NCBI GenBank assembly: GCA_913057195.1
Contig: CAJXNL010000002.1
Span: forward strand, 1 to 64,000
Direction: 5' to 3'
DNA: 64,000 bases
Source of the DNA: an uncultured Wenzhouxiangella sp.
Lineage (GTDB): Bacteria > Pseudomonadota > Gammaproteobacteria > Xanthomonadales > Wenzhouxiangellaceae
The notes beneath the pieces are model-generated. The model was not told the origin of the DNA. It searched no databases and was given only the letters and a program-made list of their open reading frames with translations. Below, one piece after another: positions 1 through 64,000 of the stretch. The position numbers and the translations under genes were made by a program. Every line of letters begins with the position of its first letter. Position 1 is the stretch's first letter.

Positions 1-75
1 TCCCCTTCGTCTAGAGGCCTAGGACACCGCCCTTTCACGGCGGTAACAGGGGTTCGAATCCCCTAGGGGACGCCA
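1..75 (+). tRNA. tRNA-Glu (anticodon TTC), first base cut off
   Basis: The sequence folds as a tRNA with anticodon TTC at 34-36 in a CTTTCAC loop, the T-arm GGTTCGAATCC and an encoded CCA at 73-75. It is nearly identical to enterobacterial tRNA-Glu. The 5' G of the acceptor stem lies one base before the window, so the gene is truncated by a single base. Confidence 0.96.
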
Positions 76-83
76 AGTCATGA

Positions 84-111
84 AAAGCCCGCGCACATGC
101 GGGCTTTTTTT
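84..111 (+). terminator. Rho-independent terminator after tRNA-Glu
   Basis: The inverted repeat AAAGCCCGC / GCGGGCTTT with a short loop is followed by an unbroken T run. It begins eight bases after the tRNA CCA and so ends the tRNA-Glu transcript. Confidence 0.9.
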
Positions 112-191
112 ATGTCAATCACACCACAATGCAGCTGGCTTCACATTCGATCGTGTAAGGTCTGAGCACTTTGAATTTTGGGCATGAGGCA

Positions 192-2285
192 ATGAACCCG
201 ATGGTGGGGCGGCAATGGTGGGGTCGGTGGATGAGCGCTTGTCTTTTGGCCTGCGCATGTACAACGGCGGCGGCTGAGCAAGCGAGGTCGGCTGACGACA
301 CAAAAGAAGACACCACCGAAATCGATACAACCCCAGTTGACGATACGGTGATCGTGACCGCGACGCGCTCACAGAGTGCTTTGACATCATTGCCGATGTC
401 GGTCGCCGTGGTTGATGCGACCGATTTTCAAGCCGCCCACCAAGGGCTCGGTGTGGACGAAGCACTCAATCGAGTGCCTGGCGTTTTTTTTCAAAACCGC
501 TACAACTTCGCCCAGAATCTCAGAATCTCAACGCGGGGCTTTGGGGCTCGCTCGCCGTTTGGTATCCGCGGCATTCGCATCCTCAATGATGGTTTTCCCG
601 AAACACTGCCCGACGGGCAGGCGCAGATCGACACCATTGATTATTTGTCTTTGGTCAAAGCCGAAATCATTAAAGGCCCATCGGCAGTCTTATATGGCAA
701 CGCTTCTGGCGGCGTGATGGCCTTCGAGACCGCCGATGGGCGCGGGCTTTCTCCCGGCGGCTTGGTTCGTTTTGATTATGGCAGTGATGGCTTCGAGCGC
801 ACCTCATTTCAAGCCGGCGGTGACTGGACCCACGCGCATGGCTGGCTGAGCGTGTCTCACTTGGATTACCAGGGGCAACGGCGCCAGTCGGCGACACGCA
901 AGCGACTGCTGAACGCTCGCACAGGGGTCAATTGGGGCGAGGGCCATGGCGTGACGCTGTCGGTCAACGCGTTGGATCAGCCATTTGGTCAAGACCCAGG
1001 TGCACTGACTGTCGACCAGGTGGCCGAGGATCGTTGGCAGGCCAGCGCTCAAGCAGAATCACTGGATTCGGGGCAAACGGTGGAAAGCAGCCGAGTGGGC
1101 ATTGATTATGAATATCGACCGACGCGTTTAAGCGGTGGGCGAGTGTATGCCTTCAGCGCCGATCGTGATTTTCGACAGCAACTGCCCAGTTCGTTCTTCC
1201 CCAGCCTGATTGCCTATCAGCGGCGGTTCAGTGGTCTGGGTGGAAGCATCCGTCGAGATTGGGGTCGCCACTGGCGCGTGACGCTCGGCGCGGATTGGGC
1301 CCGCCAAATCGATGATCGACAGCGCTATCGAGTGGATCGACGTGGTCAGATCACTGCTCAGACCCAAGATGAAATTCAGCGCGCGACGGAGACGGCTGGC
1401 TTTGCCCAGCTGACGTTTGATCAGCGGCCCTGGCGCGCGCAGTTCGGCGTGCGGCGCGATGAGGTGCGGCTGGCCATCCGTGAGGCCCGGCCCAGCAGTT
1501 TACCGGTGGCCCGACGCACGTTCGAAGAGTGGAGCGTCATGGCCGGACTGTCCTACCGCCTGTCGCCACGCGCGGTGGTGTATGCCCACCGTGGTGATGC
1601 GTTTGAGAGTCCAACCTTTACCGAAATCAAAGACCTCTCGGGTGGCTTCGGGTTCGCCAATCCGCTGGCGCCCGCCCAAGCGCGTTCCAGTGAACTGGGG
1701 CTCCGGTGGGATGGGTCGGCCACGCGGTGGGTGGCCAGTGTTTACGACATTCAAACAAGCGACGAGATTGTGGTCACCGATGCCATTGATGGCGTCGATT
1801 TGTATGCCAATGCCGGCCAAACTGAACGCTGGGGTGTTGAACTTCGACTTGAGCAGGCCATCAATGCTTTCATGGACTGGTCGCTGGCGTGGTCGGGCAC
1901 GCGCTACCGGTTTGAGTCGTTTGCCATCCAAGGGGAGCGGTTTGATGGCAATGTGCTGCCTGGGCTGCCCAAACACACCCTGCACTCTGAGCTGGCTTGG
2001 TCGGTGAGTGAGCAGTGGGTGGTTTATGCCGAGGGGCTGTGGGTGGATGGGGTGTTTGCCAACAACGCCAACACTGAGTCGGTCTCAAGCTATGCGTTGT
2101 TCAACCTCCGAGCAAAAGGCACTGGGCCCACCTGGTCGGGAGGGGCATTCGAATGGACCTTGGGGATCAACAACGTTTTGAATCGAGATTACTTTGCCAA
2201 CGTCCGCGTCAACGCAAACCGGGGTGCCTATTACGAGCCGGGTCCGAGGCGAAGCGCCTATGCCAGCATCAGTTGGCGCTTTTGA
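192..2285 (+). CDS. TonB-dependent outer membrane receptor, PqqU/YncD-like
   Basis: This is an outer membrane ligand-gated channel of about 697 residues. A signal peptide (hydrophobic run SACLLACACTTAAA) precedes a TonB box (DTVIVTATR). The plug domain contains RGFGARSPFGIRGIRI, DGFPETLPDGQ and GPSAVLYGNASGGV, all close to the E. coli YncD/PqqU plug, which takes up pyrroloquinoline quinone. The barrel carries YncD-like stretches such as GALTVDQ and NRDYFANVRVN and ends in the Phe typical of Omp85-assembled barrels. ATG 192 is preferred, with GAGG just upstream; an in-frame TTG at 171 is the alternative. Family assignment to TonB receptors is secure. Ligand assignment to PQQ is inferred from resemblance, and a siderophore or other cofactor remains possible. 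Confidence 0.9.
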   Translation: MNPMVGRQWWGRWMSACLLACACTTAAAEQARSADDTKEDTTEIDTTPVDDTVIVTATRSQSALTSLPMSVAVVDATDFQAAHQGLGVDEALNRVPGVFFQNRYNFAQNLRISTRGFGARSPFGIRGIRILNDGFPETLPDGQAQIDTIDYLSLVKAEIIKGPSAVLYGNASGGVMAFETADGRGLSPGGLVRFDYGSDGFERTSFQAGGDWTHAHGWLSVSHLDYQGQRRQSATRKRLLNARTGVNWGEGHGVTLSVNALDQPFGQDPGALTVDQVAEDRWQASAQAESLDSGQTVESSRVGIDYEYRPTRLSGGRVYAFSADRDFRQQLPSSFFPSLIAYQRRFSGLGGSIRRDWGRHWRVTLGADWARQIDDRQRYRVDRRGQITAQTQDEIQRATETAGFAQLTFDQRPWRAQFGVRRDEVRLAIREARPSSLPVARRTFEEWSVMAGLSYRLSPRAVVYAHRGDAFESPTFTEIKDLSGGFGFANPLAPAQARSSELGLRWDGSATRWVASVYDIQTSDEIVVTDAIDGVDLYANAGQTERWGVELRLEQAINAFMDWSLAWSGTRYRFESFAIQGERFDGNVLPGLPKHTLHSELAWSVSEQWVVYAEGLWVDGVFANNANTESVSSYALFNLRAKGTGPTWSGGAFEWTLGINNVLNRDYFANVRVNANRGAYYEPGPRRSAYASISWRF

Positions 2286-2590
2286 GTCAGAAATACCCCA
2301 CGTCCATTCGCGGTGAATTCAGATGGTCATCAATTGTCAATCCAGGCAAACTGGGCCTCAAGTCATCGGGTTGGTTGACCAATGGTCACCGGGGCGTCAC
2401 CGGGGCGTCGCCGAACAAGGGGTCGCCGTCCAACGCCAGATGACCCACCTCTTCTCAGTCCAGGTGCAGCCATTGGGCTTTGAGTGAACCGACGGGGAGG
2501 GGGCCGGTGGCGGATGCCGATCAGAGGCACGGGGCTTACGCGCCCGCTCGACAAACCTCGCTTAGGCATGTCTGAGGTATCCTCCTGCCC
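2286..2590. other. Non-coding spacer between the receptor and the AEC carrier
   Basis: This spacer of about 305 bases has no convincing gene, promoter consensus or terminator. The only clear structure is an 11-bp direct repeat at 2386-2407. Short open frames here lack ribosome binding sites. Confidence 0.5.
2386..2407. repeat. 11-bp perfect tandem duplication
   Basis: The unit TCACCGGGGCG occurs twice in direct succession in the spacer. It looks like a local slippage product, and no function is apparent. Confidence 0.6.
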
Positions 2591-3514
2591 ATGGCCGCGT
2601 ATCTGATCATCTTCTCGTTTATCGCCCTGGGTTTGGTGCTGCAGCAATGGCCCAAAGTGCCTTCGGGAAGCGCCCACTGGCTGAACCAAGTGGCGATCTT
2701 TGTGTGCCTGCCTGCGTTGGTGCTGATCCACGTGCCCACGTTGGAGCCCGATCCATCGCTGCTGCCCCTGGTTGCGGTGCCTTGGGCACTGCTGGCGCTC
2801 ACCGTTGGGGTGGTTTGGCCACTGGCCCGCTGGTTGGGTTGGCCGCGCGAGGTGATGGCTGTGTTGCTGGTGCTGTTGCCTTTGGGCAACACCTCTTTTC
2901 TGGGGTTTCCATTGACCGAGGCGTTGCTCGGTGCCACCGCATTGCCGTTGGCCGTCGTCTATGATCAGTTTGGTTCTTTTTTGATGGTGTGCACACACGT
3001 GCTGTTTGTGGTGGCTTGGTTTGGGCAAGGCGCCAACCCAACCGTGGGTCGCGTGCTGGCTCAAATGCTTCGATTTCCCCCGTTTTTAGCGCTGGGGGTC
3101 GCTTTGGTGTGGGGTCACGACTGGTTGGGGGATTGGGGATGGGTCATCGCCGAAGGGCTTGCTGACTTGCTTTTGCCCCTTGTGACGGTCGCCATCGGTC
3201 TGAGTCTTAAATGGCGCTTGCCGGGTCAATACTGGCCGGCTTTGGTGTTTGGGGTGAGTGCGAAGTTGTTGGTGTTGCCGCTGGCTGCAATGGGTGGATT
3301 GGTGGTGACCGCCGGGGCATTAAGCTTAGATCCCATGGTGGCGCGGGTGGCGCTGTTAGAAGCGGCGATGCCATCCATGATCACGGCCTCTGCGTTGCTG
3401 ATACGAGCCAACCTTGCACCCGATCTGGCGAGCGCATTGGTCACTTGGACCGTTGTCCTGTCGGTGGCCACCGTGCCGCTGTGGCACGCCCTTGGCGGCC
3501 TGATTTGGGGTTGA
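2591..3514 (+). CDS. AEC-family (auxin efflux carrier-like) permease
   Basis: This 307-residue protein is almost entirely hydrophobic, with about ten membrane segments. It shows the AEC hallmarks: an N-terminal half with NTSFLGFPLTEALLG, and a C-terminal half with LLEAAMPSMITASALL followed by the last helix pair. AEC carriers in bacteria export or import organic acids or amino acids; the substrate here cannot be told from sequence. The gene ends 11 bases from the asnS stop codon on the opposite strand. No strong Shine-Dalgarno precedes the ATG. Confidence 0.85.
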   Translation: MAAYLIIFSFIALGLVLQQWPKVPSGSAHWLNQVAIFVCLPALVLIHVPTLEPDPSLLPLVAVPWALLALTVGVVWPLARWLGWPREVMAVLLVLLPLGNTSFLGFPLTEALLGATALPLAVVYDQFGSFLMVCTHVLFVVAWFGQGANPTVGRVLAQMLRFPPFLALGVALVWGHDWLGDWGWVIAEGLADLLLPLVTVAIGLSLKWRLPGQYWPALVFGVSAKLLVLPLAAMGGLVVTAGALSLDPMVARVALLEAAMPSMITASALLIRANLAPDLASALVTWTVVLSVATVPLWHALGGLIWG

Positions 3515-3525
3515 GCGGCTTCGTG

Positions 3526-4950
3526 TCAGAAAGGCGCGCTTTTCGGCGTTCGAGGATAGGGAATCACGTCGCGAATGTTGCTCAGGCCTGTGATGTAGTT
3601 GAGCAGTCGTTCAAACCCAAGCCCGAAACCGGCATGCGGGACGGTGCCATATCGGCGCAGGTCCAGGAACCACTCATAATCGCCACCGTCAAGGCCGTGC
3701 TGTGCCATGCGTTTGGCCAATACCTCCAAGCGCTCTTCGCGCTGAGACCCGCCAATGATTTCACCAATGCCTGGCGCGAGCACGTCCATGGCCGCCACGG
3801 TTTGGCCATCGTCATTCAAACGCATGTAAAACGCTTTGATGGCATCGGGATAATTTTTGACGACCACCGGCGCCTGGCAATGGTCCTCGGTTAAGAAACG
3901 TTCGTGCTCGGTTTGTAGGTCGGTGCCCCAGGCGACGGGGTGTTCGAAATCACGCCCTGATTTTTGTAGGATCTCAACCGCTTCGGTGTAGTCCAATTGG
4001 ACGAAGGGTTGATCGATGACGTTTTGAAGCCGGGTGATGGCCTCGGGTTCGACGCGGTCGGCGAAAAAAGCCATATCATCGCCGCAGTGCTCGAGCACCT
4101 CAGCAAACACCGACTTCAAAAAGTGCTCGGCCAGCTGCGATAAATCCGCCAGATCTGCGAAGGCGACCTCAGGCTCAACCATCCAAAACTCTGCCAGGTG
4201 TCTTGACGTGTTGGAGTTCTCTGCGCGGAAGGTGGGTCCAAAGGTGTAGACCTTGCTCATGGCCAAACAAAAGGCTTCCACGTTAAGCTGGCCCGAGACG
4301 GTGAGAAAGGTCTCCCGACCAAAAAAGTCTTGTGCATAATCGATGGCGCCAGCGTCTGTTTGAGGCAGGTTCATCATATCCAGGGTGCTGACTCGGAAAA
4401 GCTGGCCTGCACCCTCCGCATCGGAGGCTGTGATGATGGGCGTGTTGATCCAAAAATAGCCCATGTCATCGAAAAATTGATGGATGGCGCGCGCGGCTCG
4501 GTGGCGGATGCGTGTCACTGCGCCGAACGTGTTTGTCCGCGGTCTTAGGTGCGCAACGCTCCGCAGAAACTCATAAGAGTGCTTTTTCGGCTGAATGGGA
4601 TAGGTGTCTGGATCCTCGACATCGCCCAACACGTCAATAGATTGGACCTGAATTTCAACCGACTGACCCTTGCCTTGTGACTCAACCACGGTGCCGATGC
4701 ACCGCAGGGCACTGCCGGCGGTGAGGCGCAAAACATCGCTGGCGTAATTGTCGAGATCTTGATTGGCCACCAATTGGATGTTGGCCAAACACGACCCGTC
4801 ATTGACGTGGACAAATGAAAACCCCGCTTTCGAGTCGCGTCGAGTTCTGACCCAGCCCTCGACAGTGACGGTCTCGTTAACCGGAAACGCGCCATCGAGG
4901 AGCGCTTTGACGGACGCTTTGGGGGCTTCAGAGTGGTGATCGGTATCCAT
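3526..4950 (-). CDS. asnS: Asparagine-tRNA ligase
   Basis: This class IIb aminoacyl-tRNA synthetase (474 residues) charges tRNA-Asn in the cytoplasm. The N-terminal OB fold (about 20-115, with [20 protein letters not shown]) binds the anticodon. The catalytic domain has motif 2 ([21 protein letters not shown] split over this region) and motif 3 ([10 protein letters not shown]), and ends in [12 protein letters not shown], the AsnRS signature. The start is ATG 4950, preceded by AGGAAA about ten bases upstream. An in-frame extension to 5028 encodes an unrelated hydrophobic stretch and would overlap the divergent gene. Length matches the family. Confidence 0.97.
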
Positions 4951-5002
4951 GGATGCGTCTTTTCCTGCAAGGATGAATTGGATTGCTACAATAATACTCA
5001 AG

Positions 5003-5395
5003 ATGACCGCGAACATGACAAACCACACTCAAATCGACGCTGACATTACGCTCACCGAAGCCGCGGTCGCGCGTGTTCAGCAATTTCTCGCCAAAGAGGG
5101 GGGATGCGGCCTATATTTGGACGTGCGGCGCACCGGGTGTTCGGGGTGGGCCTATGAGCTGGAGATCGCGCATGGGCGCCCAGTCGGCGACGAGGTGCTG
5201 ATCCAAGATCAGGGCATTGATGTGTTTGTCACCCCCAAGGCCTTGGGCATGATGCAGGGCACGGTGATTGATTTTGTTCATGACGGGCTGGTTGCCGAGT
5301 TTCGCTTCAAAAATCCCAATGTTCAGGCCGAGTGCGGCTGTGGGGAGAGCTTCACGGTTCAGGCGCCGGCGTCAAGCACGGTGCCCTCGGGCTGA
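5003..5395 (+). CDS. IscA/ErpA-type iron-sulfur cluster carrier protein
   Basis: This HesB/IscA-family A-type carrier is about 130 residues and passes Fe-S clusters to client enzymes. The three ligand cysteines are present: Cys46 in [10 protein letters not shown] and Cys111 and Cys113 in ECGCGESF. An extra Cys35 lies nearby. The tail [16 protein letters not shown] is closest to IscA. It stands alone, divergent from asnS, with no iscS, iscU or suf genes beside it, so it may act as a general A-type carrier. The start is ATG 5003, and ATG 5015 is possible. A TACAAT -10-like element lies just upstream. Confidence 0.9.
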
Positions 5396-5499
5396 CGCCG
5401 CGGCCCGATCACGCGCCGATCCAACCGCCTCACTGTCAGTCGATTGACCCAAGCCGGTTGACCCTTCCATGAGTGGGGCGACCGGCTGATCCACCCCGA

Positions 5500-5528
5500 T
5501 TGTGATCGCGCCCGTGGCGCGCTATAAT
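5500..5528 (+). promoter_or_regulatory. Sigma-70 promoter of the rpsF operon
   Basis: The -35 element TTGTGA (5500-5505) and a perfect -10 TATAAT (5523-5528) are separated by 17 bases. They lie about 90 bases before the rpsF start, leaving a transcribed leader. Confidence 0.85.
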
Positions 5529-5569
5529 AGCGGGCTGGCTCAGCAATGGGCCTTCCTTGCTCCACAAAC

Positions 5570-5587
5570 GCCCTCCGAAAAGAGGGC
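5570..5587 (+). promoter_or_regulatory. Hairpin in the rpsF leader, possible S6:S18 feedback element
   Basis: GCCCTC and GAGGGC pair around a CGAAAA loop inside the leader that starts from the 5523 promoter. Many bacteria control this operon through a leader RNA that binds the S6:S18 dimer and displays a CCG element. A CCG straddles the stem-loop junction here, so autoregulation is plausible but unproven. Confidence 0.45.
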
Positions 5588-5620
5588 CTTTGGGGGCTTT
5601 TAACCGAAAGGAGAACACCA

Positions 5621-6127
5621 TTGAGACACTATGAAATCGTTTTGTTGGTCCACCCGGACCAAAGCGACCAAGTGCCAGGCATGCTCGAGCGCTACAAAAG
5701 TGTGGTCGAGGCCGGCGGCGGTCGGATTCATCGCAGCGAAGATTGGGGTCGGTTGCAGCTGGCCTACACCATCGCCAAGCTCCATAAAGCCCACTACATC
5801 ATGGTCAACATTGAATGTGGCGCCGAGGTGCTCGAAGAGCTCGAAACCATCTTCCGATTCAATGACGCGATTTTGCGCCACCTGACGGTGCGCAAAGATG
5901 AGGCAGAGACCGAACCCTCGGTGATGATGAAGCGCAAAGAGAAAAAAGATGACAATGACCGTCGCCGCAGCCGTGACAGCCAAGACAGTCATGACGGCGG
6001 CGCCGAGCAAGGGGCGCCGGAGTCTGAGGACACGAGCGATGAGGCCGATGAGCCGGCAAGCGCAGCGCCTGAGACGGTGGACGCCGACGCCGAGACAGAC
6101 GATGCCGAACGCCAGGTGGAGGGTTAA
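5621..6127 (+). CDS. rpsF: 30S ribosomal protein bS6
   Basis: The protein starts [13 protein letters not shown], the conserved bS6 N-terminus, with the usual beta-alpha fold to about residue 100. The start codon is TTG at 5621, chosen because AAGGAG lies seven bases upstream and homologues begin at this residue. At 168 residues it is longer than the 131-135 of E. coli. The excess is an Arg/Asp/Glu-rich disordered tail (about residues 104-168). It is the first gene of rpsF-rpsR-rplI, with 3 bases to rpsR. bS6 pairs with bS18 on the small-subunit platform. Confidence 0.96.
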
Positions 6128-6130
6128 GCC

Positions 6131-6355
6131 ATGTCAAGATTTATGAAAAGACGCAAGTTTTGCCGGTTCACTGCTGAAGGCATTGAGCAAGTGGATTACA
6201 AAGATGTTGATTTGCTCAAAGACTTCATTACCGAGACGGGCAAAGTTGTTCCCAGCCGGATCACCGGCACGAAAGCCAAATATCAGCGTCAATTGACCAC
6301 GGCCATCAAACGGGCCCGTTTTCTGGCTTTGCTGCCGTATTCCGACAGCCACTAG
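6131..6355 (+). CDS. rpsR: 30S ribosomal protein bS18
   Basis: This 74-residue basic protein contains the bS18 core: KFCRFTAEG, then the helix-rich [21 protein letters not shown] segment and [10 protein letters not shown]. Length and sequence are typical. It forms a heterodimer with bS6 and binds the 16S platform. It is the second gene of the operon, 12 bases before rplI. Confidence 0.97.
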
Positions 6356-6367
6356 GAGATCGCCACA

Positions 6368-6874
6368 ATGAAATTGATTTTGTTGGAAAACATCTACAAC
6401 TTGGGCGATCTGGGCGACACTGTTAACGTTAAGCCTGGCTTCGGTCGCAATTATCTGCTGCCCCGTGGGAAAGCCATTCCGGCCACGCCGGCGAACTTAG
6501 AAAAGTTCGAGCAACGTCGCGAAGAGCTGCAGCGCCAAGCCGACGAGAAGAGAGCCCAAGCCCAGTCTCGAGCCGAAGCGGTGGATGCCATCGGCCAGCT
6601 CGAATTCAAAGTCGCGGTGAGCCCAGAAGGGCGGCTGTATGGCTCGATCAATCCTCACGAAGTGGCCGACAAGCTCAATGAGTTGGGCGTTGTGGTCGAA
6701 AAAGCGGAAGTGGATATGCCTGAAGGCCCCATTCGTGAGCCTGGGCAATATCAAGCGAACCTGATCTTGCACGCTGACGTGCAGACAACCATTGCCCTGT
6801 CGGTTGTCAACGCCGACGACACCGCGGCGGCCCAGGCAGAAACGAGCGAAGCGCCGCAGGCGTCGCCCGACTGA
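6368..6874 (+). CDS. rplI: 50S ribosomal protein bL9
   Basis: The N-terminal RNA-binding domain (MKLILLENIYNLGDLGDTVNVKPGFGRNYLLP region) and a long connecting helix rich in Glu/Arg/Gln lead to the C-terminal domain with GRLYGSINPHEVADKL. At 168 residues it is about 19 longer than E. coli bL9, owing to an Ala/Glu/Asp tail. An AGGAGA Shine-Dalgarno precedes the ATG. It is the last gene of the operon. Confidence 0.97.
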   Translation: MKLILLENIYNLGDLGDTVNVKPGFGRNYLLPRGKAIPATPANLEKFEQRREELQRQADEKRAQAQSRAEAVDAIGQLEFKVAVSPEGRLYGSINPHEVADKLNELGVVVEKAEVDMPEGPIREPGQYQANLILHADVQTTIALSVVNADDTAAAQAETSEAPQASPD

Positions 6875-6906
6875 GTCGTCTGACAGCCGCTGCGCGAAAA
6901 GGACGG

Positions 6907-6934
6907 TTGTGGGATGGGGCCCAAGCGGTATACT
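6907..6934 (+). promoter_or_regulatory. Sigma-70 promoter upstream of dnaB
   Basis: TTGTGG (6907-6912) and TATACT (6929-6934) are separated by 16 bases, about 50 bases before the dnaB start. The -10 is flanked by two palindromic GGGCCC sequences (6917-6922 and 6935-6940). Confidence 0.6.
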
Positions 6935-6983
6935 GGGCCCATGGTTCTTCGACTGATTCGCAGACGGCGCAGGGCGTGAAGAC

Positions 6984-8357
6984 GTGGCTAATCCGAACGT
7001 AACAACACTCAAAAACACCCGGACACCGCCTCACTCCAACGAGGCGGAGCAGTCCGTTTTGGGTGCGCTGATGCTCTCTGCCAACGCATGGGACAAAGTC
7101 GCTGATCAAGTCGATGCGCAAGATTTTTATCGAGAAACCCACCGCCTGATCTTTCGGGCGATCTCAGAGCTGGCCAATGAGGGCCAACCCACCGATGCGA
7201 TCACGGTCACCGAGTGGTTTTCTCGTCACGGCAAGCTTGATCAGGTTGACGGTGGGGCCTATGTGACGATGTTGGCCAATGAGACCCCGGGGCCTGCGAA
7301 TGTTTTGGGGTATGCGCGCATCGTTCGGGAAAAATCCATTCTGCGCCAACTGACCGACATTGGTGCGCAGATTGCCGAAGACGCCCTCGGCGCCACGGGG
7401 CAGACCAGCCAAGAACTCCTTGAAGCGGCGGAAAAGCAGATTTATGCCATTGCCGATCAAGGGGCGCATCGCAGTTCCAGCTACACCGGTGTACAGCAGA
7501 TCATGGCCAAGACCATGGACCTGCTCAATGAGCTGCAAGAGAGCGATGGCGATATCACCGGGGTGCCGACAGGCTTTGCGGAACTCGATGCGCGAACGGC
7601 AGGCCTGCAGCCGACGGATCTCATTATCGTTGCGGCCCGTCCGTCCATGGGAAAGACCACGTTGGCCATGAACATCGCCGAGCGCGCAGCGATTCGCCAT
7701 AAGGTGCCCGTGGCGGTGTTTTCGATGGAAATGTCGGACACTCAGCTGGTGCTGCGGCTGTTTTCCTCGCTCGGTCAAATCGCGCAAGACAAGCTTCGCA
7801 CCGGCAATCTCGACAACCATGACTGGGTGAACTTGAGATCGGCGATGAGCATGCTAAAAGGGGCACAGATGTTCATCGATCAAACCCCTTCGCTGTCACC
7901 CGTTGAGCTTCGCGCCCGAGCGCGACGGATGAAGCGAGAGCATGACATTGGCTTGATCGTTATTGACTACCTGCAGCTGATGAAAGTCTCAGGAAGTGCT
8001 GAAAACAGGACCAATGAAATCAGCGAGATATCGAGGTCTCTTAAGGCCCTGGCCAAAGAGTTGGACGTGCCTGTCGTGGCGCTGTCTCAACTCAATCGTG
8101 CCTTAGAGCAGCGCCCAGATAAGCGGCCCAAGATGGCCGACCTTCGAGAGTCGGGCGCCATCGAACAGGACGCCGATCTGATTTTGTTTATTTATCGAGA
8201 TGAGGTCTACAACGAAGACTCACCGGACAAGGGCAAGGCGGAAGTCATTATTGGTAAACACCGAAACGGCGCCACTGGGTACTTCCCTTTGAGCTTTCAA
8301 GGTGAGTTTTTGCGCTTTCGCGATTTCACCCCCGATTTTCATGGGTTGGACGATTAG
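6984..8357 (+). CDS. dnaB: Replicative DNA helicase DnaB
   Basis: This 457-residue hexameric helicase unwinds DNA ahead of the replisome. The N-terminal primase-interacting domain (HSNEAEQSVLGALML) is followed by a linker and the RecA-like ATPase with Walker A ARPSMGKTTLA (about 217-226), Walker B LIVIDYLQLM, and an arginine-finger region near the C-terminus (GKHRNGATG). The start is GTG at 6984, with AGGG upstream. It lies downstream of rplI and upstream of alr, the same order as in Pseudomonas and related genera. No intein is present. Confidence 0.97.
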   Translation: MANPNVTTLKNTRTPPHSNEAEQSVLGALMLSANAWDKVADQVDAQDFYRETHRLIFRAISELANEGQPTDAITVTEWFSRHGKLDQVDGGAYVTMLANETPGPANVLGYARIVREKSILRQLTDIGAQIAEDALGATGQTSQELLEAAEKQIYAIADQGAHRSSSYTGVQQIMAKTMDLLNELQESDGDITGVPTGFAELDARTAGLQPTDLIIVAARPSMGKTTLAMNIAERAAIRHKVPVAVFSMEMSDTQLVLRLFSSLGQIAQDKLRTGNLDNHDWVNLRSAMSMLKGAQMFIDQTPSLSPVELRARARRMKREHDIGLIVIDYLQLMKVSGSAENRTNEISEISRSLKALAKELDVPVVALSQLNRALEQRPDKRPKMADLRESGAIEQDADLILFIYRDEVYNEDSPDKGKAEVIIGKHRNGATGYFPLSFQGEFLRFRDFTPDFHGLDD

Positions 8358-8385
8358 CCCCATCCCCCTGTGGCGCACTTGATTC

Positions 8386-9459
8386 ATGCCCCGCAACACT
8401 GAAGCCTTCATCGATCCCAGTGCCGTCGAGCATAACCTCAAGCAGGTTCGCCGCTGGGCGGGCACATCAAACATTATGGCCGTGGTGAAAGCCGATGCGT
8501 ATGGCCATCGATTGGATGGCTGTTTCGATGCATTGGCGCAAGCGGACCTGCTGGCGGTGGCAACGCTTGAGGAGGCACGGGCCATTCGCCAGTTGGGGGC
8601 TGCCACACCCATTGTTCTGCTTGAGGGCGTGGCCCACGCTCAAGATCTCTGCGCCGCTGAGGCACTGCGGTTGGAGCTTGTGATTCATAGCCGGTATCAG
8701 CTGGAAGCCCTTCAACAGCGCGGACAATCACCCACGCCGCGGGTCTGGCTCAAAATCAATACCGGCATGAACCGACTGGGTGTGCGTCCCGGCGAGGCCA
8801 AAAGCATGCACACCGAGCTCTCTCAGCTGCCCGGCGTCGAGACAGTCTGTTTGATGAGTCACTTTGCCAGTGCCGGCGCATCGCCTTCCACGACCAAAGA
8901 CCAGATTCGCTGCTTTGATCAGGCCACTGAGGGGCTGGCTGGCCCACACTGTCTGGCCAACTCTGCCGCGTTGTTGACTGAGCCCTCAGCGCACCGCGAT
9001 TGGGTGCGCGCGGGGCTTGTGCTATACGGTGTCTCGCCGCTGCCCGACCAAACGGGGGCTGATCTGGGGCTCATCCCCGCCATGTCGCTTGAGGCCGAGC
9101 TCATCGCCATTAATTCTGTGTTTGCTGGCGAGCGGGTGGGTTATGGCGGTCGGTTTGAGGCGCCTGAGGATATGGTGTTGGGTGTCGTGTCGATCGGTTA
9201 TGGCGATGGGTATCCGCGAGCCATGCAAGACGGTGCACCGGTGTGGGTCAACGGCCAAATCACGCGCCTGGTGGGTCGAGTGTCGATGGACATGATCACG
9301 ATTGATCTCACCGACATGCCCGATGCCGCGATTGGTGATCGGGTTCGGCTTTGGGGTCCGGCGCTCCCTGTTGAGACGGTGGCGCGCTGGGCAGAGACCA
9401 TCCCTTATGAGTTGGTGTGTCGTTTAACTCGACGGGTGCGCTACAATATCAACCCATGA
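8386..9459 (+). CDS. alr: Alanine racemase
   Basis: This fold-type III PLP enzyme makes D-alanine for peptidoglycan. The PLP lysine lies in VVKADAYGH near the N-terminus, and the second catalytic Tyr region is seen around RVGYGGRF and [10 protein letters not shown]. It has 357 residues, normal for the family. The start ATG lies 28 bases after dnaB. Its stop overlaps the miaB start in an ATGA, implying translational coupling, although the two functions are unrelated. Confidence 0.96.
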
Positions 9460-10799
9460 ATTCAAAGCTTTATATCAAAACGCACGGCTGCCAAATGAAC
9501 GAGTATGACTCGGAGAAAATGGCAGATGTGCTCCGTGCCTCGCATGGTCTGGAGCTCACCGATGATCCCAACGATGCCGATGTGATCTTGATCAATACTT
9601 GCTCCATCCGTGAGAAGGCTCAAGAGAAGGTGTTTTCCCAGTTGGGCCGGTGGCGCCCGATTAAGGACAAACGGCCAGATGTTGTCATTGGCGTGGGCGG
9701 CTGCGTGGCATCGCAAGAAGGGAAGGGTCTGCGCGCACGCGCGCCTTTTGTGGACTTGGTGTTTGGCCCGCAGACGATTCACCGCCTGCCACAGATGCTG
9801 GATCAGGTGAAAGCCGGTCACGGCGCAGCCGTTGATGTCAGTTTCCCAGAGATCGAAAAATTTGACCATCTGCCACCGGTCGGTAAAAAAGGCGCCAGTG
9901 CCTTTGTCTCGGTGATGGAGGGCTGTTCTAAGTATTGCTCTTTTTGTGTTGTTCCCTATACCCGCGGTGAAGAAGTCAGTCGACCTTTGGATGATGTCAT
10001 TGCTGAGGTCGCCGCACTGGCTGATCAAGGCGTGATTGAGATCAACTTGCTTGGGCAGAATGTCAATGCGTATCGGGGCCCGATGCACGATGGCGGCTAT
10101 GCCGATCTTGCGCTGCTTATTCGCTATGTGGCACACATCGACGGCGTTGAGCGCATTCGATTCACCACCTCCCATCCGGTCGAGTTCTCTGACAGCCTCA
10201 TTGAAGCCTATCGCGATGTGCCCAAGTTGGCGAACTACCTGCACCTCCCGGTTCAGGCCGGATCAGACCGCGTGCTGTCGTTGATGAAGCGGGGCCACAC
10301 GGTGCTGGAGTACAAGCAAAAAATCCGAAAGCTCCGACAGGCGCGACCGGACATCGGATTGTCATCGGATTTTATTGTTGGCTTCCCAGGCGAAACAGCG
10401 CATGACTTTGAGCAAACCATGGCGCTGGTTGAAGAGCTCAATTTCGACCAAAGCTTCAGCTTTGTGTACTCAGCGCGGCCAGGCACGCCGGCGGCCTCCT
10501 ATCCTGATAACGTCACGCTAGAAGAGAAGAAAGCGCGTCTGGCGCGGCTGCAGACGTTGATCAATGCACAGGCGCAATCGTACTCAGAAGCCATGGTGGG
10601 GGCGGTGGAGCGAGTCGTGGTTGAGGGCCCCAGCAAGAAAAACCCCAAAGAGTTGGCGGGCCGGACTGAAAACAACCGAGTGGTGAATTTTCAGGGGCCT
10701 GAGGCATTGGTCGGTCGTATGGCCGATGTGGTGATCGTTGAGGCGTTGCGAAATTCACTTCGTGGGCGGTTGCATGACCCCCAGAGCCAGGTGGCCTGA
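9456..10799 (+). CDS. miaB: tRNA-2-methylthio-N6-dimethylallyladenosine synthase MiaB
   Basis: This radical-SAM methylthiotransferase acts on i6A37 of tRNAs reading UNN codons. It has an N-terminal UPF0004 domain with [11 protein letters not shown] and further conserved Cys ([17 protein letters not shown]), the radical SAM motif [12 protein letters not shown] (CxxxCxxC), and a C-terminal TRAM domain. It has 447 residues, close to E. coli MiaB. The ATG overlaps the alr stop by four bases. It heads the conserved miaB-ybeZ-ybeY-corC run. Confidence 0.97.
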
Positions 10800-11770
10800 T
10801 GGCTGCATCACCATCGCCGGAGGCAGGGGGGCATTCTCAGACCCAAACCGTCATTCTAGAACCCGTGGACAATGAGCGACTGGCCAATCTGTCTGGTCAT
10901 CTGGATGAGCACTTGCACATTATTGAGAATCGCTTGGGCGTTGACATTGCCGCCCGCGGCGAACTGTTCCAGGTCAAGGGGGCCCCAGCGGCGGTGAAAT
11001 CAACCGAGCGGGTGCTGCGTGCGCTGTATGATCAAACCGCCTCAGAGACCGTCACGCCCGCTGCCGTGAACCTTTATTTGCAGGACGCTGGGCTCAATGA
11101 GGAAGACTCGCAAGTGGGTGTTGGGATTAAGACCCGCCGCGGAATGATCCGAGGGCGCGGCCCGAACCAAAGGCGCTACTTAGAGAGAATTGCGGCGTGC
11201 GATGTCAATTTTGGGGTGGGACCAGCCGGCACGGGCAAAACGTTTTTGGCGGTGGCCTGCGCCGTGGAGGCGCTGGATTCCGAGCGTTGCCAACGCATTG
11301 TGTTGGTTCGACCCGCGGTCGAAGCGGGGGAGCGGCTGGGATTTTTGCCGGGCGATTTGGCGCAAAAAGTGGACCCATATCTGCGACCATTGCACGATGC
11401 ACTGTTTGAAATGCTTGGGTTTGAAAAGGCCACCCGTTTGGCTGAGCGGCATGTCATTGAAGTCGCCCCGTTGGCCTATATGCGAGGTCGAACGCTGAAT
11501 GATGCTTTTGTCATTCTTGATGAAGCGCAAAACACCACCTCCGAGCAAATGAAGATGTTTTTGACGCGCATTGGTTTTGGATCGAAAGCAGTGATCACGG
11601 GGGATTTAACCCAGATTGATCTGCCTTCCTCGTCGCCGTCGGGGCTAAAACAAGCCGTAGAACTTCTCAAAGACGTCGAGGGTGTGAGTCAAACTTACTT
11701 TGATGCCCGGGATGTGGTTCGCCACCCCATCGTGCGTCGAATCATCGAGGCCTATGACAACGCACCATAA
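10799..11770 (+). CDS. ybeZ: PhoH-like ATPase YbeZ
   Basis: This 323-residue PhoH-family NTPase has Walker A GPAGTGKTFLAVA (about 141-150) and Walker B FVILDEAQNTT (about 236-246). An N-terminal KH-like segment precedes them. YbeZ pairs with the endoribonuclease YbeY in rRNA maturation and quality control. The start ATG shares a base with the miaB stop (TGATG), and the 3' end overlaps ybeY, consistent with coupled expression. Confidence 0.94.
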   Translation: MAASPSPEAGGHSQTQTVILEPVDNERLANLSGHLDEHLHIIENRLGVDIAARGELFQVKGAPAAVKSTERVLRALYDQTASETVTPAAVNLYLQDAGLNEEDSQVGVGIKTRRGMIRGRGPNQRRYLERIAACDVNFGVGPAGTGKTFLAVACAVEALDSERCQRIVLVRPAVEAGERLGFLPGDLAQKVDPYLRPLHDALFEMLGFEKATRLAERHVIEVAPLAYMRGRTLNDAFVILDEAQNTTSEQMKMFLTRIGFGSKAVITGDLTQIDLPSSSPSGLKQAVELLKDVEGVSQTYFDARDVVRHPIVRRIIEAYDNAP

Positions 11771-12266
11771 ACTGGACGAGGGCCCTTATGGGGCGGCCAT
11801 TGAGATCCATCGAGACGGCGATGTGGTCAACAGTCCTGACGATGCCTCGGTGTCATTATGGGTGAGCACGGCCCTTTCTGATTGGAGCCGACCCGAAGTG
11901 CTGGTGCCTGAGTTGCCAGTCGTTGGCATTCGGATCACGGGGGAATCGGAGGCCAGAGCGCTCAATCATCACTGGCGCGGCCGCGATTACCCCACGAATG
12001 TGTTGAGCTTCCCATCGGAGGTGGCCGGATTTTTAGGTGACATCGCACTGTGTGCACCCGTGATTGAGCAAGAGGCCAAAACGCATAAAAAGAGCTCGCA
12101 GGCCCATTGGGCCCATTTGGTGATTCATGGCGTGTTGCATTTGCGAGGCCATGATCATGAGACCAAAGCCAGTGCGAACGTCATGGAGCGTCAAGAGATT
12201 GAAAAATTGCAAACGCTTGGCTTTGACAATCCCTACGTCATGGAAGAGGGAACAGTGGACAAATGA
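11754..12266 (+). CDS. ybeY: Endoribonuclease YbeY (rRNA maturation factor)
   Basis: This zinc-dependent single-strand endoribonuclease processes 16S rRNA 3' ends. The metal motif HGVLHLRGHDH (H-x3-H-x5-H, about residues 125-135) and the conserved NVLSFP are present. It has 170 residues, somewhat longer than E. coli (155). ATG 11754 is chosen because it begins 17 bases before the ybeZ stop, as often seen for this pair. An earlier in-frame ATG at 11700 would overlap ybeZ much more. Confidence 0.94.
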   Translation: MTTHHKLDEGPYGAAIEIHRDGDVVNSPDDASVSLWVSTALSDWSRPEVLVPELPVVGIRITGESEARALNHHWRGRDYPTNVLSFPSEVAGFLGDIALCAPVIEQEAKTHKKSSQAHWAHLVIHGVLHLRGHDHETKASANVMERQEIEKLQTLGFDNPYVMEEGTVDK

Positions 12267-13099
12267 ATGACGATAGCGTTGACGACCGAGCCGCTTCGGT
12301 CGGCTGGTTAGAGCGCCTCGGGCGTGCGTTGGGTGGAGAGCCCAAAAGCCGGGAGGGGTTGGTCGAGTTGCTGGGTGAGGCATCCAAGCAGGGGCTGATT
12401 GATGCCGACACCCTGGCGATGTTGATCGGCGCGTTGGGCGTGGATGAATTGCAAGTCAGAGATGTGATGGTCCCGCGGTCGCATATGGTCGTTTTGCCAA
12501 GAACGGGCAGCCTCGACGAGATCTTGCCGCTGATCATGGAATCTGGGCACTCTCGCTTCCCGGTGGTGGGCGAGGATCGTGATGAGGTTGAAGGCATCTT
12601 GTTGGCCAAGGATCTGCTTCAGTTGGTGTCTGGAGGTCAGGCACTTGACCTCAATGCCCTGCTTCGTCCGGCGGTGATCATCCCAGAGTCTAAGCGCTTA
12701 AATGTTTTACTTAGAGAGTTTCGCGTCAGTAAAAACCACATGGCCATTGTGGTTGATGAGTACGGTGGCACCTCGGGCTTGATCACCATAGAAGATGTTT
12801 TAGAAGAGATTGTGGGCGACATTGACGATGAGCATGATGTTGAAGCGGTCGATGATGTCCAAAAATTGGAAGGTGGCGGGTTTTTGGTTCAGGCGTTGGC
12901 CACGATTGAGGACATCAACGACCGGCTTGGAAGCGACTTTAGCGATGCCGACTATGACACCATCGGTGGGCTCGTGGTCGCTCAATTCGGCCGGGTGCCT
13001 GAGGTTGGTGAGACAACACAAATCGGGAATTGGGCTTTTGTGGTCCAAAGCGCTGATGAGCGTCGACTGCATGCCATGGAGATGCGATCTGTTGAGTAG
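12263..13099 (+). CDS. corC: CBS-domain protein CorC/YbeX
   Basis: This 278-residue cytoplasmic protein has two CBS domains (about 75-190, including VRDVMVPRSHMVVL and VVDEYGGTSGLITIEDVLEEIVGDI) and a C-terminal CorC_HlyC domain. The family is linked to Mg/Co efflux and, as YbeX, to ribosome metabolism. The ATG overlaps the ybeY stop (ATGA). In most gammaproteobacteria lnt follows corC; here the next gene is a DUF4105 protein. Confidence 0.93.
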   Translation: MNDDSVDDRAASVGWLERLGRALGGEPKSREGLVELLGEASKQGLIDADTLAMLIGALGVDELQVRDVMVPRSHMVVLPRTGSLDEILPLIMESGHSRFPVVGEDRDEVEGILLAKDLLQLVSGGQALDLNALLRPAVIIPESKRLNVLLREFRVSKNHMAIVVDEYGGTSGLITIEDVLEEIVGDIDDEHDVEAVDDVQKLEGGGFLVQALATIEDINDRLGSDFSDADYDTIGGLVVAQFGRVPEVGETTQIGNWAFVVQSADERRLHAMEMRSVE

Positions 13100-14291
13100 T
13101 TGGCGAGTGGTGATCGGCGTTGCTTGGCTCGTCTTGTGTGGCGGGGCACAGGCGCAACTCTCCAACAGCTCAGAATTGAGCAGCACCCCTCAAGCGCACC
13201 TGGTGACCTATGGGCAAGGCAGTGAGGTTTGGGAGTGGTTTGGCCACAATGCGCTGTGGCTTCAAGACCCCTCTCGCGGCCTGAATCACACCTTCAGCTT
13301 TGGCTATTTTGATATTGAGCAGGCCGGTTTTTATCGGCGCTTTATTCTTGGAGACATGCAATATTTTGGGACGGCCGTTCCGGCCGAACAGGAGTTTGCA
13401 TTTTATCGTCGTGCCAATCGATCCATTCGGGTCCAAACGCTCAACCTCAGCGCCGCTGAGTTTACGCGTTTATACGAGCTGCTCACCAATGCCATCGAAC
13501 CTTACCCCCGCTACTACAGCTATGACTATTTCTTAGCCAACTGCTCCACATGGCTTCGTGATCTGCTTGACCAGACGCTTGATGGGTTGTTATCCAATCA
13601 ACTCAAAACCAGTCCGGCGGCGGACACATTTCGATCTCATACCCACGCCCAAACCGACCGTCAGCCTTGGGCGCAGCTGGGTTTGATGACGCTTTTAGGT
13701 CCTGCCGTTGATCAGCCGATAACGGCTTGGGACGAGGCTTTCTTGCCTGCTGTGTTGGCCGAGCAGGTCGCGACACTGCACCGAGGGGAGGGACCTTTGG
13801 TGGTGAATGATGAATGGCGGTATGCGCCTGAGCGTGCTTTGCCCGTCGAGGCCAACGCGGGACTTTGGTCGACGCCGCTTTGGGGAGTGCTGCTGGCAGG
13901 GTTGGTGCTGGGTGCATCCTGGCGAAGACACTGGCTTGGCATTGGCGTCCAAGCCGGGGTGGTGGTGAGTTTGGCTCTCGCTGGGCTGGTCCTCATCGGT
14001 ATGTGGACGCTGACAGCGCATGAGGTGGTGGCACACAATCCAGCCCTGGCCATGCTTCATCCACTGTGGTTGGGCCTGGTCCCGGGGTTGGCCCTGCGCT
14101 GGCAGGCCAGGGCGTGGTGGGGATGCCTTGGGGTCCTGGCGCTGGGCAGCTTGGTTTGGGCCATCGGTGGCTTGTGGCCACATCAAGACGTGCTGATCTG
14201 TGTTTTGCCTGTGGTGTTGGCGACGCTGTGGGTCACTCGCCCCAATCGACGATCCGATCAGCCTGTGGGGCGTGCTTCGGTTGATGGGTAA
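13071..14291 (+). CDS. DUF4105/Lnb-like membrane protein, candidate lipoprotein N-acyltransferase
   Basis: This protein of about 406 residues has an N-terminal signal segment ending CGGAQA, a periplasmic domain (about 30-270) and roughly five C-terminal membrane helices. The DUF4105 domain has a conserved His in FGHNALWL (His59) and a Cys in NCSTWLRD (Cys158), suggesting a papain-like Cys-His site. From memory, this family (Pfam Lnb N-terminal domain) was linked in Bacteroides to N-acylation of lipoproteins. It occupies the slot after corC where lnt usually lies, so the same job is a reasonable inference. The start is uncertain: ATG 13071 overlaps corC by 29 bases, and TTG 13092 with GGAG upstream is the alternative. 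The 3' end overlaps convergent cydC by 59 bases. Confidence 0.85.
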   Translation: MPWRCDLLSSWRVVIGVAWLVLCGGAQAQLSNSSELSSTPQAHLVTYGQGSEVWEWFGHNALWLQDPSRGLNHTFSFGYFDIEQAGFYRRFILGDMQYFGTAVPAEQEFAFYRRANRSIRVQTLNLSAAEFTRLYELLTNAIEPYPRYYSYDYFLANCSTWLRDLLDQTLDGLLSNQLKTSPAADTFRSHTHAQTDRQPWAQLGLMTLLGPAVDQPITAWDEAFLPAVLAEQVATLHRGEGPLVVNDEWRYAPERALPVEANAGLWSTPLWGVLLAGLVLGASWRRHWLGIGVQAGVVVSLALAGLVLIGMWTLTAHEVVAHNPALAMLHPLWLGLVPGLALRWQARAWWGCLGVLALGSLVWAIGGLWPHQDVLICVLPVVLATLWVTRPNRRSDQPVGRASVDG

Positions 14292-15870
14292 TAATCAATG
14301 CGGTTTTGTTGGCCAGCCACTGATTGAGGGTTTGATTCAGTGCTGCGTTGGTCGGCGCATCAAGCCCCGTGTTGGGCTCATCCAAGATAACCAGTTCAGG
14401 ATCCGCGAGGATTAATCGGGCCAAAGCCACTCGCCTGGCCTCACCGCCAGATAGATTGCTCGCATTTTCTTCGATCCACGCCTCAAGCCCGTCCTCAAGT
14501 TGCGCATAGCGCTCGGCCAGGCCGGCTGAGGCTAGGGCATTGATCAGCTGCTGGTCGGTGGCGTCAGGACGGGCCATGCGCAAATTGTTGGCCAAGGTAT
14601 CTGAAAACAACACCGGATCTTGGGACAAATACCCCACGCGCGCAGGCGCGTCTGGATCAAACGCGCTGGGCTGGACCGACACCGTTCCAGCGCTGGGACT
14701 GAGCTCGCCCATCAGCAATCTGGCCAAGGTCGTTTTGCCACAGCCGCTGGGTCCGATCAGAAGGACAGTCTCGCCCCGATCGATGACCACGCTGAGATCT
14801 TCAACCACTTTGATCTCAGTTTGGGGGTAGGCAAATGAGACGTGATCCAGCCGCCAGGCATGCTCGAATGTGAGCGCTCGCGGTGTGGGCTGTTGCTCGG
14901 CATGCCCCAATGAATCAATCCGTCCGCCGGCTCGACGCGTCTCGCTCAAACGGCGCCACGCGCCGGGTATGGGCTGCCAGATTTCACTCAGCCCGAGAAT
15001 CAGCAGCACCACCAAGCCAAGCCATGGACCATCAATGACCCCGGCATGATAACGATCAATGCCCACTGCCAATACCAGCCACAATGCCGCGGCACTGATG
15101 AGCATGGACACGCCAGTGCCGACACTGTCCCAGATCTGTGTGTTTCGCTGCGCTTTTATCAGTGCCGTCGATTCTGCGCCAATTTGCTGGGCCACCTCAG
15201 TGACTCGGTCTAACGCAAGGACGCTTTCGATCGTCTCAAAAGTCTCGGTCAATTGGCGGCGCATGGTGGAGATGCGATCAATCACGCGGCGGCTGGTCGC
15301 CGCACCCTGATTGGCGATCCAGCTCGACGAGGCGGTTTGGAGCACCAACATGAACGCCAGGACGATCAGGGCCAAGGACGCATCCGCCCACCAAAAAAAG
15401 ACGGCCGCAAGCGTGGCCGTAAGTCCCCACGCCGCCACGCTGGGTCCAATCACCCCCAAAAAGAGATGATCAAGTTGGTTGATGTCGTGAACAAAACGAT
15501 TCAGGGTTTCACCCTGAGCCAATCGACGCTGCTGAGTGGCGGGGAGTCGGAGCAGCTGTCCAAACAGTTGGTCTCTGATGTCTGCCAACGCCCGAAAGGT
15601 GGCCTCATGTGTCACCAAACGCTCTGCATAGCGCGACCCTGTGCGCACCACTGCCGCCATGCGAATCCCCGCCCCGGGCGTAAAAATATCCAAGCCCAGC
15701 AGCAAACCAGCACCGGCCAATGCGCTGGCGGTGATGAACCATCCAGATAGGCCCAGCAACACCATGCCAGCCGCCAAGCTCAGCCCGATGAGCGCAAGCC
15801 CCAAAAGCATCCAGCCGGGGCGTTGGAACACCAATCGGTGATGCCACTTGAGAGAAGTCATGTGCTGCAT
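14233..15870 (-). CDS. cydC: Heterodimeric thiol/heme ABC exporter subunit CydC
   Basis: This 545-residue ABC half-transporter has six N-terminal membrane segments and a C-terminal ATPase with Walker A LIGPSGCGKTTL (about 366-377), signature NLSGGE and Walker B ELVILDEPNTG. CydDC exports glutathione and cysteine, or affects heme, and is needed to assemble cytochrome bd. Its start overlaps the cydD stop: ATG 15870 has GGCGGG eight bases upstream, and ATG 15861 would form an ATGA overlap. It is the last gene of the cyd operon. Its 3' end runs into the DUF4105 gene on the other strand. Confidence 0.92.
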   Translation of the reverse strand: MQHMTSLKWHHRLVFQRPGWMLLGLALIGLSLAAGMVLLGLSGWFITASALAGAGLLLGLDIFTPGAGIRMAAVVRTGSRYAERLVTHEATFRALADIRDQLFGQLLRLPATQQRRLAQGETLNRFVHDINQLDHLFLGVIGPSVAAWGLTATLAAVFFWWADASLALIVLAFMLVLQTASSSWIANQGAATSRRVIDRISTMRRQLTETFETIESVLALDRVTEVAQQIGAESTALIKAQRNTQIWDSVGTGVSMLISAAALWLVLAVGIDRYHAGVIDGPWLGLVVLLILGLSEIWQPIPGAWRRLSETRRAGGRIDSLGHAEQQPTPRALTFEHAWRLDHVSFAYPQTEIKVVEDLSVVIDRGETVLLIGPSGCGKTTLARLLMGELSPSAGTVSVQPSAFDPDAPARVGYLSQDPVLFSDTLANNLRMARPDATDQQLINALASAGLAERYAQLEDGLEAWIEENASNLSGGEARRVALARLILADPELVILDEPNTGLDAPTNAALNQTLNQWLANKTALIITHQPKHAPQADRIVDWGE

Positions 15871-17489
15871 TGCATTAACCCGCCTGATGAGTCGATGTGC
15901 CAGTGGACCTCTGCCCAGGCATCAGCCAATTGACTGTGGCTGGCGGCAATGAGTGTCATATTGTGCTCGTGGGCCAGCGTTCTAAAGGTCGCCCACAAGT
16001 GCGCTTCCGTGTCCGCGTCCAGCCCCGTGGTGGGTTCATCTAAAAATAAAATCGGGCAACCCGTAAGGAGCACTTGGGCGATGGCCAGTCGTTGGGTCTG
16101 TCCGCGTGACAACCCCAAGCCCTGTGGGCCCAGTTGAAGATCAAGCTGTTGGGGTTGTGCTTTAACCCAAGCCCAGAGCCCAGCGCCTTCGAGTGCCTGC
16201 ATCAGCTTGTCGTCATTGGCCTCACCGACAAGCGTAAGATTGTCCCGCAAGCTCCCTTCGATCAGCAGCGGCCGCTGTCCGAGCCATGCCCGACATTGAG
16301 CAAGCTGATGACGCGTCAAGTGGTTGATGTCGGCATGGTGATAGTGAATGTGTCCTGCTGGGACCGGATGAAACCCAGCCAGCATGCCAAGAAGCGTGGT
16401 TTTGCCTGACCCGCTGGCACCACTGATCAAGTGGCATCGCCCCGGGGCACAGGTGAGGTTGACCTCCGAAATCAGCGTTCGGCCGGTGGGCGTTGTCACT
16501 TCCAAATCTTTGACTGTTATGGCGGGAGCGCCGGTGAGCGTTGCCGTCGAGACTGGCTGTGTCTCACTGGGTTCAGGCCGGCCAGGAGGGGCGCGTTCAA
16601 GGCGCATGAGCGCGTCAGCGGCCGCCAAAGCATTGGCGCGGTCATGCCAGAACTGGCCAAGCGTTCTCAATGGGTTATAAAACTCAGGCGCCAACAGCAG
16701 CATGAATAAACCCCAGCGCAGCGTGATGTCTTCGCTGGGCCCCAACGCGATGAACCCGAGCAAAGAGAAGCCGATATAAATCGCCATCACGGCAATGGCC
16801 AGGGCGCTAAAAAACTCTAAAACGGCAGAAGACAAAAACGCCACGCGCAATACGCGCATGGTTCGCTGTCTGAATGCTTCACTGAACGCGCGGAGTTTCG
16901 TTTGTTCTTGAGCGCCCGCACTTAATCGCGTGAGGGTGGTCAACCCTTGCACACGGTCATAAAAAATGCCGCTGAGGCGGTCGAGAGCACTTTGTTGCTG
17001 CTGGCTGAGCTGTTGGGCCCCCATCCCAATGAGCGCCATAAAAAGCGGAATAAAAGGCGCACTGAGAACAAGCAACGCCCCGGCCAGCCAGTTCGCGCTG
17101 ACAATGGCCAAGCCGATGGCCAATGGAATGATCGTCGCATTCATGAGTTGAGGTTGATAGCGCGCGAAATACGGCTCAAGCGCCTCGACTTTCTCAACCA
17201 GCGTCGTGGATAGCCCACCCAGTGAATGACCGATGCGAAGGGCAGGGCCGGCGGTTAAGGCGTGACTGAACAGGCGATGGCGCAGATTGGCCTTCAAACG
17301 GGCTGAGCTGTGCGCACAGTAAACCCCGCGAGTGGAGACCGCCAAGGCTCTGATCACAAGGGCCGCTGCCAGTCCCGCAAGCCAGGGCCCCACCTCCGGT
17401 CGGAGGGCCTGCTGTAAGACAACCCGATCGAGGATGGTCGCCAGGCAGAAGGCCTGGGCAATCACTGCCAAGGCTTCCAGTCCGGCCAA
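15858..17489 (-). CDS. cydD: Heterodimeric thiol/heme ABC exporter subunit CydD (5' end probably incomplete)
   Basis: This CydD-type ABC half-transporter has six membrane segments, Walker A ISGASGSGKTTLLG (about 356), signature LSRGQTQRLA and Walker B ILFLDEPTTGLD. From the first usual start (TTG 17489) the protein has 543 residues, and its first helix begins abruptly at the second residue. The frame stays open upstream to 17600 and encodes PPLAPKHWLSALTPRW, a natural-looking N-terminus, but without ATG, GTG or TTG. A CTG at 17582 has AGGAG nine bases upstream. Alternatively, one extra base in the G5 run at 17554-17558 would join ATG 17572 (TGATG with the cydB stop) to this frame and give about 571 residues. 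Confidence 0.9.
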   Translation of the reverse strand: MAGLEALAVIAQAFCLATILDRVVLQQALRPEVGPWLAGLAAALVIRALAVSTRGVYCAHSSARLKANLRHRLFSHALTAGPALRIGHSLGGLSTTLVEKVEALEPYFARYQPQLMNATIIPLAIGLAIVSANWLAGALLVLSAPFIPLFMALIGMGAQQLSQQQQSALDRLSGIFYDRVQGLTTLTRLSAGAQEQTKLRAFSEAFRQRTMRVLRVAFLSSAVLEFFSALAIAVMAIYIGFSLLGFIALGPSEDITLRWGLFMLLLAPEFYNPLRTLGQFWHDRANALAAADALMRLERAPPGRPEPSETQPVSTATLTGAPAITVKDLEVTTPTGRTLISEVNLTCAPGRCHLISGASGSGKTTLLGMLAGFHPVPAGHIHYHHADINHLTRHQLAQCRAWLGQRPLLIEGSLRDNLTLVGEANDDKLMQALEGAGLWAWVKAQPQQLDLQLGPQGLGLSRGQTQRLAIAQVLLTGCPILFLDEPTTGLDADTEAHLWATFRTLAHEHNMTLIAASHSQLADAWAEVHWHIDSSGGLMQCST

Positions 17490-17571
17490 GGCGGCCGAGA
17501 CAGGCCTCAGCCAGCGAGGCGTTAAAGCACTGAGCCAGTGCTTGGGTGCAAGCGGGGGTGCCTGCGATTCA

Positions 17572-18579
17572 TCAGTGCCCAGCGTAGCCTGCTCCTGCTT
17601 TTACTTTGCCCCGGAATACCCAGTACGTCCACGCCGTGTAGGTCAGGATGATGGGAATCAAAAAGAGCACGCCAATCAGCAAGAACAGCTGTGACCCAGA
17701 ATCGGACGCCGCGTCCCAAAACGTATGGTCGGGTGGCACAGCCAAAGGCCACTGAGTGATTAAAAGGCCAATATAGAACAGGGCAAACAGCACCAACGAA
17801 CCCACGAATGGAAGTGCTTCAGCGCGTTTTTTGAGTTGGGTGTGTATCCAATACCCCGTGGCGACGGTTGCCGCTGGGAAGGCCCAGATCCAATCGATTT
17901 TGTCGAACCACCGCTGGGCAGCGCGTTCGCTTGCCAAAGGGGTCCAGATGCTCACGATGACGAAAAATGCAAACACGCCAAGAAGCAACCAGGGCGCAAG
18001 GCGGTAGGCCCAGGCTTGCGTGGTGCCTTCTGTTTTTAAGATGGTCCAGGTCACCCCCAGCAGCGCGTAGCCCGTGACAACACCCAGACCAGTCATGACG
18101 GTAAATGGCGTGAGCCAGTCAAACGGGCCGCCGACATACTGAAAATTGACGACGTTAAAGCCTTGGATATACGCGCCAACGACAGCACCTTGAGCAAATG
18201 AGGCCAGCGTGGAGCCGATAAAAAAGGATCGATCCCACCAGTGTCGAGCCGCTTTGGCCTTAAAACGAAACTCAAAGGCGATGCCGCGAAAGATGAGCCC
18301 GGCAAGCAACAAAAAGACGCCAATATACAGCGCGGGCAAAAAGACGGCATAGATCAATGGAAAGGCCGCCAGCAAGCCAGCGCCTCCGAGAATGAGCCAG
18401 GTCTCGTTGCCGTCCCAGACAGGCGCGACAGAGTTCATCATCTCGTCGCGGGCATCGTCATTGGGGGCAAACGGAAACAAAATGCCCACGCCCAAATCAA
18501 AGCCGTCCATTAAGACGTACATAAACACGCCCAGGCCAATAATGCCGACCCAGACCAGTGTGAGATCAATCAATTCCAT
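17572..18579 (-). CDS. cydB: Cytochrome bd-type quinol oxidase subunit II (CydB/CioB)
   Basis: This 335-residue inner membrane subunit has about eight helices. It has conserved CydB stretches: LMDGFDLGVGILFPF, SVAPVWDGNETWLI, and TAWTYWVFRGKV at the C-terminus. With CydA it reduces oxygen using ubiquinol without pumping protons. The start follows the cydA stop by 11 bases. No small hydrophobic CydX frame was found after it. The next gene, cydD, begins at or over its stop codon. Confidence 0.95.
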   Translation of the reverse strand: MELIDLTLVWVGIIGLGVFMYVLMDGFDLGVGILFPFAPNDDARDEMMNSVAPVWDGNETWLILGGAGLLAAFPLIYAVFLPALYIGVFLLLAGLIFRGIAFEFRFKAKAARHWWDRSFFIGSTLASFAQGAVVGAYIQGFNVVNFQYVGGPFDWLTPFTVMTGLGVVTGYALLGVTWTILKTEGTTQAWAYRLAPWLLLGVFAFFVIVSIWTPLASERAAQRWFDKIDWIWAFPAATVATGYWIHTQLKKRAEALPFVGSLVLFALFYIGLLITQWPLAVPPDHTFWDAASDSGSQLFLLIGVLFLIPIILTYTAWTYWVFRGKVKAGAGYAGH

Positions 18580-18590
18580 CGTCTGTCACC

Positions 18591-19991
18591 TCACTGTTGC
18601 GGCTGTGGCTCATCGTGACTGATGGCAGACCAAGGTCGCTTGGGCCGCGCCACCGGATCCAACCCAGCTTGCTCGCCAGTGTCGACGGGGCCTTTGCCGA
18701 TCACGATTCTCAGATAGTGCAAGCCCGCTGCAAACACCACCGCGTAAACAGCCACATAGCCAATCAGTGTTGACAGCGCCATGCCACCGCTCAACGATGG
18801 CGTGACGCCTTCGCTGGCGCGCAGCAGCCCATGGATGATCCAGGGCTGGCGCCCAATTTCGGTCACAAACCATCCTGCCAGTACGGCCACAAACGGCATC
18901 GGGATCATCCAGCTCAACGCGCGTAAAACCTTAGGTGATTCATAAAGCCGCCCCCGCCACAGCAGGTAAGCGCTGAGCAAAGACAGTCCAATGAATAAGA
19001 TCCCGAGTCCGACCATGATTCTGAACGACCAAAATACGGGGCCAACCGGCGGTCGATCCTCTCGGGGCACCTCCAACAGGCCAGGCACTTCACCGTCCAT
19101 GCTGTGGGTGAGGATCAGGCTGCCCAAGTAAGGAATGCCGATTTCAAAGTGGTTGGTCTCGTTGGCAGCATCCGGGATTGCAAATAAAATCAGCGGTGCG
19201 CCTTGCTTGGTTTCCCAGTGGCCTTCCATCGCCGCCACTTTCATGGGCTGGTTCTCAAAGCTGTTCAAGCCATGGAGGTCACCGACCACCAACTGTAAAG
19301 GCGTGGTGACGGCCAACAGCAACACGCACATTTTCAGTGCCTTTTTGCTGGTGTTGGGGTGGCGACCTTTGAGCAGGTAGTATGCGCTCACGCCGGCCAC
19401 CACAAATCCGCCGGTGATGAACGAAGCCAGCGCCATGTGGGCGAACCGATAGGGCAAAGATGAGTTGAAAATGGCCTCGGTCCAGGAGGTCATGTGAATC
19501 ATGCCCTCGCGCATTTCGACCCCCCCTGGCGTTTGCATCCAACTGTTGGCTGCCAAGATCCAAAACGATGAAATGAATGTGCCAAGGGCGACCATGCAGG
19601 CCGCAAAGAGGTGGATGCCCGGCGGCACTTTGGAGCGGCCGAACAGCAAAACGCCCAAGAAAGTGGCTTCCAGAAAGAAGGCCGTGACCACCTCGTAGCT
19701 TAAAATGGGTCCAAGGAAATTAGACGCGCTGAAAGAAAACGCGCTCCAGTTCGTTCCAAATTGGAACGCCATCACAATGCCAGAGACAACCCCCATTCCG
19801 AAAACGATCGCAAAAATCTTGATCCAAAACTGCGACAGGCGAGCATAGACGGGGTTTTGCGTCTTGTAATAAATCCCTTCGAGCACGGCGATGTATGAGG
19901 CCAAGCCAATGGTGAACACCGGGAAGATGGCGTGAAATGACACCACAAAGGCGAATTGGATGCGGGATAAAAGCAGCGGATCAAGTTCCAT
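18591..19991 (-). CDS. cydA: Cytochrome bd-type quinol oxidase subunit I, short Q-loop (CioA type)
   Basis: This 466-residue subunit carries the hemes. It starts MELDPLLLSRIQFAFVVSFH, where the last His matches the heme b595 ligand, and has the His in LPYRFAHMA. The Q-loop (after KVAAMEGHWET) runs only about 60 residues before PPVGPVFWSFRIM, and GRQPWIIHGLLRA near the C-terminus is typical of cyanide-insensitive oxidases. E. coli CydA is 522 residues with a longer loop. ATG 19991 is chosen because homologues begin here; an in-frame ATG at 20075 adds an unsupported 28 residues. An AT-rich dyad lies just upstream. Confidence 0.95.
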   Translation of the reverse strand: MELDPLLLSRIQFAFVVSFHAIFPVFTIGLASYIAVLEGIYYKTQNPVYARLSQFWIKIFAIVFGMGVVSGIVMAFQFGTNWSAFSFSASNFLGPILSYEVVTAFFLEATFLGVLLFGRSKVPPGIHLFAACMVALGTFISSFWILAANSWMQTPGGVEMREGMIHMTSWTEAIFNSSLPYRFAHMALASFITGGFVVAGVSAYYLLKGRHPNTSKKALKMCVLLLAVTTPLQLVVGDLHGLNSFENQPMKVAAMEGHWETKQGAPLILFAIPDAANETNHFEIGIPYLGSLILTHSMDGEVPGLLEVPREDRPPVGPVFWSFRIMVGLGILFIGLSLLSAYLLWRGRLYESPKVLRALSWMIPMPFVAVLAGWFVTEIGRQPWIIHGLLRASEGVTPSLSGGMALSTLIGYVAVYAVVFAAGLHYLRIVIGKGPVDTGEQAGLDPVARPKRPWSAISHDEPQPQQ

Positions 19992-20023
19992 GTACACACC
20001 TCGAATGAGTGCAGCCAGACTTA

Positions 20024-20035
20024 TATTAGATAATA
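20024..20035. promoter_or_regulatory. AT-rich dyad in the cydA upstream region
   Basis: TATTA and TAATA form an inverted repeat around GA, 33 bases before the cydA ATG, in the only AT-rich stretch of the spacer. It could be a regulator site or overlap the -10 region. It does not match the FNR consensus. Confidence 0.3.
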
Positions 20036-20092
20036 CCAAATTACGCCCGCTTATGGGGCGGATTGGGCTGTACACGTCCAGACTGATGCGGG

Positions 20093-21181
20093 TCAGTGCT
20101 CTTGGGCGATCTGGGCCAGGAGGTCGGTTTGGTGGGCTTGCTGCAGCGGTTCGATCAGCGCATCCAGTTGCCCGTCAATCACCGCATCCAAATCGTACAA
20201 GGTCAGATTGATGCGGTGATCGGTCACCCGGCCTTGGGGGAAGTTGTATGTTCGGATGCGCTCTGATCGATCCCCGGAGCCCACTTGGAGCTTGCGCTCA
20301 TGGGCAAGCTCGAGTTGCTGTGAGTCCACCTCGGCCTGGAGGAGTTTGGCCGACAGCAAGCTCATCGCGCGCGCTTTGTTCTTGTGTTGTGAGCGTTCAT
20401 CTTGACACTCAACAACAATGCCCGAGGGCAGGTGGGTGATTCGGATGGCGGAGTCGGTGGTGTTGACATGCTGTCCGCCGGCGCCGGATGAGCGGTAGGT
20501 GTCAATTTTGAGATCATTGGGGTTGATGTCGACCTCGCTGATCTCATCAATTTCGGGCAGGATGGCCACGGTGCATGCAGAGGTATGAATGCGTCCTTGG
20601 GATTCAGTGACCGGCACCCGCTGGACTCGGTGGGTGCCTGACTCAAATTTTAAATGAGAGTATGCGCCTTGTCCGATCACTCGGGCGATCACCTCTTTAA
20701 ACCCGCCCGATTCACTCTCATGTGCGGACAAGATCTCCACTCGCCAGCCGTGCCGCTCGGCGTATCGGGTGTAGGCGCGAAACAAATCTCCCGCAAACAG
20801 TGCGGCCTCTTGACCGCCGGTGCCGGCGCGGATTTCCAGAAATAGATTTTTGTCGTCGTTGGGGTCTTTCGGCATCAGCCATTTTTGCAGCGCCCGCTCA
20901 GCGGCCTGATAAGCGTGCTCGGCAGCGGGCAGCTCATCTTGACCGAGCGCGCGCAGTTCGGGGTCATCATCACGGGTCAACTCTTGGGCCTCAGTGAGGC
21001 GTTGCTCTGCCTCCTGGCGCGTCTGCCAGGCTTGGATAATGGGATCAAGGTCGGCGTATTCCTTGGACAAGGCCTGGAATTGTTGCCTGTCACCAATCAC
21101 ATCAGGGTCGGCCAGCAAATGCGTCAGCTCTTCAAAGCGCTCTTTGAGCTGTGTCAGTCTTTGATCCAGCGCGCCGCTCAT
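20093..21181 (-). CDS. prfA: Peptide chain release factor 1
   Basis: This 362-residue factor reads UAA and UAG. The stop-codon recognition tripeptide PVT is in [15 protein letters not shown] (about 189), and the GGQ motif in [17 protein letters not shown] (about 233) drives peptidyl-tRNA hydrolysis. Length fits RF1. In many gammaproteobacteria hemA precedes and prmC follows; neither is adjacent here. It is divergent from the TPR gene across 52 bases. Confidence 0.97.
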
Positions 21182-21233
21182 TTTGGGGGTAAACCAAGGT
21201 GCGTGTTCATAGGCCTCATGATAGGCTATTTGA

Positions 21234-22937
21234 ATGCAAAGAAAGCTTCATAGGTTCGCATTGCCCGCGCGGCATGTGCATCGGTGGCGGATCGTTAGGG
21301 CCGGGGCGATGGCGGGGGTCATGGCGCTTGTTTTGGGGCAGTTGAGTCTGGCGTCATCTGAAATGGACCCTGCCCATCCCGACGCAGACTGGCTCAGTCA
21401 CCTCCACCCGAGTGAGGCAAAAGAACATGTCAAGGCCTACGAGGCGTATGTCGAGCGTGTTTTGGCCGGTGACGATGTGGCCAAGCTTCGGCAGCTGGCT
21501 GTGATGGCGGGCTATGCGCAAGATTGGGCCATTGCCGGCGCCGCGGCCGCGCGCTTTCGAGTGCTCCACGGCATCAATGAAGTGGTCGCCATCGAGCTTG
21601 ATGCCTGGACCCGTCTGGGTGAAATGGACAGAGCTTATGCCACGTTGCTTCGATTGCTCCATCAGCAGCCCGCGGCCTGGACCGGCTGGGCGCGGCTGGG
21701 CAAAGTGCTGCGTTTCATTCCCGAGCAGCAACGAGCCCTTGAGCTGCTTGATCGTTTGGATGAGGAGTTGACGCTCGAGGGACAGCGAGCCATCTGGCTC
21801 ACCGCAAGGGCTCAGGTGCTTGAGCGAATGGGGCGAGCAAACGAGGCGCTGAAGGCCATTGGTGCGGCGTTGGACATCGAAGTCTCCGCCAAGCGTGTGG
21901 CCTATGCTGTGGATTTGGCCACCCAAGAAAAGGCATTTGATCGCGCGCGGATGTGGGTCAAGCGGTTGCCGATTGACGCCCAAACACAGCCTGCATTTGG
22001 ACTGGCTCACGCCGAGCTGCTGATGGCCATGGGGGATCATCAATCGGCCATGGATGTTTTAACCCGCACCACCGCCACCCCCGAAGTGCTGTTTCGCCGG
22101 GCCGAGCTGGCTCAGATTCTGGGCGATGCCGATCGCCTCCATCGGGTGTGGGCGCAGATGCCAACCACAGGACAAGATCTGTCCTCAAAAGACGCCTATT
22201 ACATCGGCCACACCGCTCAGCTGATGGGGAATTACGGACAAGCCTTTGCATGGTTTGGGCGAGTGACAGAGACCCCTTGGCTGCATGAGGCGGCGTTGGC
22301 CCGCGGGCATCTTTTGTTGGAGTTTGGTCGTGCTCAGGGCTGGGAGACGCTGGCGGGTTCTTTGGACAATGTTCAAGCGTCGCTGTCGGCCTTGCGGCGC
22401 GGCACTTTTGATGAGGACGACATACAGCATGCATGGGCCTTGGAGATTGCTCTGCTTCAAGCGGCGGGATTGCCCGAGCAGGCCATTGCCAAGATCACAG
22501 CCTCGCTGTCTAAACAACCTGATGATGAATTTTTGCTGTACACGCGCGCCATGGTGGCCATTGAGGCGCAGCGGTCTCAATTGGCCGAGCAAGACCTCAG
22601 GCGCTTGATTCGGCTCGATCAAGACAACGCCGATGCGCTCAATGCGCTGGGGTATTTGCTGATCGATGAACAGCCTCGGTTGCGCGAGGCGTATCGGCTG
22701 ATTCATCGGGCGTGGCAATTGATGCCCAACAGCCCCGAGATTTTGGATTCGATGGGGTGGGTCAATTATCAACTGGGCCGCGTGGATGTTGCCCACGGCT
22801 TTTTGCGCAAAGCCTACGCCATGCAACCAGATCCCGTTATTTTGGCGCATTTGGTCGAGGTGCTGGAGGCGCGTGGTGAGCTGGCCAAGGCCGAGGCGTT
22901 GATGGCTGAGGCCGATCAGATGGGCTCGACGCGTTGA
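21234..22937 (+). CDS. Secreted or anchored tetratricopeptide repeat protein
   Basis: This 567-residue protein has an N-terminal hydrophobic stretch ([16 protein letters not shown]) acting as signal or anchor, then helical repeats of about 34 residues with TPR-like patterns. The clearest are at the C-terminus: [18 protein letters not shown] and [20 protein letters not shown]. Its place between prfA and lolB matches the TPR protein PA4667 of Pseudomonas. The family's molecular role is unknown; a scaffold role in envelope assembly is an inference from its lolB neighbour. Its TGA stop overlaps the lolB TTG start, so the two are probably translated together. Confidence 0.85.
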
Positions 22938-23569
22938 GTCCACTGCAACGGCTCAATCGCGGCGGTCTTGCTTGGATCAGCCGTGTCATGGTTGTCCTCG
23001 CGCTGACAGGCTGCGCGGCGCCGATGGAGCGGCCCACAGGAGCGGATGTCATTTCACCCCAGGCCTGGTTTGAGCAGCACCCCGTTTGGTCGGTGAGCGG
23101 ACGCGTGGCCGTCTCAAACGGCGAGACTGGTGGTCAGCTCAACCTCACCTGGGCCGATCGGGCCAACCGCGTGGAGGTGGTGCTGAGGTCTCGGTTGGGC
23201 GGCGGCTGGTGGCGCCTTTGGTTTAACGATGCCGAGGCTGAGTTGAGTGCGCACGATCGCCCCACGCAATTCGCCCGTGACGCCGATGCGCTGATCGCTC
23301 AGGCCACCGGCTGGCCGATCCCAGTGACCGCCATGCATGATTGGGTGCGCGGATTGGGGGGCGAGCAGGCGGGTTCGGGATCCGCGCTGGGCGGCGGAGT
23401 CATTGAGGATGCGGGCTGGCAGATTGAGGTGACCGAGCAGCAGTGGGTCACGGATGAAGGGGGACAGGCGGTGTTGTTGCCCAAGCGGTTCGAGGCCCAT
23501 CGGCCACCGCACCGGATCCGGGTGGTCTTTGGTCAATGGGAATGGGGAAAAAACCGGCCCAATGGTTAA
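22934..23569 (+). CDS. lolB: Outer membrane lipoprotein insertion factor LolB
   Basis: The lipobox LTGC (cleavage before Cys27 with the TTG start) follows a basic n-region. The mature part includes WSVSGRVAV and the conserved amphipathic beta-strand pattern of LolB, with RIRVVFGQWEW near the end. LolB receives lipoproteins from LolA and inserts them into the outer membrane. TTG 22934 overlaps the TPR stop; an in-frame ATG at 22988 gives a very short signal peptide and is less likely. The usual next gene, ispE, is missing. Confidence 0.9.
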   Translation: MSPLQRLNRGGLAWISRVMVVLALTGCAAPMERPTGADVISPQAWFEQHPVWSVSGRVAVSNGETGGQLNLTWADRANRVEVVLRSRLGGGWWRLWFNDAEAELSAHDRPTQFARDADALIAQATGWPIPVTAMHDWVRGLGGEQAGSGSALGGGVIEDAGWQIEVTEQQWVTDEGGQAVLLPKRFEAHRPPHRIRVVFGQWEWGKNRPNG

Positions 23570-23577
23570 TTTGGCGT

Positions 23578-23583
23578 TATAAT
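23578..23583 (+). promoter_or_regulatory. Consensus -10 element upstream of tRNA-Gln
   Basis: A perfect TATAAT lies 20 bases before the tRNA-Gln 5' end, directly after the lolB stop. No good -35 is seen 16-18 bases upstream, so the call rests on the -10 and its position. Confidence 0.45.
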
Positions 23584-23602
23584 TACGTCGTTACAGAGTC
23601 AC

Positions 23603-23679
23603 TGGGACGTCGCCAAGTTGGTTAAGGCACGGGGTTTTGATCCCCGCATTCGCAGGTTCGAGTCCTGCCGTCCCAGCCA
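23603..23679 (+). tRNA. tRNA-Gln (anticodon TTG)
   Basis: The acceptor stem TGGGACG / CGTCCCA has the U1-A72 pair usual for tRNA-Gln. The anticodon loop contains TTG, the T-arm GGTTCGAGTCC is present and CCA is encoded at 23677-23679. It lies 33 bases before prs and is likely cotranscribed with it, as in Pseudomonas. Confidence 0.96.
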
Positions 23680-23712
23680 CTTTCCCAGTTCGCTTAACTG
23701 ACGGGCCCGCGT

Positions 23713-24666
23713 GTGACAAACTCTTCTTTGATGTTGTTTTCGGGCAATGCCAACCATCCGTTGGCGGAGTCAATCGCACACAGCCTGGGCGTGCCCATGG
23801 GCAGTGCAACCGTTGACCGGTTCAGTGACGGCGAGGTCATGGTTGAAATCACCGAAAACGTGCGAGGCCAAGATGTGTACTTGGTCCAGCCCACCTGTCA
23901 CCCCGCAGCTGAAAACTTCATGGAATTGATCGTCATGATTGACGCACTCAAGCGGGCGTCTGTGGCGCGCATCACGGCGGTGATGCCGTATTTTGGGTAT
24001 GCGCGACAAGACCGCCGTTCTCGATCTTCACGAGTGCCAATCACCGCCAAAGTCGCTGCCCGTATGATCAGCTTGATGGGGGCCGACCGCGTGGTGACTT
24101 TGGATCTGCATGCCGATCAGATCCAGGGTTTTTTTGATGTGCCTGTTGACAACGTGTATGCCTCGCCCTTGATCCTGGCCGACATTTGGAAGCACTACAA
24201 CATGGCCGACGTGGTGGTGGTCAGCCCCGATGTGGGTGGCGTCGTGCGTGCCCGCGCCATTGCCAAGCGTCTGGATACGGAGTTGGCCATTATCGACAAG
24301 CGCAGGCCTCGGGCGAACGAGTCCACCGTGATGAACCTCATCGGTGATGTGTCAGGTAAGGTTTGTGTCTTGGTGGATGACATGGTGGACACGGCGGGCA
24401 CTTTGGCAGCAGGTGCCGACGCGCTGAAAGCCAAGGGGGCCGAGCGCGTAGTGGCCTACTGCGTTCACCCCATCTTGTCAGGGCGGGCCATTGAAAATAT
24501 TGAAAACTCAAGCCTTGATGAAATCGTGGTCACCGACACCATTCCGCTGACCGAGGAGGCCAAGCACTGCGTCCGGGTTCGGCAGCTGTCGGTGGCACAA
24601 ATGCTTGCCGAGACCATCCGCAGGATGTCAGAGGGCGAATCGGTCAGCTCGTTATACGTGGACTGA
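23713..24666 (+). CDS. prs: Ribose-phosphate pyrophosphokinase
   Basis: This 317-residue class I PRPP synthetase transfers pyrophosphate from ATP to ribose 5-phosphate for nucleotide, His, Trp and NAD synthesis. Key motifs are [10 protein letters not shown], the flexible loop [29 protein letters not shown] and the PRPP-binding loop [13 protein letters not shown]. The start is GTG 23713, matching family N-termini. It follows tRNA-Gln; rplY and pth, which often come next, are absent. Confidence 0.97.
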
Positions 24667-24688
24667 CCTCAATCTCTGCCAGGCGCGG

Positions 24689-26059
24689 TCAGCTGTAGCC
24701 CAGCCAAACTGCCCCCACCAAGGCCAAGGCGCCGGCCAGCAAGAGCTTGATAATCAGTGGCGCGATGAATCGAAACCATCGATCATATGGGATGCCGGCC
24801 AGCCCAATGATCCCCATTAACACCGGGTTGGTGGGCACGAGCATATTCATCAATCCATCCCCAAATTGAAACGCCAGAACGCTGACCTGGCGCGTGATGC
24901 CCACCAGGTCTCCAATCGGTGCCATGAGCGGCATGGTGACAAATGCTTGGCCACTGCCTGAGGGAATAAAGAAATTGAGCACGCTTTGAATGACCAGCAT
25001 GCCCACGGCGGCGAGCTCGGCAGGCCACGTGGATAACGGGCTGGCCAGTGCCATGACGATCGTATCCAGCACTTGGCCATCCTCCAACAACAGCGCAATC
25101 GAGCGGGCAAAGCCAATCAGCAGGGCTGTCCCAGCCAGCTCAGCGGCCCCTTTTGAAAATTGATGGGCAATCGAATCCAGTGACAAACCACCGATCATGC
25201 CGCCGATGATGGCCAAGGCGATGAACACCGCGCCAAGCTCGGTCAGATACCACTGATGAGCGATGATGCCGTAGACCAAAATCGACAGCGACAAAGCCAT
25301 CGCCCCGAGCACGGCGACGTGCGCGCGGGTCAGTTGTGGCGATTCATCTGGGCTTGGGGGGACGGCCTGGCGCACGTCGTAGACGAGGCTTTGGGTCGGA
25401 TCGGCCTGCACTTTTTGGGCATACCGCCAGACGTGGTGAAAGCCAATCGCGAAGAAAGGAGCCCAAAGCGCCACTCGATAGGCCATGCCGGACCCAGGAG
25501 GCAGTTGCGCCACTTCCTGCGCGATTAAAAGGGTGAAAGGGTTGATGATCGCGACCCCATAGCCGATGCCATAACCGACCACCATGATGCCGATCGCCGT
25601 CACCGCGTCCATCCGCATTGCGACGCACATGGCGATCAAGATGGCGGCCAGGGGAATGTACTCCTCAGCCATGCCCAGGGTGGCCGAAGCCACCCCAAAG
25701 CTCAACATGCCCAAACCGATCAACGCTTGCGGTCGGTTGCCAAAGCGCTCGACAATGCGATGGAGAACCGCGTCAATGGCGCCGGTGTGACGGATGACCG
25801 CCAGCGCGCCACCAATAATCAAAACAAAAAAGATAATGCCCTGCGCATCTGCCATGGCGCGCGGGACCACCGTCAATACCGATGTGATGGGCAGGGCACC
25901 GACCCCATCGATGGCCTGATAGGACCCGGCCACGACAACATCGCGGCCGGCGTCGTTGGTGACTCGATCAAAGGTGCCCGGCGGCACAACCCAGGTCAGG
26001 CCCCAAGCCAATACCATCATGGCAAAGAGCAAGACCAGCGTGTGCGGGACTTTCGTCAA
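24689..26059 (-). CDS. YfcC/DcuC-family membrane carrier
   Basis: This 456-residue inner membrane protein has about twelve helices. N-terminal MTKVPHTLVLLFAMMVLAW, the central SATLGMAEEYIPL and C-terminal IPSGSGQAFVTMPLMAPI and GIPYDRWFRF are typical of YfcC proteins in the C4-dicarboxylate/arginine-type carrier superfamily. The substrate is not determined; relatives carry dicarboxylates or basic amino acids. It begins eight bases after acnA, so the two are probably one transcript, hinting at transport of a TCA-related acid. An arginine deiminase gene lies 19 kb away but is not linked. Confidence 0.86.
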   Translation of the reverse strand: MTKVPHTLVLLFAMMVLAWGLTWVVPPGTFDRVTNDAGRDVVVAGSYQAIDGVGALPITSVLTVVPRAMADAQGIIFFVLIIGGALAVIRHTGAIDAVLHRIVERFGNRPQALIGLGMLSFGVASATLGMAEEYIPLAAILIAMCVAMRMDAVTAIGIMVVGYGIGYGVAIINPFTLLIAQEVAQLPPGSGMAYRVALWAPFFAIGFHHVWRYAQKVQADPTQSLVYDVRQAVPPSPDESPQLTRAHVAVLGAMALSLSILVYGIIAHQWYLTELGAVFIALAIIGGMIGGLSLDSIAHQFSKGAAELAGTALLIGFARSIALLLEDGQVLDTIVMALASPLSTWPAELAAVGMLVIQSVLNFFIPSGSGQAFVTMPLMAPIGDLVGITRQVSVLAFQFGDGLMNMLVPTNPVLMGIIGLAGIPYDRWFRFIAPLIIKLLLAGALALVGAVWLGYS

Positions 26060-26067
26060 TGCATGTC

Positions 26068-28785
26068 TCAGGCCGCTGCTTGCGCGCCTGGCCGCGGACC
26101 TTGGCTTGCGATTTGGCGAAGCACATAGTGCAAGATGCCCCCGTGCTGGTAGTACTCCACTTCTTTCGGGGTATCCAAGCGAACGCGCGCCTCGAACTTA
26201 ATTTGCTCGCCGTCGGCACGGGTCGCGGTGACGCTCACCGTTTTTGCGTGGCCATTGTCCAAGCCATGAATATCAAAGGCCTCGGTGCCATCAAGGCCCA
26301 AGCGCTCAGGGGTATCCCCCGCCATAAAGTTCAGCGGCAACACGCCCATGCCCACCAAGTTGGAGCGGTGGATGCGTTCAAAGCTCTCGGTGATGACTGC
26401 TTTAATGCCCAACAGTCGGGTGCCTTTGGCCGCCCAATCACGCGACGATCCTGACCCGTATTCTTTGCCAGCGATCACCACCAGCGGCGTATTGTCGGCC
26501 TGATATTTCATGGCCGCATCGTAAATGGGCATCACTTCATTGGTGGGGAAATAGGTGGTGAATCCCCCCTCGGTCCCAGGGGCAATTTGGTTGCGGATGC
26601 GCACGTTGGCGAACGTGCCTCGCATCATCACCTCGTGATTGCCGCGCCGCGAGCCGTACGAGTTGAAATCCGATGGGTTCACGCCATGAGATTGCAAGTA
26701 GTGCCCCGCCGGCGAGTCTGGCGCGATCGCGCCGGCCGGCGAAATGTGATCCGTGGTCACAGAATCACCGAGTTTTGCCAGGACGCGCGCGCCTTCGATG
26801 TCTTGAATCTCTGGCAGAGTCATGTCCATCCCCTCGAAATAGGGCGGGTTCTGGACATAAGTGGAGTCATCGTCCCACGCGAACATTTCGCCGGTGGGCG
26901 TATCCATGCTTTTCCACCGCTCGTCGCCTTCAAACACGCTGGCGTAGTTGTCCTTAAACATCTCTGATGAGACGTTGTCTTCAATGAAGTGTTGAAGCTC
27001 GATCGGATCCGGCCATATGTCTTTTAGATAAACGGCGTTGCCTTCATGGTCGTGGCCCAGTGGATCATTCACCAAGTCGGCATCCATGCGACCGGCGATG
27101 GCGTAAGCCACCACCAAAGGCGGGGAGGCCAAGTAGTTCATTTTGACCTCGGGGTGGATGCGGCCTTCAAAGTTCCGGTTGCCCGACAGCACAGACACTG
27201 CCACCAAGTCGTTGTTGTGCACAGCAGTTTGAATCGGCTCGGGCAGTGGGCCGGAGTTTCCGATGCAGGTCGTGCACCCATAACCGACGGTGTAAAAACC
27301 CAAGCCCTCCAGATCATCAAGCAACCCGGCAGACTCCAAGTAATCGGTCACCACTTTTGACCCAGGGGCCAGCGAAGTTTTGACCCAGGGCTTGACCTGA
27401 AGGCCCTTGGCCAATGCATTTCGAGCGAGCAGTCCAGCCCCGAGCATGACCGCGGGGTTAGACGTGTTCGTGCAGCTGGTGATCGCGGCAATGACGATGG
27501 CGCCGTCGCACAGGTCGAATTGCTGCCCGTTGTAGTCCACCGTGGCCCGGCCCTCAGACCCGGTGCGCTCTTCGATTAGGGCATTGGCATGCTGGGTGTA
27601 CTCTTCAGCCGCATGGCTCAGCAAGACTCGATCCTGCGGACGCTTGGGGCCGGCAATGGAGGGCACAACCTCATCCAGGCTCAGTTCGATGACTTCGGTG
27701 TAGACCGGATCGGCATCGCCGTCTTCGCGCCACAGACCTTGCGCTTTGGCATAGGCCTCCACCAATCCCAGTCGCTGCTCGTCGCGGCCGGACAGCTTAA
27801 GGTAGCGAATGGTTTCTGCATCGATTGGGAAAATGGCGCACGTTGAGCCAAACTCCGGCGACATATTGCCAATCGTGGCGCGGTCGGCCAAAGGCAATTT
27901 GCTTAAGCCATCGCCAAAGAATTCGACAAACTTGCCGACCACTCCGCGATCCCGAAGGATGTCGGTGATGGTCAGCACCAAATCGGTGGCGGTGGTGCCC
28001 TCGGGCAGCTGCCCGGTGAGCTTGAATCCAATGACTTGTGGCACCAACATCGAGATGGGCTGGCCGAGCATCGCCGCTTCGGCTTCAATGCCCCCAACGC
28101 CCCAACCTAAGATGCCCAGGCCGTTGATCATGGTGGTGTGGGAGTCCGTGCCCACGATGGTATCTGGCCATGCCATCAATGTGTTGCTGTCGCCTTCGGC
28201 TGAGCTGTCTCCGAAAACCACCCGTGAGAGATGCTCCAGGTTCACTTGGTGGACGATGCCCGTGTTCGGCGGCACCACTTTGAAATTATCCAAAGCGCCC
28301 TGTCCCCAACGTAGGAAGGCGTAGCGTTCTTTGTTGCGCTCAAACTCGATGCGGTTGTTCAGATCGAGTGCTTCAGCACGCCCATAGGCGTCGACTTGGA
28401 CAGAGTGGTCGATCACCAGCTCGGCAGGTGAGAGCGGATTGATGCGATTGGCATCGCCCCCGAGCTGTTTCATCGCATCGCGCATGGCGGCCAAGTCGAC
28501 AATGGCGGGGACCCCAGTGAAATCCTGCAGCACCACCCGGGCGGGCACGAAACCGATTTCCTGAGACGGCTCTGCCTGAGGGTCCCAGTTGGCCAGCGCT
28601 TCAATGTCATTGGCGGTGGTGTTGACCCCGTCTTCATGACGCAGCTGGTTTTCGAGGAGAATTTTGAGCGAGTAAGGGAGTCGCTCGACTTGAGGAATCT
28701 TTGCGGCCAAGGTTTTGAGGCTGTAAAACCCATACTGTTGGCCATTGACTTGGAAGTGGTCGAAGCAGCCCAAGGCGTCGCGCAT
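26068..28785 (-). CDS. acnA: Aconitate hydratase A
   Basis: This 905-residue AcnA/IRP1-type aconitase interconverts citrate and isocitrate. The 4Fe-4S ligands are seen in [11 protein letters not shown] and [11 protein letters not shown]. Substrate-binding segments [14 protein letters not shown] and the C-terminal swivel domain with [16 protein letters not shown] are present. GGGAG lies eight bases before the ATG. Its product isocitrate feeds isocitrate lyase encoded 5 kb away. A promoter with a central palindrome lies in the 72-base gap after hflD. Confidence 0.97.
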
Positions 28786-28830
28786 GTTGTTGTCTCCCGT
28801 ATGCTCACATCGCGTAGTGCGGATGCTTGA

Positions 28831-28861
28831 ATTTTATCACGGCCCAGCTGGGTTCATTCAA
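28831..28861 (-). promoter_or_regulatory. Candidate acnA promoter with palindrome in the spacer
   Basis: On the minus strand TTGAAT (28861-28856) and GATAAA (28838-28833) are 17 bases apart. The perfect palindrome CCCAGCTGGG (28843-28852) sits between them, a position suited to an operator. The -35 overlaps the end of hflD. Confidence 0.4.
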
Positions 28862-29493
28862 ATCAGTCGCTCAGCCTCATTCACCATGGCTTTGCGATCG
28901 ATCAGCAATCGCCACTGATTGCCGCCCAGCTGACGCCACAAGAACACTGATCGAATGCCTGCCAAGAGCAGGGCGCGGATCAGTGCGATCTTGTCGTCGT
29001 TTTTTAAGATGGCTGGATTGCCTTGGACACGAATTCGGAAGCTCAGCGTTGAGATGTGGCGCTGATAGGCGTCGGCCAGCTGCGCGGTCACCGACGGATC
29101 CAAAGGCTCATCACTCTGCGTCCAGGCGGTTTCGATCAAGGCGATGGCTTCACCCAGCGCGCGCTGGCGTTTGGGCTGGCGCATCACTCGACTGCCCAGT
29201 TTCAGCAATGCCAGCGCGTAGTGCAGGGTGCGAATGTTGGCGCTTTGCGAGCTCGGACCGAAGGTCTCGGCCAACAGCGACAGCCCCAAGCGAACCCCTG
29301 TGACGCCTCCAAAAATGGACTCGGTGTCCCCAGGGCACATGGCGAAGACGCTGCCCAGACTGGCCTGAGCGGCGTGCTGACTGCACTGGCCGTTGGTCGA
29401 AATTTGATGAACAAGCTCGGCCGACTGCATCACGCCTGCCAGCGCCAGCGTGCGTTCTTTCAGTGAATGCTGATGCCGATTCGGTGGGGTCAT
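28858..29493 (-). CDS. hflD: High-frequency lysogenization protein HflD homologue
   Basis: This 211-residue, mostly helical protein contains the HflD pattern (TLALAGVMQSAELVHQI, TLHYALALLKLG, IRALLLAGIRSVFLWRQLGG). In E. coli HflD is a peripheral membrane protein that binds phage lambda CII; its normal cellular role is unclear. Its start overlaps the mnmA stop by four bases, the same adjacency as in E. coli, which supports the assignment. Confidence 0.88.
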   Translation of the reverse strand: MTPPNRHQHSLKERTLALAGVMQSAELVHQISTNGQCSQHAAQASLGSVFAMCPGDTESIFGGVTGVRLGLSLLAETFGPSSQSANIRTLHYALALLKLGSRVMRQPKRQRALGEAIALIETAWTQSDEPLDPSVTAQLADAYQRHISTLSFRIRVQGNPAILKNDDKIALIRALLLAGIRSVFLWRQLGGNQWRLLIDRKAMVNEAERLI

Positions 29494-30620
29494 GCCTGTG
29501 CGGTCGCCTCGATCATGCGCTCAGGTTTCACCGCGTTGGTTTCGGTGATCACAGCGCCGCCGAGGCATTGTTCGCCGCGATAAAACACGATGGATTGGCC
29601 GGGTGTGGCCGCACGCTGAGGGGCATCAAATCTCACCGTGATGGCATCGCCGTCGATGGCGGTGATCTGGCAGGGTTGATCGGCCTGCCGATAGCGAATT
29701 TTGGCGGTTAAGGGCCTGCCCAGCGCAGGTGGGGTGGCGGCGATCCAGTGGGCTTGATGCGCCTGAAGTTGGGTGCTCATGAGCATCGGGTGATGGCTGT
29801 CTTGGGCCGCATACAGGGTGTTGTGTTGGAGGTCTTTTTCAACAACAAACCAAGGGGCTTCGGGGTGATGTTTGAGCCCGCCGATGGCCAGCCCTTTGCG
29901 CTGCCCGAGGGTGTAGTGCATCAGGCCCGTGTGCGTGCCCACCACGGAGCCATCGTCAGCGCAAACGATGGGTCCGGGCTGACCGGTGAGGTAGTCATCA
30001 ATGAACGCATCGAATCGACGCTCACCAATAAAACAGATGCCGGTGGAGTCTTTTTTGTGGGCGACCGGCAGTTGGGCTTGTTCTGCCCAGCGACGGACTT
30101 GGTCTTTTGTCAGCTCACCCAGCGGGAAGCGTGCTTTTTCAAGCTGAGCCTGATCAAGGGCATGCAAAAAATAACTTTGGTCTTTGTTGTGATCCACGCC
30201 TTTGAAAAGCGCCACACTGCCATCATCCAAAACTCGCCGTCTGGCGTAATGACCGGTGGCGATGCATGCGGCACCCAACTCTATGGCGTGGTCGAGGAAT
30301 GCCTTAAATTTGATTTCACGGTTACACAAGATGTCTGGGTTGGGGGTTCGGCCTGCCTTGAGTTCGGCCAAAAAAGTCTCGAAGACATTCTCCCAATATT
30401 CGGTGGCGAAGTTGCGGGCATAAAAGTCAATTCCCAGCTGCTCGGCCACCGCGCGAGCGTCCGCCGCGTCCGCCTCGGCGGTGCAGCCATCGACGTGGTC
30501 GTCGCCTTCCCAGTTTTTCATAAACATGGCGGCAACGGACTCACCTTGGCGTTGCAACAGCCACGCCGTTGTCGCAGAATCAACGCCCCCCGAGAGGGCA
30601 ACCATGGTCTCAGCGCTCAT
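29490..30620 (-). CDS. mnmA: tRNA-specific 2-thiouridylase MnmA
   Basis: This 376-residue enzyme thiolates U34 of tRNA Glu, Gln and Lys. The PP-loop ATP site is ALSGGVDSATTAW; the catalytic cysteines lie in NPDILCNREIKF and STGICFIGERRF. A central and a C-terminal beta domain follow. Its ATG overlaps the stop of the LysR gene upstream by four bases, and its stop overlaps hflD. tRNA-Glu(TTC) and tRNA-Gln(TTG), two of its substrates, are in this window. Confidence 0.96.
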   Translation of the reverse strand: MSAETMVALSGGVDSATTAWLLQRQGESVAAMFMKNWEGDDHVDGCTAEADAADARAVAEQLGIDFYARNFATEYWENVFETFLAELKAGRTPNPDILCNREIKFKAFLDHAIELGAACIATGHYARRRVLDDGSVALFKGVDHNKDQSYFLHALDQAQLEKARFPLGELTKDQVRRWAEQAQLPVAHKKDSTGICFIGERRFDAFIDDYLTGQPGPIVCADDGSVVGTHTGLMHYTLGQRKGLAIGGLKHHPEAPWFVVEKDLQHNTLYAAQDSHHPMLMSTQLQAHQAHWIAATPPALGRPLTAKIRYRQADQPCQITAIDGDAITVRFDAPQRAATPGQSIVFYRGEQCLGGAVITETNAVKPERMIEATAQA

Positions 30621-31561
30621 GCCGGTAGTGTAGCGGATGGCTCGTGGATGGGCGTGTCGATGCCACCAAACAAGTCGCGATTCATGAGATCGACAAACCG
30701 CTGCGCTTGGGGCGACAGGTAGGCGCCTTTTCGCATGACCACGCCGTAGCTTCGGGCCGGGAAAAATGTGCTCATGTCTCGGACAATGAGTCGCTCACGG
30801 TCAGCATCGGTGATGCAAATCGATGTGACGATGGACACCCCCATTCCCAACGACACATAGCGTTTGATGACTTCCCAACCGCCAATTTCTAAGTTGACTC
30901 GGTAGGGCAAGTTATGCCGCTGAAACACCAGGTCAATGAGCTGGTAGGTGGTGCGGCGTCGGGGCGGAAGGATCAACCCATGGGGGCTGATGTCCGACAG
31001 TGCGATCGATTGCCGCCGGGCCAACGGGTGATCGGGGGCGGCGATCAACACAGGCTTGAAGTGATAAATGGGTCGGTAGTCGATGTCGGGGGGCACATCA
31101 ACCATCGAGCCCACGGCAAAGTCCACTTCTGATTGCCGGATTCTGTTCAACCCCTCCGTGCCGCTGACGTGCTGCAGGTCCGTGCCGATCCCAGGGTGAA
31201 GCCTTCGAAATCGCGTCAGAAGCGGCGGCAACAGATGCATGATGGTCGATTCACCGGCAGCAATCCGGACGCTGCCGGTCTCCAATGAGCCATACAGCCG
31301 GCTGAATTCATCGGGCAGGGCATCCAACTGCTCGAGCAATGGCTGACCGAGCTCAAGCAGTGCTTGGCCGGCGGGGGTCAGCCGAAGCTGCGGTCCATTG
31401 CGCTCGAACAGGGTTTGGTCCAGCGCCTCTTCAAGCGCGCGAATTTGTTGGCTGACCGATGGCTGACTCAGATACAGCGCCCGGGCCGCCGCCGAGACGC
31501 TGCCGGTCTGGGCGGTTTGGATGAAGGCGCGCAGGTGCTTGGGCAGGTTGCCTTTATACAT
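30617..31561 (-). CDS. LysR-family transcriptional regulator, CysB/Cbl-like effector domain
   Basis: This 314-residue protein has an N-terminal winged helix (residues about 6-65, with SVSAAARALYLSQPSVSQQIRAL split here) and a C-terminal periplasmic-binding-like effector domain (GSVRIAAGESTIMHLLPPLL, YRVNLEIGGWEVIKRYVSLGMGVSI). It is divergent from aceB across 129 bases that hold a TATCAAA/TTTGATA dyad, the usual layout for a LysR regulator and its target. Control of the glyoxylate shunt is therefore inferred. Its 3' end is fused by a 4-bp overlap to mnmA. Confidence 0.92.
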   Translation of the reverse strand: MYKGNLPKHLRAFIQTAQTGSVSAAARALYLSQPSVSQQIRALEEALDQTLFERNGPQLRLTPAGQALLELGQPLLEQLDALPDEFSRLYGSLETGSVRIAAGESTIMHLLPPLLTRFRRLHPGIGTDLQHVSGTEGLNRIRQSEVDFAVGSMVDVPPDIDYRPIYHFKPVLIAAPDHPLARRQSIALSDISPHGLILPPRRRTTYQLIDLVFQRHNLPYRVNLEIGGWEVIKRYVSLGMGVSIVTSICITDADRERLIVRDMSTFFPARSYGVVMRKGAYLSPQAQRFVDLMNRDLFGGIDTPIHEPSATLPA

Positions 31562-31602
31562 GGCACCGTCACTGTATCATTATTTAAAAAACCAATGGTA
31601 AA

Positions 31603-31624
31603 TATCAAAAGATTTAATTTGATA
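31603..31624. promoter_or_regulatory. LysR-type operator dyad between the regulator and aceB
   Basis: Perfect 7-bp arms TATCAAA (31603-31609) and TTTGATA (31618-31624) flank an 8-base AT-rich centre. The outline fits the T-N11-A rule for LysR-type sites. It overlaps the proposed -35 of aceB. Confidence 0.65.
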
Positions 31625-31648
31625 AATACTCTAGGGCAAGGCTAGTCT
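31619..31648 (+). promoter_or_regulatory. Candidate aceB promoter
   Basis: TTGATA (31619-31624) and TAGTCT (31643-31648) are 18 bases apart, ending about 43 bases before the aceB ATG. The -35 lies inside the LysR dyad, so binding could activate or repress. Confidence 0.45.
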
Positions 31649-31690
31649 GAGGCCAGCATCCAAGGCAGCACTCAAAAAAAGGGAGGTCTC

Positions 31691-33325
31691 ATGACATCAA
31701 CATCAAACGAGCAACCCGGACAGCCCACCGATGCGCCATCTGAGGTGGCTTTTCAGGCCGATTTGCCCAGACACGCCCAGGCCCTGTTTCCGGGTGCGTT
31801 GCTGGGTTTGCTGGCCACCCTGACAGCACGTTACCGAGACTCGGTGGATGCGCGACTGGCTGATCGCCAGGCGCAGCTGGCCAAGTGGCGGGCCGGCGAG
31901 CTGCCCGACTTTGATCCAGACACCCAAGCCATTCGGGACGGTCAATGGCAAGTGGCCCCCATCCCTGCGCCACTCCGGGACCGACGTGTGGAGATCACCG
32001 GGCCTGTGGAGCGCAAGATGATCATCAATGCCCTAAACTCCGGCGCGCGCGTGTTCATGGCCGACTTTGAAGACTCCTCATCGCCCACCTGGACAAACAT
32101 GGTTGAGGGGCAGGTCAACCTTAAAGACGCCGTGGATGGCACCATTGAGCTGACCACAGAGGCGGGCAAGCACTACCGCCTGAATGATGAAGTCGCCACC
32201 CTCATCGTCAGGCCACGAGGTTGGCACTTGGACGAGGCGCATGTCACCGTGGGTGGGCGAGCCGTCCCGGCGGGGATTTTCGATGCCGCGGTGTATGTCT
32301 ATAACAATGCACACGCGCTCATTGAGCGGGGTGCGGGGCCTTATTTGTATCTTCCCAAACTCGAGTCCTGGCGTGAGGCTGAGCTGTGGGCGTCGGTGTT
32401 AAGCGACATCGAAACCGCCCTGGGGCTGGATCCCGGCACCATCAAAGTCACCGTGCTGATTGAGACCTTGCCGGCGGTGTTTCAAATGCACGAAATCTTG
32501 CATGCGCTGAAAAACCGCATCGTCGGGCTCAACTGTGGACGTTGGGACTACATTTTCAGCTACATCAAATGCCTCCAATCCCACCCCGATCGAATTTTGC
32601 CCGATCGCGCCCAAGTGACCATGGGCGTGCCGTTTCTTAAGGCGTATTCAGAGTTGCTCATTCAGACCTGCCACCAGCGCGGCGCGTTCGCAATGGGTGG
32701 CATGGCCGCACAAATCCCCATTAAGGGCGATGACGAGGCGAACGCTCAAGCGATTGAGAAGGTGCGTCTTGATAAAGAGCGCGAGGCGCACGCGGGCCAT
32801 GATGGCACCTGGGTCGCGCACCCTGGGCTCATGGCGGTGGCCTACGAGGTCTTTAATGAGAAAATTAAAAATGACAATCAACTCAGTGTTTTACGTGAAG
32901 ATGTGAATGTGTCGCAAGAAGATTTGCTGGCGCCTTGCGAGGGGACGATCACCGAAGCAGGGGTTCGCGGCAATCTGGCGGTGGCGCTGGGTTACATGGC
33001 GGCGTGGTTCCGTGGCCAGGGCTGCGTGCCGATCAATCACTTGATGGAGGATGCGGCCACGGCCGAGATTGCCCGCGCCCAGGTGTGGCAGTGGATTCAT
33101 CACAGCGACACGCGTTTGGACGATGGCCGCGTGTTGGATGCGGCGTTGGCTCGCCAGTGGCTGGGTGAGGAGATTGACCAGATTAAAGCCACCCACGGTG
33201 AGGCCGCGTTTGAGTCACAGGGCCATGCCCAGGCGGCGGCTTTGATTGAGCACGTGGTGTTTTCTGATGAATTCATCGAGTTTTTGACACTGCCGGGGTA
33301 TGGGCAGCTGGCTGACAACGACTGA
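31691..33325 (+). CDS. aceB: Malate synthase A
   Basis: This 544-residue AceB-type enzyme condenses glyoxylate and acetyl-CoA to malate. Conserved parts include [44 protein letters not shown] and the catalytic-Asp region near the C-terminus ([16 protein letters not shown]). GGGAGG lies five bases before the ATG. It is followed 19 bases later by aceA, forming the glyoxylate shunt operon that lets cells grow on acetate or fatty acids. aceK is not present. Confidence 0.97.
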
Positions 33326-33344
33326 CGAGGGGAAGGAGACAAGC

Positions 33345-34625
33345 ATGAACGACGTCAATGGCATCATCGAAATTGAGAAAGATTGGCTGGATAACCCGCG
33401 CTGGCAGGGTGTGGAGCGGCCCTATGATGCGGCCGAAGTGGTCAAGCTTCGGGGCAGCCTGCAGGTGGAGTACACGCTGGCCAGGCGCGGTGCAGACAAG
33501 CTGTGGCGGGCCATGCACGAGCTGGATTATGTCAACGCTCTGGGCGCATTGACGGGCAATCAGGCCATGCAGCAAGTCAAGGCGGGGTTGAACGCCATTT
33601 ATTTGTCGGGCTGGCAGGTCGCCGCTGATGCCAATCTGGCCGGGCAAATGTACCCCGATCAAAGTCTTTATCCGGCCGATTCAGTCCCGGCGGTGGTTCG
33701 GCGCATTAACAATGCCTTGATGCGTCAAGACCAGATCCAATCGGTCGAGGGGCAAGGCTCAGTGGATTGGTTTGCGCCGATTGTGGCGGATGCAGAGGCG
33801 GGCTTTGGTGGCGTTTTAAATGCGCACGAGCTGATGAAAGACATGATTGCAGCCGGTGCTGCGGGCGTGCATTTTGAAGACCAGTTGGCGTCGGCCAAAA
33901 AATGCGGGCACATGGGCGGGAAGGTGCTGGTGCCCACCCAAGAGGCCGTGCAGAAGTTGGTTGCGGCGCGTCTGGCGGCCGACATTTGTGGGGTGCCCAC
34001 TTTGCTTGTGGCGCGCACGGATGCCATGGCAGCCGATTTGCTGACCTCAGATGTCGACGACCGTGATCAGGCTTTTGTCACCGGCGAGCGAACGGTGGAG
34101 GGTTTTTATCGGGTCAACCCGGGCCTCGACCAAGCCATTGCCAGGGGATTGGCGTACGCGCCGGTGGCCGATCTGATTTGGTGCGAGACCGCCACCCCGG
34201 ACCTTGAGCAGGCCAAGACCTTTGCAGAGGCCATTCGCACCCAATATCCAAACAAACTGTTGGCTTACAACTGCTCACCCAGCTTCAACTGGCGCAAAAA
34301 CCTCACTGACGCTGAGATTGCGCGTTTTCAAAATGAGTTGGGCGCCATGGGCTACAAATTTCAATTCATCACGTTGGCGGGCTTTCATGCCTTAAACCAC
34401 TCGATGTTTCAGCTGGCGCGCGGCTACAAGCAAAACCAAATGACCGCCTACGTGGAGCTGCAAGAGGCTGAATTTGCGGCTGAGAGTCAGGGCTACACGG
34501 CCACGCGCCACCAAAGAGAGGTGGGCACTGGGTATTTTGATCAGATCACCCAGCTCATTAGCGCCGGGGAGTCATCGCTGTCGGCGCTGTCGGGCTCGAC
34601 CGAGGAAGATCAGTTCAAGGCATGA
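33345..34625 (+). CDS. aceA: Isocitrate lyase
   Basis: This 426-residue TIM-barrel enzyme splits isocitrate into succinate and glyoxylate. The catalytic loop KKCGHMGGK (Cys at about residue 187) and the metal site in [10 protein letters not shown] are present, together with [13 protein letters not shown]. The start ATG 33345 has AAGGAG upstream; an in-frame GTG-type extension from 33300 would reach back into aceB. It acts directly with the upstream malate synthase. Confidence 0.97.
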
Positions 34626-34702
34626 CGCTCACTTGAAATCACCCCAGTTGTGCCACAATCTTAGACATTGTGCACGGAATTGAATGGCTGGGAATTTACC
34701 GA

Positions 34703-35050
34703 ATGCGGATGAGCGACGATCGGTCACAGGACGATCCACAGATTGATTCAGATGAGGGTTTGGCCCTTGAAGAGCAGGGCCCAGCGCTCAAGCGCCCGTC
34801 GATGTATCGGGTGATCATTCTCAACGATGACTACACCCCGATGGCTTTCGTTGTCGATGTGTTGAAGCGTTTCTTTGGGCTCAGTGAAGACCAAGCCACC
34901 AGCGTGATGCTGCATGTTCATACTCGTGGGCGTGGGGTGGCAGGGGTGTATACCCATGAAATTGCAGAGACTAAAGTGTCGATGGTGAATGATTTTGCGC
35001 GCGAGAACGAGCATCCTTTGCAATCGACGCTCGAGCCGGCGGAGGGCTGA
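34703..35050 (+). CDS. clpS: ATP-dependent Clp protease adaptor ClpS
   Basis: This adaptor of about 115 residues delivers N-degron substrates to ClpAP. The core has [37 protein letters not shown] and the [18 protein letters not shown] end. ATG 34703 has GGGAA at a suitable distance; a GTG at 34670 in the same frame has no support. A short acidic disordered tail precedes the core, as in the family. It is followed at once by clpA. Confidence 0.95.
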
Positions 35051-35053
35051 GTG

Positions 35054-37360
35054 ATGTTTTCTAAAGAGCTTGAAATCTCAATCTCGCAGGCATACCACAG
35101 TGCGCGAACCCGCCGGCACGAGTTTTTGACCGTTGAGCATCTGCTGTTGGCGCTGTTGGACAATCCTTCAGCCAAGGAGGTGCTGGATGCGCTGGATGCC
35201 GACATCAGCGCGTTGGGCTTCGAGCTCACTGCCATTTTGGATGAGACCACGCCTATTTTGGCAGAGGGTGACCAGCGCGATACTCACCCCACCATTGGCT
35301 TTCAACGGGTGTTGCAGCGGGCGCTGTACCACGTTCAATCGGCTGAGCGCCGAGAGGTACTGGGCGCCAATGTCCTGGTGGCCATCTTCGCTGAGAAAGA
35401 CTCGCAGGCGGTCTATGCGCTGGCTCAACAAAACATAGTGCGATTGGATGTGGTGAACTACATCTCGCATGGGCTCCGTCGCAATGAGCAATCTGATGAA
35501 GAGGCCCCTGCCGAATCGGCCAAGGGAGATGAGGCTGAAAGCTCACCGCTGGCTCAGTTTGCCATCGACCTGAATGAGCGAGCCCAGCAAGACCGCATTG
35601 ACCCCCTCATCGGACGCGGCGATGAGATTGAGCGGACGGTCCAGATCTTGTGCCGGCGACGGAAGAACAATCCTTTGTTTGTGGGAGATTCTGGCGTTGG
35701 CAAGACCGCGCTGGCTGAGGGCTTGGCCCGGCGGATTGTTGAAAATGATGTCCCTGAGATTTTGCAAGACGCCCGCATTTTTTCGCTGGATCTGGGCGCG
35801 TTGTTGGCCGGCACCAAATACCGAGGGGATTTCGAGAAGCGGCTCAAAGGCGTGCTGAAGGATCTTAAAAAACACGATAAAGCCGTTCTGTTCATTGATG
35901 AGATCCACACGATCATTGGTGCAGGGGCCGCATCGGGCGGGGTGATGGATGCCTCAAACTTGATCAAACCGGTCTTGGCCAACGGCGAGCTCCGTTGCAT
36001 CGGATCCACCACTTTTGATGAGTATCGCTCTGTCTTCGAAAAGGATCGAGCACTGGCTCGACGGTTCCAAAAAGTCGATGTTGATGAGCCCTCGGTGGCG
36101 GAGACCGTGGAGATTCTCAATGGCTTGAAGCACCGCTTTGAAAGCCACCATGGCATTGCCTATGATGCGCAGGCCCTGCAGGCGGCTGCTGAGCTGTCCG
36201 CGCGGCACTTGAATGACCGTAAGCTGCCCGACAAGGCCATTGATGTGATTGATGAGGCCGGCGCGAAAGAGCGCTTGAAACCGGCCGACCAACGGTCCGC
36301 TGTCATCGGCGAGCTCGAGATCGAGCAAGTGATCGCGAAGATGGCCAAAATTCCTTCAAGGCAGGTCTCGCGCTCTGATCGAGACGCGTTGAAAACTTTG
36401 AATCGGGATTTGAGCATGGTCGTGTTTGGTCAAGACGATGCCATTGAGACGCTGAGCGCGGCAATTAAAATGTCTCGCTCGGGTTTGGGGGATCGTGATC
36501 GACCGATTGGCAGTTTCTTGTTCGCGGGCCCCACCGGTGTGGGTAAGACGGAAGTCACGCGCCAGTTGGCACTGACGCTGGGCATTGAGCTCGTTCGATT
36601 CGACATGTCAGAGTACATGGAAGCGCACACGGTCTCTCGGCTGGTTGGGGCGCCACCGGGCTACGTGGGGTTTGATCGAGGTGGGTTATTGACCGAGGCG
36701 GTTTCGCAAAACCCACACGCTGTGATCTTGCTCGATGAGATCGAAAAAGCACACCCAGATGTTTACAACATACTGTTGCAGATTATGGATCACGGCAAAC
36801 TCACTGATGCCAATGGCCGGTCGGCGGACTTTCGCAACGTGATCTTGGTGATGACTTCAAACGCCGGTGCCGCGCAAGTGAATAAGCGCAGCATTGGCTT
36901 CAAGCCAGGCGACCAAAGGCCTGAAATGATGGAGGCCATTCGCCGTCAATTCACGCCAGAGTTTCGGAATCGACTCGACGCTGTGATTCAGTTTCAGTCG
37001 TTGCCCTTTGAGGTCATATTGCAGGTCGTGGACAAGTTCTTGTTGGAGCTTGAGAACCAGCTGGCGGATCGCGGCGTGACCTTGGAGGTCGAGCCCTCAG
37101 CCCGGCATTGGTTGGCCGAGATTGGCTTTGATGATCAAATGGGCGCGCGCCCCATGAAACGCATCATTCAAGACCGGATCAAGCGCCCGCTGGCCGATGC
37201 GTTGCTGTTTGGCGAGTTGGCTGACCGAGGTGGGGTGGTTCGTGTCTCTCGCCAAGACGAGGCGTCCTCTTTGAGCATCGAGGTTGAGCCCAATGCGAAG
37301 CCAGATTCTGCGGTGGGTGACGATGCATCCTCGACTGAGGCAGCACACGGCGAATCGTAA
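35054..37360 (+). CDS. clpA: ATP-dependent Clp protease ATPase subunit ClpA
   Basis: This 768-residue AAA+ unfoldase has an N-domain (double Clp repeat, about 1-145, where ClpS docks), a first ATPase with GDSGVGKTALAEG (about 211) and a second with GPTGVGKTEVTR (about 491). The ClpP-docking tripeptide is IGF in KRSIGFKPGD. GGAGGG precedes the ATG by about eight bases. Length is close to E. coli (758). It is convergent with infA. Confidence 0.97.
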   Translation: MFSKELEISISQAYHSARTRRHEFLTVEHLLLALLDNPSAKEVLDALDADISALGFELTAILDETTPILAEGDQRDTHPTIGFQRVLQRALYHVQSAERREVLGANVLVAIFAEKDSQAVYALAQQNIVRLDVVNYISHGLRRNEQSDEEAPAESAKGDEAESSPLAQFAIDLNERAQQDRIDPLIGRGDEIERTVQILCRRRKNNPLFVGDSGVGKTALAEGLARRIVENDVPEILQDARIFSLDLGALLAGTKYRGDFEKRLKGVLKDLKKHDKAVLFIDEIHTIIGAGAASGGVMDASNLIKPVLANGELRCIGSTTFDEYRSVFEKDRALARRFQKVDVDEPSVAETVEILNGLKHRFESHHGIAYDAQALQAAAELSARHLNDRKLPDKAIDVIDEAGAKERLKPADQRSAVIGELEIEQVIAKMAKIPSRQVSRSDRDALKTLNRDLSMVVFGQDDAIETLSAAIKMSRSGLGDRDRPIGSFLFAGPTGVGKTEVTRQLALTLGIELVRFDMSEYMEAHTVSRLVGAPPGYVGFDRGGLLTEAVSQNPHAVILLDEIEKAHPDVYNILLQIMDHGKLTDANGRSADFRNVILVMTSNAGAAQVNKRSIGFKPGDQRPEMMEAIRRQFTPEFRNRLDAVIQFQSLPFEVILQVVDKFLLELENQLADRGVTLEVEPSARHWLAEIGFDDQMGARPMKRIIQDRIKRPLADALLFGELADRGGVVRVSRQDEASSLSIEVEPNAKPDSAVGDDASSTEAAHGES

Positions 37361-37369
37361 GTGAGGGGG

Positions 37370-37386
37370 CGCAGGCTGAGTCTGCG
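37370..37386. terminator. Hairpin between convergent clpA and infA
   Basis: CGCAG and CTGCG arms extended by a wobble and a C-G pair form a 7-bp stem around TGA. It lies in the 34-base gap between two convergent genes. It lacks a T tract, so terminator activity is uncertain. Confidence 0.35.
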
Positions 37387-37394
37387 GCCGGGCA

Positions 37395-37613
37395 TTACTT
37401 CATGCGGTAGGTGATGCGACCTTTGGTGAGGTCATAAGGGGTCATTTCGACTTTGACACGGTCGCCTGTGAGAATGCGGATGTAGTTTTTTCGCATGCGG
37501 CCTGAGATGTGCGCCGTGATTGTGTGTCCATTGTCCAATTCGACCCTGAACATGGTGTTGGGCAGGGAGTCGAGCACCTTGCCTTCCATTTCAATATGAT
37601 CGTCCTTTGCCAT
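37395..37613 (-). CDS. infA: Translation initiation factor IF-1
   Basis: This 72-residue S1/OB-fold protein has the IF-1 sequence throughout ([49 protein letters not shown]). It binds the 30S A site during initiation. The adjacency to clpA matches E. coli and Pseudomonas. Confidence 0.98.
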
Positions 37614-37700
37614 AGCGTCCCTGTCGGTGAAAGTGTTAAAACGGCGTTATTGTGCCACAGTTTGCGCGGGCGCGTGATGGCCAGCCTGGATGGCGTTCCT

Positions 37701-37730
37701 TTCGCTCCGGCGGGGTAAACGCTCTACAAT
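37701..37730 (+). promoter_or_regulatory. Weak candidate promoter of the CPA2 antiporter gene
   Basis: TACAAT (37725-37730) is a good -10, with a poor -35 TTCGCT (37701-37706) 18 bases upstream. It lies about 33 bases before the GTG start. Confidence 0.3.
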
Positions 37731-37762
37731 AGGCTCGTGGACGAGCGAAAAGGTCAATCATC

Positions 37763-39370
37763 GTGTTAGAGGGCTTGGCCATCGGGTTGGCGTTTATCGG
37801 TGGCTTGTTGGTGCGCTCTGTAGGTTTGCCACCCCTGGTGGGGTTCTTGCTGGCGGGCTTTGGACTGAACTACATTGGCACTGAATTTGGGATTTTGCCC
37901 GAATTCACCGGTGAGGTCTTGCACTATGCGGCCCACTGGGGGGTGTTGCTGCTTTTGTTTAGTGTGGGCTTGAAGCTTCGTCTCGGCCAGATCACCCAGT
38001 CGCATGTCCTCGGCGGCGGACTGATTCACTTCGCTGTGTCTGTGGGGATCTTTTCGTTGGGTTTGAGGGTCTTTGCCTCCCTTGATTGGTCCACAGCGAT
38101 CTTGTTGGGGTGTGCGTTGGCGTTTTCCAGCACGGTATTGGCCGCCAAAATTCTGGAAAGTAAGCGCGAATTGACCTCATTTCATGGCCGAACCGCCATC
38201 GGCATTTTGATCATTCAAGATTTGTTGGCGCTGTTGGTATTGAGCACATGGGGTGGGCAAACCCCCTCGGTCTACGCGCTGGGCGTATTGTTTTTACCGC
38301 TTCTGCGGCCCCTCTTTTACTGGCTGCTGGATGTGTCTGGTCACGATGAGCTGTTGGTGCTGATGGGCATGTTGCTGGCGTTGGTCATTGGCGGGCTTGG
38401 TTTTTCGAGCGTGGGGCTGTCGGCCGAATTGGGCGCTTTGGCAATGGGCATGATGCTGGCCAGTCACCCTCGTTCAAGCGAGGTATCGGAGTCGCTTTGG
38501 GGGCTAAAAGAGCTCTTTTTGGTCGGATTTTTTCTCCAAATCGGCATGTCGGGTTTGCCGTCGGCATCGGACTGGCTGTTCGCGGCCTTCTTTGTTGTCC
38601 TGCTGCCACTCAAGGGATTGCTTTTTTATGCGATTTTGACGCTCTTTCATCTCAGAGCGCGCAATGCATTTTTGGGCGCTTTAAGCCTGACCGCCTACAG
38701 TGAGTTTGGTTTGATTGTGGCCGCTGGTGTGCCCATGCTGGATGCGTTCTTGGTGCCGCTCGCCCTCACTGTTGCCTTGTCTTTTGTCGTGGCCGCGCCT
38801 TTGAATCGATCAGCGCATACTTTGTTTGAGCGGTTTGAGTCGGTCTTGTGCCGCTGGCAGACCAAAAAAACCCACCCCGATGAAATCTCACCTGATCTGT
38901 CGAACGCGAGGGTGGTTGTTTTTGGGATGGGACGCACTGGGCAGGCGGCCTATGATGTGCTGGCCGGTGGCGTTCCTGAGATCGCGGGGATCGACTCTGA
39001 TCCCTATCAAGTTGAGCGCCATCAAACAGAGGGGCGTCACGTGGTGTTAGCGGACGCGGAAGACGCTGATTTCTGGTCTACGGTGGCGCTGGATTCGCTT
39101 GAGGCGGCCATTTTGGCGGTGGATCATATTGACGCAAAGCTGATTGCGACCCGCAAGCTTAGACAACGAGGATTCGACGGACCAATCATCACGCACGCCA
39201 TGTATGCCGAGCAGGCCGAGCAAGTCCGACAGGCGGGCGCCGATCGGGCCTATCTGACGCTGCAGGAGGCAGGATCCAGTTTGGCAGGACATGCGATTGA
39301 CTGCTTGCAGCGTCGGCTGGGCCAAACGCGCTCAGGGCGACCATTGGCGGACAGTGGCGAGGGGTCTTGA
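37763..39370 (+). CDS. CPA2-family cation:proton antiporter with RCK (TrkA-N) domain
   Basis: This 535-residue protein has about twelve N-terminal helices of the Na/H exchanger fold and a cytoplasmic NAD-binding TrkA-N domain starting near residue 385 (VVVFGMGRTGQAAYDVLAGG). It resembles KefB/KefC/YbaL potassium efflux systems. A glutathione-gated KefC-type function is possible but KefF/KefG partners are absent, so a YbaL-like role is as likely. The start is GTG 37763. The tRNA-Gly promoter overlaps its last codon. Confidence 0.88.
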   Translation: MLEGLAIGLAFIGGLLVRSVGLPPLVGFLLAGFGLNYIGTEFGILPEFTGEVLHYAAHWGVLLLLFSVGLKLRLGQITQSHVLGGGLIHFAVSVGIFSLGLRVFASLDWSTAILLGCALAFSSTVLAAKILESKRELTSFHGRTAIGILIIQDLLALLVLSTWGGQTPSVYALGVLFLPLLRPLFYWLLDVSGHDELLVLMGMLLALVIGGLGFSSVGLSAELGALAMGMMLASHPRSSEVSESLWGLKELFLVGFFLQIGMSGLPSASDWLFAAFFVVLLPLKGLLFYAILTLFHLRARNAFLGALSLTAYSEFGLIVAAGVPMLDAFLVPLALTVALSFVVAAPLNRSAHTLFERFESVLCRWQTKKTHPDEISPDLSNARVVVFGMGRTGQAAYDVLAGGVPEIAGIDSDPYQVERHQTEGRHVVLADAEDADFWSTVALDSLEAAILAVDHIDAKLIATRKLRQRGFDGPIITHAMYAEQAEQVRQAGADRAYLTLQEAGSSLAGHAIDCLQRRLGQTRSGRPLADSGEGS

Positions 39371-39394
39371 CATCATGGGCGGTCGGGATAAAAT
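39367..39394 (+). promoter_or_regulatory. Strong promoter of the tRNA-Gly gene
   Basis: Perfect TTGACA (39367-39372) overlaps the antiporter stop codon. TAAAAT (39389-39394) follows after 16 bases. The tRNA starts 30 bases further on. Confidence 0.8.
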
Positions 39395-39423
39395 GAAGGG
39401 CTGAACGCAGCATGGATGTTCAA

Positions 39424-39499
<76 letters not shown>

Positions 39500-39508
39500 G
39501 ATTGACTC

Positions 39509-39535
39509 AGCCTCGGTCTCGGCCGGGGCTTTTTT
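39509..39535 (+). terminator. Rho-independent terminator after tRNA-Gly
   Basis: AGCCTCGG pairs with CCGGGGCT (one wobble) around a TCTCGG loop and is followed by six T. It separates tRNA-Gly from the following two tRNAs. Confidence 0.85.
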
Positions 39536-39613
39536 GTAAGTGACTCTCGTGGCTTTAATCCCTGTATGGAGACGTTGGGTTACAATTTACGAGCGCTTCA
39601 GCTCAATCACCAA

Positions 39614-39687
39614 GGCTAGATGGCAGAGTGGTGATGCAGCGGCCTGCAAAGCCGTGTACCCCGGTTCGATTCCGGGTCTAGCCTCCA
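39614..39687 (+). tRNA. tRNA-Cys (anticodon GCA)
   Basis: The acceptor stem GGCTAGA / TCTAGCC, anticodon GCA in CCTGCAAAG, discriminator T and encoded CCA identify it. A TACAAT -10-like sequence at 39581-39586 may start the Cys-Leu transcript, but no good -35 is seen. Confidence 0.97.
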
Positions 39688-39700
39688 CACCCACTGACTG

Positions 39701-39787
39701 GCCCGGGTGGCGGAACTGGTAGACGCAAGGGACTTAAAATCCCTCGAAGGAAACTTCGTGCCGGTTCGATTCCGGCCCCGGGCACCA
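39701..39787 (+). tRNA. tRNA-Leu (anticodon TAA)
   Basis: This class II tRNA of 87 bases has a long variable arm, acceptor stem GCCCGGG / CCCGGGC, anticodon TAA in CTTAAAA and an encoded CCA. It lies 13 bases after tRNA-Cys. Confidence 0.97.
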
Positions 39788-39888
39788 ACCCAATTTGGGA
39801 CGCCTCTCGTCTCTCGGCGTTGACCGAAGCGTTGGCAGGCTTCTGACACCAGGTTTGATACATTCTGGGTTTTTACGGAGCACTCCGA

Positions 39889-40269
39889 ATGAATCCAGTC
39901 CTATTGGTCGGCGCTTTTCTCGGGTTTTTGTCTGTGGTGATCGGGGCGCTCTCCGAGCACCTTTTACAGCATCAGGTAAGCCAGGAGGTCTGGCGCTGGG
40001 TTATGACCGCCATTCGATACCATCAAATCGGCGCTGTGACCATCACTGCGATTGGCCTGGCGCTGTCGGTGACAGCGCAACCCTCGACCAGACTCACCCG
40101 CGCCGCGTGGGTTTTAAGTGCGGGGACCGTTTTATTCAGTTTCAGCATATACGCTGCCGCTGCCAGCGGGTTCGAGCCATTGACCTATATCACGCCTTTT
40201 GGCGGCATCACCTTGATGGTGGGATGGGGGCTGCTCGCATGGGCCGCATGGCGCCCATCTGACCATTGA
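39889..40269 (+). CDS. DUF423 family small inner membrane protein (YgdD-like)
   Basis: This 126-residue protein has four predicted helices. The DUF423 pattern is seen in GAFLGFLSVVIGALSEHLL, AIRYHQIGAV and FSFSIYAAAASG followed by the Pro-Gly-Gly region TPFGGITLMVGW. The function of the family is unknown. Its start follows the tRNA-Leu by about 100 bases. It has no obvious operon partner. Confidence 0.85.
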   Translation: MNPVLLVGAFLGFLSVVIGALSEHLLQHQVSQEVWRWVMTAIRYHQIGAVTITAIGLALSVTAQPSTRLTRAAWVLSAGTVLFSFSIYAAAASGFEPLTYITPFGGITLMVGWGLLAWAAWRPSDH

Positions 40270-40431
40270 TGGCAGGAGGTCTTGGGCTTGCGCCACGGTG
40301 GCCTGTTTCAAATGGCCATTCATTGCGCGCCCGGTTCGGCCTGTGCGTGGCCTGAGATGGGACTTTAAATCCTGGATAAACAATGACTTATCAGATGTTT
40401 GAGTGGCCTTTTCTTAAATCTTTATTTGGCC

Positions 40432-40464
40432 GCTTGGGCGGCCGGCAGTGCTGACCGCCCAAGC
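40432..40464 (-). terminator. Perfect 10-bp inverted repeat after the M20 peptidase gene
   Basis: GCTTGGGCGG (40432-40441) and CCGCCCAAGC (40455-40464) flank a 13-base loop, 18 bases past the peptidase stop codon on the minus strand. The following minus-strand sequence is A-rich rather than U-rich, so it is a weak or Rho-aided terminator, or an mRNA-stabilising hairpin. Confidence 0.5.
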
Positions 40465-40481
40465 TCAATTGTCTCAAGGCC

Positions 40482-41816
40482 TCACTCGCTGGATGCAAGA
40501 TCCAGCACAGCCGCAATCATGGCGCGGGTGCCGACAGTAATGCTTTCACGGGGCGCAATCTTAAACAGCGGCGAATGGTGGGATGGAACAGGCGGCCCGC
40601 CTTCCGCGGCCGCATCAAAGGCGGCCTGCGGCGTCCCGCCCACAGCAAAGTAATAACCTGGGACACCAGTGTCCTCAGAAACGAAATACGCAAAATCTTC
40701 TGCACCCATGCCGCGTTGCTCGTACGGGGGTGTGGCGTCCTCACCAAAAGTTGTCCGCATGACACCATTGAGTCTGCGCGCCAGTGCTGGGTCGTTGTAA
40801 GTCACCGGTGTGCCCTCACTGACGGTGACCTTCGGCAGGTTGTCCTCAGACAAGCCATGGGCACGCCCCACATTGACCGCCACACGTTCAATGGCGGCGA
40901 GCACCTGCTCGCGGACACGCTCATCATTGGCGCGCACGGTCAATTGAAGATCGGCGTGGTCGGAAATGATGTTGTGTTTGGAGCCGGCATGAAAAGCCCC
41001 GACGGTGATGACACTGGGGGACAATGGCATCACCTCACGGCTGACAATGGACTGAAGCGCTGTGACGATCTGTGAACCGATGTAGACCGGATCGCGTCCG
41101 GTGTGCGGACTTGCACCGTGTGCACCGACGCCCGGCACCAAGATGTCCACCGAATCCGCGCTCGAGTATTGAATGCCCTCCGATGCGGTGACCACACCGG
41201 TCGGCAGCATTGAGGCCACATGGAACGCGAGTGCATAGTCAGGCGTGCCGAAGCGCTCGTAAAGCCCATCTTCGAGCATGGCCTTGGCGCCACCGACACG
41301 CTCCTCAGCGGGTTGAACCACAAACATCAAGGTGCCCGACCACGCGTCACGCATCGCCATCAATTGGCGTGCGGTGCCCACCATAGAAGTGATATGAACA
41401 TCATGACCACAAGCATGCATGACCGGATACTCGACGCCATCTAGCCCAACCTGTGTTGCGGTTGAGGCATAGTCGAGACCCGATTTTTCCTCGATGGGCA
41501 GCCCATCCATATCGGCACGAAGCAAAATTAAAGGTCCGTCACCGTTTTGAACCATGCCAACAACGCCTGTGCCGCCCACGTTTTCGGTGACCTCTAAACC
41601 GGCGGCTCGAAGTTCATCGGCCATTCGAGAAGCGGTCTTGGTCTCGAGAAAAGACAGTTCGGGATTTTCGTGAAAATGAATGAAAAGCTCTTCTAAGTAC
41701 TCGTCATAATCCGCTTCGATTGAGGACATCAACGCGGCGCCATGGGCAAAAGCGGGTGTCATCAGTGAAGCCATTGCAATGGCAAATACGGTGGTGATGT
41801 GGCGTGTCAGTAACAT
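40482..41816 (-). CDS. Secreted M20-family metallo-amidohydrolase/peptidase
   Basis: This 444-residue enzyme has a Sec signal peptide ending TPAFA. The two-zinc M20D features are RADMDGLPIEE, MHACGHDVHIT, QPAEERVGGA and the late GMGAEDFAYF. A dimerisation lid domain with GVGAHGASPHTGRDP sits in the middle. Relatives hydrolyse N-acyl or hippurate-like amino acid conjugates or peptides. Export to the periplasm is less usual for M20D but seen in peptide-degrading marine bacteria. It stands alone, with a hairpin after its stop. Confidence 0.9.
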   Translation of the reverse strand: MLLTRHITTVFAIAMASLMTPAFAHGAALMSSIEADYDEYLEELFIHFHENPELSFLETKTASRMADELRAAGLEVTENVGGTGVVGMVQNGDGPLILLRADMDGLPIEEKSGLDYASTATQVGLDGVEYPVMHACGHDVHITSMVGTARQLMAMRDAWSGTLMFVVQPAEERVGGAKAMLEDGLYERFGTPDYALAFHVASMLPTGVVTASEGIQYSSADSVDILVPGVGAHGASPHTGRDPVYIGSQIVTALQSIVSREVMPLSPSVITVGAFHAGSKHNIISDHADLQLTVRANDERVREQVLAAIERVAVNVGRAHGLSEDNLPKVTVSEGTPVTYNDPALARRLNGVMRTTFGEDATPPYEQRGMGAEDFAYFVSEDTGVPGYYFAVGGTPQAAFDAAAEGGPPVPSHHSPLFKIAPRESITVGTRAMIAAVLDLASSE

Positions 41817-42164
41817 GGGCTGTCTCCAGTCGGTCCCAGCAACGAGTCAACACGAGGGCCTCAACCGGGTCTGCGTTGGGTTTGAAAACACTCACCGACT
41901 GGCCTCGAGGCTCCAATATGGCCTGGATGGTGACCGCGTGTCAATTCCGGCTCTGATGACTCAAAACCGGGCCTGGAGCCGGCGACAAGGCATTGGCCGT
42001 CGTGGGATAACGTTCGCTGCGGCTATCGAAACCATTACCATCTCGAATGATGACGGGGGTTTTAGCCGCTCAGTCGCTGGTATGGCGGTGATAAAATGGA
42101 ACGCTGTATCAATGCGCGACGACAAGGTCTGGACAGGCCAATCAAACGGAGTTTAGGGAAAGCA
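41817..42164. other. Non-coding region between two divergent secreted peptidase genes
   Basis: About 350 bases separate the divergent M20 and M28 genes. A GATAAAAT -10-like element (TAAAAT 42092-42097) may serve the M28 gene, without a clear -35. CCGGCTC and GAGCCGG arms at 41947-41982 surround a 22-base loop. A 125-codon open frame across the region resembles nothing and is not called. Confidence 0.4.
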
Positions 42165-45100
42165 ATGAATCAGTACAACGGTGTGGTCTACAAAAAATGG
42201 ACGGGCAAGGTGCCCGCCGGTCGTTTGCTCAAGCGCGGCGTAGGTATCGCAGCACTCGCCATCTTTTTGGCAGCGACGGTCCCTGATGCGATAGAGCAGG
42301 GGCATGCTCAAAGTCCAGTGATCACGGAGGGTGATCGTGAGGCTGTGCTCTTAAGCCGCACCCGTCAGTTAATTTTTGAGGGCAAGCGTTCAGGCGAAGG
42401 CTACTGGAATCGGGCCGGCGATAAGATTGTGTTTCAAAGTGAGCGTGAACCAGACAACCCGTTTTATCAAATCTATACGCTTGACTTTAACACCGGTGAT
42501 ATCGAGCTGATCAGTCCCGGAGACGGCAAGACCACGTGCGCTTATTTCAATTGGGCCGATGAGTCTGAAATCCTTTTCTCATCGACGCATGAAGACCCAC
42601 AGGCGCAACAAAAAATGCAAGACGAAATTGATTTCCGGGCCTCAGGTCAGAGTCGCAAATATGCCTGGGATTATGATCCGAACATGCACCTGTTTGTGCG
42701 TAACACTCAATCGGGTCAGGTCCGCCAGTTGACCGATGCGTTTGGTTACGATGCAGAGGGATCGTTCTCACCCAATGGCGAATACATTGCCTTTGCCTCA
42801 ACGCGCTCGGCGTATGAGGGTGATTTGAGTCCTCAAGAAGAAGCGATTCTTGAGCGCGACGTGTCTTACTTCGGTGAAATCTACATCATGAAAGCCGATG
42901 GCTCTGAGCTGAAACGGCTTACCCATACCCCAGGATATGACGGCGGGCCGTTCTTTAGCCCCGATGGCCAACGCATCGTTTGGCGGCGCTTTGACGAAAA
43001 GGGGCTGTCGGCTGAAGTGTTTACCATGAACATTGACGGCAGTGATCAGCGCCAGGTCACTGACTTGGGTGCAATGAGTTGGGCCCCGTTTTACCACCCC
43101 TCTGGCCAGTACATCATTTTCGCGACCAACAAGCTTGGGTTTGCGAATTTTGAGCTGTTCATTGTTGACGCAGATGGGCGCAAGGAACCCCAACGGGTCA
43201 CCACCACGGAGGGTTTTGACGGTTTGCCAGTCTTCGCGCCCGAGGGTGAGCGATTGCTTTGGACATCCACACGCACCAACACCGGTCAATCGCAGCTATT
43301 TATTGCTCAGTGGGACCATCAAGCCGCCCTCGAGCTCCTCGCTCAGGCGCCTCAGCGTGAGGTTGCCGAGCCCGATGAGCTGGCTCAGCAGGCCATCAGC
43401 GCGCCCGCTTTGGGTGGCGCTGAGATTTCGGCCGATGAGCTTGAGGCGAAAGTGCGCTTTTTTGCCAGTGACGCATTGGAAGGGCGGATGACGGGCAGTG
43501 ACGGTCTAAAAATGGCCGCCGATCAGGCAGTGGACTGGTTTCAGGCTTTAGGTTTGTCCCCTGTCGGTGAATCCGGTTTCCGACACTCATTTGATTTTGT
43601 TCGCTCGGTTGAACTCGCCTCATCGGACGGTAATCGACTGAGCGTTAAAACAGAACAGGGCGTTACCGACTACACCGTTGCACAGGCCTACATGCCCATG
43701 GCTTTCAGTGCCAATGAGACGGTTCAGGCCGAAGTGGTTTTTGCAGGGCATGGTTTGACCGCGCCAGATGAGCTGAGTGTTCAGTTTGATGACTACGCCA
43801 ACATTGATGTTGAGGGCAAGCTTGTGATGGTCCTCACTGGCACACCGGAACACTTAAGCGAACAGGACAAGCAGGCGCTGGCGCAGATCGCCACGCCGCG
43901 GTTCAAAGCGGTCCGTGCGGCGCGCGCGGGAGCAGCGGGCATCATCTTTATTGATGATGATCAAAGCCCCAACGGCTATTCCACACTGGGGCGCGAAGCC
44001 ATGCTCCAGCAGGCAGGCATTGTGGCGGCACGAGTGCAACCGTCGGTGGCCGATGAATGGATTTTGAGCTCGGGCCTGGAGGGCCTAGACTCCATTCGGG
44101 ATCAGTTTGTGGCCTACAATCCTCACGCATCAACATCAAAACCGCTGGGGATTGACGCTGAACTGGCCGTTGATCTGAATAAAGTTGAGCAGTCCGATGT
44201 CAATGTGGTGGGTCAGGTGAGGGCGCAGAATGCGTCGAAGACCATCGTGATTGGAGCTCACTTGGATCACTTGGGCTTTGGTGAGGCGAACTCTTTGGCC
44301 ACCGGGGCGAGCCGCGATCGCATTCATCCGGGTGCGGATGACAATGCTTCGGGCAGTGCGGTGGTGATCGAGCTGGCTGAGTATTTTTCGCGATTGGAGG
44401 CGAATGCGCCCGGCACCCTGGGCGCAAACCTGGTGTTTGCCCTTTGGAGCGGCGAAGAGCTTGGTTTGATTGGCTCATCTGCGTTTCTTGACTCAAACGC
44501 GCTAGAAGATGCAAGCGTTTCGGCTTATTTGAATTTCGACATGGTGGGCATGCTTGAAGACAATGCCTTGATTGTTCAGGGGTTGGGTTCTTCTACCGAT
44601 TGGGCCAGATACTTAGAACGTAACAATGTGATGGCAGGATTTGATCTGACGCTTCTAGAAGACCCCTATGTGCCGACCGATGCCATGGCATTTTACTTGG
44701 CCGACATCCCAGTCTTGGCTTTCTTTACAGGGCTGCATGACCACTATCATCGTCCCAGCGACAAGCCTGATAATCTCAATTATGATGGGTTGGCACGCAT
44801 TGCCGAGTTTGGTCAAGGGGTGTTGGCGGACCTACATCAGGCCGAGCCAGTGGAATTTCAAAGCGTGGCGATGTCATCATCGCAGATGGCTGCAGGGCGC
44901 GGCTTTTCTGTGACCTTGGGCACGATTCCCGATTATGCCAGTGAGGGGGACGGGGTGCGATTAAGTGGCGTCCGAGAGGGCTCTCCTGCGCAGCGTGCTG
45001 GGGTCCAAGCCGATGACGTGATTGTCGGTCTTGCAGGCGAGGCCGTTGGCGATTTGTATGACTACACAGCGATCTTAGGTGAGCTGGAGGTGGGTGTTGG

Positions 45101-45167
45101 CGTGAGTCTTGTGGTGATTCGATCAGGTGAGGAGCTGGAGCTGATGATCACCCCGGCGGCGCGCTAA
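42165..45167 (+). CDS. Exported TolB-like propeller / M28 peptidase / PDZ fusion protein
   Basis: This 1000-residue protein starts with a basic segment and a hydrophobic anchor (VGIAALAIFLAATVPDA). Residues about 55-400 hold TolB-type PD40 repeats (GSFSPNGEYIAFAS, PFFSPDGQRIVWRR, PFYHPSGQYIIFAT, PVFAPEGERLLW). A PA-like insert (about 525-650) and an M28 zinc aminopeptidase domain follow, with VIGAHLDHLGFG, HPGADDNASGS, WSGEELGLIGS, NFDMVGM and HDHYHRPSDKPDN supplying all metal ligands. A C-terminal PDZ domain contains REGSPAQRAGVQADDVIVGL. It probably degrades peptides outside the cytoplasm. ATG 42165 has AGGGAAA upstream. Confidence 0.92.
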   Translation: MNQYNGVVYKKWTGKVPAGRLLKRGVGIAALAIFLAATVPDAIEQGHAQSPVITEGDREAVLLSRTRQLIFEGKRSGEGYWNRAGDKIVFQSEREPDNPFYQIYTLDFNTGDIELISPGDGKTTCAYFNWADESEILFSSTHEDPQAQQKMQDEIDFRASGQSRKYAWDYDPNMHLFVRNTQSGQVRQLTDAFGYDAEGSFSPNGEYIAFASTRSAYEGDLSPQEEAILERDVSYFGEIYIMKADGSELKRLTHTPGYDGGPFFSPDGQRIVWRRFDEKGLSAEVFTMNIDGSDQRQVTDLGAMSWAPFYHPSGQYIIFATNKLGFANFELFIVDADGRKEPQRVTTTEGFDGLPVFAPEGERLLWTSTRTNTGQSQLFIAQWDHQAALELLAQAPQREVAEPDELAQQAISAPALGGAEISADELEAKVRFFASDALEGRMTGSDGLKMAADQAVDWFQALGLSPVGESGFRHSFDFVRSVELASSDGNRLSVKTEQGVTDYTVAQAYMPMAFSANETVQAEVVFAGHGLTAPDELSVQFDDYANIDVEGKLVMVLTGTPEHLSEQDKQALAQIATPRFKAVRAARAGAAGIIFIDDDQSPNGYSTLGREAMLQQAGIVAARVQPSVADEWILSSGLEGLDSIRDQFVAYNPHASTSKPLGIDAELAVDLNKVEQSDVNVVGQVRAQNASKTIVIGAHLDHLGFGEANSLATGASRDRIHPGADDNASGSAVVIELAEYFSRLEANAPGTLGANLVFALWSGEELGLIGSSAFLDSNALEDASVSAYLNFDMVGMLEDNALIVQGLGSSTDWARYLERNNVMAGFDLTLLEDPYVPTDAMAFYLADIPVLAFFTGLHDHYHRPSDKPDNLNYDGLARIAEFGQGVLADLHQAEPVEFQSVAMSSSQMAAGRGFSVTLGTIPDYASEGDGVRLSGVREGSPAQRAGVQADDVIVGLAGEAVGDLYDYTAILGELEVGVGVSLVVIRSGEELELMITPAAR

Positions 45168-45179
45168 GTCCGGATCATC

Positions 45180-45215
45180 CAATAACAAACGGGCGTTCAA
45201 TAACAAACGGGCGTT
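45180..45215. repeat. 18-bp perfect tandem duplication before arcA
   Basis: The unit CAATAACAAACGGGCGTT is present twice head to tail between the M28 and arcA genes, ending 16 bases before the arcA ATG. It may be a slippage product in the arcA leader. Confidence 0.8.
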
Positions 45216-45231
45216 GGGTTGAGCGAGACAT

Positions 45232-46482
45232 ATGAAGATTCAATTGAATTCGGAAGTTGATCGGCTAAGGTCTGTGTTGGTGCACACACCTGGCATCGAG
45301 ATGGAAAATATGACCCCGGATTCCGCGCCCGAGGTTTTGTATGACGACATCCTGAGTCTGCCTTTGGCCTCTAAAGAGCACGCGCAATTGACCGGTGTTT
45401 TGAGTCAGGTGGCTGAGGTTTATGAGCTGAAGCCCCTCCTCACTGACGTGCTGGCCGACGCGACGGTCAAGCAGGCGCTGCTGGAGGACATCGTGGCGTT
45501 GTATCGCTGCCCCGATTATTTGGATCGCCTCATGCCTTTGGCCCCAAGCCTATTGGCCGCTCAGCTGATTGAGGGCACCCCGAAGGTGACCACCAGTCTA
45601 GAGCGATTTTTGGATCCATCGCCCTATGTGATCCCACCGTTGCCCAATACCTTCTTTACACGCGATGCCACAATGTGTCTTAACGATCGCATCATTATTG
45701 GATCAATGGCGTATCGGGCGCGCGTGGCCGAGTCCTTGCTGCTTAAGTCTATTTTTAACCACCATCCGAAGATTGAAGCCAATGGGTTTTATTTCGATGG
45801 CACCGTTCATCAAGATTCCAAAATCACCATTGAGGGTGGAGACCTGCTGGTGGTTCGAGAAGATGTGGTGTTGATTGGCTACAGCGAGCGCACCTCCGTG
45901 GTCGCGATTGATCATTTAATGAAATCCATCGCTAAACAGGGGCCTGTTCGCCACTTTATCGTTGTTGAAATTCCGCAATCCAGGGCGACCATTCATCTCG
46001 ATATGTTGTTCACACTGGTCGATTTCGATCGCTGCGTGGTCTTCCCGCCCATGATTGAGGGCACCCATTCAGCGCCGGCATACCACTGCTTTTTTGATGA
46101 TTCCAATCTCGATGAGATCCATGCCATCACTGAATACCCCCACGTGTTGGCGGCGGCTCGGGCCGTGGGCATCGATTTGAATCCCATTCCCTGCGGTGGT
46201 GACCAGCGTTTTCATCAAGAGCGCGAGCAGTGGGCCAGCGGGGCGAATTTTTTCACATTCGCGCCGGGTCAGGTCCTGGGGTATGCCCACAACGAGCACA
46301 CCATCGCCGCCATGCAGGCGGCTGGTTTCAATGTGGCTCATGCCAGTGAAGTGATCAATGGTGAACGCCCCATTGACCCAGCTGAAAAAATCCTGGTGAC
46401 CATGGATGGCGCAGAGTTAAGTCGCGGTGGGGGCGGGTGTCGCTGTATGACGATGCCTTTGGCACGCCAGCCTTCTGGCTGA
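45232..46482 (+). CDS. arcA: Arginine deiminase
   Basis: This 416-residue guanidino-modifying enzyme converts arginine to citrulline and ammonia. It has the family segments SEVDRLRSVLVHTPG, NTFFTRDATM, EGGDLLVV and EGTHSAPAYH. The catalytic Cys405 lies in GGGGCRCMTMPLAR, where an extra Cys403 replaces a usual Pro or His. No arcB, arcC or arcD is beside it, so the complete fermentative pathway is not shown here. It ends one base from the SLT lipoprotein gene on the other strand. Confidence 0.95.
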   Translation: MKIQLNSEVDRLRSVLVHTPGIEMENMTPDSAPEVLYDDILSLPLASKEHAQLTGVLSQVAEVYELKPLLTDVLADATVKQALLEDIVALYRCPDYLDRLMPLAPSLLAAQLIEGTPKVTTSLERFLDPSPYVIPPLPNTFFTRDATMCLNDRIIIGSMAYRARVAESLLLKSIFNHHPKIEANGFYFDGTVHQDSKITIEGGDLLVVREDVVLIGYSERTSVVAIDHLMKSIAKQGPVRHFIVVEIPQSRATIHLDMLFTLVDFDRCVVFPPMIEGTHSAPAYHCFFDDSNLDEIHAITEYPHVLAAARAVGIDLNPIPCGGDQRFHQEREQWASGANFFTFAPGQVLGYAHNEHTIAAMQAAGFNVAHASEVINGERPIDPAEKILVTMDGAELSRGGGGCRCMTMPLARQPSG

Positions 46483-46483
46483 C

Positions 46484-47161
46484 TCAGCGGCAAAACGGCC
46501 AGATCTGATACCAGCGTCTGCAGTGGAATTCGTCTTGGCAACTTTGTAATTGACTGCGGTATTGTGCGGCTCGACGTTCAACTTTTCGAGCGATGGCCTG
46601 GAGCGTGCTCTTTCGCTGCCATGATCCTCGTTGATAACCGCCATGGCCTTCGTGATAGGCCAGGTACAGGTTGTAGGCGTCATCTTTTCTAAGTTTTAAA
46701 CGCCGGTGACTGACGTCGTTATACCAACCGATAAAATCCACGGCATCTGAAAAGCTCGACCGCCGGGCAAACATCTGATTGGTGGCGTCCATGTAGTCTT
46801 GCCAGGCCGGGTCTTGCGCCTGCGCATAACCTTTGGCTGAAGACGGGCGTCGCCACGGTATAAAACCCAACAGCCGTGTGCGCTCTGGGCGGACGCCGGC
46901 CCGAAACGAGGACTCCTGCTGAACAAACGCCATTTGTAGCCAAATCGGCGTGCCCCAGCGTCGCTGAGAATCCAAAGTGTGGTCATACCATTTGGGGTAC
47001 TGACGAAAGATTTGGCACAGGTTATCTTGCTGCTTGGGCGGGGTGGCCGCGCAGGCGGTCAGCAGGACCGCCAGCGCCACCAAAGACAGGGCCTTGGACA
47101 CCGTTCGAATGAGGGGCCACGGAGCCGGTGCCGTGGTGAAACCCAAGCGTCGATGTTCCAT
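46484..47161 (-). CDS. Lipoprotein with SLT transglycosylase-like domain
   Basis: This protein of about 225 residues has a lipobox LTAC preceded by a hydrophobic signal. The body contains QMAFVQQESSFRAG, where the Glu matches the catalytic Glu of soluble lytic transglycosylases, and LYLAYHEGHGGYQRGSW, a typical SLT second half. It would cut peptidoglycan glycan strands from a membrane-anchored position. ATG 47161 is chosen because GAGG lies six bases upstream; ATG 47179 has none. Several Cys near the C-terminus (QSCQDEFHCRRW) may form disulfides. Confidence 0.85.
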   Translation of the reverse strand: MEHRRLGFTTAPAPWPLIRTVSKALSLVALAVLLTACAATPPKQQDNLCQIFRQYPKWYDHTLDSQRRWGTPIWLQMAFVQQESSFRAGVRPERTRLLGFIPWRRPSSAKGYAQAQDPAWQDYMDATNQMFARRSSFSDAVDFIGWYNDVSHRRLKLRKDDAYNLYLAYHEGHGGYQRGSWQRKSTLQAIARKVERRAAQYRSQLQSCQDEFHCRRWYQIWPFCR

Positions 47162-47183
47162 CCCCCACCTCTTGGTCATGTGC

Positions 47184-48233
47184 TTAGTTCAATAGATTGC
47201 CCGAGTTCAGTAGAATTCTCAAGCCCAATCCAGCCACACGTTCTTTGCCCGTGAGGTCTCGATCGAGTTGCCTGACGCCGCCATGCACTGAGACCATGTT
47301 GTGCAACTCATAGCGGGCAGCCAAGGCAAAGTACTCGCCATCATTGGCGTTGTTGTCATCGCTGAACAATCCCAAGTTGGCCATGAACCGCCAGTCGCCT
47401 TGTTTGTAGCTCCCAGAGAGGAAAGTGAAGTTTCCGTTTTCCAGCCCTTCGCCTCGACGCTCATGCATGAGCGCGCCACTCCAGGCGCCTTCGCTATAGC
47501 GCGCACCCAGTTTCAGTGCGTCTCGATCATCGGGACCACCCTCGTAGCCACTGGCATCCAAATAAGCCCCAATCAGCTCAATGGGGCCTGCCGGCAGCCG
47601 GATCGATGCGGAGGTTAAGTGGTCATCATCGCCTGTGGCATCCGAGGCGACCTCATCGTCCAGCGAGGCCATCACTCGAATCGAGGCCCCGCCAAAGTTT
47701 TGGCGATAAGTCACCGAGCGATCAAATTGTGCGCCGTGGCCCAGGGCACCACCGGATCGCCCGCCGTTGCCACGTGCTTGTAAGAAGGTGGCGTTGAGGG
47801 GATCCCAGCCCAGGCCGGCAGCCTTGTAGGCGGTTTGGATCCGACCGGCGGAAAACTCACCGACGGCGGTATCAATTCCGGCATACACTTGACGATTTTT
47901 TGAGTCACCGTCTTTGAGGCCCTCGGCGTCAATATTAAATCCGACGTGGACGAAGGCGCGTGTCTGCGCGCCAATTGGATGGCTGCCATTGATAAAGAGA
48001 CCGCCCCAATTGAGGGTGTTGGGTTTGCCAGCGCCCCAGCCGTCGGTGATGTCGAATCCGTCGGTGCCGGCAGCGTCGGCCGCATTCCCATCGACATAAA
48101 CCCACTCGGGTTGGACGCGCAATAAGAGGCTGAACTCACTGCCATCATCGGTCGACTGAGCCAGCAGTGGCATCGCACAAAGCAAAGAAAAGGCCCCAAA
48201 AATAGGGGCCGTAAGACGGGGAGATAATTTCAC
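47184..48233 (-). CDS. Outer membrane porin
   Basis: This 349-residue protein has a signal peptide ending MPLLAQS. Alternating-hydrophobicity strands and aromatic girdles run throughout (GLFINGSHPIGAQTRAFVHV, RQVYAGIDTAVGEFSAGR, WRFMANLGLFSDDNNAND). The pattern with an R-Q-V-Y-A-G-I motif resembles general trimeric porins of Gram-negatives. It is unusual in ending NSGNLLN rather than Phe. It is the third gene of an apparent run SQR - small membrane protein - porin - SLT lipoprotein, with gaps of 22-40 bases. Substrate is unknown. Confidence 0.82.
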   Translation of the reverse strand: MKLSPRLTAPIFGAFSLLCAMPLLAQSTDDGSEFSLLLRVQPEWVYVDGNAADAAGTDGFDITDGWGAGKPNTLNWGGLFINGSHPIGAQTRAFVHVGFNIDAEGLKDGDSKNRQVYAGIDTAVGEFSAGRIQTAYKAAGLGWDPLNATFLQARGNGGRSGGALGHGAQFDRSVTYRQNFGGASIRVMASLDDEVASDATGDDDHLTSASIRLPAGPIELIGAYLDASGYEGGPDDRDALKLGARYSEGAWSGALMHERRGEGLENGNFTFLSGSYKQGDWRFMANLGLFSDDNNANDGEYFALAARYELHNMVSVHGGVRQLDRDLTGKERVAGLGLRILLNSGNLLN

Positions 48234-48268
48234 GTTCGAGTCCTTAATGTTTCAGATTTATAACAAAC

Positions 48269-48601
48269 CTATTTTAGCAAGCTTGCCAGGGGCAGTGACA
48301 GAATAAAGCCCGCAACGCCGACGCCCAGTGACATGCCCGCCAGCAATACCCAGTCAATGATGCGGCTGAAGTCGGCAAACGTCGATTGGGTCAGCATTGG
48401 GCCTGAGACAAACGCCACGACCATGGCGGCCACCCCAATGATCAAAGCCCACCGACGCGCTTTGGCGTGCCCAAAGCTGCCCCTGTGTAAGCCGTAAGCA
48501 GTGGCGAGCACATCCACGGCCACCAGGCCAATAAAAAATGGAAGCAATGGGCGGAATGTTTCCAGCAGCACGGCCAGAATGCCCCCGAGGGAAAAAGCCA
48601 T
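48269..48601 (-). CDS. Small integral membrane protein (DUF5368-like)
   Basis: This 110-residue protein has three hydrophobic segments: LLPFFIGLVAVDVLATAYGL, WALIIGVAAMVVAFVSG and IDWVLLAGMSLGVGVAGFIL. It lies 40 bases after the sulfide:quinone oxidoreductase gene on the same strand. Small proteins of this kind (DUF5368) are found next to sulfide-oxidising flavoproteins, so a membrane partner or anchor role is a guess from context. I cannot confirm the family without a search. Confidence 0.7.
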   Translation of the reverse strand: MAFSLGGILAVLLETFRPLLPFFIGLVAVDVLATAYGLHRGSFGHAKARRWALIIGVAAMVVAFVSGPMLTQSTFADFSRIIDWVLLAGMSLGVGVAGFILSLPLASLLK

Positions 48602-48641
48602 ATCAATCTCCTAATCAATCAAATGCATTCGCGCATCGCGG

Positions 48642-49979
48642 TTAGACTCGGCCACGCAGCATGGCGTTGTAAGCTGAGTGCAGCATCCGGTCTTTCAGCA
48701 TCCACGGGAACCAGTGCTTTTCATGTGGGTTAATGAAGGGAAACGATGGAACCATATCCAGCGCATAGTCAAACTCGACCAGGATGGCCTCGCCTTTGCG
48801 CGTGACCAATGGGCAGGACGTGTAGCCTGTGTAGCGGGCTGCAAATTCGCGATTGGCAATCGACGACACCAAATTAGAGACCGCCACCGGAACTTGCGCT
48901 TTGACGCTGGCCGCGGTTTTTCCAATCGGTGTGCCAACGCAGTCGCCGGACCCGAACACATTGGTGAACCGGGGATGTTGAAGGGTGTATTGATCCACCT
49001 CCATCCAGTGCCCCGCAGCGAATGATCCGCTTTGCCATGCCAACTCGGAATTGGCCAGTGGCTCAGGCGATTGCATCGGCGGGACGACATGAATGAAATC
49101 GTAATCGATTCGCTCATTGCCGTTGGGTGTTGCAAACGTGGCGCGTTTGAGCTCGGGCTCAATGCCCACCAAGGGGTGATCCCACTGCAAGGTGATGCCG
49201 CGGCTTGGGAGTTCCTCTTTCAAGAACTCATTGATGTCTGGTTGAGAAAACAATTTTTGCCCGGGCGGGGTGTAATACATCTCACCGCGGTCACGTGTGC
49301 CTTTGCGTTCAAACAAATCCTCAGTCAACATGGTGACTTTCAAAGGTGCGCCGGCACATTTAACCGGTCCTTGGGCGCGGGTGAACAGGCCCACGCCACC
49401 TTGGTCAGTGTATTGATCAATCATGGCCCAGGTGCGTGCGGCATAGTCGGGTTTGTCGTAGACACAGCCAATGCCCATTTGTCCAATTAAATCGGGCGAC
49501 ATCCCCTCGACCGCGTCGTAGTTGACTTGCAATCCGGTGGTGACCATCAAATAGTCATAATTGATGCGCTGTCCGGCATCGGTCACGACCGCATTCGCAC
49601 TGGGGTCAAATTCAGCCACCCGGGCCTGGATCCAGTCGACGCCGTCGGGCATGTAGCGAGCGTTTTGGTCCATGACTTTTTGTGGCTTCCAAATTCCGGT
49701 CGCCACCAAGGTCAGGCCCGGTTGATAAATGTGCTCCACCCGCGAATCGATGATGGTGATCTTCGCGCCATTCAGTTCCCGTGAGAGCCGATTGGCAGCA
49801 TCCAAACCTGCGGCACCCGCCCCAACGATGACAATGTGGGCACTCGTTTGGACCGCTGCATGACTGGATGGGCTGGTCAGAACGCCGCCGCCCGCGGTCG
49901 CTGCCAAACCAAGGCCAGAGGCCTGTAGAAATTTTCGTCGACCGGGATTGATGCGCGTGGATTTAGATTGCTGCGACAT
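48642..49979 (-). CDS. sqr: Tat-exported type II sulfide:quinone oxidoreductase
   Basis: This 445-residue FAD enzyme oxidises sulfide and passes electrons to quinone. A twin-arginine signal (GRRKFLQASG) precedes the FAD site IVIVGAGAAGLDAANRL. Cys208 in PVKCAGAP and Cys389 in YTSCPLVTRKGE align with the redox cysteines of mitochondrial SQOR, and the end NAMLRGRV also matches that type II group. Cys172 in GIGCVYD is an extra one. The Tat signal suggests a periplasmic location, whereas most SQRs face the cytoplasm or lack signals. It heads an operon with the small membrane protein and porin. Confidence 0.88.
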   Translation of the reverse strand: MSQQSKSTRINPGRRKFLQASGLGLAATAGGGVLTSPSSHAAVQTSAHIVIVGAGAAGLDAANRLSRELNGAKITIIDSRVEHIYQPGLTLVATGIWKPQKVMDQNARYMPDGVDWIQARVAEFDPSANAVVTDAGQRINYDYLMVTTGLQVNYDAVEGMSPDLIGQMGIGCVYDKPDYAARTWAMIDQYTDQGGVGLFTRAQGPVKCAGAPLKVTMLTEDLFERKGTRDRGEMYYTPPGQKLFSQPDINEFLKEELPSRGITLQWDHPLVGIEPELKRATFATPNGNERIDYDFIHVVPPMQSPEPLANSELAWQSGSFAAGHWMEVDQYTLQHPRFTNVFGSGDCVGTPIGKTAASVKAQVPVAVSNLVSSIANREFAARYTGYTSCPLVTRKGEAILVEFDYALDMVPSFPFINPHEKHWFPWMLKDRMLHSAYNAMLRGRV

Positions 49980-50121
49980 GAATTCTCCTCGCCTTCAGGG
50001 CTGATCTATGCTTTCACGTAACCTTCACATTGGCCCCAGTGTATAAGTTTTGGCACATGTACGCAAATGCCACCCGCGCAATGAACTTGAGGGGGGGCAG
50101 CGCGACGCCTGTGGGCGAGGC

Positions 50122-51348
50122 TTAAAACAACCGGCGCGTTTTGATGGTGGCCGGGATGGCTTCCAAGGCTTTTAAAAGGCCGGCGGCGTCCTGGGTTTCC
50201 ACATCCATCACCACATAGCCTGTTTCGCCTTGTGTTTGGAGGTATTGGGCCGCGATGTTGATCGATTGATCGGTGATGGCGGTGTTGATCGCTTGCAAGA
50301 CACCAGGCTCATTTCGATGGATGTGCATAATCCGCTGGGTGCCGGCGTGATCGGGCAGGGCCACCTCGGGGAAATTCACCGCACCCATGGTCGATCCGTT
50401 GTCGGAGTATCGGATCAACTTCTCAGTCACATCGCGGGCAATGTTTTCTTGAGCCTCTTGCGTGCTGCCACCGATGTGGGGGGTCAGAAGGACATTGCTC
50501 AGCCCTCGCAAGGGGCTTTCAAAAACATCGTTTGTGCTGGTGGGTTCGCTTGGAAACACGTCAATCGCGGCGGACGCCAAATGACCCTCCACCAACGCTG
50601 ACCGCAGGGCATCCAGATCAACAACGCGGCCTCGTGACGCGTTGACCAAGTGGGCGCCAGGGCGCATTTGTAAAAGCTTGTCTCGATCGATTAAGTGTTC
50701 TGTCTCGGGGGTGTCGGGCACGTGCAGACTCACAACATCGCTCTGGCGCAGTAGGTCCTCTAGACTGGGGTGAGGTTGGGCGTTGCCCAGAGGCAACTTC
50801 GAAACGATGTCGTGATAATGCACTTGCATACCCAGCCCCTCGGCAAGGATGCCCAACTGGGTGCCAATGTGGCCATAGCCCACAATGCCCAGAGATTTGC
50901 CTCGGACCTCATGGGACCGGTGCGCGGTCTTCAACCAGCGGCCCTGGTGCGCTGATGCGTTTTTCTCTGGGATGCCACGCATCAGCATGATGATCTCAGC
51001 CAAGACCAGCTCTGCGACGGAACGGGTGTTGGCATACGGCGCGTTGAAAACGGGAACGCCGAGTCGGCTGGCGGCGGCCAGGTCCACCTGGTCGGTGCCG
51101 ATACAGAAGCATCCAATGCCAGTGAGTTTGTGCGCCATGGCAAGCGTGGCTTGGGTCAACTGCGTTCGTGAGCGGATGCCTAAAAAATGGACATCCCCAA
51201 TTTGCTCTGCCAGCGCACCCGCCTCAACCGCTTGATCGATGCGTTGGATGTTGGTGTATCCGGCGGCGCGCAGGTGCTTGTCGGCATCCGGATGAACGCC
51301 TTCAAGCAGTAAAAACCGAATTTTTTCTTTGGACAGAGACAGCGCCAT
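50122..51348 (-). CDS. serA: D-3-phosphoglycerate dehydrogenase
   Basis: This 408-residue enzyme carries out the first step of serine synthesis. The substrate domain (IRFLLLEGVHPDA) is followed by the NAD domain with GIVGYGHIGTQLG, the catalytic Arg in NASRGRVVD and His in TPHIGGSTQEAQ, and a C-terminal ACT domain (about 335-408) for serine feedback. It matches E. coli SerA in architecture and length. ATG 51348 has AGGA five bases upstream; ATG 51354 is too close to it. Confidence 0.96.
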   Translation of the reverse strand: MALSLSKEKIRFLLLEGVHPDADKHLRAAGYTNIQRIDQAVEAGALAEQIGDVHFLGIRSRTQLTQATLAMAHKLTGIGCFCIGTDQVDLAAASRLGVPVFNAPYANTRSVAELVLAEIIMLMRGIPEKNASAHQGRWLKTAHRSHEVRGKSLGIVGYGHIGTQLGILAEGLGMQVHYHDIVSKLPLGNAQPHPSLEDLLRQSDVVSLHVPDTPETEHLIDRDKLLQMRPGAHLVNASRGRVVDLDALRSALVEGHLASAAIDVFPSEPTSTNDVFESPLRGLSNVLLTPHIGGSTQEAQENIARDVTEKLIRYSDNGSTMGAVNFPEVALPDHAGTQRIMHIHRNEPGVLQAINTAITDQSINIAAQYLQTQGETGYVVMDVETQDAAGLLKALEAIPATIKTRRLF

Positions 51349-51541
51349 GGGCATCCTGTGGGTGTCATTCTTGGCCTCGATTATGGCAGGTTATCGGCCC
51401 CGGGTGAGCTCAGCTGGCCCGTGTGGTCACAAAATTCGGTATATTGAGATTGGTTGAGGGTCCAAGTCGCCTCTCACCCACCCCAAATGGCGCCGGCTTC
51501 AGCCGGTTGGCCATCAACCGTTGATGCAAGGACAGTTCGAG

Positions 51542-53575
51542 ATGAAGTTTTTCAACCCCCTGATGTTTGTTGCCAAAGCCGTGGGTGTGCTGGCGCTGAG
51601 CTGCTCGGTGGCCGTTGCCCAAGGCATGACCCTCAAAGACATTGCCAAACTGGAACAAATTGGGCAGGTGGCCATCAGCCCGACCAACGACGCGGTGGCC
51701 ATCACGCAGATTGTCCCTCGCCAGGTGGGCGTTGATGACGATGGACGCGCATGGAGCGAGCTCTATGTGGTCGATGGCGACGGTGTGAAGCACCCCTATG
51801 TGACGGGTGAGGTCAACGTCTCATCCATTGGTTGGACCCCCGATGGACAAATGGTGACGTTTTTGGCCAAGCGTGAGGGGGATGAGCACACGCGTCTATA
51901 CGGAATCTCGACTCAAGGGGGTGAGGCGCGGGTGCTGGCCGAGCCCAATGGCGCGGTGCGTGGCTACAGTTTCTCGCCCGATGGCGCGCAAGTGGCGCTG
52001 ATTGTGGCGCCGCCAGAGCCTGATGAGCTCAGTGAACTCAAAGACCAAGGCTTTAATCAAATCATCTTTGAAGAGCAGTGGCGGTCGAACCTTTTGGAGA
52101 TTCATACGCTGGGCGCTCAAAGCGAGGTGCTGGAAATAGAGGGTTCGGTTCAGCAAGTGCAATGGTCACCAGCGGGGGATCGCCTGGCGATCTCGGTCAC
52201 GCCAAGACAGCTGGTGGACGACACGCTGATGTTTCAAAAAATTCGCATCGTGTCGCCCGATGGCACGCCGATGGGTCGGATTGATAATCCAGGCAAGCTG
52301 GGCGCGATGGCTTGGAGCCCATCAGGAGAGCATCTGGCGTTTTTAGGCACCACTGTTCAACGCGATCCGAGGGAGGGTCGACTGTTGGTCGCCGGCAAAA
52401 ACGGTGGCGCGTTCACTGAATTGATGCCGGGCTTGGAGGGCCATGTTTGGCATCTTGACTGGCACGGCGACGAGATCGTGTTCGTCAGTTTTGAGGGCGT
52501 TGAAACGCGTTTGGCAAGCATCCGTCCCAATGGCGACAATGCGCGGACACTGGTGCAGCTTGGTGATCTGGTCTTTCAGGACTTGAGCGTCAACAGCGCC
52601 GGTGAGATGGCCCTGGTGGCCACACGCCCAACACATCCCCGTGAGCTCTACCGATGGAGTGAGGGGGCCTCAGTGCCGCAGCGGATAACCAACTCCAATG
52701 CGTGGTTGGCGGATGTGGATTTGGCTCGCCAGTCGGTGGTGGAGTATCAGGCGGACGACGGCTTGAGATTGGAGGGGCTGTTGATTTGGCCGCTGGGCTA
52801 CGAAGCAGGTGAGCGGTACCCTCTGATTCTCGGTGTGCACGGGGGTCCAGAGGCCCATTACTCGAATGGGTGGCTGACCAGCTATGCGCTTCCCGGTCAG
52901 GTGGCTGCCGCCGAGGGCTATTTCATGTTTTATCCCAATTACCGCGGCTCGACAGGGCGTGGTGTGGAGTTCACGTTAAGCTCTCAAGGCGCACCGGCCG
53001 CCGAGGAGTTCAGTGATTTAATTGATGGGGTTGATCATCTGATCGAGCAGGGCTGGGTCGACGGTGATCGCGTTGGGATCACAGGCGGCTCATATGGTGG
53101 CTACGCCACCGCTTGGGGCGCGACGTATTACACCGAGCGCTTTGCAGCGGCCGTGATGAATGTTGGTCTGTCTGACAAGATCGCCATGTTGGGGACTTCG
53201 GATATTGCTCAAGAGCTGTATCTCGTTCACTACTTGACCTGGCCTTGGGAGGATTGGGAGCTTTACCGCAAAGCAAGTCCGATTTACTATGCCGACCAGG
53301 CCGACACGCCCATTTTGATCATGCATGGGGCGGCAGACCCTCGGGTCGATCCCACTCAGTCTAGGATTTTGTACCGATATTTGGTCTTGCAAGAGGATCC
53401 GCCACCCACTCGTTTGGTGCTCTATCCTGGCGAGGGGCATGGCAATCAGCGGGCCGCCTCCCGTTGGGACTACAGCTTGCGGCTGATGCGCTGGATGAAT
53501 CACTATCTGAAAGGGCCGGGCGGCGAACCACCGCCGCATGCGATTGATTACGGACTGGATGCCCGTGGCGATTGA
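51542..53575 (+). CDS. Secreted S9-family (prolyl oligopeptidase/DPP-like) peptidase
   Basis: This 677-residue protein has a signal peptide ending SVAVAQ. A beta-propeller (about 35-390) carries PD40-like repeats (YSFSPDGAQVALIV, QWSPAGDRLAISV, AWSPSGEHLAFLG). The C-terminal alpha/beta hydrolase domain has GGSYGGYA (nucleophile Ser), DPRVDPTQS (Asp) and GEGHGNQ (His). It likely trims peptides in the periplasm or outside. ATG 51542 has AAGGA nine bases upstream; ATG 51524 is the alternative. Its end overlaps the thioesterase start. Confidence 0.93.
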   Translation: MKFFNPLMFVAKAVGVLALSCSVAVAQGMTLKDIAKLEQIGQVAISPTNDAVAITQIVPRQVGVDDDGRAWSELYVVDGDGVKHPYVTGEVNVSSIGWTPDGQMVTFLAKREGDEHTRLYGISTQGGEARVLAEPNGAVRGYSFSPDGAQVALIVAPPEPDELSELKDQGFNQIIFEEQWRSNLLEIHTLGAQSEVLEIEGSVQQVQWSPAGDRLAISVTPRQLVDDTLMFQKIRIVSPDGTPMGRIDNPGKLGAMAWSPSGEHLAFLGTTVQRDPREGRLLVAGKNGGAFTELMPGLEGHVWHLDWHGDEIVFVSFEGVETRLASIRPNGDNARTLVQLGDLVFQDLSVNSAGEMALVATRPTHPRELYRWSEGASVPQRITNSNAWLADVDLARQSVVEYQADDGLRLEGLLIWPLGYEAGERYPLILGVHGGPEAHYSNGWLTSYALPGQVAAAEGYFMFYPNYRGSTGRGVEFTLSSQGAPAAEEFSDLIDGVDHLIEQGWVDGDRVGITGGSYGGYATAWGATYYTERFAAAVMNVGLSDKIAMLGTSDIAQELYLVHYLTWPWEDWELYRKASPIYYADQADTPILIMHGAADPRVDPTQSRILYRYLVLQEDPPPTRLVLYPGEGHGNQRAASRWDYSLRLMRWMNHYLKGPGGEPPPHAIDYGLDARGD

Positions 53576-54008
53576 GGTGGATGACAAGCAAGGGCTATTG
53601 GATCGCCTCAATCGCTCATCAAAAAATACGCTCATGGAGACCCTGGGCATCGTCTACACCGATGCTGGGCCGGGATTTCTAGAGGCGAGCATGCCCGTGA
53701 ATGCGAGCGTCCATCAACCGATGGGTATTTTGCACGGTGGAGCCACGGCGGCGCTGGCTGAATCAGTGGGCAGTGCCGCCTCTGCTCTTTTACTGGATCT
53801 TGAGACGCACTATCCGGTGGGTCTTGAGTTGTCCATCAATCACATTCGATCGTTGCAATCTGGAAAGGTCGTTGCGCGCGCAGAGATCGTCCATCAAGGC
53901 CGCAGCACTCACTTGTGGAATATCGCTATTGTGGATGAGTCGAAGCGTCAGATGGCGTGGGCACGTTTAAGCATGATGGTGCTGTCGCGGACGAGCAAAC
54001 CAGGCTAA
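53559..54008 (+). CDS. Hotdog-fold thioesterase (PaaI/YdiI type)
   Basis: This 149-residue protein has the hotdog pattern: PGFLEASMPVNASVHQPMGILHGG spread over residues about 45-68, where HQPMGILHGG is the acyl-CoA site, then ALAESVGS with the catalytic acid. Close relatives hydrolyse phenylacetyl-, benzoyl- or dihydroxynaphthoyl-CoA; the substrate here is unknown. The start overlaps the S9 gene by 17 bases; no strong ribosome site is seen, so coupling is likely. It converges on coaE with a 4-base overlap. Confidence 0.88.
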   Translation: MPVAIEVDDKQGLLDRLNRSSKNTLMETLGIVYTDAGPGFLEASMPVNASVHQPMGILHGGATAALAESVGSAASALLLDLETHYPVGLELSINHIRSLQSGKVVARAEIVHQGRSTHLWNIAIVDESKRQMAWARLSMMVLSRTSKPG

Positions 54009-54634
54009 CTGTTGGGCTTAAAGCGTGCCTTTAAACGCTGATCAAGCGCAATGATGCGCGCATCCAAAGTGGCGAGGTCCTGGTCATTTTCAACCACATC
54101 CGTTGCGAGCATGCGCCGTTGGTCCCGCGACGCTTGGGCCTCGATCATCTGCCGAGCAAGAGACGAATCGATCCCATCACGCTTAATCAACCGCGCCAAC
54201 TGCATGGCTTCCGGCGCATCGACGACAACGACGGCATCGGGCTTTAAGAGAGACGGGTGCTCAGCATAAAGGGGGATGACGACAACGGCATAGTCGCATT
54301 CACCATCGGGAAGCGCAGCCAGTTGGGCTTGGACTTCGGCCATGATCAAGGGATGGAGGATGGACTCTAAAGTTTGACGTTGTTTGGGATCAGAGAAAAT
54401 GATCTCTCGCAGCTTGGCCCGATCGAGCGTCAATGCCTGATTGTCATCGCGGACCAAAACCTCATCGCCCCAGTGCGCAGTGATGGCTTTGAAGCCAGGC
54501 TGGCCTGGCTCGGTCAAGCATCGCGCAATGACATCGGTGTCAATGATGCATGCCCCCAGTTGTTTAAGGCCCCCTGAGACGGCTGACTTGCCGCTGGCAA
54601 TGCCACCAGTTAAAACAACCACTGGGCAGGGCAT
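54005..54634 (-). CDS. coaE: Dephospho-CoA kinase
   Basis: This 209-residue P-loop kinase catalyses the last step of coenzyme A synthesis. The P-loop is VVLTGGIASGKSAV near the N-terminus, followed by CIIDTDVIAR and HPLIMAEVQ, both conserved in CoaE. Start ATG 54634 is preferred over TTG 54637. It is apart from its usual gammaproteobacterial neighbours pilD and yacG. Confidence 0.94.
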   Translation of the reverse strand: MPCPVVVLTGGIASGKSAVSGGLKQLGACIIDTDVIARCLTEPGQPGFKAITAHWGDEVLVRDDNQALTLDRAKLREIIFSDPKQRQTLESILHPLIMAEVQAQLAALPDGECDYAVVVIPLYAEHPSLLKPDAVVVVDAPEAMQLARLIKRDGIDSSLARQMIEAQASRDQRRMLATDVVENDQDLATLDARIIALDQRLKARFKPNS

Positions 54635-54651
54635 CAAAGCGCCTGAATGGA

Positions 54652-55794
54652 TCAGTTGTTGACGGGATAAATGCGATACACCGACCCATTTGGCGAATCG
54701 GTTACCACGTAAACGTTGTTGTCGGGACCCACTCGAACATCTCGAATTCGTCCCAACTGGCCTCGAAGGATCTCCTCTTCATGGACCACTTCACCATCTT
54801 CGAAAACCAGCCGTCGCAGCTGTTCGGTTCGCAAGCCCCCAGCGAGAAAATTTCCCTCCCATGGCCCAAAGTGTTCACCGTTGAGCTGAACCAGTCCCGA
54901 CGGCGCCAATCCTGGGGTCCAATCGACTTTTGGGTTGACCATGTCAGGGTGCTCGCGCTGGCCGTTGGCAAACTGTTCCTCAGTGCGGTAGTCACGGCCC
55001 AAAGAGACCACGGGCCAGCCGTAGTTGCTGCCTGGCTCAATGAGATTGAGTTCATCCCCGCCTCGGGGGCCATGTTCTGTTGCCCAGATGGCGCCTGTGC
55101 CTGAATCAACGATCAGGCCTTGGATGTTGCGATTGCCGTAGCTGTAAATTTCCGGCAAAGCGTCTGAATGGCCAATGAACGGGTTGTCAGCGGCAGGCTC
55201 GCCAAGTTCAGTCAATCGCAGCAATGACCCGGCGTGGTCGCTGAGATCCTGTGCTCGCGGCGGCTCGCTGCCCCGATCACCAATGCTCATCAAAAGCGTG
55301 CCATCTGGCATCCAGGCCAGCTTGGACCCATAGTGGCGGCCAGGCTGGCTGTAGCGATTTTGAACAAAGATATCCTCTACCGCCACCAATTCGTCATTCA
55401 CCAAAAAGCCTCTGGCCAATGCCGTGGCGGTGTTGTTAGAGCCGTCTGGATCTTTTTTGGCGTAAGTCATATAGACAATTTTGTTGTCTTCAAAATCAGG
55501 GTGGGGCAACACCTCGAGCAGTCCTCCCTGGCGGACGGCACTGACTTCAGGCGTGTTGGGAATGCGTTTAATGTCGCCGTCTTGGGTGATGTGATTCAGG
55601 CGTCCCTGACGCTCGGTGACCAGCATCGAGCCGTCGGGTAGAAAGGCCAAAGACCAGGGATGTTCCAATCCAGAGGCGACTTCTTCAAAGCCAATGGGTT
55701 GATACTCGGTTCTGGTGACAGTCTGAGCGCTGGCGGTGCCGATAAGCCAAGAGGTCAGCACTGTCAACAAGAGAATGGGTTTGAGTTTGTCCAT
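54652..55794 (-). CDS. PQQ-dependent soluble aldose/sugar dehydrogenase
   Basis: This 380-residue periplasmic protein has a signal peptide ending TASAQ. The six-bladed propeller of the glucose/sorbosone dehydrogenase family shows GLEHPWSLAFLPDGSMLVTER, GGLLEVLPHPDF, YSYGNRNIQGL, WATEHGPRGGDELN and YGWPVVSLG, which hold the PQQ and calcium sites. It matches E. coli YliI/Asd, which oxidises aldoses using bound PQQ. No pqq synthesis gene is in the window, but a PqqU-like receptor is. It lies 17 bases before coaE on the same strand. Confidence 0.93.
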   Translation of the reverse strand: MDKLKPILLLTVLTSWLIGTASAQTVTRTEYQPIGFEEVASGLEHPWSLAFLPDGSMLVTERQGRLNHITQDGDIKRIPNTPEVSAVRQGGLLEVLPHPDFEDNKIVYMTYAKKDPDGSNNTATALARGFLVNDELVAVEDIFVQNRYSQPGRHYGSKLAWMPDGTLLMSIGDRGSEPPRAQDLSDHAGSLLRLTELGEPAADNPFIGHSDALPEIYSYGNRNIQGLIVDSGTGAIWATEHGPRGGDELNLIEPGSNYGWPVVSLGRDYRTEEQFANGQREHPDMVNPKVDWTPGLAPSGLVQLNGEHFGPWEGNFLAGGLRTEQLRRLVFEDGEVVHEEEILRGQLGRIRDVRVGPDNNVYVVTDSPNGSVYRIYPVNN

Positions 55795-55950
55795 GATTCG
55801 CCTCCTGAGTCGATGGCTTTATTGTACGGCTAAAAATGTCCCGGTGCTGTGCGGATCCTCAAGGTGTCTTTTCAATGATCAACAAATGTGAAGCACTGGC
55901 AATGACTTAGTCATGTGCGCTAGGCTGATTGGCAGCATGGGAGGACATTC

Positions 55951-56616
55951 ATGATCAGAACAATGGTGATCGAGAGCGAGGGGCTCTTGCGCTGCGCGCT
56001 CCACAACACGATTGAGGCACACCCTAAATTGTCTGTGGTGGCTGGCGCCGGATTCGATGCTTCGGCCCTCGCGGCGGTGCGCGACCATCAGCCAATGATT
56101 GTGCTGATGCATCTTGATACCGGCCTAAGCCAAAGCCTGTATTTGGTGGACCGGTTGCGCCGGGGGCATCCTCAAATGGCATTGTTGGGCCTGACCAGCC
56201 AAGTGAACCATCCAATCCTCAGTCGGTTGCTGGAGATGGGTGTGCAAGGGCTGTTGAGCAAAGCCGCATCGCAGTCGCAGCTTCACACGATGCTTATTCG
56301 GCTGGCCCAAGGCGAGCATGTCATTGGCCCAGACATTGCCCAACATTTAGCCATGGCTTCACTGCCCAGCCAGTCAGGGTCACCCTTTCAGACGCTGACT
56401 GCCCGGGAGCTTGAGGTCGGTTTGTCGTTGATCGAGGGGGAGCGCATGCCCGCCATTGCCAAACGATTAAATGTCAGCCCCAAAACCGTAGCGACCTACA
56501 AGTACCGCATTTACGAGAAGCTGAATTTAGACACGGAGGTTGCCCTCCTCAAGTTGGCCCTTCTACACGGGTTGATCGAGATTGACCCACCCGTGTCGCA
56601 GGCCAGCCTCTTTTAA
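55951..56616 (+). CDS. LuxR/GacA-like regulator with degenerate receiver domain
   Basis: This 221-residue protein has a response-regulator-like N-domain (1-120) and a LuxR-type helix-turn-helix (about 148-210) with [16 protein letters not shown] and [19 protein letters not shown], close to GacA/UvrY. The receiver lacks the phospho-acceptor: position 54 is His in IVLMHLDTG, where GacA has VLMD. The acidic pair is altered to IESE, although Thr82 and Lys104 remain. Control by phosphorylation is therefore doubtful; it may act constitutively or through protein contact. GGGAGG precedes the ATG. Its TAA overlaps the rne stop codon. Confidence 0.9.
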
Positions 56617-58964
56617 TTTTGCCGATTGCCTGATTTATCGTCAGGCTTAGGCTCAGGCTTGGGCTCAGGCTTGGGCTCAGGCTTGGGCTCAGGCTTGGGC
56701 TCAGGCTTGGGCTCAGGCTTGGGCTCAGGTTTGGGCTCAGGTTTGGGCTCAGGTTTGGGCTCAGGTTTGGGCTCAGCTTGAGTGGCCTGTTGTGTTGGAA
56801 GTCGGTAGAGACCATCCTCGCCCTTGACCGGTGTTTCTGGGACAGTCGCCTCAACCTTGGTCTGCGGCGATTTTTGAGCGCTGGTGTCTGAAGATGGGGA
56901 ACTGGATGGGGCCTCAGCGCCGGCCAGGGGGAGATCCCCCTGCTGTTGGCGTGCGTCATTGTTTTGGTTTTCCGCCTTTTGCCGTCTCTTTTTGCCTCCC
57001 CTGCGGCGGCGTTTTTTCTTCGGAGCACCGCCGCTGTCAGGATTGTCAGAGCGCGATTCCGCCGACTTTTGACCCTTATTTTGATCAGGCCTGTTTGAGG
57101 CGGCCTTTTTCTTGGTGGTTTTTGTTTTTTTCTTGGCTGTCTTTTTGCTCTGGCCGCCTCGCTGACGATTTTTGTCATCGCGCGCTGCCGGTTTGCCCTT
57201 TCCACGCGTTGTGCTCTCCGAGCCCTGGGGCGCGCTCTGGCGTTTTGCACTGGGTCGCGTGTTCTTTGCCTCATTGGAGGAACTGATAAACAACGACTTG
57301 AGCCAACCCCACAGGCCGTTGCCAGAGCGGTGGGCACCGGGCGCCGGTCCTGAGGGGCGAATGCCACTGACCGCAGCTTGATCGGCCGGCTTTGGTGCGG
57401 GCATCGGTTCGGGCGTTTTGGCCGTATTCAGTTCGCTGCTCTCGGCTTGCGCCAATTCATAACTGGTGCCTTCAACCTCATCATTGGGTCGAATCCGCTG
57501 GATCTCGAATCGTGGCGTGTCCAGATTTGCATTTGCCACGACGGTCACCGGCACCTCGGTGCGCTTTTCAAGCTCAGCCATCGCGTCGCGCTTTTCGTTT
57601 AAAAGAAAGTTGGCGACTGACACCGGCGCTTGAACAATGACCCGAGCCGTTTTCTCTTTCATTGACTCCTCTTCAGCCAAGCGCAGGATTGATAGCGCCA
57701 ATGACTCAATTGATCGAATCGAGCCATAGCCATCACAACGGGGGCAGGTGATATAACTTGACTCGCCCAAAGAAGGGCGCAGCCGCTGCCTCGACATCTC
57801 CAAAAGACCAAATCGTGAAATGCGTCCAATTTGCACCCGAGCTTTGTCCAGCCGCATGGCTTCACGAAGGCGGTTTTCGACTTTGCGCTGAGCGTCTTTG
57901 CTGAGCATGTCGATAAAGTCAATAACAATCAGTCCGCCTAAGTCACGAATCCGCAGTTGACGGGCGATTTCATCGGCAGCCTCGAGGTTGGTTTGCAACG
58001 CCGTCTCTTCGATGTCCGCGCCTTTGGTCGCGCGGGCTGAGTTGATGTCGATCGACAGCAACGCCTCAGTGTGGTCAATCACCACTGCGCCGCCGGCCGG
58101 CAGTTGAACCTCTCGGGAAAAGGCAGACTCGATTTGGCTTTCGATTTGGTAGCGAGAAAACAGCGGGGTATCGTCGGAATATGCCTTGAGTTTTTTCAGG
58201 TGTTGCGGCATGACCTGCTGCATGAACTCTTGGGCTTCGCCAAATACGGTGTTGTCGTCAATTAAAATCTCGCCGATATCATCACGAAGGTAGTCACGCA
58301 GTGCCCGAATGATGAGGCTGGACTCTTGGTAAATCAAAAAGGGGGCTTGTCGAGTCTTCGCTGCTTCGCATATGGCGTTCCACACCTGGAGAAGGTAGTC
58401 CAGGTCCCACTGGAGGTCTTCAGTCTCGCGCCCAACACCGGCAGTACGCACGATGAGTCCCATGCCATCTGGGATGGTCACTTGTTGAAGGGTGTCCAAA
58501 AGCTCTTTGCGCTCTTCTCGGGTGATCTGTCGAGACACGCCGCCCGCTTTGGGGTTGTTTGGCATCAACACCAAATAACGCCCCGCAAGGCTGATGTAGG
58601 TGGTGAGTGCAGCCCCTTTTGTGCCGCGCTCCTCTTTGTCGACCTGAACAATGACTTCCTGCCCAGCCCGCACTGCGTCTTTAATGTCCAGACGCTCACC
58701 CGCTTCGATTTTTTTCTGTGCCGCCGCGTTGAAGTACTCTTTGGCGATCTCTTTCATCGACAAAAAGCCGTGTCGCTCGGAGCCAAATTCAACAAAGCAG
58801 GCGTCTAAGCTGGGCTCAACGCGCGTAATTCGGCCTTTGTAGATGTTTGATTTTTTCTGCGCCTGATTGGGCAGCTCGATGTCGAGGTCTTGTAGATGTT
58901 GCCCATCAGCAATGGCCACGCGAACCTCTTCAGGTTGGGTGGCGTTAATCAGCATGCGTTTCAT
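56613..58964 (-). CDS. rne: Ribonuclease E
   Basis: This 783-residue endoribonuclease is the core of the RNA degradosome. The S1 domain ([21 protein letters not shown]), catalytic Asp residues in [10 protein letters not shown] and IVIDFIDM, and the zinc-link CPRCDGYG are intact in the N-terminal 500 residues. The C-terminal part is disordered: Lys/Arg-rich stretches ([32 protein letters not shown]) and then about ten EPKP repeats before [10 protein letters not shown]. coli RNase E is 1061 residues, so the scaffold tail is shorter and differs. GGAGGA lies upstream of the ATG. A long structured spacer precedes it. Confidence 0.96.
56640..56777. repeat. 12-bp tandem array encoding (Glu-Pro-Lys-Pro)n in rne
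   Basis: About eleven copies of a 12-bp unit (GGCTCAGGCTTG or GGCTCAGGTTTG on the plus strand) lie in the 3' end of rne. The copies fall into two blocks by the C/T variant, which points to expansion by slippage. The reading frame is kept since 12 is a multiple of 3. Confidence 0.9.
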
Positions 58965-59032
58965 GGATGACTTGTCCTCCGCTCAACCGGCTTGATAAGC
59001 CCAGGGACAAGGAAGTAAAGACCTGACGCTGC

Positions 59033-59048
59033 GTTTGCACTGGCAAAC
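59033..59048. promoter_or_regulatory. Short hairpin in the proximal rne leader
   Basis: GTTTGC and GCAAAC form a perfect 6-bp stem with a 4-base loop, about 70 bases before the rne ATG. Confidence 0.5.
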
Positions 59049-59300
59049 AATACAGCCATCGCCACCGTTCAAATGGCTCTTTCAACGCGCTCATCCAGTG
59101 CTGCGCGTTGTAGCGACCTTGCGTCTGCTTAACCGTTAGACGTTGGTCGCATTGTTGATTTGTCTTTAAAACTTGTCTGGCTTCCCATCAGTTGCGTGAA
59201 CAGCTGTCACATCCAGCCGGTCTTCAGCATTAAATGGGCGCTCATCGGTCAGTGAATGCTGCTCACCGGCCGGTTATATGTTTGTAATCGATTCATGTTT

Positions 59301-59334
59301 CGGCGGCGCCAGACGCCACGCGTCTGCGCTGCCG
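59301..59334. promoter_or_regulatory. Long GC-rich hairpin in the rne leader
   Basis: CAGACGC and GCGTCTG pair around CAC. The stem extends outward by eight more pairs (CGGCGGCG with CGCTGCCG, one wobble) past a single bulged C at 59309. It is the strongest structure in the spacer and a candidate autoregulatory element. Confidence 0.65.
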
Positions 59335-59388
59335 GCTTCGGTTCGCAACGTCACCCGCCGTGCAGGTGTTGATGCCGAGCCGTCATTT

Positions 59389-59417
59389 GATTGAGGCGAG
59401 TGTGACTCGACTCAATC
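59389..59417. promoter_or_regulatory. 12-bp inverted repeat with one mismatch in the rne-rluC spacer
   Basis: GATTGAG/CTCAATC outer arms and CGAGT/ACTCG inner arms enclose a GTG loop, with one G-A mismatch between them. It could be an RNA hairpin or an operator for a dimeric regulator. Confidence 0.6.
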
Positions 59418-59480
59418 TTTAAGTAATCTGTTTGAACCACTGTGGTGGTGATCACGCGCTTTTTTTGAAAAATCAAAGCG

Positions 59481-59511
59481 TTGTGCAACCCATCCACAAG
59501 CACTGCATAAT
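59481..59511 (+). promoter_or_regulatory. Candidate rluC promoter
   Basis: TTGTGC (59481-59486) precedes TGCATAAT, an extended -10 form with CATAAT at 59506-59511. Spacing is long (19) for that hexamer, so the extended -10 is the main support. Confidence 0.3.
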
Positions 59512-59576
59512 ACCATCATTTCGCCCGTAGCGCTCAATCATGGCAGCTACAGGGTCTCATAGCAGGAGTTAATGGC

Positions 59577-60488
59577 ATGTTAGGCGGGGTGCGTCACGAG
59601 TCGATTGAGGCCAATCACGTCGGTCAGCGACTGGATAATTTTTTGATGGGTTTGCCCGAAAAACCCCCTCGTGGCTTGGTTTATCGCTTGATTCGGACCG
59701 GGCAGGTGCGGGTCAATGGCAAGCGTGCCAAACCGATGTGTAAGCTTTCTTTGGGCGATGATGTCCGAATTCCTCCCATGGAGCCGGCCAATCAACGCGC
59801 CAAGCCCAGCGAGCGGACACGCCGTCAGTGGGCTGAGCGGGTCAGTGACTGGACCATCCAGCAGTCGCCGGGCTGGGTGGCCCTCAATAAGCCTGCGGGG
59901 TTGGCCATGCATGCAGGCTCTGGGGTTGGTGTCGGGCTGATCGACATGATTAAAGCAGACCAGCCGCAATGGCAACTGGTGCACCGGCTGGACCGAGCCA
60001 CCAGCGGCGTGGTCCTCATTGCTAAATCGCGGCCAGAGCTTAACCGGTTGCAAGCACTCTGGCGCGAGCGGCGAGTGGGCAAGCGGTATTTGGCCTTGCT
60101 GGATGGGGAAATGGCTCAATCGCAAATCATTGTCGATCAGCCTCTAAAAAAGATTCAAGACAGCAGTGGCCAACACCGCGTGATTGCGGATCCAGCGGGG
60201 CAAACAGCAAAAACCACCTTCACCGTGAAGGCGAGGTTGGCTGGGTATACCTACGTTGAGGCGGACATTGAAACCGGTCGCATGCATCAGATTCGGGTCC
60301 ATGCCAAATCGATTGGACATGCGGTGGTCGGTGATGAGCGCTACAATGAAAACCCATTGCCCAAGAGTCTTAAGCGATTGTTTTTGCATTCTCATCAATT
60401 GACGCTTCCAAGCCCGGATGCCTGCACGCTCACTGCCGCTTTGCCGGAGGAGTTGCAGCGCTTCTTAGACCAATTGAGTGAGACCTAG
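59577..60488 (+). CDS. rluC: 23S rRNA pseudouridine synthase RluC
   Basis: This 303-residue enzyme has an S4 RNA-binding domain (about 15-75, with LDNFLMGLPEKPPRGLVYRLI in part) and an RluA-family catalytic domain with HRLDRATSG, holding the catalytic Asp, and GRMHQIRVHAKSIGHAVVGD. RluC modifies 23S rRNA at U955, U2504 and U2580 in E. coli. The divergent position opposite rne matches E. coli. AGGAG lies eight bases before the ATG. It is followed after 3 bases by lolC. Confidence 0.94.
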   Translation: MLGGVRHESIEANHVGQRLDNFLMGLPEKPPRGLVYRLIRTGQVRVNGKRAKPMCKLSLGDDVRIPPMEPANQRAKPSERTRRQWAERVSDWTIQQSPGWVALNKPAGLAMHAGSGVGVGLIDMIKADQPQWQLVHRLDRATSGVVLIAKSRPELNRLQALWRERRVGKRYLALLDGEMAQSQIIVDQPLKKIQDSSGQHRVIADPAGQTAKTTFTVKARLAGYTYVEADIETGRMHQIRVHAKSIGHAVVGDERYNENPLPKSLKRLFLHSHQLTLPSPDACTLTAALPEELQRFLDQLSET

Positions 60489-60491
60489 GCC

Positions 60492-61736
60492 GTGTTTCAG
60501 CCCGTATCGCTCTACATCGGTCTTCGTTATCTGCGTGCCAAGCGCCGAAATCACTTCATCTCATTTATTTCACTGATATCCATGGCGGGCATTGCGCTGG
60601 GGGTGATGACACTGATTACGGTGCTCAGCGTCATGAACGGCTTTGAAAAAGAGCTCAGAGAGCGACTGCTGGGCATGGTCTCCCATGCGACCATTCAAGA
60701 CATTGGGGGTCCATTGACCGAATGGCGTGAGCTTTTAGATCAGGTTCAGGCCTATCCGGAAGTGCAGGGCGTGGCCCCTTACGTGGAACAAGAAACCCTG
60801 ATTGATGGTCGTCGAACGGCAGGTGCACTGATTCGTGGCATTGATCCCAATTTAGAACCCGGGGTCTCTGATCTGGACGAGTTGATGGTCATGGGCCAGT
60901 TGTCTGATCTTGAGACAAACCGTTGGGGCATCGTTCTGGGCGTGGGGTTGGCGGGGCGTTTGGGCGTGGGCCCAGGCGATTCGGTGACGGTGTTTGCCCC
61001 TCAAATTCGAACCACACCCGCCGGCGTGATCCCGCAGGTGCGCCGCTTTGAAGTGGTGGGTCTATTCGAGGCCGGCGTGCATGAGTACGACACAGCGGTT
61101 GCCATGATGCATCACCGGGATGCACAAAGGCTTTTTCGGATGAAGGGTGGTGTCAGCGGTCTTCGGTTGAAGTTGACCGATCTGATGCAAGCGCCCATCG
61201 TGTCGCGTCAGATTGGTCAAGCGCTTCCGGGGGTGTATCAGATTCGAGATTGGACTCAACAAAATGCCAATTTTTTTCGAGCCGTTCAGACCGAGAAAAC
61301 GGTCATGTTCATCATTTTGTCGCTGATCATTGCGGTGGCAGCGTTCAACATTATTTCGACTCTGGTCATGGTGGTCACAGACAAGCAGGCCGACATCGCC
61401 ATTTTAAAGACCATGGGTTTGGATCCAAGAAGAATTCGTCATGTTTTCATGGTCCAAGGCGCTTTTATCGGGGTGATTGGGACGGCGTTGGGTGTGGTCG
61501 CTGGCGTTGCATTGGCATTAAATGTCCAAGACGCGGTGGCTTTGGTTGAGCAACTGCTGTCTGTTGATTTTTTGTCAGCAGAGGTCTATTACATTTCTGA
61601 TTTGCCCTCAGAGTTGGTATTGAGCGATGTGATTCGGTTTGCTGGCTTGGCCTTGGTGCTGTCGCTTTTGTCAACGATTTATCCCGCCTGGCGGGCGGCC
61701 CAAACGGACGCTGTTGAGGCCCTTCGCTATGAGTGA
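60492..61736 (+). CDS. lolC: Lipoprotein-releasing ABC permease LolC (possibly LolF-type)
   Basis: This 414-residue permease has an N-terminal helix (LISMAGIALGVMTLITVLSV), a periplasmic domain and three C-terminal helices of the FtsX fold. The LolC Hook that binds LolA is recognisable in RTTPAGVIPQVRRFEVVG. The end LSTIYPAWRAAQTDAVEALRYE region is near identical in pattern to E. coli LolC. The start is GTG 60492, 3 bases after rluC. No lolE follows lolD; comEC comes next. This suggests either a homodimeric LolF-type permease or a lolE elsewhere. Confidence 0.93.
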   Translation: MFQPVSLYIGLRYLRAKRRNHFISFISLISMAGIALGVMTLITVLSVMNGFEKELRERLLGMVSHATIQDIGGPLTEWRELLDQVQAYPEVQGVAPYVEQETLIDGRRTAGALIRGIDPNLEPGVSDLDELMVMGQLSDLETNRWGIVLGVGLAGRLGVGPGDSVTVFAPQIRTTPAGVIPQVRRFEVVGLFEAGVHEYDTAVAMMHHRDAQRLFRMKGGVSGLRLKLTDLMQAPIVSRQIGQALPGVYQIRDWTQQNANFFRAVQTEKTVMFIILSLIIAVAAFNIISTLVMVVTDKQADIAILKTMGLDPRRIRHVFMVQGAFIGVIGTALGVVAGVALALNVQDAVALVEQLLSVDFLSAEVYYISDLPSELVLSDVIRFAGLALVLSLLSTIYPAWRAAQTDAVEALRYE

Positions 61737-62418
61737 GGCGGGTGGCGTTTTGAAATTACGCAACGTGGTCAAAACGTTTGATCAGGGTCCCATTAAGATT
61801 CCTGTGTTGCAGGGCATTGATTTTGAGCTTGGTCGCGGCGAGCGTGTCGCCATTGTCGGCGCATCGGGTACAGGCAAAAGCACATTGCTTCATCTCATGG
61901 GTGGGTTGGATCGACCCACCCAAGGTGATGTCATGATCCATAACCAGTCCCTGGCTGGGCAAAGTGAGGCGGCGTTGGCTGCCATCCGCAACCGCTCTTT
62001 GGGGTTTGTCTACCAATTCCACCATCTCTTGGCCGAGTTCAGTGCGCTTGAGAATGTTGCCATGCCTTTGCTGATTCGAGGTCAGTCAGCGTCCGAGGCG
62101 CGCAATGCGGCGCAGGCCATCTTAGAAGAGGTCGGATTGGCGGCTCGGCTTCATCACAAACCCGGTGAAATGTCAGGTGGTGAGCGTCAGCGCGCCGCCG
62201 TGGCCAGGGCCATGGTGACTCGCCCCAGTTGTCTACTGGCCGATGAGCCAACGGGCAACTTAGATGAGCAAAACTCGACACAAATCGAAGCGCTTTTGCT
62301 GAAATTAAATGCTGACTATCAAACAGCGGTGGTGATTGTGACGCATGACCGCGCTCTGGCGGATCAAATGGATCGTTGCCTCGAAATGCGCAACGGAGTG
62401 CTCGTCGAGCTGACCTGA
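61729..62418 (+). CDS. lolD: Lipoprotein-releasing ABC ATPase LolD
   Basis: This 229-residue ATPase has Walker A VGASGTGKSTLLHLMGGLD, Q-loop VYQFHHLLAEFSALEN, signature MSGGERQRAAVARAM and Walker B CLLADEPTGNLD. The LolD-specific FHHLLAEF segment supports the assignment over MacB-type ATPases. ATG 61729 overlaps the lolC stop by eight bases; an earlier frame start would lie deep within lolC. It powers release of outer membrane lipoproteins to LolA. Confidence 0.94.
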   Translation: MSEAGGVLKLRNVVKTFDQGPIKIPVLQGIDFELGRGERVAIVGASGTGKSTLLHLMGGLDRPTQGDVMIHNQSLAGQSEAALAAIRNRSLGFVYQFHHLLAEFSALENVAMPLLIRGQSASEARNAAQAILEEVGLAARLHHKPGEMSGGERQRAAVARAMVTRPSCLLADEPTGNLDEQNSTQIEALLLKLNADYQTAVVIVTHDRALADQMDRCLEMRNGVLVELT

Positions 62419-62419
62419 G

Positions 62420-64000
62420 ATGCCTCATCGCGCAATATTTGCTTTCGTGGCAGGTATTGCAGTTGTGGCTTGGTTGCCGATGCTCGTGCCCGGTCTGGGC
62501 TTGTTGTTGTTGGCGGCTTTGGCGGTGCTTGGTCTTATTCAGCGCTGGTTTGGATGGGCGCTGTTCGGTCTGGGGATGGTGTGGTGTGGCATCGCCACGC
62601 ATCAAGCCATGGAGGACCGGTGGCCTGACGAGAGGGCCGGTGAGATTCATTGGGTGGAGGGCACCGTGGTGGGCTTGCCCGAGTGGTCCAATCAGTCCCT
62701 TCGGTTTCGCTTGAGCGTTGATCATCCGGATTTCCCTGAACTGATTGAAACCCGTTGGTACCGGGCACGGACCCATCTGAAGCCCGGTGAGACGTATCGA
62801 TTTCCCCTGGCTTTAACGCCGCCAACGGGTCGACTGAATTTCTCCGGGTTCGATTATGAGCGCTATCTGCTGACTGAGGGCATTGGTGCGCTGGCCCGCG
62901 TTCGAACGGGTGACGGTGAGCCAACTCGGGTGCCGTCCAGCGCCCCGCCGACCTTGATGGCCCGCGTGCATCGCTGGCGCCAAATCATGGCCGAGCAGAT
63001 CCAGGCCACCACCACCGATTTGGATGTCGCCGCGGTCAAGCGGGCGCTGTTGGTGGGTGACCGTCGCGCCATTGACGATGACCTTCAAACCCGGTTGCAA
63101 GCCACAGGAACCGCCCATTTGTTGGCCATCTCCGGTTTGCATATTGGAATGATGGCAGGCCTTGGGTTTTTTGTGGGCGCATTGGTCTGGGCCGCGGTGA
63201 CCCTGGCGGGGCTTCGGTCGAACCGCGCGCGCCTGGCGATGGTGATCGGATGGGGATGCGCCGCGGGCTATGCGGCGCTGGCAGGGTTCAGTTTGCCGAC
63301 CCAACGAGCGTTGATCATGCTCACCGTTGCGATGCTCGCCGTGCTCGCCCGCCGGCGAGTCTCGCCCGTGGATGGATTGCTGTGGGCGCTCGTGGTGGTG
63401 CTGCTGATTGATCCGTTGAGCATTTTGACCGTTGGACTGTGGCTGTCGTTTGCCGCCGTGGGATTCTTAATCTGGGGATTGGCGTGGCGAACCCAGACAC
63501 CCAAACGGCGTCTGCCAGGGCGTGAGTTGATCCGCGCTCAATGGTTGGTGATGGTTGGGTTGGCCCCGCTGTCAATTGGGGTCTTTGGTCAGTGGGTGCC
63601 GGGCGCGTTCGTGGCCAATCTTGTGGCGATTCCATGGGTGAGCTTTGTTGTTTTGCCCACCACTGTCTTGGCCACGGCGTTGAGTTGGATCGAACCGAGC
63701 GCCGCCGGTCTGACACACGTGGCCGACGGCGCGCTGCTGATTTTGCTGGATGGGCTGGGCAAGCTCAGCGTCAGCGCCTGGTCTGCCGTCGATATGGCCT
63801 CGGTGGCGCCAGCGATGGTGGCGGTGGGGCTGGTGGGGGCAGGTTGGCTGTTATCACCTGCGGGCTGGCCCGCGCGCGGGTTGGGCGCGGTGCTCTTGCT
63901 GGCCGCCATGCTGACCCCGAGACCCTCACAAGAGCGCCAGTCGTTCAAAGTGACGGCGTTCGATGTGGGTTCAGGATTGGCGGTGTTGGTCGAACAGGGG
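62420..64000 (+). CDS. comEC: DNA internalization channel protein ComEC/Rec2, cut by window end
   Basis: The open frame runs from ATG 62420 to the window end (527 codons). Hydrophobic N-terminal helices are followed by an OB-like domain and the Competence domain with HLLAISGLHIGMMAGLG and SLPTQRALIML, then many membrane helices. At the end, FKVTAFDVGSG starts the metallo-beta-lactamase-like nuclease domain. ComEC carries single-stranded DNA across the inner membrane in transformation. It follows the lolD stop by one base, completing rluC-lolC-lolD-comEC. Confidence 0.94.
   Translation, partial: MPHRAIFAFVAGIAVVAWLPMLVPGLGLLLLAALAVLGLIQRWFGWALFGLGMVWCGIATHQAMEDRWPDERAGEIHWVEGTVVGLPEWSNQSLRFRLSVDHPDFPELIETRWYRARTHLKPGETYRFPLALTPPTGRLNFSGFDYERYLLTEGIGALARVRTGDGEPTRVPSSAPPTLMARVHRWRQIMAEQIQATTTDLDVAAVKRALLVGDRRAIDDDLQTRLQATGTAHLLAISGLHIGMMAGLGFFVGALVWAAVTLAGLRSNRARLAMVIGWGCAAGYAALAGFSLPTQRALIMLTVAMLAVLARRRVSPVDGLLWALVVVLLIDPLSILTVGLWLSFAAVGFLIWGLAWRTQTPKRRLPGRELIRAQWLVMVGLAPLSIGVFGQWVPGAFVANLVAIPWVSFVVLPTTVLATALSWIEPSAAGLTHVADGALLILLDGLGKLSVSAWSAVDMASVAPAMVAVGLVGAGWLLSPAGWPARGLGAVLLLAAMLTPRPSQERQSFKVTAFDVGSGLAVLVEQG

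Follow-up and report, generated by a model that had tools for sequence, protein, structure and literature searches.

Gene order at the locus

The window, by which we mean the whole stretch of DNA that was analysed, consists of positions 1-64,000 of the forward strand of contig CAJXNL010000002.1 from an uncultured Wenzhouxiangella sp. (GCA_913057195.1). It carries a one-strand row of phoH (ybeZ)-ybeY-corC, which is followed by a gene for an Lnb-type protein. As the first-pass annotation had described, this gene at 13071-14291 is unrelated to lnt and of DUF4105 type; its open reading frame, with an ATG at 13071 and a stop at 14291, is confirmed and its start overlaps the end of corC by 29 nt. 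The features referred to below, all on the + strand, are:

9456..10799, +: miaB (open reading frame, named by eye; gene order common to relatives)
10799..11770, +: phoH / ybeZ (PhoH, 311.7 bits)
11754..12266, +: ybeY (YbeY, 97.8 bits; scanned from 11745, in-frame ATG at 11754)
12263..13099, +: corC (CBS pair and CorC_HlyC), directly upstream of the Lnb-type gene
13071..14291, +: Lnb-type protein, 406 aa, in the usual lnt slot (open reading frame; Pfam Lnb_N; NCBIfam NF051878)
13200..13643, +: Lnb_N domain, predicted to be periplasmic and catalytic with a permuted NlpC/P60 fold (Pfam residues 44-191; invariant columns; YiiX/TseH matches)
13245-13247, +: His59 codon
13542-13544, +: Cys158 codon
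13893..14228, +: predicted C-terminal transmembrane region, 5TMH_Lnb (Pfam residues 275-386; model helices; 28/30 sequences of alignment A1)
60492..61736, +: LolC/E-family permease, LolF-like arrangement (TIGR02212, 493.8 bits)
61729..62418, +: lolD ATPase, downstream of the permease (TIGR02211, 312.0 bits, over cut-off)

A promoter scan returned 3 sites against 3.4 expected, which is chance level, and 20 terminator-like sites were found against 9.7 expected.

Family assignment and predicted fold

The Pfam scan of the 406-aa protein gave two domains alone: (i) Lnb_N (PF13387, formerly DUF4105), at 58.4 bits above its gathering cut-off of 22.2; and (ii) 5TMH_Lnb, just under its cut-off of 25.2 at 22.8 bits (E 1e-4). 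LNT_N and CN_hydrolase were not among its matches, and neither the Pfam nor the NCBIfam scan reported a family other than Lnb. A profile search against the Lnb family, which the first-pass annotation had proposed as a check, gives a nearly full-length match to NF051878, the NCBIfam Lnb model (140.9 bits, E 4.7e-41; protein residues 38-386 against model positions 27-381 of 394). Because this score misses the equivalog cut-off of 550 bits and 5TMH_Lnb falls short of its own, the protein is filed as a divergent Lnb-type variant, a relative of the tested Lnb rather than an equivalog. Within an alignment of 30 sequences (A1), Lnb_N is present in 30/30 and 5TMH_Lnb in 28/30 (E<=0.001; best 5TMH_Lnb 4e-12), and NF051878 matches every sequence. 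His59 and Cys158, the two residues singled out earlier in the DUF4105-type domain, are invariant in all 30, as are T46, G58, F87, Y98, R117, N157, R163, G210, P226, G305, N323, and P331.

The tie between DUF4105 and lipoprotein N-acylation in Bacteroides, named in the first-pass annotation, is borne out by the literature, in which Lnb is the Bacteroides lipoprotein N-acyltransferase (PMC12994826, PMC12345273, PMC13103446, PMC11694511). Compared through the NF051878 profile rather than by direct alignment to a Bacteroidota sequence, Lnb of Bacteroides (PF13387 and PF25221) and the window protein share two domains in the same order over nearly their full length, and both belong to a genome with no detectable Lnt. 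In contrast to Bacteroides Lnb, the window protein is gammaproteobacterial, lies inside a phoH-ybeY-corC row, falls well below the model's cut-off, and has a predicted activity. The catalytic activity of Lnb is described as similar to that of Lnt, in a species with triacylated lipoproteins (PMC11694511). This description, together with family scans that gave Lnb alone (a comparison with family profiles, not a direct alignment with Lit), makes it very unlikely that the protein instead carries out a Lit-like intramolecular acyl shift from the glyceryl group, which would yield a lyso-form rather than a triacylated lipoprotein, even though Lit can complement an lnt deletion in E. coli, Lol may need the N-acyl chain rather than triacylation (PMC11784454), and the acyl donor is fixed by none of the computations.

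According to the AlphaFold model (pLDDT 88.6, pTM 0.83), the protein is predicted to consist of a single N-terminal helix, a domain of mixed alpha/beta structure, and a C-terminal part made up of helices. The latter contains four long helices (residues 264-284, 288-314, 342-366, and 373-388) besides short ones, so the earlier count of about five was a fair description. In VIA-align, the closest structures are YiiX (Z 12.1, 164 residues aligned) and TseH (Z 11.7, 153 residues aligned), both resembling residues ~36-255; the next row drops to Z 7.2, and H-REV107 matches residues 38-169 (Z 6.3). These three align to the N-terminal domain only and not to the C-terminal helices; the rows that do cover those helices (GH84, 14-3-3, and others) were judged to reflect helix packing of a widespread kind. 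Foldseek also placed TseH at the top (E 0.013, prob 1.00), with no match at E<=0.001. A sequence search found no solved structure (best E 0.11, unrelated), and a viral fold library gave nothing useful (best E 0.04). Permuted NlpC/P60 proteins such as YiiX, TseH, Tox-Act1, LRAT, and H-REV107 likewise have a conserved His before the Cys, and DUF4105 has been grouped with YiiX, TseH, and LRAT in this set (PMC12994826). The N-terminal domain is predicted to adopt the permuted NlpC/P60 fold, with the invariant His59 and Cys158.

Lnt in the genome and across Xanthomonadales

The genome (29 contigs, 98.94% complete) has no match to TIGR00546 (lnt) over the cut-off of 132.9; the best reaches 45 bits, and the sub-cut-off matches lie in genes other than 13071-14291. 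The CN-hydrolase model PF00795 finds two proteins only, NadE (724.8 bits) and an AguB-like amidase, which scores 297.9 bits with the AguB model (cut-off 410.25), far above the 65.6 bits of the lnt model. A normal lnt gene elsewhere, the observation that the first-pass annotation had set against its own proposal, was thus not found, and on these searches an Lnt hidden elsewhere in the assembled genome is rejected. A copy could in principle lie in a contig gap; the Lnt-free genomes of the order, counted below, weigh against this. Lgt is present (256.4 bits). The permease at 60492 is the only strong LolC/E-type protein (next TIGR02212 match, 31.9 bits), and a single such permease followed by LolD is the LolDF arrangement, known to accompany tolerance of lnt loss (PMC11784454); N-acylation may thus be dispensable here.

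Among 397 sampled genomes of the order, the family profile matches 394, mostly once per genome. Lnt exceeds the TIGR00546 cut-off in 45/397 and matches at E<=1e-18 in 104/397; the other 293 have no Lnt match at that threshold, and all 293 have Lnb. Members of one family, f9, have diverged strongly (E 8e-104 to 6e-62 with the family profile). Only three genomes lack Lnb, and it is these that have an Lnt of ~300 bits, in each case beside corC. Two of them, from one genus (lineage f7), are the clean in-order cases of Lnt instead of Lnb. The third, G054, is a doubtful example of such a swap, as it is a phylogenetic outlier: its miaB, phoH, and corC are far from those of the order (418, 274, and 123 bits), and the branch that leads to its CorC is very long (4.3 as drawn, 6.3 as an end branch). 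G054 may be misplaced or chimeric.

In 42/397 genomes, Lnb coexists with an Lnt-like protein that exceeds the TIGR00546 cut-off, and in 36/397 the match over the cut-off lies in an open frame of 816-968 aa. The one long protein examined has LNT_N and CN_hydrolase domains, and a GDSL-type hydrolase is encoded nearby. Such proteins could suggest that a divergent CN-hydrolase elsewhere supplies the Lnt activity and that Lnb is an accessory enzyme. This is extremely unlikely, given that the two CN-hydrolases of the window's own genome are accounted for, that most of the order has no Lnt match, and that no corC lies within the stretches examined around four Lnt-like loci (L103-L106).

The corC slot and the proposed function

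The two enzymes exchange in one position. Lnb lies directly after corC at 28/33 relatives' loci and at 57 of the best 80 named-contig loci, a set that overlaps the 33 relatives; the loci examined include no record named Xanthomonas or Xylella. Outside the order, lnt directly follows corC at 18 of 20 gammaproteobacterial control loci, hand-picked from the best-scoring part of the list rather than at random, in line with the usual order assumed by the first-pass annotation. At the two exceptions, corC is ~3 kb away (L237) or not found in the stretch examined (L230). Lnt (TIGR00546), which normally attaches the third fatty acyl chain of lipoproteins, shares the slot and presumably the reaction and membrane side with the window protein, but is built of a membrane domain (LNT_N) and a nitrilase domain (CN_hydrolase), whereas the window protein has a predicted permuted NlpC/P60 domain followed by helices. 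Since Lnb and Lnt exchange in this slot, the pattern is best read, from gene content and order, as a non-orthologous displacement of Lnt by Lnb near the base of the order. The replacement within a gammaproteobacterial core operon that had been proposed for this genome is supported across the sampled order, as an order-wide state rather than an oddity of one genome.

In a sample of 377 genomes from the class, full-length Lnb was found in 7, of which 6 have no Lnt at E<=1e-25, as against 16 of the 370 without it (Fisher p 1.3e-7, in species that are not independent). One of these six, G056, does have an Lnt-like match below the model's cut-off, which falls narrowly short of the threshold used (E 4.2e-25, 88.9 bits). 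As those 16 genomes have neither full-length Lnb nor Lnt, the absence of Lnt alone demands no substitute. The Lnb_N domain occurs in 92/377 genomes, yet outside the order the full-length family was found in G346 only, which rules out equating Lnb_N anywhere with Lnb. The other 85 Lnb_N genomes outside the order were covered by whole-genome search with the A1 profile (54), through the single locus L198 (1), or through the best locus (30), and the whole-genome search also took in G117 and G324; for the 28 genomes tested at the best locus only, further Lnb_N matches all lie in frames of at least 582 aa. For instance, DUF7843-Lnb_N-DUF7840 proteins of other Gammaproteobacteria share the Lnb_N core, but the two scanned (637 and 628 aa) have no C-terminal membrane segments by hydropathy, align to the Lnb model with their core alone (25.9 and 31.9 bits), and come from genomes that also carry Lnt. 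At 14 Lnb loci from Gemmatimonadota, Planctomycetota, and Nitrospirota no corC was found in the stretches examined, and eight neighbour proteins from four loci of these phyla revealed no shared context.

Lnb itself and a recurring DUF4105/Lnt exchange, in three genomic contexts, are already in print (PLoS Biol 2026, PMC12994826). The pattern in Xanthomonadales is the same, but the main text of that study mentions neither ybeY nor Gammaproteobacteria, and gives Bacteroides and Firmicutes as the groups of its DUF4105 clade. A full-text search of the openly readable literature, covering titles, abstract openings, and retrieved passages, found no report of Lnb in this order, although its order-wide extent may already have been published. 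A 2023 study of LolA/LolB inferred that Xanthomonas lipoproteins are diacylated because lnt was not identified in X. campestris B100 (PMC10368991), and apolipoprotein N-acyltransferase has been listed among the missing BUSCO genes of Xanthomonas and Xylella genomes (PMC7828034).

These data suggest that the window protein is quite probably a lipoprotein N-acyltransferase, a gammaproteobacterial member of the Lnb type that stands in for the missing Lnt. The N-terminal helix, as a signal peptide or anchor, would bring the permuted NlpC/P60 domain to the periplasmic side, and the C-terminal helices would keep it anchored in the inner membrane, close to phospholipid and diacylglyceryl-lipoprotein. 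His59 could then activate Cys158, which would form a thioester with an acyl chain drawn from phospholipid. Transfer of this chain to the S-diacylglyceryl-cysteine produced by Lgt and LspA, at its free alpha-amino group, would yield a triacylated lipoprotein. A membrane lipid acyltransferase or hydrolase of the same clan acting on another substrate, for example in phospholipid remodeling, would instead leave the order's lipoproteins diacylated. Lipid-acting clan members (LRAT, H-REV107-type, Tox-Act1; PMC12994826), the fold matches to YiiX, TseH, and H-REV107, the LolDF-type transporter (PMC11784454), the diacyl anchors inferred in B100 (PMC10368991), and the sub-equivalog NF051878 score are compatible with such an enzyme. 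It is nevertheless unlikely, as it leaves the slot exchange and the complementary losses (3/3, one genome doubtful) hard to explain and sits poorly with the near full-length Lnb match and with a gene kept, mostly as a single match, in nearly every genome sampled.

As for the history of the N-acyltransferase, we infer that Lnb displaced Lnt from its slot in the phoH-ybeY-corC-lnt row. The simplest course would be a single event near the base of the order, after the branching of lineage f7, which still has Lnt there. A broader reading, put forward tentatively and with somewhat less than even confidence as a whole, combines a single in-situ swap of Lnt for Lnb order-wide, after the split from the Lnt-keeping lineage; later conversion of the G346 slot, outside the order, by transfer from the order; a slot that is permanently open to exchange between two unrelated lipoprotein N-acyltransferases; and triacylation through a cysteine enzyme in the order's bacteria, including plant pathogens whose lipoproteins are thought to be diacylated.

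Lipoprotein maturation is a core step in constructing the outer membrane and a target of drug development. If the proposed function is true, one of its three enzymes would have been swapped for an unrelated cysteine enzyme in nearly a whole gammaproteobacterial order, and Lnt-directed inhibitors would then presumably be ineffective in these bacteria. It would also explain why apolipoprotein N-acyltransferase appears as a missing BUSCO in Xanthomonas and Xylella (PMC7828034), and would contradict the view that Xanthomonas lipoproteins are diacylated (PMC10368991).

An Lnb-type protein directly after corC

In the window, miaB, phoH (ybeZ), ybeY, corC and a 406-residue open reading frame (ORF) follow one another on the plus strand (the name miaB, like cydC below, was assigned by eye). 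The ORF shares 29 nt with the 3' end of corC, and its own 3' end overlaps that of a convergent ABC-transporter gene by 59 nt:

13071-14291, plus strand: Lnb-type ORF, 406 aa, directly after corC
14233-15870, minus strand: ABC-transporter gene (cydC by eye), with Pfam ABC_tran and ABC_membrane

The first-pass annotation had placed a DUF4105/Lnb-like protein in the lnt slot, and this is borne out, as the ORF that overlaps the corC end encodes an Lnb_N domain (PF13387, formerly DUF4105) at residues 44-191 (58.4 bits in the Pfam scan). Its N-terminus is hydrophobic, and in the same scan the C-terminal region matches 5TMH_Lnb at residues 275-386 with 22.8 bits, slightly below the cut-off. The profile search against the Lnb family that had been proposed confirms the match: residues 38-386 align with positions 27-381 of the 394 in the NCBIfam Lnb model (140.9 bits, E 4.7e-41). 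Because this score lies below the equivalog cut-off of 550, the protein is classed from its sequence as a divergent Lnb-type enzyme of putative activity, and not as an equivalog. When it is aligned with 29 sequences from relatives, all 30 match the NCBIfam model; at E<=0.001, Lnb_N is found in 30/30 and 5TMH_Lnb in 28/30. Fourteen columns of this alignment are invariant. Those in the catalytic domain include His59, Asn157-Cys158 and Arg163; those in the C-terminal helices include Gly305, Asn323 and Pro331.

An AlphaFold2 model built from the alignment has a pLDDT of 88.6 and a pTM of 0.83. In a Foldseek search of the PDB, which returned no match at E<=0.001, the type VI secretion effector TseH ranked first (E 0.013, probability 1.00). 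With VIA-align 2, the top structural matches are YiiX (Z 12.1, 164 residues, rmsd 3.7) and TseH (Z 11.7, 153 residues, rmsd 3.5), followed by rows of Z 7.2 and lower, among them H-REV107 (Z 6.3); H-REV107-type enzymes are phospholipid acyltransferases. A passage of PMC12994826 places YiiX, TseH, LRAT and DUF4105 together in the permuted NlpC/P60 group. Homology suggests that Cys158, together with His59, would accept an acyl chain from a phospholipid of the membrane and transfer it to the diacylglyceryl-cysteine at its free N-terminus. The hydrophobic helix at the protein's N-terminus and the description in Pfam suggest that the catalytic domain would face the periplasm.

Occupancy of the slot

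In 28 of 33 Lnb loci of relatives, lnb is the next gene after corC, in the same orientation and less than 300 nt away; in 3, a gap of 0.9-1.3 kb separates the two. No corC was found in the examined stretch of the other two (L080 and L082). An overlapping set, the best 80 named contigs, has lnb directly after corC in 57 and gapped in 7; among the genera in which the two genes are neighbours are Luteibacter, Dyella, Rhodanobacter, Dokdonella, Thermomonas and Lysobacter. Sixteen named contigs are without corC: 14 come from records of Gemmatimonadota, Planctomycetota or Nitrospirota, L145 duplicates the L080 locus, and in L136 the match lies near the contig start. Where gapped loci were inspected (L069, L072, L110 and L114, the last being the same contig as L069), the gap is filled by an opposite-strand alpha/beta-hydrolase-like gene, an arrangement that occurs in some genomes of the window's genus; the Pfam assignment is for L072 only:

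L072:4396-5613, minus strand: alpha/beta-hydrolase-like gene between corC and lnb

That lnt usually follows corC in gammaproteobacteria, as the annotation had assumed, holds in 18 of 20 control lnt loci, hand-picked from the best-scoring part of the class Lnt matches in Gammaproteobacteria that do not belong to the order; of the other two, one has corC at a distance of about 3 kb and one has none in the examined stretch. In G042 and G052, two genomes of family f7 within the order, lnt likewise starts immediately after corC.

Distribution of Lnb and Lnt

The genome of the window (1.775 Mb, 29 contigs, 98.94% complete) is apparently reduced, as the genus's other genomes in the sample, where >=95% complete, measure 2.1-4.2 Mb. 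No Lnt was found in a genome-wide search, in which the best TIGR00546 match reaches 45 bits against a cut-off of 132.9. PF13387 occurs once, and Lgt is present (256.4 bits). Two CN-hydrolases were considered as Lnt and ruled out: one is an NAD+ synthase (724.8 bits), and the other is N-carbamoylputrescine amidase-like (297.9 bits; model cut-off 410.25), its gene adjoining, by eye, an agmatine-deiminase-like ORF.

NCBI taxonomy places the Wenzhouxiangella family in Chromatiales and Luteibacter in Lysobacterales; in GTDB both fall within Xanthomonadales. In a sample of 397 genomes of this GTDB order (>=90% complete), the profile of the 30-sequence alignment matches 394 at E<=0.001, the matches in family f9 being divergent (E 8e-104 to 6e-62). 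Under identical settings, 45 of the 397 have an Lnt over its cut-off and 104 have a match at E<=1e-18. The three genomes without Lnb (G042, G052 and G054) are exactly those with an Lnt of about 300 bits. In the other 42 over-cut-off genomes, the open frame that holds the Lnt match varies in length: it is 816-968 aa long in 36, 434 and 562 aa in two of the window's own genus, 515 aa in one, and about 500 aa in three that pass only with neighbouring pieces. The long-frame protein that was scanned (L106:4802-7315) consists of LNT_N, CN_hydrolase and about 300 unassigned C-terminal residues, and a GDSL-type hydrolase is encoded nearby. In one genome of the window's genus, the Lnt-like part (L103:1418-2995) and a 308-aa ORF without Pfam match (L103:3015-3941) are separate neighbouring genes. 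The long-frame proteins of these 36/397 genomes possibly represent a different acyltransferase system. G054 (L102), which is filed in the order and carries Lnt, has very divergent miaB, phoH and corC, and its CorC forms an extremely long branch; the genome is perhaps misplaced or chimeric. G036 has a second, very divergent Lnb copy (L082:5294-6568; 79.3 bits with the Lnb model) with no corC nearby. Of 61 relatives in a smaller set, 56 carry Lnb_N and 12 have an Lnt that passes its cut-off; the five lacking Lnb_N include G001 and G029, which are only 65% and 85% complete.

Across 377 genomes of the class (>=95% complete), Lnb_N occurs in 92 and Lnt in 355 at E<=1e-25 (352 over cut-off). Full-length Lnb is found in seven, six of the order and G346. 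Lnt is absent at E<=1e-25 from six of these seven, and G047 has an Lnt-like match in an 853-aa frame; G056 barely misses the threshold (E 4.2e-25, 88.9 bits, below cut-off). Among the other 370 genomes, 16 are without Lnt at this threshold (Fisher p 1.3e-7 for Lnt absence vs. full-length Lnb, uncorrected for shared ancestry). These 16 (G062, G074, G096, G133, G146, G149, G193, G239, G258, G292, G306, G312, G374, G383, G394 and G427), many of them small genomes, also have no full-length Lnb by the alignment profile; G394 and G427 were counted as Lnt-less from gaps in the list of class Lnt matches and as Lnb-less by absence of Lnb_N. They would have diacylated lipoproteins, an Lnt that has diverged, or else a third enzyme.

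Other Gammaproteobacteria have long Lnb_N proteins of a separate architecture, which in the two scanned is DUF7843-Lnb_N-DUF7840:

L209:4231-6144: DUF7843-Lnb_N-DUF7840 protein, 637 aa
L210:3863-5749: DUF7843-Lnb_N-DUF7840 protein, 628 aa

Only the core of these two proteins aligns with the Lnb model (25.9 and 31.9 bits), and their host genomes also have Lnt.

History and meaning of the exchange

In a midpoint-rooted CorC tree with 55 rows, the f7 pair is united with 32 Lnb-bearing rows of the order (fork 96/98) and stands beside them; the fork of the 32 themselves, 96/78, is below the starred level. Given this position of f7, the simplest reading, likely though not firm, is that Lnt is ancestral in the slot, that f7 kept it, and that Lnb displaced it once in the rest. 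G346 (L192), outside the order, has a full-length Lnb directly after corC, and no Lnt is matched in it at E<=1e-25. While its CorC does not group with the order, its Lnb lies among those of the order (93/65 with family f4). This points, with weak support, to the slot having been converted a second time, by horizontal transfer. In an Lnb tree of 51 rows, which contains no Bacteroidota, 13 non-proteobacterial rows form one clade (100/99).

Lnb of Bacteroides has already been published (as cited in passages of PMC12994826, PMC12345273, PMC13103446 and PMC11694511). Repeated displacement of DUF4105 proteins by Lnt, in three genomic contexts, is described in part of PMC12994826, and an excerpt of a 2023 classification lists DUF4105 as papain-like without known function (PMC10318531). 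For Xanthomonas campestris pv. campestris B100, a section of PMC10368991 reports no identifiable Lnt gene and models diacyl anchors; a portion of PMC7828034 names apolipoprotein N-acyltransferase among the BUSCO genes missing from Xanthomonas vasicola, X. albilineans and Xylella fastidiosa. Our literature search found no paper combining Lnb, the DUF4105/Lnt exchange and the absence of Lnt in Xanthomonas. The proposed non-orthologous replacement of Lnt is supported by sequence, position and distribution, with Lnb as the putative enzyme.

The only strong match to a LolC/E-family permease in the genome of the window lies, followed by LolD, at window positions 60492-62418, by sequence a LolF-LolD-like arrangement. 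In a passage of PMC11784454, lolF-lolD is the common layout and is associated with tolerance of lnt loss. Therefore, N-acylation by Lnb may be useful, and perhaps not essential, in this Wenzhouxiangella.
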